Positions 1 through 33,633 of a stretch of DNA of 33,633 nt are shown here, in pieces; the first letter of the stretch is position 1, and each line of letters begins with the position of its first letter. Below the pieces are notes generated by a model. It did not search any database, was not told where the DNA came from, and worked only from the letters and a program-made list of their open reading frames with translations. The position numbers and the translations under genes were made by a program. Origin of the DNA: Candidatus Tenebribacter burtonii (GTDB lineage Bacteria; Cloacimonadota; Cloacimonadia; Cloacimonadales; TCS61). The DNA lies in the NCBI GenBank assembly GCA_030765625.1, contig JAVCCF010000012.1:1-33633 (forward strand), in the 5' to 3' direction.

Positions 1-222
1 ACGGAAACTCACAAATAAACAACCCTTGACTTTATATTTGCTCGTCTTTTATCATCTTGTTAATCACATCAGGATTTGAAAAACAAATCCAATGCTCATG
101 GCAAGATGACGTGGCACGCCGCCATTATATCGCATCAGAAAATGTTAAAAAGATTGATTTTAAAAGTAATGAGTTATAAGATTGGATACGAAACAAAGAT
201 AGATATTTAATTGGAGGTTACA
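1..222. other. Leader region upstream of the sorting-tail protein; unassigned
   Basis: No gene is assigned here. A TTGACT box at 26-31 could be a -35 element, about 190 bp before the next start codon. A perfect 7-bp hairpin lies at 72-90 (GGATTTG, loop of five A, CAAATCC). Bases 107-137 are clearly richer in G+C than the surroundings. One frame is open from 30 to a TAA at 177-179 (about 49 codons) without an ATG; it could be the tail of a decayed gene, but I do not recognise the product. Confidence 0.3.
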
Positions 223-1650
223 ATGAAACCAAGAATAGTTTTAATTATTTTTTCATTATTAATTATTAATTCTTCATTATTAATTGCTCAACCCGGCTGG
301 ATACAAAACTACGAACCTTTTCAACGACCACTTTTTAGTTACAGTTATAAAACAGGTAACATACAAGTAACCGATGATGACTGTTTTGTAGTAAATGGCA
401 CGTGTACTGAAAGTGATGATGATATTGGCTGGTATAGCAAATTTGGTTTTTTTATCAAATTCGATCCCGAAGGTAATATTATCTGGGCGAGTAAAGATTC
501 GTTAAACTCAGCACCTCCTATGTGGGATTGTGAATCGGAAACATTTGCTATCTTGCCGGATGGTGGATTTGTATCGGCAGGATGTGTAGGTTTGATAAAT
601 CCCGATTATCTCGTGTTTCGGAGTAGTGAAGGAAATTTAGAAAATATTATCTACTATAATGATATGAATTACAAAAGTATGTGTGTAGTCGATGATGGAA
701 CAGCTCTATTATTTGCTGGCTCAAGTGGTGGAGCGACTTTGCAAAAGACCGATTTATTAGGAAATGAAATATGGAGACAGAATTACTATGAATATAACTC
801 AACATCGATAGTTTCTGTTGTTCAAACAAATGATGGTGGGTATGCATTTCTTTCTTTTACACTAAGTGATTTTGATTATTGCCTTGTAAAAACAGATGCT
901 TCCGGATTAGTTGAATGGTCACAAACTTATGATTACAACTCTCAAAATGAGATTCCTAACTCAATGATCCAAACTTCCGATAATGGTTATCTATTGTGTG
1001 GTCATACTGATGATCCTGATAGAGGTGGCTTCATTGTGAAAACCGATGCTCTCGGTGATACTTTGTGGACGAGAAAATATGAATTATCATATTGTGCCCG
1101 AATATGGTGTGCAACTTCCACGAATAATGAAATTGTTTTACATGGATATTCGAATAACGGAATTATAATATTATTCAAGATTGATAATTTTGGAAATGAA
1201 ATCTGGTATGAGGGAATACCCGGTATTGCTTATACAAATGCAGAACAAAATATGCAAGTTTGTGATAGTGGATTTATTATTTATCTTCAAGGTGATATAA
1301 TTGATGACGATATATTATTGATCAAAACAGATGAAAACGGTAATGTCTCGGTTGAAGAAGAGATAATAATACTATCAAATAATTTGCAATGCTATCCTAA
1401 TCCATTTAATCCTACAACGAAGATCTCATTTTCAATACCTGATGACAGTAAAGTTAAACTCACAATCTACAACATCAAGGGTCAGAAGATAAAATCTCTT
1501 TTAAACGATCAAATGACTGCAGGAGAGCATTCAATTGTTTGGAATGGAGAGGACGACTCAGGGACGAAAGTAAGCTCTGGTGTTTATCTTTACAAACTAC
1601 ATGTAAATGGTAAAACTGAATTAGTTAAGAGATGTTTACTGTTGAAATAA
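223..1650 (+). CDS. Secreted protein with C-terminal FlgD/Por-type sorting tail
   Basis: Start chosen at ATG 223 because GGAGG at 213-217 sits five bases before it; an in-frame TTG at 211 would overlap that ribosome site. The product is 475 residues. Residues 1-22 form a signal peptide ending near LLIAQ. The body has repeated units of the type IKTD-x2-G-x3-W followed by a 'T-x-D-x-GY' strand, a beta-propeller-like repeat common in exported proteins of Cloacimonadota. The last ~90 residues form the FlgD-like/T9SS type A tail: CYPNPFNPTTKISFSIP, then IYNIKGQKI, WNGEDDSG and GVYLYKL, ending in lysine. In Bacteroidota this tail directs secretion by the type IX system; whether that machinery exists here cannot be seen. 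The substrate or ligand is unknown. It stands alone, with an intergenic region on both sides. Confidence 0.85.
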   Translation: MKPRIVLIIFSLLIINSSLLIAQPGWIQNYEPFQRPLFSYSYKTGNIQVTDDDCFVVNGTCTESDDDIGWYSKFGFFIKFDPEGNIIWASKDSLNSAPPMWDCESETFAILPDGGFVSAGCVGLINPDYLVFRSSEGNLENIIYYNDMNYKSMCVVDDGTALLFAGSSGGATLQKTDLLGNEIWRQNYYEYNSTSIVSVVQTNDGGYAFLSFTLSDFDYCLVKTDASGLVEWSQTYDYNSQNEIPNSMIQTSDNGYLLCGHTDDPDRGGFIVKTDALGDTLWTRKYELSYCARIWCATSTNNEIVLHGYSNNGIIILFKIDNFGNEIWYEGIPGIAYTNAEQNMQVCDSGFIIYLQGDIIDDDILLIKTDENGNVSVEEEIIILSNNLQCYPNPFNPTTKISFSIPDDSKVKLTIYNIKGQKIKSLLNDQMTAGEHSIVWNGEDDSGTKVSSGVYLYKLHVNGKTELVKRCLLLK

Positions 1651-2083
1651 AAGATGCTGCTAACAAGTGTGTCAGTATGCTTACACAGTACACGCGGGAC
1701 ATTCAAAGTCAATCGAAAAAAATACTTCAGTAATATATTAATATAGTAAATTTTTAAGGTGTCCCAACACAAATTTTCTGCTTGCATCAAGTAAGCTCAT
1801 ATCCAAAATATTTTCTACCTTTTGACAATAGTTTTTATGATCTGAATACTAATAGTTACAAGAATTGCTGTGTATTTCTGTTTAAGAAATATAGTGTAAC
1901 TTATATCAGTTTCACCACAGATTTCACAAAGATTAACTTATTTCAGCTTAATTGCTATTTTTAAAGTGAGAAGAAGTAACAAAAATATTCGCTTTTGACA
2001 ACATATTTGACAACGTATGATTATTTGACGATTATTTAGAGGGCACTTAAATAATTATTATATAATAACTTAGAAGAATTAAA
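1651..2083. other. Gene-poor intergenic region with short repeats
   Basis: No convincing gene. It holds an imperfect inverted-repeat region right after the stop codon (about 1660-1797, with GGGACA at 1696-1701 and TGTCCC at 1760-1765), a short CACAGATT-type sequence near 1916-1933, a tandem 12-mer at 1994-2017, and a 14-bp perfect AT palindrome at 2055-2068 just past the tRNA 3' end. Short open frames here lack ribosome sites and protein-like composition. Confidence 0.5.
1994..2029. repeat. Tandem 12-bp repeat TTTGACAAC(A/G)TA plus partial unit
   Basis: Two adjacent 12-mers, at 1994-2005 and 2006-2017, differ at one base. TTTGAC recurs at 2024-2029. The unit contains the TTGACA hexamer seen before many genes of this window. 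Here it lies downstream of a minus-strand tRNA, so it is not an obvious promoter for any annotated gene. Confidence 0.6.
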
Positions 2084-2171
2084 TGGCGGAGACGTAGGGA
2101 TTTGAACCCTAGATACGTTGCCGCATACACGCTTTCCAAGCGTGCTCCTTAAGCCACTCGGACACGTCTCC
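2084..2171 (-). tRNA. tRNA-Ser (anticodon GGA)
   Basis: Read on the minus strand, the 88-nt sequence folds as a class II tRNA. The acceptor stem GGAGACG pairs with CGTCTCC. The anticodon stem ACGC/GCGT holds the loop TTGGAAA with anticodon GGA, which reads serine codons UCC and UCU. A long variable arm (ATGC/CGTAT type) is typical of serine tRNA. The T arm is TAGGG-TTCAAAT-CCCTA, the discriminator is G, and CCA is encoded (2084-2086). It begins 26 bp after the YihY gene on the same strand and may be processed from that transcript; I see no clear promoter of its own. Confidence 0.95.
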
Positions 2172-2197
2172 ACTTTTATTATTAATTGCGAAAAAAT

Positions 2198-3196
2198 TTA
2201 TTCGTCTTTTTCTGTAAACTCATTTTTATCTGTATTATTTTCTACTACCGGTTCCTTAAGTAATTCCCGCAATATCTCTTTAATATCTTTTTTACTGAGA
2301 TCGGTTTTTAATATCCTGCTTTTAAAGTTTATAGGAAGAGTACTTTCAATACTTATCTTGATATTTTCCTGATTTTTTAATATAGAATCTTGCCGTTCAT
2401 GACGACCTTCCAGAATCGATACAATTATTACTCCACTAAGCATGATGATCCAGTTTGTATAGATCCAGATAAGAAAAATGGGAATTGCACCCAGTACACC
2501 AAAAATGAGTTCAATATTAGTAAGTTTAGCAATATACCAGTTGAAAAAGGATTTAAAAAGAATCCAAATTATAGCAGAAACTGCAGCTCCGATCACAATA
2601 GAACGCTTTTTTACTTTTACAGTTGGAATGTAAAAGAATCCAAGTGTAAAAATAATAAATAATATCAGAAATGGAGTGAAGTAAAGTGAGAGATTTTGCA
2701 AAAATGGTAAATTTAGAAATTTGGAAGCAATTGGAAGTGAAATCGCTGAAAGTAGAGCTAAAATGATCACAGATCCAAAGATGGTCATCCCAAAAAATCT
2801 AATTATCTCAGTAAAAAAGTTTTTTGATTTTCTTTCTGTAGCATTAAGTATGTTATCAAAAGATGAGTTGATTATTTGGAAAAGAGAATAGGAAGTGAAA
2901 AGTAATATGAAAAAGCTGATTAGATTAAAAGGAATTCTTTTGCTGGTTACCTGTTTTATATAATCAAAGATCATTTCAGCCGATTCCGGTACAAAGATAG
3001 ATAAAGCCAGTTTAGATATCTGTTCTTCCGTATTCATAAAAGATAGATCAGGTAGGAAAAAAAGCAGAAAAATAATAAAGGGTATAAATCCTAGAAGTGT
3101 TACATAGGTTAAAGCAGCAGATTCTTTGAATATTTTATTTTCATTGTACTTTTTCCAAAATATCTTTAAAAAGGGGAATATCTTATTTTTTATCAT
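2198..3196 (-). CDS. YihY/BrkB family inner-membrane protein
   Basis: A 332-residue integral membrane protein of the YihY/virulence factor BrkB family (once misnamed ribonuclease BN); its molecular role is not settled. Six hydrophobic segments are visible, starting at about residues 28-48 (family-typical 'ALTYVTLLGFIPFI') and then near 95, 135, 175, 205 and 240. A charged cytosolic tail of about 65 residues follows. The ATG at 3196 is preceded by GAGGTG. It lies 12 bp after the ABC permease, so it is probably the third gene of that operon, with tRNA-Ser just behind it. Confidence 0.85.
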   Translation of the reverse strand: MIKNKIFPFLKIFWKKYNENKIFKESAALTYVTLLGFIPFIIFLLFFLPDLSFMNTEEQISKLALSIFVPESAEMIFDYIKQVTSKRIPFNLISFFILLFTSYSLFQIINSSFDNILNATERKSKNFFTEIIRFFGMTIFGSVIILALLSAISLPIASKFLNLPFLQNLSLYFTPFLILFIIFTLGFFYIPTVKVKKRSIVIGAAVSAIIWILFKSFFNWYIAKLTNIELIFGVLGAIPIFLIWIYTNWIIMLSGVIIVSILEGRHERQDSILKNQENIKISIESTLPINFKSRILKTDLSKKDIKEILRELLKEPVVENNTDKNEFTEKDE

Positions 3197-3208
3197 ATTT
3201 CACCTCAA

Positions 3209-4435
3209 TTATTCATATCTTAATGCTTCAACGGGGTCTAATTTACTTGCAATTATTGCAGGAATAATTCCAGAAATAAAACCTACTCCGGCAGAAACTA
3301 TTAATGCAACAAAGATCATCCCAACACCTGCGATTAGTTCTATTCCCAAAAAATTACTGACAAGATTCAGTAATGATAATCCTATAATGATCCCAACAAT
3401 CCCACCGATGGTTGTAACTAATATTGTTTGAACAAGAAATTGTACAAATATATCTCTCCTCCTGGCTCCCACAGTTAATCTTATTCCAATTTCACGAGTT
3501 CGTTCCTGAATTGTAGCCAGCATGATATTTGCGATTACGATTGCACCAACCAGCAATGATATCACACTTATTATGTAAAAAATTGTTTGAAACATTTTCT
3601 GGTTCTGAGCCATTTCTTCGGCTTCTTCTTTGGCAGATTCTACTTCAAATACAGGCAGACCTCTTCTTAAATTTAAAATAATATTATTTAATTTTTCCCT
3701 TAATGCCGGAGCGCTTTCTACATCTTGAGCTTTGAGAGTAAAACTTGAGATTTTATCATTTCCGCTACCTTTGTTTATCATCGTGGTTAGTGGAGTGAAA
3801 GAACGTCTGTTCAAATATGAAAATGAATTTTCATTCCCAATTGCACCGCTATTTTTCATATATCGGAAAGCCATTATGCCAATTACTTTCAGCCGTCTAT
3901 CCTTTACTGTAATAATTTCACCAACTGCCTTTTTGTTGCCGAAGAGTTCATCTTTAATTGTTGTCCCAATTACTACAACATCATTTGATTGTTCAATATC
4001 AAAGGAGCTGATAAATCTGCCTTCTTGAACGTCCCATTCCTCGATCTTAGAGAAATCAGGAAGAACTCCATGAATAGAAGTTCTATAATCTTTATCTTTA
4101 TAGGAATGACGAATCCATTGTCTTTGTTGCGGATTGAAATATTTGGCTTCAGGGATTAGGGAATGAATTAGCTCAAGTTCCTTCCATGTAAAGTAATTTC
4201 GTACATAATCGGGTTTGTCATATTGCCAATTCCTGCTAACGGTTATTTTGCTCAATCCACCGCGTTCCATCATCCATTTCATGGTCTGGTTATTTATTCC
4301 CTTTACCAAAGCCAGCACAACGATGATAGACATTGTTCCCAAAACGATTCCCATTACGGTAATGATGCTTCTTATCTTCCTAGACCAGAAGTCAGAGAAT
4401 CCAACTGTAATATTTTCTTTAAGAGATATTGCCAT
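3209..4435 (-). CDS. MacB/FtsX-type ABC transporter permease
   Basis: A 408-residue permease of the MacB/LolCE type, which uses mechanotransmission to export peptides, lipids or lipoproteins rather than forming a classical import channel. Domain order: TM1 at about residues 22-44 ('RSIITVMGIVLGTMSIIVV'), a periplasmic MacB_PCD domain to about 275, then the FtsX domain with three membrane helices near 285-310, 335-358 and 370-397. The conserved 'ERTREIGIRLTVGARRRDI' coupling loop and a terminal 'KLDPVEALRYE' are both present. The start overlaps the end of the ATPase gene by 17 bp, so translation is likely coupled. No MacA-like adaptor is next to it, so substrate and tripartite assembly are unknown. 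Confidence 0.92.
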   Translation of the reverse strand: MAISLKENITVGFSDFWSRKIRSIITVMGIVLGTMSIIVVLALVKGINNQTMKWMMERGGLSKITVSRNWQYDKPDYVRNYFTWKELELIHSLIPEAKYFNPQQRQWIRHSYKDKDYRTSIHGVLPDFSKIEEWDVQEGRFISSFDIEQSNDVVVIGTTIKDELFGNKKAVGEIITVKDRRLKVIGIMAFRYMKNSGAIGNENSFSYLNRRSFTPLTTMINKGSGNDKISSFTLKAQDVESAPALREKLNNIILNLRRGLPVFEVESAKEEAEEMAQNQKMFQTIFYIISVISLLVGAIVIANIMLATIQERTREIGIRLTVGARRRDIFVQFLVQTILVTTIGGIVGIIIGLSLLNLVSNFLGIELIAGVGMIFVALIVSAGVGFISGIIPAIIASKLDPVEALRYE

Positions 4436-5102
4436 CTTGTATCAGTCCATCAACGATATTTATTACTCTGTTAGCTCGTTTGGCAACAGCTGGATCGTGC
4501 GTTACTATTATAATTGTATTTCCCTTATCATTAAGATCTGAGAATATGGAAAGTATGTCGCCACCAGAAGCTGTGTCAAGATTTCCAGTTGGTTCATCAG
4601 CCAAAATTATAGTTGGATTATTCACTATCGCTCTGGCAATTGCTACTCTCTGTCTTTGCCCACCGGAAAGTTCGGAAGGTTTATGCTTTAAACGGTTACC
4701 AAGCCCAACTTCGATTAATACTTTCTTTGCAGTTTGGGTTCTTTTTTTCTTATTGAAACCGGCATACATCAAAGGTAATTCCACATTCTTAAGAATATTC
4801 AAATGGGGAAGAAGATTAAATGTCTGGAATACAAAACCTATTTGTTTATTTCGAATTAGAGCAAGTTTTCCTTTTTTCATTGCGCTCACAAGTTCGGAAT
4901 TAAGTGTATAATTTCCATCAGTTGGTGTATCTAAACAACCCAGAATGTGCATCAAAGTAGATTTTCCAGATCCAGATGGACCAATGATCGCCACGAATTC
5001 ACCTGCGTTTATTGTAATATCAACACCATTTAAGGCGGGCACTGTAATTTTGCCCATCCTATATTCTTTCTTCATACTTTTAATGTTTATAATATCAGAC
5101 AT
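4419..5102 (-). CDS. ABC transporter ATP-binding protein (LolD/MacB type)
   Basis: A 227-residue ATPase subunit that powers the adjacent MacB/FtsX permease. All motifs are present: Walker A GPSGSGKST, Q-loop in 'GFVFQTFNLLP', signature LSGGQRQRVAIARA, Walker B IILADEPTGNLD and the H-loop in 'IIVTHD'. Length and the 'TFNLLPHLNILKNVELPL' segment fit the LolD/MacB/FtsE group. I chose ATG at 5102; a TTG at 5105 is in frame, but GAGAGGA is better spaced for the ATG. A TTGACA box on the minus strand (5154-5159) in the 178-bp divergent gap to aroA is a candidate promoter. Confidence 0.92.
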   Translation of the reverse strand: MSDIINIKSMKKEYRMGKITVPALNGVDITINAGEFVAIIGPSGSGKSTLMHILGCLDTPTDGNYTLNSELVSAMKKGKLALIRNKQIGFVFQTFNLLPHLNILKNVELPLMYAGFNKKKRTQTAKKVLIEVGLGNRLKHKPSELSGGQRQRVAIARAIVNNPTIILADEPTGNLDTASGGDILSIFSDLNDKGNTIIIVTHDPAVAKRANRVINIVDGLIQDGNIS

Positions 5103-5147
5103 CAATAATCCTCTCTTATCATATTAGGTGAAGAAATGAACTTATAC

Positions 5148-5166
5148 TTTTGTTGTCAAAACAAAA
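5148..5166. promoter_or_regulatory. 7-bp inverted repeat overlapping a minus-strand TTGACA box
   Basis: TTTTGTT (5148-5154) and AACAAAA (5160-5166) flank a 5-bp centre that carries GTCAA, the complement of TTGAC. The position, about 50 bp before the ABC ATPase start, would suit an operator over a -35 box. AT-rich palindromes are frequent here, so this is tentative. Confidence 0.25.
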
Positions 5167-5280
5167 ATAAGTAACTTCAATTTTATTTACATTCTAATTC
5201 ATAATTAAAAAGATACAATAAAATAGTTTGTTGACGTAAAATTATTATCTTCAAAAAATTACTTCATATTTGGAGAACAA

Positions 5281-6540
5281 ATGAGAAATTATTTAGATAT
5301 CTCAGGGCATATAACATTAGAAGGTTCGAAATCAATTTTGAACCGCGTTCTTATGATTGCAACATATTTGAGAAATCCATTAAAAATATTGAATCCTGCA
5401 AGCTGTGCTGATATCACAACAATGTCAAAAAATCTGTTTAAAATGGGACTTAATATTGATAGATCTCAAGAAGCATGGATAGTGAAAACTCCCAAAAAAT
5501 TAAAGATAAAAGGTAAGCTTTTTATACAAGATTCTGCTACAGCATACAGATTCATTACTACCAGAATTGCAGCTATTAACAAATCAAAGTACAATATTAA
5601 AATATCAGATCAATTAAAGAAACGACCTATTAAGCAATTAATGGATATTTTAACCCAAATGGGAGCTACAACTAAGATGCAAGGAAATTCATTACTAATT
5701 AATGGATCACAATTAAATGGTGGCATTCTTGATATTCCTGCCGATATTTCAAGCCAGTTCATAAGCTCATTGTTATTGATAGCTCCATCTTATAAGAATG
5801 ATCTTGAGCTCTTTTTAAAAGGTGATATAGTCTCTCGTTCTTATATTAAAATGACAATTAGGATAATGCAGGATTTTGGTGTTATTATAGATTTTGACGG
5901 CAGTAGGATATTTATTGAGGCGGGTCAGGAATATAATGATCTAAGTGAATACTTAATAGAACCAGATTTTTCATCAGCTTGTTATTTTTGGGCTTTGGGA
6001 GCGTTGAGCCGATCTTCAGTTTCTACCAATAAAATAAATAAAACATCTTTACAGACGGATTACAATTTTTTATCCATTTTAGAAAAAATTGGAGCGAAGA
6101 TAGAGAAGTATGAAGATAAAATCAGTATTAGTCGTGGGGAGCTGAAAGGTATTTCTACCGATATGAAAAATATGCCTGATCAAGTGCCGACACTTGCCAT
6201 ACTCGCTCTATTTGCAGATTCTAAAACAACTATCACAAACATTGAACATTTAAAATATAAAGAATCAAATAGAATAGATGCTTTGGTAACTCAATTAACT
6301 AAAATTGGCGCAAAGATATTTTATGATAATGGGAAGTTAACGATCAATCCGCTAAGTAGAATTCCTGGATATGAAATACTAAATTCTTACAATGATCATC
6401 GTCTTGTAATGGCTTTTCATATTTTAAAACTGGTATTCCCTCAGCTTACAATCACAAATGCTTCATCTGTAGATAAATCATACCCAAAATTCTTAAAAGA
6501 CATTAAATCTCTTAAAATGCTAAATTCTAATTATTCTTGA
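5281..6540 (+). CDS. aroA: 3-phosphoshikimate 1-carboxyvinyltransferase (EPSP synthase)
   Basis: Catalyses transfer of the enolpyruvyl group from PEP to shikimate 3-phosphate, the sixth step of the chorismate pathway, in the cytosol. At 419 residues it is close to the usual ~427. Active-site residues are recognisable: EGSKSILNR (K17, R22), Q159 in SSQF, D300 in MPDQVPT, E328/R331 in KYKESNRID, R374 in YNDHRLVMA and K399 near the end. The loop that normally reads NAGTAMR is DSATAYR (84-90), so Ala86 replaces the glycine that contacts PEP and glyphosate. GGAG at 5272-5275 supports ATG 5281. A TTGACG box at 5231 may drive it. ddl follows closely; no other shikimate gene is nearby. Confidence 0.95.
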   Translation: MRNYLDISGHITLEGSKSILNRVLMIATYLRNPLKILNPASCADITTMSKNLFKMGLNIDRSQEAWIVKTPKKLKIKGKLFIQDSATAYRFITTRIAAINKSKYNIKISDQLKKRPIKQLMDILTQMGATTKMQGNSLLINGSQLNGGILDIPADISSQFISSLLLIAPSYKNDLELFLKGDIVSRSYIKMTIRIMQDFGVIIDFDGSRIFIEAGQEYNDLSEYLIEPDFSSACYFWALGALSRSSVSTNKINKTSLQTDYNFLSILEKIGAKIEKYEDKISISRGELKGISTDMKNMPDQVPTLAILALFADSKTTITNIEHLKYKESNRIDALVTQLTKIGAKIFYDNGKLTINPLSRIPGYEILNSYNDHRLVMAFHILKLVFPQLTITNASSVDKSYPKFLKDIKSLKMLNSNYS

Positions 6541-6565
6541 CATATATTTTTTAGATTTGGATAAA
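6537..6565 (+). promoter_or_regulatory. Candidate promoter for ddl (TTGACA-17-GATAAA)
   Basis: A perfect TTGACA hexamer at 6537-6542 overlaps the aroA stop codon. After a 17-bp spacer comes GATAAA at 6560-6565, matching TATAAT at four of six positions. Transcription would begin at about the ddl ATG at 6572, which has no Shine-Dalgarno site, so the message could be leaderless. Confidence 0.35.
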
Positions 6566-6571
6566 ACGTAT

Positions 6572-7504
6572 ATGAATAATTTAAATAAAATAATCATTCT
6601 ATCTGGTGGGTTTTCTTATGAGGCGGAAGTATCGAAAACTACAGCTAAAGAGATTGAGAAAGCACTAAACAACAACGTGAGAGAAATTATCTTAATAGAT
6701 CCAGTGAAATTTGATTCTTACTCTGAAATGATAATAATGATAAAAGAAATAAAACCTGATATTGTCTTTAACGGCTTACATGGTGCTGAAGGTGAGGATG
6801 GTAAGATCCAATCACTTCTCGCTTTGGAAAATATAGCATTCACAGGTTCTACTCAACTGGCTAGTGCGATTTCAATGGATAAATATATTTCAGGAATTCT
6901 TGCCGGTTACATAAAAATTAAACTTCCCAAGCGCAGACTAATTTATAAGGATTATAAATATGATTTTAAGTCGATCGTTGAATATGTAGGTTTTCCTATG
7001 GTAATAAAACCAAACGATTCCGGTTCATCTGTTGGGATTACTATCATCAATAAAGAAAACGAGTTGGAAGAATCTTTAAAACACGCTTTTAAGTTTAGTG
7101 AAAAAGCAATTATTGAACAGTTTATTGCCGGAAGAGAACTTACTGTTACCATATTGGGAAATGAAGCATTGCCGGTTGTAGAGATATTACCAAATGAAGG
7201 ATGGTATGATTATAAAAACAAATATACAAAAGGTAAAACAACCTACGAAGTTCCTGCAGAACTTACTAGTGAAGAAGTAAAAATAATTCAGAAACAAGCT
7301 TTGGATGTTTTTCATCTTTTTGGATGTGAAATCTATGGAAGAGTTGATTTCCGGTACGATGGAAAAGATTTCTATTTTTTAGAAGTTAATACTCTGCCCG
7401 GGATGACGCAATTAAGTTTAACTCCAATGGCTGCCAGAGAAGCAGGGATTAGTTTTAAAGAGCTTCTTTATAAGATCATAGAACTTTCTGTAAATCGAAA
7501 ATAA
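6572..7504 (+). CDS. ddl: D-alanine--D-alanine ligase
   Basis: ATP-grasp ligase that makes the D-Ala-D-Ala dipeptide for peptidoglycan in the cytosol. Diagnostic segments are the N-terminal GGFSYEAEVS (family GGxSxExxVS), NGLHGAEGEDG, the ATP-grasp part PMVIKPNDSGSSVG, EQFIAGRELTV, the omega-loop 'YDYKNKYTKGKTTYEVPA' and the metal-binding FLEVNTLPGMT. The tyrosine in KNKY corresponds to the residue typical of D-Ala-D-Ala rather than D-Ala-D-lactate ligases, so vancomycin-sensitive type precursors are predicted. I prefer ATG 6572 (310 residues); an in-frame TTG at 6557 would add five residues. Neither start has a good ribosome site. Confidence 0.93.
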   Translation: MNNLNKIIILSGGFSYEAEVSKTTAKEIEKALNNNVREIILIDPVKFDSYSEMIIMIKEIKPDIVFNGLHGAEGEDGKIQSLLALENIAFTGSTQLASAISMDKYISGILAGYIKIKLPKRRLIYKDYKYDFKSIVEYVGFPMVIKPNDSGSSVGITIINKENELEESLKHAFKFSEKAIIEQFIAGRELTVTILGNEALPVVEILPNEGWYDYKNKYTKGKTTYEVPAELTSEEVKIIQKQALDVFHLFGCEIYGRVDFRYDGKDFYFLEVNTLPGMTQLSLTPMAAREAGISFKELLYKIIELSVNRK

Positions 7505-7650
7505 TATTCCAGAGGTGAACATATTTTGACAACAACAAGTTCTTTTATTGTTAATAAAGCCGGTTTAATAATTTATTATAATTCAGATGAACAAAGTTTA
7601 AATTATTCATCATTTAGTTTTATAATAGAGATGTTATAGAAATTATAAAT

Positions 7651-9516
7651 ATGAAATTAATAAAATATTTTTTTATATCTTTTTTTATCTTCGTCGTTTT
7701 GAGGATATTATTCATAACAAATTTCTGGCAAAATATTGAACATAAAGCAAGTGATGTTTTTTTTATAATAAGAGGTGAACGGGAAATCTCCGGTGATATT
7801 GTGATCGTTGGAATCGGAGATGATACGTTTAGTACATTAAATGAACGTTGGCCATTTCCAAGAACATATCATGCAAAATTGATTGAAAACTTAGAGAAAG
7901 CAGGAGTGAGTCAAATAATCTATGATATTGAATTTACTGAAAGAACTAATATAGACGCAGATTCAAAATTGGCTGCAACTATTGCTAAATATGATAATAT
8001 AATTCTTTCTGGAAAATTAATTCGTACTCAATATAACGGCTCTATTCGAGAACAATTTCTTTCTCCAATTCCAATCTTAACTCAGACTGATACAAAATGG
8101 GGAACGGTGAATATTTCATCTGATATAGATGGGTTTGTGCGACGTTATGATTTATTTCAAAAAAGAGCAAAAGAGATCAAACTTTCGATAGGTACTATTG
8201 CGATGGCACAACGTTATCAACTTGATCTAAATTCAGAAGATATACATAATTATTCAAAGTATTTTCAAATTGGAAGTAAATATATTCCTAAAGCAACTTC
8301 TCGGAGTGCCTTTATAAATTATTTCGGTCCTACTGGAACATTTACCACTTATGATTTTGCAGATGTAATTGATGATTCTACTTTTACTACAAATTTTGAG
8401 AAAGAATTAAACACTGATCTTAATATTTATTATACAATTAAGGACTCTCTTGAAAATAAAATCGTATTTATTGGATTAACAGCACTTGAATTTCACGATA
8501 TGCATCGAACTCCCTTTTTCACAGGAAGTAACAAGTTAATGCCTGGTGTAGAAATCCATGCAAATTTTATGGAAACCGTTCTAAGAAATAATTATTTAAA
8601 TGAATACCCGATCTCTCTTTATTTTTTATTCTTTTTTATAGTAACTTTATTGCTATTTATTTTTAATTCATTAATAAGACCATCTATTTCAGTTTTCATT
8701 AATTTTATATTTATTATTGTTTATATTTGGTTTTCCTATTACTTATTCAGCACTAAACAGATATTTGTACCAATATTAGAAATTCCAACTGTTATTATTA
8801 TTATTTATATTTTAGGTCTTGTCTATCAATATATTCAGATTTTAAGAGAACGAAAATTCATCAAACATGCTTTTGGTCATTATATTGCTCCTGAACTTGT
8901 TGAAGAACTTATCAAGAATCCTAAAAACTTAGAATATGGTGGAGTTCAGAAAGAGTTAACAATTATTTATGTTGATTTAGTATCTTTTACACCTTATACT
9001 GAAAGCCATACTCCTAAAGAGACGGTCAATATTCTTCGTGAATATTTAACTGAGATGATAAATATCATAACTGAGAATAAGGGCACGCTAGATAAATTTG
9101 TTGGAGATGAAATCATTGCCTTATTTGGTGCACCGGTCAATCTCGAAGATCATGCATTTTATGCTTGCAAAGCTGCATTAGAAATGAGGCAGAGAATGAA
9201 TGAGCTTCATAAGAAATGGGTAACAGAGAATAAAGATCCTCTTGAAATGGGAATTGGTATCAACACAGGTTTTGTAACTATTGGAAATTTAGGATCAGAA
9301 CAGATATTTGATTATACAGCGATAGGTGACAATATGAATATATGTGCAAGAATTGAATCACTCACAAGAGATTATAACACAACAAACAATATTATAATAA
9401 ACAATAGCACATACGAATATATTAAAGATAAATTTAAAACAAAATTCATAGATGAAGTAACTGTTAAGGGTAAAAAGGTAATGATTAAAATTCATGAACT
9501 AATAAGTCATAAATAA
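7651..9516 (+). CDS. CHASE2-domain class III adenylate cyclase
   Basis: A 621-residue membrane-bound nucleotide cyclase. It has one N-terminal membrane helix (about 5-23), an extracytoplasmic CHASE2 sensor domain (about 30-310, with 'VIVGIGDDTF' and 'WPFPRTYHAKLIENL'), three closely spaced membrane helices (about 322-395) and a cytosolic class III catalytic domain (about 430-600). Metal-binding aspartates are D442 in YVDLVSFT and D486 in VGDEII. K482 and the DYT segment (554-556) favour ATP over GTP. The transition-state pair N563/R567 lies in NICAR. All residues needed for activity appear intact, so it should make cAMP in response to an unknown periplasmic signal. No clear ribosome site precedes ATG 7651; TATAAT occurs at 7621-7626. 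No cAMP receptor gene is seen nearby. Confidence 0.92.
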   Translation: MKLIKYFFISFFIFVVLRILFITNFWQNIEHKASDVFFIIRGEREISGDIVIVGIGDDTFSTLNERWPFPRTYHAKLIENLEKAGVSQIIYDIEFTERTNIDADSKLAATIAKYDNIILSGKLIRTQYNGSIREQFLSPIPILTQTDTKWGTVNISSDIDGFVRRYDLFQKRAKEIKLSIGTIAMAQRYQLDLNSEDIHNYSKYFQIGSKYIPKATSRSAFINYFGPTGTFTTYDFADVIDDSTFTTNFEKELNTDLNIYYTIKDSLENKIVFIGLTALEFHDMHRTPFFTGSNKLMPGVEIHANFMETVLRNNYLNEYPISLYFLFFFIVTLLLFIFNSLIRPSISVFINFIFIIVYIWFSYYLFSTKQIFVPILEIPTVIIIIYILGLVYQYIQILRERKFIKHAFGHYIAPELVEELIKNPKNLEYGGVQKELTIIYVDLVSFTPYTESHTPKETVNILREYLTEMINIITENKGTLDKFVGDEIIALFGAPVNLEDHAFYACKAALEMRQRMNELHKKWVTENKDPLEMGIGINTGFVTIGNLGSEQIFDYTAIGDNMNICARIESLTRDYNTTNNIIINNSTYEYIKDKFKTKFIDEVTVKGKKVMIKIHELISHK

Positions 9517-9563
9517 TGTTGATTTTTCGGAAGTGCTTATTGTTGAAGGATATGCGTTAGAAA

Positions 9564-9600
9564 AAAATATTTGAAAAAAAATCATTTTTTAAAATATTTT
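9564..9600. repeat. A+T-only inverted repeat upstream of HU
   Basis: AAAATATTT at 9564-9572 is the exact complement of AAATATTTT at 9592-9600, and the interior is an A-run followed by a T-run. It could form a long weak hairpin or a curved segment between the cyclase and the HU gene. Confidence 0.4.
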
Positions 9601-9626
9601 GAATGATAGCCTTCTTAACGTTATAT

Positions 9627-9664
9627 ATATGAGTATATTAGCAACTAAATACTCATATTTTTTT
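9627..9664 (+). terminator. Rho-independent-like terminator after the cyclase gene
   Basis: A perfect 10-bp stem (9627-9636 with 9649-9658), a 12-nt loop and a run of seven T at 9658-9664. The stem is AT-rich, as expected in this genome. It lies 110 bp past the cyclase stop and before the HU promoter region. Confidence 0.5.
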
Positions 9665-9727
9665 GATGTTTTTTATTGAATATATTAATAAAAACCCTTT
9701 AAATATGGCTATCTATCGTTTTTTTTA

Positions 9728-9733
9728 TTGACA
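9728..9733 (+). promoter_or_regulatory. TTGACA box upstream of HU
   Basis: A perfect TTGACA about 65 bp before the HU start codon. No good TATAAT is present at 16-18 bp; TATATA occurs 23 bp downstream, so the matching -10 is unclear. Confidence 0.35.
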
Positions 9734-9798
9734 AGATATTTTCAAATAAGAAAAACTATATACATGTTTGTTAACCCAATAAATAAAGGAGGATATGA

Positions 9799-10071
9799 AT
9801 GAACAGACAAGATTTGATTATTAAGATTGCTGAAGAAGCTGGTGTAACAAAAAAAGCCGCTAATCTAGCTTTAAATGCTATGATTGATGGTATTACACTT
9901 GCATTAGAGAAAGGTGATAAGGTGTCACTCGTAGGTTTTGGTACTTTTAAAGTAAACCACAGAAATGCTCGTACAGGTGTTAATCCTCAAACAAAAGAAA
10001 AAATTCAAATAGCCGCACGAAATGTTCCAGTTTTCAAAGCTGGTAAAAAACTTAAAGACGCAGTTAAGTAA
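9799..10071 (+). CDS. hup: HU-family DNA-binding protein
   Basis: A 90-residue histone-like HU protein, which binds and bends DNA as a dimer and organises the nucleoid. The sequence shows the helix-turn-helix N-terminus (DLIIKIAEEAGVTKKAANLA), the 'VSLVGFGTFKVNHRNARTGVNP' beta-arm start and the C-terminal 'VPVFKAGKKLKDAV', all canonical. The ribosome site AAAGGAGG is among the strongest in the window, fitting an abundant protein. It is monocistronic: TTGACA upstream and a strong terminator directly downstream. It cannot be told from IHF by sequence alone, but the arm and length suit HU. Confidence 0.95.
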   Translation: MNRQDLIIKIAEEAGVTKKAANLALNAMIDGITLALEKGDKVSLVGFGTFKVNHRNARTGVNPQTKEKIQIAARNVPVFKAGKKLKDAVK

Positions 10072-10083
10072 AAGATTGTTTTG

Positions 10084-10124
10084 AAAATAAAAGCAAGAGT
10101 AGAAAAAACTCTTGCTTTTATTTT
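10084..10124 (+). terminator. Strong intrinsic terminator of the HU gene
   Basis: A perfect 17-bp stem (10084-10100 with 10108-10124), a 7-nt loop AGAAAAA and T-rich sequence following. It starts 13 bp after the HU stop codon. A-runs on the left arm would also give a T-tract on the minus strand, but no minus-strand gene ends here. Confidence 0.9.
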
Positions 10125-10173
10125 ATCTATTTTTTATTAAGTTAACAAATATAAAAAATACAAAGAGGATAAT

Positions 10174-11292
10174 ATGAAATTTTCTATTGAAAAGGTAGAT
10201 TTACAAGCACAGATTCAACATTTATATAATATTGTACCAAGTAAAAATACTATGCCAATACTAACAAATTACCTAATAGAAGCTGATGAACAGAACAATG
10301 TTATTAAATTTACTGCTACAGATCTTGAGATAACAGTAGTTGTGGAATTTGAAGCTAACATTGTTGAAGGTGGTAAAACAGCAATATCTGCAAAAAACCT
10401 AAACGAGATCATTAATTTGTTACCTGAAGCAATGATTCATTTTATTTTAGATGAAGATAGATTAAAAATAAATTGTAAAAAATCTAAATTTAATTTACTA
10501 TGTGCTGAGAGCAGTCAATTCCCGCTTGTTCCACAAAAAGATTTATCAAACGTAATTACTTTAGATGCAAAAATGTTTAAAAAAATGATAGATAATACAC
10601 AGTTTGCAGTCTCCTCAGAAATAAATCGTCCTATATTTTCAGGAATATTCTGGAAGATGGCTGCAGATTCTCAATTAATGGTAGCCACTGACGGTAAAAA
10701 GATAGCTGAGTTTAAACTCAATAAGCAAATAGATCTTCCACAGTCGGTTGAGCAGATTATTCCAACAAAAGGTTTTCTCTTTCTCGATAAAGTAATTACT
10801 GATGATCTACCGGAGATTGCCGTACTGATCGAATCAAATCGTGTTATGTTTGCTTATGGGAACTATACAATTTTTACACATATTATAGAAGGGAGATTTC
10901 CTGATTATACAAAAGCAATTCCTACAAATAACAATAATGTTCTTGTTATTAATAAAAAAGAATTACGCGAAGCTGTGAAAAGAGTATCACTTCTTGCATC
11001 TGAAGAAACTTTTAAGGTAAAACTTGATATTGCTGAAAATACTTTAGTTATTAATAGTATTAAGCGAGAAGAGGGTGATGCAAATGAAAAAATTGAAAAT
11101 GTTAAGTATTCTGGTGAACCTTTAACAATTGCATTTAATTATAGGTACCTTATCGCAATTCTTGCAGTTGTAGAATCAGATGAAATAGAGATCAGAATGG
11201 GGAAATCTAATGAGCCTGCTCTTTTCTTTAATACTGAGATAAAAGAAGATTTCGAAGCAAGATTCTTATTGATGCCACTTCGGTTAGTTTAG
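10174..11292 (+). CDS. dnaN: DNA polymerase III beta subunit (sliding clamp)
   Basis: The 372-residue ring-forming processivity clamp; two copies encircle DNA and tether the replicative polymerase. The three clamp domains are covered by recognisable segments: 'VPSKNTMPILTNYLIEA' near the N-terminus, 'FAVSSEINRPIFSGIFWKM' in the second domain, 'GRFPDYTKAIP' and 'LNLVI/LVINSIKRE'-type strands in the third, and the carboxyl end 'RFLLMPLRLV', matching the MPMR(L/I) clamp ending. GAGG precedes ATG 10174. recF starts two bases after its stop, the classic dnaN-recF pair, but neither dnaA nor gyrB is adjacent. Confidence 0.97.
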   Translation: MKFSIEKVDLQAQIQHLYNIVPSKNTMPILTNYLIEADEQNNVIKFTATDLEITVVVEFEANIVEGGKTAISAKNLNEIINLLPEAMIHFILDEDRLKINCKKSKFNLLCAESSQFPLVPQKDLSNVITLDAKMFKKMIDNTQFAVSSEINRPIFSGIFWKMAADSQLMVATDGKKIAEFKLNKQIDLPQSVEQIIPTKGFLFLDKVITDDLPEIAVLIESNRVMFAYGNYTIFTHIIEGRFPDYTKAIPTNNNNVLVINKKELREAVKRVSLLASEETFKVKLDIAENTLVINSIKREEGDANEKIENVKYSGEPLTIAFNYRYLIAILAVVESDEIEIRMGKSNEPALFFNTEIKEDFEARFLLMPLRLV

Positions 11293-11293
11293 G

Positions 11294-12379
11294 TTGCTGA
11301 TATCTTCACTCAAAATAAAGAATTTTCGTAATTATTCGGACTTTAAAATAAAATTTAATCCGGAAGGTGCACTGATTCTTGGTGAAAATGGAATTGGTAA
11401 AACAAATCTTCTGGAATCAATATCATATTTTGCTTTTGGGAAATCATTTCAGACCAGTAGAGATCTGGAGCTGATAAATTTCTCAAAAGCATTTTTCCGT
11501 ATTGAAGCAGAATTTATAATACAAAATAAATCATATTCTTTTGAAGCAGCATCAGATAGATCAAAAAAAATAATAAAAATCAACAATCTCAATATAGCAC
11601 GAATTAGTGAGCTTTACAAACACCTGAAAGTAGTTTATTTCTCTCCCAATGATATTGAAATTATAGCCGGTTCACCTGTTTTCCGAAGAAGTTTTATCGA
11701 TCAGGCGATTTCACAATATTCTTTTGAATATATCGAAGCTCTAAGAATTTATAAAAGAATTTTAAAACAGCGTAATGCATTATTTAAAGCAAATTATTCA
11801 ACTAAAGAAAAAAGAGCTTGGGATGAACAATTTGCACAGGTAGGAACTAATATTATTAAACTAAGATTGAAATATCTGGCAACTTTTACTCCACTATTAG
11901 AAAAATACTATAAAAAGATAAGTGGTGCCAGAGAAAAATTGAATGCCGATTATAAATATTCTTTTCCAAATGATGATGAAGATATTTACGATAATTTAAT
12001 GGATCATTTATTACGGATCGAGGAGCAGGAGAAGCATCAGGAGAGAAGTCTTGCTGGACCGCATCTCGATGATTTTGATATTTTCATTGATTCCCATTCA
12101 GCCAGGAATTTCAGCTCTCAAGGACAGAAAAGATCTATTGCAATCGCAATGCGACTGGTTCAAACTGAATTAATCAAAGAAAAAGATGATGATACACCCA
12201 TTTTAATGTTCGATGATGTTCTTGCCGATCTCGATAAGATGAGAACAGAAAGAATAATTGAAATGCTAAAAGGAAAACATCAGATATTTATTGCAACTCC
12301 AAATGTTACAAATTATAGATCATTTGGTTTACCTGAAATTGATTTAAAACATGAACTGGGAAAAACGAGTGAAACTTAA
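11294..12379 (+). CDS. recF: DNA replication and repair protein RecF
   Basis: A 361-residue SMC-like ATPase that helps RecO and RecR load RecA at gapped DNA. Walker A is GENGIGKTN (residues 31-38), the ABC signature is FSSQGQKRSIAIA, and Walker B is ILMFDDVLADLD. The N-terminus 'LKIKNFRNYSDF' is diagnostic. The start is a TTG placed one base after the dnaN stop, so translation is most likely coupled; no other start would keep the conserved first strand. The 3' end overlaps the next gene by 29 bp if that gene uses ATG 12351. Confidence 0.95.
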   Translation: MLISSLKIKNFRNYSDFKIKFNPEGALILGENGIGKTNLLESISYFAFGKSFQTSRDLELINFSKAFFRIEAEFIIQNKSYSFEAASDRSKKIIKINNLNIARISELYKHLKVVYFSPNDIEIIAGSPVFRRSFIDQAISQYSFEYIEALRIYKRILKQRNALFKANYSTKEKRAWDEQFAQVGTNIIKLRLKYLATFTPLLEKYYKKISGAREKLNADYKYSFPNDDEDIYDNLMDHLLRIEEQEKHQERSLAGPHLDDFDIFIDSHSARNFSSQGQKRSIAIAMRLVQTELIKEKDDDTPILMFDDVLADLDKMRTERIIEMLKGKHQIFIATPNVTNYRSFGLPEIDLKHELGKTSET

Positions 12380-13616
12380 TAAAAGCATTTTCGGTTGGAT
12401 GATGTATGATTTTGCAAATTCATCATTTACAACAATTATTGTAACTGTGATTTACAGTGTGTATTTTAAGGATGTCGTTGTAAATCAGGGTGAACTTGGA
12501 ACAGCTTTGTGGGGAAGAGCTATAAGTATTTCAATGCTTATGGTTGCTATAACCGCACCAATATTCGGAGCAGTTGCAGATTTTTCTAGAGCAAAGAAGA
12601 AGTTTCTCTTCTATAACTGCTATTTAACTGTTATCTTTACAGCTCTTTTATTTTTTGTTCAAGCAGGTGATATTTTTAAAGGAATGCTTTTATTCATCAT
12701 TGCAAATTTTACTTTCAATAGTGGGAATGTGTTTTATAATGCACTTCTTCCCGATATAGCTCCTCGCGAAGAAATTGGAAAGGTTTCAGGTTGGGGATGG
12801 GCTGTAGGTTACATTGGAGGTCTTGTTGCACTGATACTCATCCTGCCGCTTGTTCACAATAATTGGATACGTCTTGTATTCCCAACGGTAGCAACATTCT
12901 TCGGAATATTTGCAATTCCAACTTTTATTCTTCTAAAAGAAGTTAAGAAGCCTTCTAAGAGAACAAATTATTTTAGAACTGCATTTAAGCGCATAAAGCG
13001 GTCTTCTGAAAATATTAAAGATTTCAGAGAACTTATTAAATTTATCATTAGCTATCTTATTTATAATGATGGAATTATAATTGTAATCAGTTTTGGGGCA
13101 ATTTACGGTGCAACCAAATTTGGAATGGATACAAAGCAATTGATCACTTATTTTGTAATAGCAAATGTAACTTCGATGATCGGAGCTTTTATATTCGGTT
13201 ATATTTTCGATAAAATCGGAGCTAAAAAAACAATTAGCATAACACTTGTAATCTGGATTGCAGTTATTATTTGGACATTTATGTGTAAAAGTGTAAATGA
13301 ATTTTATCTCATTGGAATGCTGGCTGGAATTGCGATCGGATCAAGCCAATCCAGCAGTAGAGCAATGTTGGTTCTCCTCACACCTGATGCGAAGATGACG
13401 GAATTCTTCGGTTTCTATTCTGTAACCGGTCGTATCGCTTCAATTCTTGGTCCGCTTGTTTATGGTGAGGTTTCCCGGATAACAGGAGATCAAAGATGGG
13501 CTATTCTTTCAGTTACTTTGTTCTTCATCGTCGGAGCTATCGTTTTGCAAACTGTTAATGAAGAAAAAGGTAAGCTAACTGCCTTGAATTGGAAAGAAGA
13601 AATCGACGAAACCTAA
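12351..13616 (+). CDS. MFS transporter, UMF1/Atg22-like family
   Basis: A 421-residue multi-spanning membrane protein (about 12 hydrophobic segments). The N-terminal 'GWMMYDFANSSFTTIIVTVIYSVYF' is the hallmark of the UMF1 branch of the major facilitator superfamily, related to the yeast vacuolar efflux protein Atg22. The substrate is unknown. Other family-like sites are 'GWGWAVGYIGGLVALI' and 'GIAIGSSQSSSRAM'. The annotated ATG 12351 overlaps recF; a GTG at 12369 is an alternative and would still keep the whole first helix. It ends the dnaN-recF transcription unit. Confidence 0.9.
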   Translation: MNWEKRVKLNKSIFGWMMYDFANSSFTTIIVTVIYSVYFKDVVVNQGELGTALWGRAISISMLMVAITAPIFGAVADFSRAKKKFLFYNCYLTVIFTALLFFVQAGDIFKGMLLFIIANFTFNSGNVFYNALLPDIAPREEIGKVSGWGWAVGYIGGLVALILILPLVHNNWIRLVFPTVATFFGIFAIPTFILLKEVKKPSKRTNYFRTAFKRIKRSSENIKDFRELIKFIISYLIYNDGIIIVISFGAIYGATKFGMDTKQLITYFVIANVTSMIGAFIFGYIFDKIGAKKTISITLVIWIAVIIWTFMCKSVNEFYLIGMLAGIAIGSSQSSSRAMLVLLTPDAKMTEFFGFYSVTGRIASILGPLVYGEVSRITGDQRWAILSVTLFFIVGAIVLQTVNEEKGKLTALNWKEEIDET

Positions 13617-13847
13617 AATTAGTTTACAAAAAATATCAGAACAAAATATTTGAAATTAGTTTTATAGAAAGGAATTTGTATAATAGAGTGTTTTGCCATT
13701 CTGACGTATTTCTCTACGTTGTTTTTGGAAGGATCTCCTTTTATAGTGAGATTCTTCATCGAATGACTATGTAGTTTGATCCTCAGAAAGATAATAATGT
13801 TTCCATTTTGCAAAACACAAGAATTTTGTAAAATAATTGGAGGATAA
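13617..13847. other. Intergenic region MFS to panD, holding a palindromic element
   Basis: No gene seen. Most of the space is taken by the nested inverted repeat at 13688-13818. The panD ribosome site (TTGGAGGA) follows. I found no TTGAC box in the plus orientation, so the panD promoter is not identified. Confidence 0.5.
13688..13818. repeat. Nested inverted-repeat (MITE/palindromic) element, degenerate
   Basis: Outer arms are GTGTTTTGC (13688-13696) and GCAAAACAC (13810-13818), a perfect 9-bp match. Next, CATTCTGA (13697-13704) faces TCAGAAAG (13793-13800) with one mismatch. The core is GAAGGATCTC (13728-13737), a 10-nt loop and GAGATTCTTC (13748-13757), with one mismatch. The order of these parts resembles dispersed palindromic repeats known from many Bacteroidota-type genomes. 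No transposase is encoded. Confidence 0.6.
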
Positions 13848-14207
13848 ATGCAACGAACAATGCTTTTATCAAAAATACATCGCGCAAATATTACAATGCG
13901 TGATCTTAATTATGTCGGCAGTATTACAATTGATAAAATATTTTTGGAGAAAACTGGAATATTACCAGGCGAAAAAGTTGATATTTATAATATCAGCAAC
14001 GGGAATAGATTTGCGACATATGTTTTGGAAGGTGAATCAGGTTCCGGGATTATTGGTATAAATGGTGCTGCTGCACGTTTAGTTAGTATCAACGATAAGG
14101 TGATAATTGCATGCTACGGTTTATTAGATGAAGAAGAACTAAAAAACTATTCACAAAAAATACTTGTGGTCGATGATAACGAAAATAAAAAATACCATCT
14201 TATATAA
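13848..14207 (+). CDS. panD: Aspartate 1-decarboxylase proenzyme
   Basis: Converts L-aspartate to beta-alanine for pantothenate and CoA synthesis. The 119-residue proenzyme cleaves itself at Gly24-Ser25 (NYVGSITID), giving the N-terminal pyruvoyl group on the alpha chain; position and context match the E. coli enzyme. The catalytic-fold segments 'RFATYVLEGESGSGIIGINGAAA' and 'GDKVIIACYG'-like 'NDKVIIACYGLLDEEE' are conserved. Its stop codon overlaps the panC start by one base (TAATG), so the two are translationally coupled. panB, which would complete the pantoate branch, is not in the window. Confidence 0.96.
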   Translation: MQRTMLLSKIHRANITMRDLNYVGSITIDKIFLEKTGILPGEKVDIYNISNGNRFATYVLEGESGSGIIGINGAAARLVSINDKVIIACYGLLDEEELKNYSQKILVVDDNENKKYHLI

Positions 14208-15043
14208 TGAAGCCAAAACTTATTAATTCTATTGAAGAGATGTCTGTTATTCGTAAGCAGCTAAAGGGAAAGATAGGTTTTGTCCCAACAATGGGATTTT
14301 TACATGAAGGGCATCTAAGTCTTGTAAAAGAAGCAAAGAAAAAAACTGATGTTGTAATAGTAAGTATATTTGTAAATCCAACTCAATTTAGTGCAAATGA
14401 AGATCTAAGTACCTACCCAAGAAATATTGAACGCGATATTGAATTACTTACAAACCTGGAAGTAGACTACATTTTTTTTCCAACAAATGAACAAATGTAC
14501 CCTGATGATTTTAAAACTTGGGTGAATGTTGATAAAATTACACAAGTATTATGCGGGAAATCCCGCCCTACACATTTTCGAGGTGTCACAACAATCGTAG
14601 CAAAATTGATAAACATTATAGATCCTGATCTTATTTTTATGGGGGAGAAAGACTTCCAACAATTAGTTGTATTAAAACAGATGATTAAAGATCTAAATTT
14701 CCGAACTGATATCGTAGGTTGTTCCATTGTAAGAGAGAAAGATGGTCTTGCTTTAAGTTCACGTAACAAGTATTTATCATCTTCTGGAAGAAAGAAGGCA
14801 TTATGTTTAAATAAATCACTTTTGTTAGCTCAAAAACTATATAATGAGGGATTAACTTCTTCCAATGAGATAATCTCTCAAATGACAAATTTGATAGAAA
14901 ATAACGAATGTATAATAGATTATATCGAAGTGTTTGATCCGAAAACATTAGAGCATATTCCTGAACTTGTGGGTGGCTGTAGAATTGCACTTGCTGTGAT
15001 TGTAGAAAATACAAGATTAATAGACAATATAAAAATAGTGTAA
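14207..15043 (+). CDS. panC: Pantothenate synthetase
   Basis: ATP-dependent ligase joining pantoate and beta-alanine to pantothenate. It is 278 residues, the usual length. The nucleotidyltransferase signature is intact: PTMGFLHEGHLSL (27-39; the HxGH motif is HEGH 33-36), then 'SIFVNPTQF', 'EKDFQQLVVLKQM' and 'REKDGLALSSRN', the KMSKS-equivalent loop. Together with panD it supplies both beta-alanine and the final condensation step. Confidence 0.97.
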   Translation: MKPKLINSIEEMSVIRKQLKGKIGFVPTMGFLHEGHLSLVKEAKKKTDVVIVSIFVNPTQFSANEDLSTYPRNIERDIELLTNLEVDYIFFPTNEQMYPDDFKTWVNVDKITQVLCGKSRPTHFRGVTTIVAKLINIIDPDLIFMGEKDFQQLVVLKQMIKDLNFRTDIVGCSIVREKDGLALSSRNKYLSSSGRKKALCLNKSLLLAQKLYNEGLTSSNEIISQMTNLIENNECIIDYIEVFDPKTLEHIPELVGGCRIALAVIVENTRLIDNIKIV

Positions 15044-15063
15044 TTTCCAAATAAGGAAAATTC

Positions 15064-16167
15064 ATGGAACAAGTTAATATTCTCATAATTGGTGCAGGTA
15101 TAATTGGACTGGCGGTTGCCAAAAATCTTAGTAAAGAATTTGAAGATGTAGTACTGGTTGAAGCAGAAGAAACATTCGGGAGACATACCAGCAGCAGGAA
15201 CAGCGAAGTAATACATTCAGGAATTTACTATCCTAAAGGTTCATTAAAAGCTCGATTATGTGTAAATGGAAATCAAGCACTTTATCAATATGCAAAAGAA
15301 AATAATATTCCTTTTAGAAACTGCGGAAAACTTATTGTTGCCAATAACAAAGATGAATTATCCATATTGAAAGAGATAAAAAACAATGGTGAGAAGAATA
15401 GGGTTCCCAATTTGCAGATCATCAATGAAGTTGAGTGTAAAAAATTAGAACCACAAATAATTGCTAAATATGCACTAAAAGTACCATCAACAGGAATTAT
15501 TGATACACACAAACTTATGCAGAAACTGGAGAATGAAGCTGAGGATAATGGTGCTTTCATCATTTATAATATGAAAGTAATTTCTATAGATGCTTTAGAT
15601 GAAGGATATATTGTTAATTTTGCAAACGGTGAGGTATTCGAAACAAATATAATTGTTAATTGTGCTGGATTGCATTCTGATAAAATAGCTGAAATGGTAG
15701 GAATAAAAACAAAACGTGAAAACCTGCAATTACACTGGTGTAAAGGTGAATATTATAAATCCTCAAAGATCAAAGATATTGATCATCTTATCTATCCACT
15801 TCCGGATCCTGATGGAATATTTTTAGGAATTCACCTGACAATTAATTTACATGGTGAAATTCGATTTGGACCTAATGCTTATTATGTTGATAAGCTTAAT
15901 TACGAAATGAATGAATCATATAAACCTGAATTTTTAAAAGCAATAAAAAACTACATGAAAATTGATGAAGAAAACTTCCATTTTGATGATTGTGGAATAC
16001 GTGCTAAACTACAGGAAGATGGTGGAGATTTTAGAGATTTTTATATTAAAGAAGAATCTGAGAAAGGCTTTCCTAACTTTATAAATTGCATAGGAATAGA
16101 ATCACCTGGATTAACCTGCTGTTTGACAATTGCAGAAGAAGTGAAAAAATTAATTATTAGTGAGTAA
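15064..16167 (+). CDS. lhgO: FAD-dependent oxidoreductase, L-2-hydroxyglutarate oxidase-like
   Basis: A 367-residue DAO-superfamily flavoprotein. The FAD-binding motif GAGIIG is at residues 10-15. 'TSSRNSEVIHSGIYYPKGSLKARLCVNGN' is characteristic of the LhgO/L2HGDH branch, which oxidises L-2-hydroxyglutarate to 2-oxoglutarate and passes electrons to quinones or oxygen. The C-terminal 'ESPGLTCCLTIAEEV' matches the second FAD contact. AAGGAAAA precedes ATG 15064. In an apparent anaerobe the electron acceptor is uncertain; a glycerol-3-phosphate-type dehydrogenase role cannot be excluded by sequence. It follows panC by 20 bp, so it is probably co-transcribed. Confidence 0.85.
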   Translation: MEQVNILIIGAGIIGLAVAKNLSKEFEDVVLVEAEETFGRHTSSRNSEVIHSGIYYPKGSLKARLCVNGNQALYQYAKENNIPFRNCGKLIVANNKDELSILKEIKNNGEKNRVPNLQIINEVECKKLEPQIIAKYALKVPSTGIIDTHKLMQKLENEAEDNGAFIIYNMKVISIDALDEGYIVNFANGEVFETNIIVNCAGLHSDKIAEMVGIKTKRENLQLHWCKGEYYKSSKIKDIDHLIYPLPDPDGIFLGIHLTINLHGEIRFGPNAYYVDKLNYEMNESYKPEFLKAIKNYMKIDEENFHFDDCGIRAKLQEDGGDFRDFYIKEESEKGFPNFINCIGIESPGLTCCLTIAEEVKKLIISE

Positions 16168-16230
16168 TTTAATATATATTTAGAGAAAATACTCGTTGAA
16201 GAATTGAACATATTTTAGGAGAGAGTTAGT

Positions 16231-17337
16231 TTGAACAATGATTATTATATAGATACAGAAGATAAATTTATTAGTTTTATTAATAAAGCTAAAAAGCAAA
16301 AAGCAATTGCTGTTGATACTGAATTTCTCTGGCGAGAAACATATTATCCGATTATAGGTTTAATTCAAGCCGCATTTTCAGGAAATGAGTGTTACTTGAT
16401 TGATACAATTGCAATTAAGGATATTTCTGCTTTTGGAGAAATATTAACTAATAACAATATTGTAAAGACTCTTCATGATGCTAAGCAGGATTTGCAAATT
16501 TTATCTAAGGCTTGTAATTATGTTACTCCTGTAAACATTTTTGATACTCGTCGTGCTGCTGGATTTGCAGGTTTAGATCATACAATATCATTGGTAAAAT
16601 TAATTGAGAAGCTTATAGGTATTGTTTTGCCAAAAAACGAAACAACTTCAGATTGGACAAAAAGACCTTTAACAGAAAAACAAATTCAATATGCAATTGA
16701 TGATGTGATTTATATGTGTGAACTGCGTAATATTTTAATCAATAAAAGTAAGCAAAACGGTTTTGAACATTGGTTGATCGATGAGATGAAAATGTATGAG
16801 AATAGCGATATTTATAGAAAAATTCAACCAGATGAAAAATATCTAAAATTAAAAGGAATAAAAAGATTATCTCTACATCAACTTAAACTAACAAAGCATT
16901 TAGCTGCTTGGCGTGAAATAGAATCAGAAAAAAGAAACATCCCTAAAACTTTTATTTTTAAAGATAATATCTTATTAAAAATAGTTCATACAAACCCTCA
17001 AAGTATTCAAGAACTACAAAGATCGCAATATTTTCCACAAGAAAGATTTAGAAGATATGGCACTGAAATTATCAATGTTCTAAAGAGTGCAGAAATTTCT
17101 GAAGAAAACTTAAAATATATTCAGGATGATTTTAAAATAGTTATTAATGGTAATGAGTTACAAAAACTAAAACAATTTATAATTGTTAAAGCAAAAGAGT
17201 ATAATATAGCAGCTGAATTAATTGCTACTCGTGCAGATTTAGTTAAGTTCTTAGAAGATAAAAAAACAAAAAATCTAGAAAATAATCAGCTTCTAAAAAC
17301 TTGGCGAAAAGATATTTTAGTTAACTTAGATTTATGA
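16231..17337 (+). CDS. rnd: Ribonuclease D (DEDDy 3'-5' exonuclease with HRDC domain)
   Basis: A 3'-5' exoribonuclease that trims tRNA and other stable RNA precursors. Exonuclease residues are D29 and E31 in AVDTEFLW, D87 in LHDAKQDL, and Y154/D158 in YAIDDVIY, the DEDDy set. A helical HRDC-like domain at about residues 205-290 ('LSLHQLKLTKHLAAWREIESEKRNIPK') helps bind RNA. At 368 residues the length is normal. The start is TTG 16231: AGGAGAGA at 16217-16224 is well spaced for it, and the nearby ATG at 16238 is out of frame. Confidence 0.93.
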   Translation: MNNDYYIDTEDKFISFINKAKKQKAIAVDTEFLWRETYYPIIGLIQAAFSGNECYLIDTIAIKDISAFGEILTNNNIVKTLHDAKQDLQILSKACNYVTPVNIFDTRRAAGFAGLDHTISLVKLIEKLIGIVLPKNETTSDWTKRPLTEKQIQYAIDDVIYMCELRNILINKSKQNGFEHWLIDEMKMYENSDIYRKIQPDEKYLKLKGIKRLSLHQLKLTKHLAAWREIESEKRNIPKTFIFKDNILLKIVHTNPQSIQELQRSQYFPQERFRRYGTEIINVLKSAEISEENLKYIQDDFKIVINGNELQKLKQFIIVKAKEYNIAAELIATRADLVKFLEDKKTKNLENNQLLKTWRKDILVNLDL

Positions 17338-17489
17338 AGAATAAAATAGTTAAACGCTTATCTACGTTGGGGATTAAGAAAAACATAAGATATAATGTTG
17401 GAATAAAGTGGATAATTTATTGTAAATCTTTTGAATCATATTAAATCATAAATATCATATAAAATCTGCGTTGAATGAAAGGAGTTGAT

Positions 17490-18806
17490 ATGCAATTTTC
17501 TGAAGAATTTTTATACCATATCTGGGATGCACAACATCTAAAAAATATTCTAACTACAAAATCTGGTAAGAAACTTGTCGTAAAGTTTACAGGACGTTGG
17601 AATACTGACTCAGGTGCAGATTTTAAAGATGCAATTATAGAGCTAAGTGGAAAAATTCTAAAAGGTGATATTGAAATTGATCTGACAACTTATAATTGGA
17701 AATCTCATTCGCATTATGAAAATCCTGAATTTAATAATGTGCTTTTACACGTTGTTTACGATGATAATGGTAAATATCCGTTTACTATCAGTGAAGATGG
17801 TCACAAAATTGAAATCCTTGAAATAAAAAGACAATTAGATAAAGATATAAACAAATTGATCAAACACTACTCAGGAGAACCATATTCTGAGAAAGATAAG
17901 ACATGCAAATTATTCAATAAAATGAATTCTGAAGAGACAAAACAACTTCTTATTAAATTGGGGATGATGCGCTTTGAGAAAAAAATCATAAGGTTCAATG
18001 CAGAACATTTCTTCAGCGATTTTGATCAACTGCTTTACATGGGATTAATGGAAGCTTTGGGCTACAGTAAAAATAAATATCAAATGCTGCAGATTGCCTT
18101 GAACAATCATTTCAAAGAACTAAAGCAATTTTATAATAAGAATATGACAAATGACCAATTAGTTGCAATTCTACTTTGTTCTTCGGGACTTATTAATCAT
18201 CTACCTTCTACAATTTCTAATGATTATAAAAAGAAATGGCAGAAGCTCTATCAAAATCAGAAATTTGTAAATCAATCTTCAGATATCAAATGGAAACTCT
18301 TCAGGATAAGACCTGTAAATCATCCGGCAATAAGGATTTTGCAAGTTGCGGATCTACTTTATGATAGTTTGGAAACTTCCTTTTTCTACAATATTCTTAA
18401 GTTATTTTCATTTCCTACAGATAATTTTAGTTTAAACAACTTTAAAAAAAAGCTCTATAGCTTATTCCAAACAGATAATAATTATCTTTCTGATTTCTAC
18501 AAGCTTGGTAAAACCCGCATAGATACAATTCTAATTAATATTATCCTTCCACTTGCTGTCATCTATGCAAGAGAGAAGAAATATAAACAACTGGAAGATG
18601 TTGTAATTAGTATTTATCAAAACTATCCGGGATTGCCACCTAATTATCTGACTCAATATATGGAAAAATTCCTAAGTGAGGAACAAAAGAAAGTAATTAG
18701 AAGACGTGCAATTTATCAACAGGGATTACTAAAAATATATTACGGAAACTGCCAACATCATTATTGTGAAGATTGTGAAAAAAACAATTATATATTTCAA
18801 AAATAA
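17490..18806 (+). CDS. DUF2851 family protein
   Basis: A 438-residue protein of the DUF2851 family, found mainly in FCB-group bacteria; function unknown. The N-terminal 'EEFLYHIWDAQHLK' and 'GRWNTDSGADFKDAIIELSGKILKGDIEI' are family hallmarks, with a nuclease-fold-like spacing of acidic residues (D/E-x-E) that is suggestive but unproven. The C-terminus carries a small cysteine cluster (C-x5-C-x2-C, in 'GNCQHHYCEDC'). I start at ATG 17490 because AAAGGAG lies six bases before it; the upstream in-frame ATG 17475 would overlap the ribosome site. It follows RNase D by about 150 bp. Confidence 0.85.
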   Translation: MQFSEEFLYHIWDAQHLKNILTTKSGKKLVVKFTGRWNTDSGADFKDAIIELSGKILKGDIEIDLTTYNWKSHSHYENPEFNNVLLHVVYDDNGKYPFTISEDGHKIEILEIKRQLDKDINKLIKHYSGEPYSEKDKTCKLFNKMNSEETKQLLIKLGMMRFEKKIIRFNAEHFFSDFDQLLYMGLMEALGYSKNKYQMLQIALNNHFKELKQFYNKNMTNDQLVAILLCSSGLINHLPSTISNDYKKKWQKLYQNQKFVNQSSDIKWKLFRIRPVNHPAIRILQVADLLYDSLETSFFYNILKLFSFPTDNFSLNNFKKKLYSLFQTDNNYLSDFYKLGKTRIDTILINIILPLAVIYAREKKYKQLEDVVISIYQNYPGLPPNYLTQYMEKFLSEEQKKVIRRRAIYQQGLLKIYYGNCQHHYCEDCEKNNYIFQK

Positions 18807-18910
18807 TAGTGAAAATTAATAAAAAAATTTGACAAAATACAAACTTAACTACCTTTTCGGAATTGATTTATCCGTTATGTTAAAATTCATAAACTATAAT
18901 GAGGATTTAA

Positions 18911-19073
18911 GTGATTAAGGACTATCTTTCAGAAATTAAGGAAACATATTTAGGGTAATGTCAGAGAAGAGAGCTATTACTCATGTTTGGAAAAACTGAT
19001 CAAAGAATATGCCGAATCAAAGAAAGTAAAAGAACCAGTTCAACAAACATTGATGAAATATATAAAAATATAG
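18911..19073 (+). pseudogene. Frameshifted N-terminal remnant of a type ISP-like restriction/N6-methylase
   Basis: GAGG at 18901-18904 and GTG 18911 begin 'IKDYLSEIKETYLG', which stops at TAA 18956. Shifting one frame from 18954 continues 'GNVREESYYSCLEKLIKEYAESKK' to TAG 19071. Joined, this reads like the start of type ISP/Eco57I-like restriction-methyltransferases, where 'YL.EI...Y.RG.A.EESYY..L..L' precedes the nuclease part. The rest of the gene is absent. The match is from memory of the family, so the identity is moderate; the one-base frameshift is visible directly. TTTG at 18828 with TACCTTTT at 18850 may be its old promoter. Confidence 0.55.
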
Positions 19074-19085
19074 AGTGAGGAAAAA

Positions 19086-19526
19086 ATGAAAAGATTAAAA
19101 ACTGTAACTGTCATTAGTATGTTCTTGATGTTAATATTCAGTATAACATGTAACAGCCAGGAACAATTGGAAAAAGTAGATGGAGAGCAATTAGTAAAAC
19201 AGGTGTGGAAAGCAATGAAAACCACTGATATGGAATTTATTGAAAACATTCTTGCACCGGGATTTCAATCCATTCATCAGGATGGAGCTCGAAATCGGGA
19301 TGAACATATCGAATTGATAAAAGGACTGAACATGGGTGAATATGTACTTGATAATTTTAAAATCACACAAAATGAAAACACAGTGAATGTTACTTATTTT
19401 GTCTATGTAACAGAAACAATCGACGGAAATTCAATCACAAAAAATGCAGCCCGGCTTTCTGTATTCAGTAAAACAACCAAAGGCTGGAAGTGGTTTTCGC
19501 ATGCTAATCTTGTAGCATTAAAATAA
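19086..19526 (+). CDS. Small lipoprotein with DUF4440/NTF2-like domain
   Basis: A 146-residue exported lipoprotein: a hydrophobic leader to about residue 20, then a lipobox ending in cysteine (SITC). The mature part ('VWKAMKTTDMEFIENILAPGFQSIHQDGARNRDEHIELIKGL...WKWFSHANLV') has the layout of the NTF2/DUF4440 cone-shaped fold, a group including ketosteroid-isomerase-like and unknown binding proteins. No catalytic residues can be assigned. GTGAGG precedes the ATG. It starts 12 bp after the restriction-enzyme remnant and ends in a shared bidirectional terminator. Confidence 0.75.
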   Translation: MKRLKTVTVISMFLMLIFSITCNSQEQLEKVDGEQLVKQVWKAMKTTDMEFIENILAPGFQSIHQDGARNRDEHIELIKGLNMGEYVLDNFKITQNENTVNVTYFVYVTETIDGNSITKNAARLSVFSKTTKGWKWFSHANLVALK

Positions 19527-19542
19527 TAAACATATTTCAAAT

Positions 19543-19573
19543 ATAAAAAGGGCAGAATTTCTGCCCTTTTTAT
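19543..19573. terminator. Bidirectional intrinsic terminator between convergent genes
   Basis: A 14-bp stem (19543-19556 with 19560-19573; core GGGCAGA/TCTGCCC) and a 3-nt loop, with A-run and T-run on opposite arms. It gives a T-tract on both strands, serving the lipoprotein (stop 19526) and the convergent minus-strand gene (stop 19595). Confidence 0.9.
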
Positions 19574-19594
19574 TTATACAATTTTAGTTATTAT

Positions 19595-20908
19595 TTAAAA
19601 ATCTTTTAAAACATCAGCAATTGTTGGATGTCCAATTTCCTGAAGTTCATAAGTTACTTGAACTGCAGGTTTATTGATCTTAATGATCCTTCTAAGATCG
19701 ATTGGAGTAGCAATAACAACAGCATCACATTCTGTTTTGTTTATTGTAGTTTCCAGATCTTTAATTTGTTGTTCACCGTAACCCATTGCTGGAAGAAGAA
19801 TTCCAATTTCAGGATATTTTTCGAATGTTTCTGAAATAGAACCAACAGCATAAGGGCGTGGATCTATAAGATCTGCAACACCATATTTCTCAGCAGCTAC
19901 AACTCCTGCACCATATTTCATCTCACCATGAGTAAGAGTTGGTCCATCTTCTACGATAAGTACATTAGCACCTTTCACAATTTCTGGTTTGTCAATGCTT
20001 ACAGGTGAGGCACCATCAATAACGATAGCTTCAGGATTAAGTTCACGAATATTATCACGCACGATCTGGATTCCTTCCGGATCTGCAGAATCGATCTTGT
20101 TAATAACTACAACATCAGCATTGATCAGGTTAGTCTCTCCTGGATAATATGTTCTTTCATGATCTGGTCTGTGTGGGTCTACAACAACAATATTTATCAT
20201 TTTGTCCGATACATAGAAAGGTGTATCATTATTCCCACCATCCCAAACAATTACATCAGCTTCTTTTTCTGCTTCACGTACAATAGCTTCATAATCAACA
20301 CCAGAATAAATAATACTACCCATCATGATATGTGGTTCGTATTCTTCCATCTCTTCAATTGTACAATCATGTTTTACTAAGTCTTCGAGTTTTGCAAATC
20401 TTTGAACTTTTTGCTTAACAAGATCGCCATAAGGCATTGGATGACGGATAGAAGCAACTTTAAGTCCTTTAGCTTTCAGCGCTTTTACAACTGCTCGTGT
20501 TGTTTGACTTTTTCCACAACCTGTTCTGGTAGCACAAACTGTTATCAATGGTTTAGTTGTTTTAACTGTAGAATTTTTCATTCCGATAAGTTTGAAGTCA
20601 GCTCCGGCAGCATTTACCAAAGATGCATTGTTCATAACTCTTTCATGAGGAACGTCACTATATGCAAATATAACTTCTTCTACGTTGTGTTCTTTTATCA
20701 AGTTTACTATTTCAATTTCTGCGAAGATAGGGATACCTTCAGGATAGAGTTCCCCAGCAAGTTCAGCTGGATATTTTCTTCCATCGATATCAGGGATCTG
20801 TGTTGCTGTGAAAGCAACTACATCGTAATTTTCATTGTTTCTGTAGTAACAATTGAAATTATGGAAATCACGCCCTGCAGCACCCATAATGATGATTTTT
20901 TTTTTCAT
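19595..20908 (-). CDS. Cyclic 2,3-diphosphoglycerate synthetase-like P-loop protein
   Basis: A 437-residue cytosolic protein of the cPGS/COG2403 'predicted GTPase' family. The N-terminal Rossmann-like part starts 'KKKIIIMGAAGRDFHNFN'. The P-loop is ATRTGCGKSQTTR (126-138), followed by a Walker B-like 'ADVIVWDGGNND', and VVINKIDSAD resembles the NKxD base-recognition motif. In methanogens the family founder makes the thermoprotectant cyclic 2,3-diphosphoglycerate from 2,3-diphosphoglycerate and ATP; bacterial members are uncharacterised and may use another substrate. The RNA-like start AAAGGAGAGAAAG-ATG is strong, and a ten-A run follows the ATG, so the start is prone to slippage. A minus-strand TTGAC (20971-20975) lies about 65 bp upstream. 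Confidence 0.85.
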   Translation of the reverse strand: MKKKIIIMGAAGRDFHNFNCYYRNNENYDVVAFTATQIPDIDGRKYPAELAGELYPEGIPIFAEIEIVNLIKEHNVEEVIFAYSDVPHERVMNNASLVNAAGADFKLIGMKNSTVKTTKPLITVCATRTGCGKSQTTRAVVKALKAKGLKVASIRHPMPYGDLVKQKVQRFAKLEDLVKHDCTIEEMEEYEPHIMMGSIIYSGVDYEAIVREAEKEADVIVWDGGNNDTPFYVSDKMINIVVVDPHRPDHERTYYPGETNLINADVVVINKIDSADPEGIQIVRDNIRELNPEAIVIDGASPVSIDKPEIVKGANVLIVEDGPTLTHGEMKYGAGVVAAEKYGVADLIDPRPYAVGSISETFEKYPEIGILLPAMGYGEQQIKDLETTINKTECDAVVIATPIDLRRIIKINKPAVQVTYELQEIGHPTIADVLKDF

Positions 20909-21025
20909 CTTTCTCTCCTTTATTCTTTTGAGTAAAATATCAAAGACAGGCTTTAAAATAGGGGTTTGAAGTCAAGAAATTTAATGAAGGATAATAATTG
21001 AAAATTAATTTAAAAAATAATAATT

Positions 21026-21052
21026 TTGACTTTACTAATTATTCCTTATAAT
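21026..21052 (+). promoter_or_regulatory. Candidate promoter for the Nfu gene (TTGACT...TATAAT)
   Basis: TTGACT at 21026-21031 and a perfect TATAAT at 21047-21052 are 15 bp apart; the overlapping TAATAT at 21049 gives the usual 17-bp spacing. Transcription would start about 165 bp before the Nfu ATG and run through the palindromic element. Confidence 0.45.
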
Positions 21053-21105
21053 ATTTTAGGTATAAATAGAAAAGTGGTTTTGCATAATAGTGTTAATTTC
21101 TTTAT

Positions 21106-21177
21106 TTGTCATTCCCGTGAAAACGGGAATCCAATAAAATAAAGGATTTCGATTTCGTATCAAGTGCGGAATGACAA
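21106..21177. repeat. MITE-like palindromic element with 10-bp terminal inverted repeats
   Basis: Perfect 10-bp ends TTGTCATTCC (21106-21115) and GGAATGACAA (21168-21177). The left half folds into a perfect 8-bp hairpin ATTCCCGT-GAAA-ACGGGAAT (21111-21130). It belongs to the 'GTCATTCCCG..CGGGAAT' style of short repeats seen in many bacteria; the right half is degenerate. The octamer GTTTTGCA flanks it directly at 21077-21084 and 21185-21192, but not immediately adjacent to the ends. Confidence 0.75.
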
Positions 21178-21224
21178 GAAAATAGTTTTGCAGAACCTTT
21201 TTAAAAAAAATGTAAGGAGAGATT

Positions 21225-21452
21225 ATGTTGAATAAAGTAAAAGTCCAAGAAGTTCTGGATAAAATACGTCCATCACTTCAAGCGGATGGTGGAGATTGTG
21301 AACTTATAAATATCACAGAAGAAAATGTGGTAGAAGTGAGATTGCAAGGTGCTTGTGGAAGTTGCCCGATGGCTACCCTTACACTTAAGGCTGGCATCGA
21401 ACGAGTTCTTAAAGATGAGATTCCTGATGTTAAAGAAGTTATATCAGTTTAG
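21225..21452 (+). CDS. NifU C-terminal domain (Nfu-type) iron-sulfur protein
   Basis: A 75-residue stand-alone NifU_C domain. Nfu proteins carry a transient 4Fe-4S cluster between two subunits and deliver it to target enzymes. The cluster ligands are C44 and C47 in [14 protein letters not shown]; '[15 protein letters not shown]' is the family start. AAGGAGAG precedes the ATG. No other iron-sulfur assembly gene (sufBCD, iscS) is near. Followed by its own terminator. Confidence 0.95.
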
Positions 21453-21476
21453 GATCGTGAAATAGTTATGAAATTT

Positions 21477-21507
21477 GAGGTGTCTTTTAAATAGATACCT
21501 CATTTTT
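21477..21507 (+). terminator. Intrinsic terminator after the Nfu gene
   Basis: GAGGTGTC (21477-21484) pairs with GATACCTC (21494-21501), with one G-U pair, and a T-run follows. It lies just before the ribosome site of the next gene. Confidence 0.75.
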
Positions 21508-21534
21508 ATTTAATATTTTTTTAGGAGAAGTTAT

Positions 21535-22839
21535 TTGAGAACTAATATTAAAATCTTATTATATACTATAATTATCATATTTGTTCTTCCTTCTTGCGGA
21601 CACAAAAAAAATCCTACTGGCGGAAAAAAGGATACAGTTAATCCTGAAATTATTTCTGTACTTCCTGATGAATACAGCAATATATCCAGGTCAAATATCG
21701 AAATTATTTTTACTAAACCTATCGAACGCAATACAATATTATCTGGGATTTATATCTATCCTCCAATCTTAAAAAAGAAATATATATGGGATGGGAATAT
21801 TCTAACTATTAAAATTCTTGAAGAACTGGAGAAAAATACGAATTACTACTTTAATTTTTCAAATAAAATAAAAGGTGAACATGGTAATTTCTTAAATAAA
21901 AACAGTACTTATATTTTTTCAAGTGGTAAACTTAATTCAAACAGGATCTCCGGTAATTTTCTTTATGAAGATATTGCTGATAATAATAAACCAATTGAGA
22001 TGACAATATTAACAGAAGATTCAACTGAAGTATTTTCTTTAATAGCTTTTGGAAAAACATATATATTAGAAGATTTAAACAACGTAGAACATATTATTCG
22101 TGCTTATATTGATAAAAATACTAATAAAAAATATGATTATAAAAGTGAACCATATTTCCAAAAATCTATTATCGCAGATAACTCAACAATAATGGATATT
22201 TATCTAGCTTATGCAGATACAATAAAACCTCAACTGAAATCTATAAATGTGATTTGTAATAATAGTATTAATATTACATTTTCCGAGCCAGTACACTCAT
22301 ATTCCCAAATTTCTATTTCTACTGCTGATTCATTGGAAACTAATGTGGATATTATTGCCAGTTACTTAAATGAAGATGAATTAACTATTCTTACAACACA
22401 TTTAGATACGCTTAAATATAAAATTAAAATTAATGAAATTCTAGATTCTAAAGATAACCTGACTTCTAAAGATTCACTTCTGTTTGACGGAACAACATTA
22501 CAGGATACAATTCCTCCTGAAGTAATAATATCAAATCCACGGACAGGCTCTTCAGTAAATTCCTATCAGCCTAGAATCTCAGTTTTATTTTCTGAGATAA
22601 TATTGGAAAATGATATTGAAACAGAATTAAATGAAGTTGAAACCGGAAAATTAGAAGATATTGTTGTTCTTAATAAAAATTCAAATCACTATATTTTTAA
22701 TTCTCAGAATAAGTTAAATAATTATTCATCCTATAAATTTACAGTTCTCGCAAAAGATAACAGCGGAAATATAATGACTAAGCCACTTGAGATAATATTC
22801 TTACCAATTGTGAGAAAAGTAGTTAAGATTGAAAAATAA
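21535..22839 (+). CDS. Ig-like domain outer lipoprotein
   Basis: A 434-residue lipoprotein: hydrophobic leader, then lipobox cysteine at residue 21 (LPSC), followed by 'HKKNPTGGKKDTVNPEI'. The 'PTGG.KD...P.I....P' start and the first ~100 residues ('SNIEIIFTKPIERNTI', 'YYFNFSNKIKGEHGNFL') match Ig-like (Big_5/SbsA-type) lipoproteins common in Bacteroidota. Two more such beta-domains appear at about 225-325 and 335-430, each beginning 'D-T-(I)-x-P' and containing 'ITFSEPV' or 'VLFSEII'. Function unknown, probably cell-surface. The start is TTG 21535, with AGGAGAAG correctly spaced; no ATG would keep the leader. Confidence 0.82.
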   Translation: MRTNIKILLYTIIIIFVLPSCGHKKNPTGGKKDTVNPEIISVLPDEYSNISRSNIEIIFTKPIERNTILSGIYIYPPILKKKYIWDGNILTIKILEELEKNTNYYFNFSNKIKGEHGNFLNKNSTYIFSSGKLNSNRISGNFLYEDIADNNKPIEMTILTEDSTEVFSLIAFGKTYILEDLNNVEHIIRAYIDKNTNKKYDYKSEPYFQKSIIADNSTIMDIYLAYADTIKPQLKSINVICNNSINITFSEPVHSYSQISISTADSLETNVDIIASYLNEDELTILTTHLDTLKYKIKINEILDSKDNLTSKDSLLFDGTTLQDTIPPEVIISNPRTGSSVNSYQPRISVLFSEIILENDIETELNEVETGKLEDIVVLNKNSNHYIFNSQNKLNNYSSYKFTVLAKDNSGNIMTKPLEIIFLPIVRKVVKIEK

Positions 22840-22962
22840 TATTAATAGCTAACTTATTGGAATATAAGAATTAAAAAGTATGTTTATAGTATTTGTAAAA
22901 TGTAACATATTAACATAACTTATTGCTATATAGTTAAATAACAAATATACGATAAAATTTTC

Positions 22963-22968
22963 TTGACA
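22963..22968 (+). promoter_or_regulatory. TTGACA box upstream of the porin-like gene
   Basis: A perfect TTGACA about 150 bp before ATG 23114. No strong -10 is visible at 17 bp. The rest of the 274-bp gap (22840-23113) has no gene or hairpin I can support. Confidence 0.35.
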
Positions 22969-23113
22969 CAATTGTTGAATAAAATTCATTTAGGCATGTT
23001 CATTAATATAAGAATAGAATGTGATATTTAGAAAAGTGAATTTTACTATCGTAATTAAGTTAGTTAATTTATTTTAACTATTGTGTGTTAAAAAAAAATC
23101 TAGGGAGAAAAAA

Positions 23114-24040
23114 ATGAAAAAAATTATTTTATTAGTAGTTAGTTTAGTTTTCGTAGCAACTCTTTTTGCTGGTGCTTCTGGTGAAGCTTACATGCAGTAT
23201 CCTATCATTGGATATGCAGATGCATCTGATGAAGATGGAGGATTAGTTCAAGGTTATGTAGGTATTGGATATTGGGGAGCTGATTATGGTTTCCATTTCA
23301 ATTTTGAAAATACTGCTGGACCTTATGTTCCTGCTTGGAAAATTAATCACATGTTCAAGAAGTTTACACTTCATCCAATGGTTAATCTTCTTGTAGGTAA
23401 AACTGCAGTTCCATTTGTAAAAGAATTGAATCCTTCAGGATTTGCTAACATTAATATTATTGAAGGTGCTTGCTGGAACTTTATTAATCCAAGTAACGAT
23501 TTCATGCTTAAGTTTGATGGAAATGTGAAAGGACTAGGATGGCAGCTTTATACTAAAAACGTTAACAAATCTAATGTTCTTGATTGGGATTATGCAGATT
23601 ATGGTTTACGTTTAGATTATGCCGTAGCTGGTGTTGATGTTGGTGCGGGTCTTATGATGGTTGGTGTTCCTGAAGGTGATGATGGAATGATGGACTGGGC
23701 TTTTGATTTAGGCTATACAGTTGCAGAAATGGTTAAGCTTAATCTTCAACTAATCAACAATGATGATGCTAATGATGACACAAGTGATATGAATTACTAT
23801 TTCACTCTTAATTATGTTCCTGGATTCAAAGGTGTTACACCTTATTTTGGAATGTTAACTTATACAGAAATGGAAGAAAATGAAATGTTCTTCGGTTTAA
23901 ACATGAATCCAACAAAAGATTCAGTACTTAAACTAGAATATAAAATGTATTCACTAGAAGATTATGATTTAAATGGTATTACTGTAGAAAACGATCTTAA
24001 TGCAGATACTTTAACATTACAATTAGGATTCTCATTCTAA
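23114..24040 (+). CDS. Outer-membrane porin-like beta-barrel protein
   Basis: A 308-residue exported protein with a clear signal peptide (KKIILLVVSLVFVATLFAGA). The mature part is rich in alternating aromatic strands ('GYVGIGYWGADYGFHFNF', 'YGLRLDYAVAGVDVGAGLMMVGV', 'YFTLNYVPGFKGVTPYFGMLTY') and ends in 'LTLQLGFSF', the terminal aromatic residue typical of barrels inserted by BamA. It probably forms a porin; pore substrate unknown. I start at ATG 23114 with GGGAG just before it; an upstream in-frame GTG at 23081 would put charged residues before the leader. It is monocistronic with a strong terminator. Confidence 0.82.
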   Translation: MKKIILLVVSLVFVATLFAGASGEAYMQYPIIGYADASDEDGGLVQGYVGIGYWGADYGFHFNFENTAGPYVPAWKINHMFKKFTLHPMVNLLVGKTAVPFVKELNPSGFANINIIEGACWNFINPSNDFMLKFDGNVKGLGWQLYTKNVNKSNVLDWDYADYGLRLDYAVAGVDVGAGLMMVGVPEGDDGMMDWAFDLGYTVAEMVKLNLQLINNDDANDDTSDMNYYFTLNYVPGFKGVTPYFGMLTYTEMEENEMFFGLNMNPTKDSVLKLEYKMYSLEDYDLNGITVENDLNADTLTLQLGFSF

Positions 24041-24060
24041 CAGAAAATAAAAGATAGATT

Positions 24061-24088
24061 AAACCCCGCAGAAATGCGGGGTTTTTTT
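24061..24088 (+). terminator. Intrinsic terminator of the porin-like gene
   Basis: AACCCCGCA, loop GAAA, TGCGGGGTT, then a T-run to 24088. A 9-bp perfect stem closed by a GNRA-type tetraloop. Confidence 0.95.
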
Positions 24089-24271
24089 TGACCAAAATAA
24101 ATATATTGACTTATTATTTCAAAAATTAACATATCCTTATAGCAATATTAAATAAAAAATTGAACATTAGTAATATAAATTTGGAAGTTAAGATTAAATA
24201 AACACAATAATTTAGATAAAATTTAATTTTAGATTTTGAAAAAATGTTAGTAAAACAAAAGGAGGGAAAAA

Positions 24272-25519
24272 ATGAAAAAAAATGTATTTTTAGTTTTATT
24301 AGTATTAAGTGCTTCCGTAGGATTATTTGGACAATATGGTTGGACATTAAATATGTTTGAGCCTGAAATTATTGATGCGAGAGCTGAAGCTTTAGGTAGG
24401 ACTTCAATTTTGTCATCATCTGGTGCAAATTTTATATTTAACAATCCTGCGATGTTAAGTGATTTATCTCAAAAAAATGTTCAATTTAGTGGTAGATCAG
24501 TATTCGGGAAAAACGAAAGAAAACATGAAGCTAATGGAGAAACTAATAAAACGGAACATGAGTATCCACTTCATATGAAATTTAATGGTTTCGCTTTTGG
24601 AATGCCTTACAATATGTCAGATAATGAAAATTTGAAATTGGGTTTTGGAGCTGGTTTTCGTACTTATTACGATTTAGGATTTAATATTCACTATGAAAGT
24701 GACGAAGAAAATGACAATTATGAATGGGATAAAAAATTCCACGGTGGATTTAATACTCTTGTTTTAGGTAGTGGATTTAACTATAAGGAAAAATTCTTTG
24801 GTGGAGTTTCATTCAGTTTCCCATTTTTAAGTAATATTTCTTCTGAAACTAAATATTCAGATGATTATTATGAAGACGATGAAACAGAAGGAACCATGAC
24901 GGGTTCATTCTTTACTTTAAGTGGCTCATATATTCTAAATGAAAATATTACTATAGGTGCAAGATTACGAACTAGTTTTGAACTTGAGTGGGAAATGGAA
25001 TATGATGATGAGGATGATTGGGAGAATGACATTACAATTCCTTCAGAATTTGGATTAGCAATAGAAATGAAACCTAATAGAAACTTAAAGCTTTACGCTG
25101 AGTATTTAACTCGAAATTTTGGGGATTTTGAAATTGAAAATTATTATTTTGATCAGGATCTTTATGGAGATTCAGATAATGGATATTCTTTAAGAGCTGG
25201 TTTTGAAGTTGGTACAAATAATGTATTCCGAGGTGGTTTATTTATACAAAGTGTTCCCATTTATGAAATGGAATCATATTACAACGAAAACTGGGAAGAA
25301 TGGGAATTAAGAAACGATGAGAAACCACAAACGGAAATTGGTTTTACAACTGGCTTTGGGATGAAGATAAATCAGAATCTTTCATTTGATATCTTTGGTG
25401 CATATTCATTCTTGGACTTTGATGAGAGTTATGTTTATTATTATGATGACGAGCAAGTTTCAAATGAATATTCCTTTTATAAAATAAAGATAGGTTGTTC
25501 AATGGGTTATAGTTTCTAA
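24272..25519 (+). CDS. FadL/OmpP1-like outer-membrane protein
   Basis: A 415-residue exported beta-barrel protein. After the signal peptide (to about GLFGQ), 'ARAEALGRTSILSSSGANFIFNNPAML' matches the N-terminal hatch region of the FadL/OmpP1/PorV-like group, which moves hydrophobic molecules across the outer membrane or serves as a surface-attachment protein. Strand-rich sequence follows ('GFGAGFRTYYDLGFNI', 'ENITIGARLRTSFELEWE', 'GFTTGFGMKINQNLSFDIFGAYSFLD'), with unusually acidic and tyrosine-rich loops near 205-220 and 240-255. The C-terminus ends 'GCSMGYSF'. Substrate unknown. AAAGGAGGG precedes the ATG. TTGACT at 24105 is a candidate promoter box; the 231-bp gap before it holds no gene. 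Confidence 0.82.
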   Translation: MKKNVFLVLLVLSASVGLFGQYGWTLNMFEPEIIDARAEALGRTSILSSSGANFIFNNPAMLSDLSQKNVQFSGRSVFGKNERKHEANGETNKTEHEYPLHMKFNGFAFGMPYNMSDNENLKLGFGAGFRTYYDLGFNIHYESDEENDNYEWDKKFHGGFNTLVLGSGFNYKEKFFGGVSFSFPFLSNISSETKYSDDYYEDDETEGTMTGSFFTLSGSYILNENITIGARLRTSFELEWEMEYDDEDDWENDITIPSEFGLAIEMKPNRNLKLYAEYLTRNFGDFEIENYYFDQDLYGDSDNGYSLRAGFEVGTNNVFRGGLFIQSVPIYEMESYYNENWEEWELRNDEKPQTEIGFTTGFGMKINQNLSFDIFGAYSFLDFDESYVYYYDDEQVSNEYSFYKIKIGCSMGYSF

Positions 25520-25554
25520 ATAAAGTTCTAGATTTCTGTTTTACAAGAAAAACT

Positions 25555-25579
25555 AACCCTGCAGAAATGCAGGGTTTTT
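25555..25579 (+). terminator. Intrinsic terminator of the FadL-like gene
   Basis: AACCCTGCA, loop GAAA, TGCAGGGTT, then T-run. Same design and almost the same sequence as the terminator at 24061. Confidence 0.93.
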
Positions 25580-25647
25580 AGTTTAGATATTTTTAATTCA
25601 TTTGACACTCAATCCATTTTTCACAAAAGTCTTTTAAGGAAATAATT

Positions 25648-26670
25648 ATGTTAAACGAAAATATTAGATTTATTAGAAAAAGTTTCAGGATAAGACGATT
25701 ACTAAATGCTGTATTAGTTTATCTTTCATATTATATTTCATTAATTACCAGAAAAGCAGTATTCTGGGGTTCGCCACCAGTAGTAATGATAGAACCAACT
25801 AACATATGTAATTTGAAGTGTCCGCTTTGTCCAACCGGTAATGGTACACTAAAGCGAAAGAAAGGTTACATGTCATTTGAAGTTTTTCAAAAAATAATAA
25901 ATGATATAGAAAAAACAGCTTTCATGGTTGTGCTGTGGAATCAAGGGGAACCATATTTAAATAAAGATTTTTCAAAAATGGTAAAATATGCCTCTGACAG
26001 GGGATTGTTTACGCTTGTATCTACAAATGGGAATATTGATTATAATGCGGAAGAAGTAGTTAAATCCGGATTAGATTCAATGATAGTATCCTTAGATGGT
26101 ACAGAGCAGGAAACATATAATAAATACCGTATAAACGGTAAATTGGATAAAGTGCTGGATGGAGTACAGCAAATCGTTGAAGCAAGAAAAAAACTAAACA
26201 GAAAAAACCCATTATTACGATGGCAGTTTTTGGTAATGAAGCATAACGAACATGAAATAGCAGAAATAAAACAACTTTCCAAAGAACTAGAAGTAGATAA
26301 TCTTGAATTTAAGAGTGTTCAAATATATTCCAAAGAGGATATTAAGAAATATCTTCCAACAAATCCGAAATATAGAAGATATAAAGTGAATGGTGATAAT
26401 TTCGAATTGAAATTTGGTATAAAAAATCGTTGCCGTCGTATTTGGACCAATGCTGTGATTAATTGGGATGGAGAAGTTGCAATCTGCTGTTTTGATAAAG
26501 ATGGAGATTTCAAAGTAGGAAATGTGATAGAATCTAAATTAAGCGAACTTTGGAAAAACAAGAAGATTATAAAAGTCAGGAATCAGATACTAACAGATAG
26601 GAAGCAGATTCCTATTTGCAGGAATTGTCTGGAAGGCGTAAAGATAAAAATTGAAGAAACAAAGGTATAA
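25648..26670 (+). CDS. Radical SAM protein with SPASM-type C-terminal cluster domain
   Basis: A 340-residue radical SAM enzyme. The S-adenosylmethionine 4Fe-4S cluster is bound by C54, C58 and C61 in TNICNLKCPLC. The fold continues with 'VLWNQGEPYLNKD' (GGEP-like), 'LVSTNG' and 'SLDGTEQETYNKYR'. The C-terminus has further cysteines (C262, C280/C281, C324, C327, in 'GEVAICCFD' and 'IPICRNC'), as in SPASM proteins that bind extra clusters. The first ~45 residues include a hydrophobic stretch (17-33) and may lie on the membrane. The reaction is unknown: peptide modification or an envelope/sugar role is possible. AAGGAAA precedes the ATG; TTGACA lies at 25602. Confidence 0.88.
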   Translation: MLNENIRFIRKSFRIRRLLNAVLVYLSYYISLITRKAVFWGSPPVVMIEPTNICNLKCPLCPTGNGTLKRKKGYMSFEVFQKIINDIEKTAFMVVLWNQGEPYLNKDFSKMVKYASDRGLFTLVSTNGNIDYNAEEVVKSGLDSMIVSLDGTEQETYNKYRINGKLDKVLDGVQQIVEARKKLNRKNPLLRWQFLVMKHNEHEIAEIKQLSKELEVDNLEFKSVQIYSKEDIKKYLPTNPKYRRYKVNGDNFELKFGIKNRCRRIWTNAVINWDGEVAICCFDKDGDFKVGNVIESKLSELWKNKKIIKVRNQILTDRKQIPICRNCLEGVKIKIEETKV

Positions 26671-26674
26671 TCTA

Positions 26675-26790
26675 AAACCTTGCGAATGGTTTCAATCCTT
26701 CGCAATGGTTGAATTAAGATTAATTTTATTCCAACCATTACAGAGGTCGAAGGAAAAATTAAAGAGATTCGTTAACCATTTGTAAGGTTT
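26675..26790. repeat. Large nested palindromic element between convergent genes
   Basis: A 17-nt outer arm (26675-26691) pairs with 26774-26790 at 15 Watson-Crick and 2 G-U positions. Inner arms CCTTCG (26697-26702)/CGAAGG (26748-26753) and AATGGTTG (26704-26711)/CAACCATT (26732-26739) continue the fold. It starts 4 bp after the radical SAM stop and ends 43 bp before the convergent gene's stop. It may act as a bidirectional terminator or be a dispersed non-coding repeat; no transposase is encoded. Confidence 0.75.
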
Positions 26791-26833
26791 GATAACGAAT
26801 AATTCCTATGAGGAGAGGGAGAAAAGAAATTAT

Positions 26834-27721
26834 TTAGGTTTCAATTTTTATTGATTTCTTTTTCCTAAGAAGTAAAACCATTCCAACAATTGCCGGTAAC
26901 ACGGAGTTGAAAAGGAAGATCGTTAAAGTTACAGTTACTGCAATCTCAGCGGAAATTGTATATTTTGAAAATACCTCAATTGCAAATTTCTCACGTAATC
27001 CTAAACCTGCATAAGTAATTGGGATTAAATTAGAAATTAAAATTAGAGGTATTGAGACAACTGCAGAGAAGAAGTGAAAACTAATAAAATTATTTAATAA
27101 GATAAAATACTGAAAAATCGTTATGAACATATACAAGATTTGCATAACAAATATTCTGGGTATGATCTTCCAGTATTGTTTAAAATATACTGCAAAATTA
27201 TTTTTTTTATCAAAATGCTTAAGAAGACATATGATAAATGGTAGAAAAATTATAAGGATAAAAGCTAAAATTGTAGGTAAAATAAATTTACTTCTGAAAT
27301 AAAAAATTGCAGCAAAGCTGGCAAAAAGTAAATTGATCCAAACCTGGAAGAACTTTTCTACTCCAATTGATATAAAAGTATTGGTTTTTGAATTTTCGAT
27401 AAAAAAAACTTTTCCCATCACACCAATACCGCCCGGGATCAATAGATTGAGAGAATGTCCTATCATGTGAGATTTAAAAATTTCTGATGGTTTTGGCTTA
27501 TAGTCAGGGTTGATCGCGAGATAATGTCCCCAGTTCTTATATTCTATATAAATCTTAATTGCAGTTGTAATTAACATCACGATTATTACCGAAACTTTAA
27601 TTTGGCAGAAGGAATGAAAAAGTACTTGAAAATCAATTTTCCTGAAAATGAAATACAATATTATTAAGGTTATAATAATTTTTATAAAATAAAAATAACG
27701 ATTTCTAATTAATTTTTCCAT
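26834..27721 (-). CDS. UPF0104/LPG synthase TM-like (flippase-like) membrane protein
   Basis: A 295-residue integral membrane protein of the lysylphosphatidylglycerol_TM/UPF0104 (YbhN, AglD-like) family, with about eight hydrophobic helices. Family-like sites are 'IEYKNWGHYL', 'PGGIGVMGKVFFI' and 'PITYAGLGLREKFAIEVF'. Relatives include the membrane part of MprF and proteins linked to glycolipid or polysaccharide transport. The soluble aminoacyl-transferase domain of MprF is absent, so lipid or polyprenyl-glycan handling is more likely than lysyl-PG synthesis. The ATG lies one base after the stop of the Wzi-like gene, so translation is coupled; there is no ribosome site of its own. Confidence 0.85.
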   Translation of the reverse strand: MEKLIRNRYFYFIKIIITLIILYFIFRKIDFQVLFHSFCQIKVSVIIVMLITTAIKIYIEYKNWGHYLAINPDYKPKPSEIFKSHMIGHSLNLLIPGGIGVMGKVFFIENSKTNTFISIGVEKFFQVWINLLFASFAAIFYFRSKFILPTILAFILIIFLPFIICLLKHFDKKNNFAVYFKQYWKIIPRIFVMQILYMFITIFQYFILLNNFISFHFFSAVVSIPLILISNLIPITYAGLGLREKFAIEVFSKYTISAEIAVTVTLTIFLFNSVLPAIVGMVLLLRKKKSIKIET

Positions 27722-27722
27722 A

Positions 27723-29285
27723 TTAATAAGATGCCTGATAGCTTATACTGAGTTGATGCTGAAGGTTGGTGTTGTTTATTTTAGTAGCGGAATGACCAAA
27801 TAGTATTTTGTGGTGAGTTAATGGCTGCCATTTTAGAATTGTTTTTATCACGATCTTTTCGGTTTTCTCACCTTCCAACCATGTTGCAGTATCATCGGGT
27901 CTGGTTTTATAATTAATCGTGAAATCATTACCCAAACTTCCTTGTCTTGTATATGAACTATGAATATTTCCGGTTAAATTCTTTAATAATTTATAATTGA
28001 ATTCTCCTGCAACTTGAATCAGATTACTCCCCTCCGGGAATCCAAGTCCTATCCCATCATGCGAGTATTTATTGTGAAGGATCTTATGAGTATACATCCA
28101 AGGGCGAACAGCAGTGAATTCTAATGTTAAGCGAATATTATTTTTTTTGTCGATCCAATATGAATTTCCTAATTGAATTGCATATTTATTTCCCCACCAA
28201 TTGGTGAAAACTTTACTTTTACTCAGCTCATCGAAGATAAAGTTCATATAAAAAGTATTTTTAGCAGAAGGTTTCAAGTTCATCCCACTAAAAATTAGAA
28301 CATTATCTCTATCTCGCAGATTATGCTCAGTAGCGCGCAAAAAAGTTTGTGGTAAAAGATAACTTGGTTCGATGTTTCTTCCGCCATAGATAACTTCTTC
28401 CCCTACGAAGAAATGAACCTTTTCAGTTGGTTCCCAATCTAATTTTTTAACTACGAGATATTTATCATTATAATCTTTATATATTGGTTCGCCAGCATCT
28501 GTCACATTGGTACTGTCAGGAATCAAAGTTCCATGCATTATAGAAATAGAGAATTTTTTAAAATCCAATTTGCCGCTAAAATATCCGTAATCATTACAGT
28601 CATCATTCAATGTCACACTGCCGCCGATATTATTTCCAATAACGTGTGTTCCTCTTCCAACAGTAATAGAACCATATTTCTTCTTGTAAGCAATTTTACC
28701 GCTGACATTATCTATCGAGGTTTGTAAATAATCGTTAGAGTTTTGAGACCAGCTATCAAATATGGGAGACGTTATAATTAAATTTTCATCACCTGTAAAA
28801 TGTCCTGCCCACCAATATCCATCAATAAAAATAGTATTTTCAATATTTGCAAATAACTTTGATCCATAATAAATAAAAGAATAAAAATTCTCTTCGGTAA
28901 TATTTGAAATGTAGTCGGTTCCGGTAAACAGATCAAAGTATAAAAAAGAATCCGAAGGTAGAAAATCATGTTGAATATTGTAGTCTAATAATTTTATTTT
29001 TAACTTGTTTTGAGTATGGATTTGCAGAAAATGTGATGGATCATGTTCATTGGAAAAAAAGTTTATGATAGATTTTTTAAAATGTGCTATAGATGAAATA
29101 GCCAAATCAGATCGTGTGTAATTATCTGGTTTTTTTCTTAGATGTAAGTAAGCATCATCATTGAATTTTTCTTCCAGGAAAGAGAAATGATTCTGAGAAG
29201 TTATCTCAGTTGTATTCCAGTCAATTTCTGATGCTGCTAAATTGATGGAATTAAATGCGATTAAAATTAACAATATTTTTTTCAT
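27723..29285 (-). CDS. Wzi-like capsule-assembly outer-membrane protein
   Basis: A 520-residue exported protein with signal peptide (KKILLILIAFNSINLAAS) and a long strand-rich barrel. The C-terminal segment 'TAVRPWMYTHKILHNKYSHDGIGLGFPEGSNLIQVAGEF' matches the Caps_assemb_Wzi signature, and 'GYFSGKLDFKKFSISIMHGTL' and 'LLPQTFLRATEHNL' are further family-like strands. Wzi in E. coli anchors capsular polysaccharide at the outer membrane. No capsule cluster is visible, so here it may bind another surface glycan. Start ATG 29285 follows AAGAGGA. A minus-strand TTGAC (29336-29340) is a candidate promoter for this gene and the coupled flippase-like gene. Confidence 0.82.
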   Translation of the reverse strand: MKKILLILIAFNSINLAASEIDWNTTEITSQNHFSFLEEKFNDDAYLHLRKKPDNYTRSDLAISSIAHFKKSIINFFSNEHDPSHFLQIHTQNKLKIKLLDYNIQHDFLPSDSFLYFDLFTGTDYISNITEENFYSFIYYGSKLFANIENTIFIDGYWWAGHFTGDENLIITSPIFDSWSQNSNDYLQTSIDNVSGKIAYKKKYGSITVGRGTHVIGNNIGGSVTLNDDCNDYGYFSGKLDFKKFSISIMHGTLIPDSTNVTDAGEPIYKDYNDKYLVVKKLDWEPTEKVHFFVGEEVIYGGRNIEPSYLLPQTFLRATEHNLRDRDNVLIFSGMNLKPSAKNTFYMNFIFDELSKSKVFTNWWGNKYAIQLGNSYWIDKKNNIRLTLEFTAVRPWMYTHKILHNKYSHDGIGLGFPEGSNLIQVAGEFNYKLLKNLTGNIHSSYTRQGSLGNDFTINYKTRPDDTATWLEGEKTEKIVIKTILKWQPLTHHKILFGHSATKINNTNLQHQLSISYQASY

Positions 29286-29463
29286 AAATCCTCTTTTTTG
29301 ATTAATAATATTTAATGTTAAAATTGAGATATGATGTCAAGAAAAAGGTAATTAGGAATATAGGAACAAATATATTAATATTAAAATTGTGATAATTAAT
29401 CTAATTAATGACTTGACTGGACTTTAAAAGAAAAACCGTTTAACGAAAAAACTGAGGTTGAAG

Positions 29464-32430
29464 ATGGATTTGAAAGAACTGAACTATTATTATAATAAAT
29501 TTAAATTTGGAGAAGATAATTTCCATGAACTTATGAAGAAAAAAGTAAATGAAATCTTGCTTGTTTCTACATTTTATGATGCTTATATTTTTGAACAAGA
29601 TGGAAGACTTTCGGAACAGATACATGGTGAATATATGCAGCTTAACTTAAGTACAGCACCGAGAATAACCAGTGTACCTACCGGTATTCAAGCACTTGAA
29701 CTCCTTAAAAATAAAAGGTTTGATCTTGTTATAACAATGATGCGGATAGGTGAGATCAGTCCATTCAAATTAAGCAAGAAGATAAAGAAAAAATATCCTG
29801 ATCTTCCAATACTACTTCTCATTAATGTTCCTAATGATGTTGGCTTGATAGATAAAGAAAGCGAAGAGATGAAATATATTGATAATGTTTTCAGTTGGAA
29901 TGGTGATAGTAAAATATTTCTTACGATGATCAAATATGTAGAAGACAAATGGAATGTTAAAAATGATACCGAAATCGGACAAGTTCGGGTTGTATTGCTG
30001 GTTGAAGATTCTATTTATTATTACTCAATGTTCCATCCATTACTATATTCAGAAATACTTAAGCAAACTCAACGACTTATTAATGAAGAAATTGTTGATA
30101 TTAATAAAAGAAACCGAATGCGAGGGCGTCCTAAAGTGCTGCTTTGTCACTCATTTGAAGAAGCAATAAACATATATGAACAATATAAGGAATATGTAAT
30201 TGCGATTATATCTGATATTAGATATAAATACAGAGGAAAGATACACCCTAAAGCCGGTATTAAATTGATAAAACATATGCAGATGCATAATGTTGAGTGT
30301 CCAATATTGTTGCAATCTTCAGAATCAGAAAATGAAAAAGATGCGAAAGAACTCGGGGTTAGCTTCCTCAACAAAAATTCTAAAACTCTTCTCCGTGATC
30401 TACAAAAATTTATTTTGGAAAACTTAGGTTTCGGTGATTTCGTCTTCAGGGATAAAAATGGGAATGAGCTTGATCGTGCAGATTCTCTAGAATCATTTGG
30501 GGAAAAATTAAAAACCATAAAAGATGAATCTTTGATCTTTCACAGCAATCATGATCAATTTTCTACTTGGTTGACGGCTCATAGCGAATTTATTTTTTCT
30601 AAGCGAGTAAAAAATATTAATGTTGAAGATTTTAATAATATCAGAGATTTCAGGAAAACTCTTATTGCTTTGTTTAAAGAAGTTCAACATGTAAGAACAC
30701 GAGGGAAAATTCTACAGTTCGATAAAAATGCTTTAAACATAGAGGGAGGAATCATCAGGCTTGCAGAAGGTTCATTCGGTGGGAAAGGACGTGGACTAGC
30801 TTTTTTGAATTCTCTTTTTGTTTCAATGGATATTGAAACAAAATTCGAAGATGTTAGTATAAAAATTCCTAAAACATTTATGATAGGAACAAGTGAATAT
30901 GACAGGTTTTTAGAGAGAAATAATATTGGATCGTGGTTAGTAGATAAAAGTGACCATGAAATAAACACAATTTTTGCTGAAGGAGATATTTCTCCAGAGT
31001 TGAGTGATATTCTAGTTGATTTTGTAGAAAAAGTGGATTACCCGATTGCGGTTCGTTCATCAGGACTGTTGGAAGATTCTCAATCTCAACCATTTGCAGG
31101 TGTATACAATACCTTTATGCTTCCCAATAATAACGAAGATAGATCTATCAGGGTAAAGCAAATTGAGACCGCTATTAAGCTGGTTTTTGCTTCAGTTTAT
31201 TTAAAGACTGCCAGGAATTATCTGGAGAGCATTAATTATAAACTTGAAGAAGAAAAAATGGCAGTGATCATTCAAGAATGTGTTGGTGATGAAGTTGAGG
31301 GTTATTACTATCCACATTTTTCAGGAGTTGGTCAATCTTATAATTTCTATCCAACCTCATACTTAAAAAATAGTGATGGAATAGTTTCTCTGTCAGCTGG
31401 TTTAGGTAAAGCGATAGTTGAAGGTGACAGAACTTTTAGATTCTCACCAAAATATCCTAAAATGGAACTTCTTTCTCAAGATGAACTTTTAAGAGAATCT
31501 CAGAAAGAACTTTATGCGATAGATCTGAGTAATCAGGATTATTGCTCAATTGATTATGAAAAGGAAACAATTAAAACATTAAAGATCAAAGAAGTTGTTA
31601 AACACAAGACTTTAGATCATATTGTCTCAACCTGGGATTTTGAGTACAATAGATTAGTGGATGGGGCAGATACACCAGGACCTAAAATAGTTACTTTTGC
31701 TGATATTGTGAAAAGTAACTATTTCCCGCTGGCAGAGATCTGTGATAATATCCTAGAAATCGGTGAAAATGCGATGGGAGTTCCAATTGAGATTGAGTTT
31801 GCCGTTAACCTGAACAGTGATATTAAAAATGGAATTAAGCCTACTTTCTATGTACTTCAGATCAGACCACTTACGATTAATAAAGATGAGATATATATAG
31901 ATTCTGATAATCTAGATATGAAACAATTATGCCTTTATACGACAAGTGGAATGGGAAATGGAGTGATATCCAATATCAATGATATAATTTTTATTGATCC
32001 CGATAAATTCGATAGATTAAAAACACTGCAAATGCAAGAAGAGATTGCTTATCTTAACAAAAAGATGAAAGATCTAAATAGACAGTATATCCTTATTGGT
32101 GCAGGCAGATGGGGTTCTCGTGATAGATTTTTAGGTATTCCTGTAAAATGGCACGAAATAAACAAAGCAAAAATAATTGTCGAGGCTGGTATGGAAGACT
32201 TTATTGTTGATGCTTCGCAGGGAACACACTTCTTCCATAATCTCATTTCAATGAATACAGGTTATTTTACAGTACCTTATGATTCCAAAACAGATTTCAT
32301 TGATTGGGAATGGCTGAAAAAACAGCCTGTTGAAGAAAAAACAGATCATTTTATCCATATTAAAACTGATGACCCTACTGTTATAAAAATGGATGGGATA
32401 AATGGTATTTCCTTTATTTATAAAAATTAG
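29464..32430 (+). CDS. Dual receiver-like, PEP-synthase ATP-grasp (PPDK_N) protein
   Basis: A 988-residue cytosolic protein. Residues 30-160 resemble a response-regulator receiver, but the phospho-acceptor site is a methionine ('LVITMMRIG'), so it is degenerate. Residues 174-322 form a second receiver with E181/D182 (VEDS), acceptor D251 (IISDIR) and K304: complete. From about 430 comes the PPDK_N ATP-binding part: GSFGGKGRG (K441), VRSSGLLEDS (R531), then the 'QIRPL' end. The swivelling phosphohistidine domain and PEP-binding barrel of PEP synthase are absent. Instead there is a C-terminal domain with 'GAGRWGSRD', 'GIPVKW' and 'DASQGTHFFHN', conserved in FCB-group relatives of unknown function. 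ATG 29464 is chosen because GAGG lies at 29454-29457. Confidence 0.85.
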   Translation: MDLKELNYYYNKFKFGEDNFHELMKKKVNEILLVSTFYDAYIFEQDGRLSEQIHGEYMQLNLSTAPRITSVPTGIQALELLKNKRFDLVITMMRIGEISPFKLSKKIKKKYPDLPILLLINVPNDVGLIDKESEEMKYIDNVFSWNGDSKIFLTMIKYVEDKWNVKNDTEIGQVRVVLLVEDSIYYYSMFHPLLYSEILKQTQRLINEEIVDINKRNRMRGRPKVLLCHSFEEAINIYEQYKEYVIAIISDIRYKYRGKIHPKAGIKLIKHMQMHNVECPILLQSSESENEKDAKELGVSFLNKNSKTLLRDLQKFILENLGFGDFVFRDKNGNELDRADSLESFGEKLKTIKDESLIFHSNHDQFSTWLTAHSEFIFSKRVKNINVEDFNNIRDFRKTLIALFKEVQHVRTRGKILQFDKNALNIEGGIIRLAEGSFGGKGRGLAFLNSLFVSMDIETKFEDVSIKIPKTFMIGTSEYDRFLERNNIGSWLVDKSDHEINTIFAEGDISPELSDILVDFVEKVDYPIAVRSSGLLEDSQSQPFAGVYNTFMLPNNNEDRSIRVKQIETAIKLVFASVYLKTARNYLESINYKLEEEKMAVIIQECVGDEVEGYYYPHFSGVGQSYNFYPTSYLKNSDGIVSLSAGLGKAIVEGDRTFRFSPKYPKMELLSQDELLRESQKELYAIDLSNQDYCSIDYEKETIKTLKIKEVVKHKTLDHIVSTWDFEYNRLVDGADTPGPKIVTFADIVKSNYFPLAEICDNILEIGENAMGVPIEIEFAVNLNSDIKNGIKPTFYVLQIRPLTINKDEIYIDSDNLDMKQLCLYTTSGMGNGVISNINDIIFIDPDKFDRLKTLQMQEEIAYLNKKMKDLNRQYILIGAGRWGSRDRFLGIPVKWHEINKAKIIVEAGMEDFIVDASQGTHFFHNLISMNTGYFTVPYDSKTDFIDWEWLKKQPVEEKTDHFIHIKTDDPTVIKMDGINGISFIYKN

Positions 32431-32447
32431 TACCATGTGGAGCACAA

Positions 32448-32759
32448 TTGAAATTAGAAGAACTAAATAAATATTATAATAAATTCAAATTTGGTGAAGA
32501 TATTTTTCACCATTTAATTTTACAATCTTTACAGAAGAAGATAAAATAATTCAACTGGCAAATGGTTCATTAGGTGGAAAGGGAAGAAGTTGATGAAAGA
32601 CTTCATAACATTATGATCGTCATTTATGAACAGTGTGTGAAGTGTGGAGAAGAAGGTGATTTCATTAACTACGTTAAGGGTGCAAATATTGCCGGATTTA
32701 TCAAAATTGCGGACTCAATGTTAGAATCACGGAATAGTATAAACACATCTTATAAATGA
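32448..32759 (+). pseudogene. Composite pseudogene: receiver-PPDK_N start, ATP-loop piece, and gdhA 3' end
   Basis: Three fragments lie in a row. TTG 32448, with GGAG before it, encodes a 33-residue peptide matching the first ~25 residues of the preceding gene ('LKLEELNKYYNKFKFGEDIFHHL'), ending at TAA 32547. In another frame, about 32535-32588 reads 'EDKIIQLANGSLGGKGRS', matching residues 430-443 of that gene. From about 32578, 'REEVDERLHNIM...FINYVKGANIAGFIKIADSML' is the carboxyl end of an NADP-type glutamate dehydrogenase, stopping at TGA 32757. So a paralogue and a gdhA copy lost their interiors and were joined. None of the fragments is likely to be functional. Confidence 0.8.
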
Positions 32760-32770
32760 AGATAAGTCCT

Positions 32771-32808
32771 CAAGAAATTGAAGGCTTTTTTATTGCCTTA
32801 ACTTCTTG
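32771..32808. repeat. Imperfect hairpin after the gdhA-like fragment
   Basis: CAAGAA...AAGGC (32771-32785) pairs with GCCTT...TTCTTG (32795-32808), with one mismatch and one bulge. The loop is T-rich. It may be the old terminator of the lost gdhA copy; the T-run lies in the loop rather than after it. Confidence 0.4.
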
Positions 32809-32851
32809 CTTAGTATAACACTACCATAACTCAAAAAAAAAATTACAAATA

Positions 32852-33633
<782 letters not shown>

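Follow-up and report, generated by a model that had tools for sequence, protein, structure and literature searches.

PEP synthase (PpsA) and pyruvate phosphate dikinase (PPDK) combine an ATP-grasp domain with a swivelling phosphohistidine domain and a PEP/pyruvate barrel. Rifampin phosphotransferase (RPH, e.g. PDB 5hv1) carries a C-terminal phosphohistidine domain and a rifampin-binding domain, and in phenylphosphate synthase (PpsA/PpsB) the parts of PEP synthase are split over separate polypeptides. Fusions of a receiver (REC) with PPDK, of a Bacteroides-like type, are recorded in a response-regulator census (PMC5847659), and receivers without the aspartate are likewise recorded in fusion with PPDK effectors (PMC4395418). 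The accessible parts of these two papers give no function, C-terminal domain or glutamate dehydrogenase (GDH) link for such fusions. Here we describe a protein of this kind, called copy A, encoded in a stretch of 33,633 nucleotides from Candidatus Tenebribacter burtonii (contig JAVCCF010000012.1), hereafter the window. The features of the locus are as follows.

29464 to 32430, + strand: coding sequence of copy A, 988 aa, ordered REC-REC-linker-PPDK_N ATP-grasp-C-terminal domain (open reading frame and Pfam)
29548 to 29943, + strand: REC1, degenerate receiver, residues ~29-160 (Pfam Response_reg, residue counts)
29980 to 30438, + strand: REC2, intact receiver, residues ~173-325 (receiver folds in the model, residue counts)
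30214 to 30216, + strand: codon of Asp251, predicted phosphoacceptor of REC2 (residue counts)
30451 to 30699, + strand: linker, residues ~330-412, weakly similar to DUF5752 (Pfam, E 0.13)
30751 to 31872, + strand: ATP-grasp domain of PPDK_N type, residues ~430-803 (Pfam, fold, residue conservation)
31906 to 32427, + strand: C-terminal domain, residues ~815-988, without sequence or fold match (alignment, predicted model)
32227 to 32229, + strand: codon of His922, within SQGTHFFHN (alignment)
32434 to 32591, + strand: remnant of tandem copy B, its first ~27 codons plus codons ~427-451 (89-90% nucleotide identity to the related locus L003)
32570 to 32801, + strand: remnant of the gdh1 3′ end and downstream spacer (78% nucleotide identity to L003 12128-12354)
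32901 to 33633, + strand: glutamate dehydrogenase gene, orthologue of gdh2, which runs past the window end

The copy A reading frame starts at an ATG and is free of internal stops in the window, with an alternative in-frame TTG start possible at 29458. It does not arise by chance, since genes in many independent genomes encode proteins with 63-85% full-length identity to its product. With numbering from the TTG, Pfam assigns residues 66-121 to Response_reg and 439-811 to PPDK_N (E 1e-38); the PPDK_N (PF01326) score of 133.7 bits, against a curated cut-off of 27, assigns copy A to that family. An AlphaFold model of the whole protein (pLDDT 84) comprises two receivers, a helical linker, the ATP-grasp and a separate C-terminal domain, with the boundaries set by our reading of secondary structure. 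In homologues the DUF5752 resemblance of the linker is seen at E 0.003 and 0.0008, under the Pfam cut-off. The ATP-site residues K441, R531, D538, E776 (Asp in class 3), E778 and Q799, which we take to match those of PPDK, are kept in every class sampled. Pfam and residue counts thus agree with a first-pass annotation made from the sequence alone, which had read the protein as one degenerate and one intact receiver coupled to a PEP-synthase-type ATP-grasp. On this sequence basis we infer an ATP-using, signal-controlled enzyme, and likewise infer its chemistry.

The two receivers differ consistently. At position 91, the phosphoacceptor position of REC1, copy A has Thr and the 54 aligned relatives have mostly Thr, Ile, Leu or Phe and never Asp, so REC1 is degenerate throughout. 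REC2 of copy A keeps the receiver residues E181, D182, D251, S285 and K304. Asp251 is present in 44 of the same 54 relatives, and all ten exceptions are the second copy of a tandem pair (‘copy B’); these paralogues carry Asn at 251 (10/10 sampled) and Ser or Asn at 182. Second copies in another Cloacimonadota family also lack the REC2 Asp251, having Asn or Ser. In tandem pairs, therefore, one copy has a receiver that could be phosphorylated and its partner does not, and the systematic loss of Asp251 from second copies is as would be expected for a switchable and a non-switchable partner. Additionally, a response regulator gene of the NarL/LuxR type adjoins the family gene in five Bacteroidales loci (L021:277-936, L030, L031, L041 and L047).

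The window retains traces of such a pair. Relatives such as L003 have the gene order A-B-gdh1-gdh2, and the composite pseudogene that the first-pass annotation had noticed downstream of copy A is real: two pieces of copy B (32434-32518 and 32512-32591, matching codons close to its beginning and around its middle) are followed by the end of gdh1. The suggestion that a second copy once stood next door and that the family duplicates is thereby upheld, and relatives of this copy identify it as the receiver-dead paralogue. On the simplest account, two deletions would have taken out the receiver-dead copy B together with one GDH gene and left copy A with gdh2. More gdh fragments, one of them with stops, lie at a contig start in the same genome (C132:1-669 and 1970-2122; L161, L163), and a genome of the same genus (G094), in which the family is absent, has a similar gdh match (4-669) at a contig start. 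Upstream in the window are a Radical SAM/SPASM protein that resembles cofactor or peptide maturases (25648-26670), far under the curated cut-offs of the listed families, and a 520-aa protein that begins like a signal peptide and matches nothing in Pfam (27723-29285, − strand). In 10 further Cloacimonadota loci, a homologue of the latter is likewise encoded upstream of the family gene.

Among Cloacimonadota, 98 of 125 genomes have the family, and among Bacteroidales 55 of 60; further members occur in MAGs labelled WOR-3, Delongbacteria, Planctomycetota, Neomarinimicrobiota and Proteobacteria and in an Asgard archaeon. In many Bacteroidales members the N-terminus is extended by ~170 aa or more, a region in which Pfam recognizes no domain, and receiver-less short forms of the family are 33-38% identical.

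Its recurrent neighbour is GDH. When genes neighbouring about 55 homologous loci were clustered, gdh-type genes were found in the 6 kb flanks of 34. This cluster of ~450-aa proteins, identified as GDH by Pfam and NCBIfam, is the sole cross-phylum cluster at such frequency in the set, and the next largest covers 11 loci, in Cloacimonadota only. Where family gene and gdh share a contig, the two lie within 4 kb in 28/30 cases in Bacteroidales (20 genomes) and within 3.5 kb in 75/83 cases in Cloacimonadota (47 genomes), and a proteobacterial MAG also has them side by side. Placement varies: downstream gdh genes are either on the same strand as the family gene or convergent with it, and upstream ones are divergent. 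Short forms without receivers lie next to a GDH of another, archaeal-like type, which shares ~32% identity with the GDH of receiver-bearing loci, in a cluster ordered gdh-short-long, and in a tree of the shared core GDH-adjacent members occupy nearly every deep branch. In one Cloacimonadota family, a second gdh accompanies a second family gene in 21/23 against 5/27 among the matches listed; this association (Fisher p=1.8e-7, uncorrected for shared ancestry, from a table built by hand from those matches) is supportive only. The pairing has exceptions: the Asgard member has its gdh ~290 kb away, many members lack an adjacent gdh (for example in several Cloacimonadota genomes), and some GDHs occur without a family member. 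Comparing the gdh beside the family with the gdh elsewhere in the same genomes (twenty sequences, four of them wrong-frame ORFs) separated the two into distinct clades with many differing positions, among which no single modification site stands out. Taken as a whole, a functional link between the family and GDH is well supported, and we hold it with high confidence. The first-pass annotation had suggested a neighbourhood survey for a stand-alone phosphohistidine protein or histidine kinase, neither of which is conserved in the clustering of the ~55 loci. In some Bacteroidales, flavin/Fe-S NAD(P)H oxidoreductase genes lie downstream of the family gene (L026, L027, L031, L050, L021, L022), encoding either subunits with DHODB_Fe-S_bind, Fer4_20 and Pyr_redox_2 domains or a NuoF-like protein together with a molybdopterin oxidoreductase.

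Only ~175 residues remain after the ATP-grasp in copy A, and they hold the motifs GRWGS, GIPV and SQGTHFFHN, which had already been marked as conserved from the sequence alone and are indeed kept in distant homologues. In an alignment of 72 C-terminal domains, in which short forms lacking receivers and a longer, third class were included, His922 is invariant (72/72, all classes), as are F923, G884 and G891, and GRWG and SxGxHFFxN are nearly so. Folded alone, the domain yields a confident model (pLDDT 88, pTM 0.87), for which a viral fold library held nothing significant and Foldseek returned no PDB match at E<=0.001. A PDB sequence search with the domain profile gave only longin/VAMP7 matches, at E>=0.13, which were judged to be weak chance matches. 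A confident fold without structural match would be a new module of the PEP-synthase superfamily. A swivelling domain was looked for within residues 640-988, and by hhalign the C-terminal domain reached at most 3% probability against those of PPDK, enzyme I and a ~1,370-aa Cloacimonadota family, whereas these three families, as a positive control, detect each other at 97-99.7%. The ~1,370-aa protein (L164-L170) has its phosphohistidine domain (GGATSHAA) at the extreme C-terminus. Pfam likewise found neither PEP-utilizers (PF00391) nor PEP-utilizers_C in copy A at E<=1. The missing swivel and barrel had therefore been recognized correctly; the wording ‘without the catalytic histidine’ holds for a recognizable swivel and is too strong for the protein, because the C-terminal domain has an invariant histidine of its own. 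With no homology to a swivelling domain found, the case for a phosphohistidine role of His922 comes from its invariance.

There are several possible explanations of what the protein does. One possible hypothesis takes the C-terminal domain for a swivelling phosphohistidine domain that has diverged strongly and in which His922 transfers phosphate to a separate acceptor; copy A would then be a shortened PEP-synthase-like enzyme, which would be compatible with an action on GDH. Besides the invariance of His922, this draws on the predicted model, where His922 starts a helix after a strand and the elements are ordered two strands, helix, strand, helix, strand, His-helix, strand, strands, presumably much as in a swivelling domain. 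We keep the idea as a rival for this similarity of order, and we consider it unlikely in view of the hhalign result, the absence of PF00391 and a best Foldseek E of 0.08 with PPDK, enzyme I and PEP synthase absent among the PDB matches listed. A reading of SQGTHFFHN as a diverged GGxTSH phosphohistidine motif is unsupported by three methods. That copy A is an isozyme of PEP synthase or PPDK is extremely improbable: it does have the PPDK_N domain, but lacks both PEP-utilizers domains, and a separate complete PPDK (~903 aa) encoded elsewhere in the genome means that copy A is not its PPDK. A protein of the size of PTS enzyme I is also encoded elsewhere. Single-protein PEP synthesis by the known reaction is refuted, as the first-pass annotation had already concluded, both defining domains having been sought and not found.

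A metabolic role deserves more weight, although we regard it as doubtful. The ATP-grasp would activate glutamate, 2-oxoglutarate or another metabolite, the C-terminal domain would bind the substrate, by analogy with the middle domain of RPH, and the receivers would tune flux. Most relatives with PPDK_N act on small molecules, as phosphotransferases or ligases (PEP synthase, RPH, prodigiosin ligase), oxidoreductase genes adjoin some Bacteroidales loci, and the pairing with GDH suits a pathway equally well. However, phosphotransfer relatives with the same ATP-grasp use a swivelling His domain, which was not found in copy A, the clustering yields no common third pathway gene, and the presence of one dead receiver in the pair points to regulation. 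The adjacency might also reflect only a shared operon or promoter history, with a protein that senses nitrogen or energy state in a role unrelated to GDH. Members without a neighbouring gdh are consistent with this, yet GDH genes of distinct lineages are paired with the family repeatedly, in different orientations, in several phyla and also in branches without receivers; hitch-hiking would not predict this, and we think such a history quite improbable as the whole explanation.

We favor an ATP-grasp phosphotransferase that, gated by its receivers and dependent on ATP, regulates or modifies GDH, and give this reading about an even chance of being correct. An unlinked kinase would phosphorylate Asp251 of REC2, which would act as the switch and change the activity of the ATP-grasp; this domain would bind ATP and pass phosphate on, perhaps via His922; the recipient would be GDH or a target or factor bound to it, and GDH activity would thereby follow nitrogen or energy state. 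The fullest version, a widespread GDH control system in which a receiver-gated ATP-grasp relays phosphate through His922 to GDH and switches it on or off, is a tentative proposal that we expect is more likely to fail than to hold in every part. Reversible inactivation of GDH has been reported for Bacteroides fragilis, and we know of no enzyme identified behind it; the present family may be the missing factor. A literature search of partial coverage returned nothing relevant on reversible GDH inactivation or GDH phosphorylation. GDH links carbon and nitrogen metabolism, and little is understood of how bacterial GDHs are controlled post-translationally. If the proposal is true, a dedicated ATP enzyme under signal control beside gdh would be a general regulatory layer in Bacteroidales and other phyla, and since Bacteroidales includes major gut bacteria, this layer would be testable in culturable strains.

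Of the interpretation first drawn from the sequence, the layout, the missing domains and the duplication stand. Its main gap is the adjacency to gdh, and its claim of an undescribed system does not hold in the strict sense, because REC-PPDK fusions are in earlier censuses (PMC5847659, PMC4395418) and, as far as the accessible parts of these papers go, resemble copy A in joining receivers, some of them aspartate-less, to a PPDK-type domain. Relative to those parts, what is new here is the C-terminal domain, the GDH link and the resolution of a tandem live/dead receiver pair. With PEP synthase and PPDK copy A shares the ATP-grasp, including the K, R, D/E, E, Q and R/K positions, and differs in having N-terminal receivers and a different C-terminal domain in place of the undetected swivel and barrel. 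Foldseek matches the whole model best to RPH (E 4.8e-13) and PPDK, then to receiver proteins. As in RPH, an ATP-grasp is joined to a non-barrel domain, but neither the phosphohistidine nor the rifampin-binding domain of RPH is recognized in copy A, which scores 18.4 bits on the NCBIfam RPH model against a cut-off of 999. In contrast to the split PpsA/PpsB, a stand-alone phosphohistidine protein is absent from the conserved neighbourhoods of the family, whose recurrent neighbour is GDH. Copy A may work as a PEP-synthase-type phosphotransferase while being no PEP synthase, and the repeated adjacency to gdh across several phyla makes the family probably an undescribed regulator or partner of GDH.
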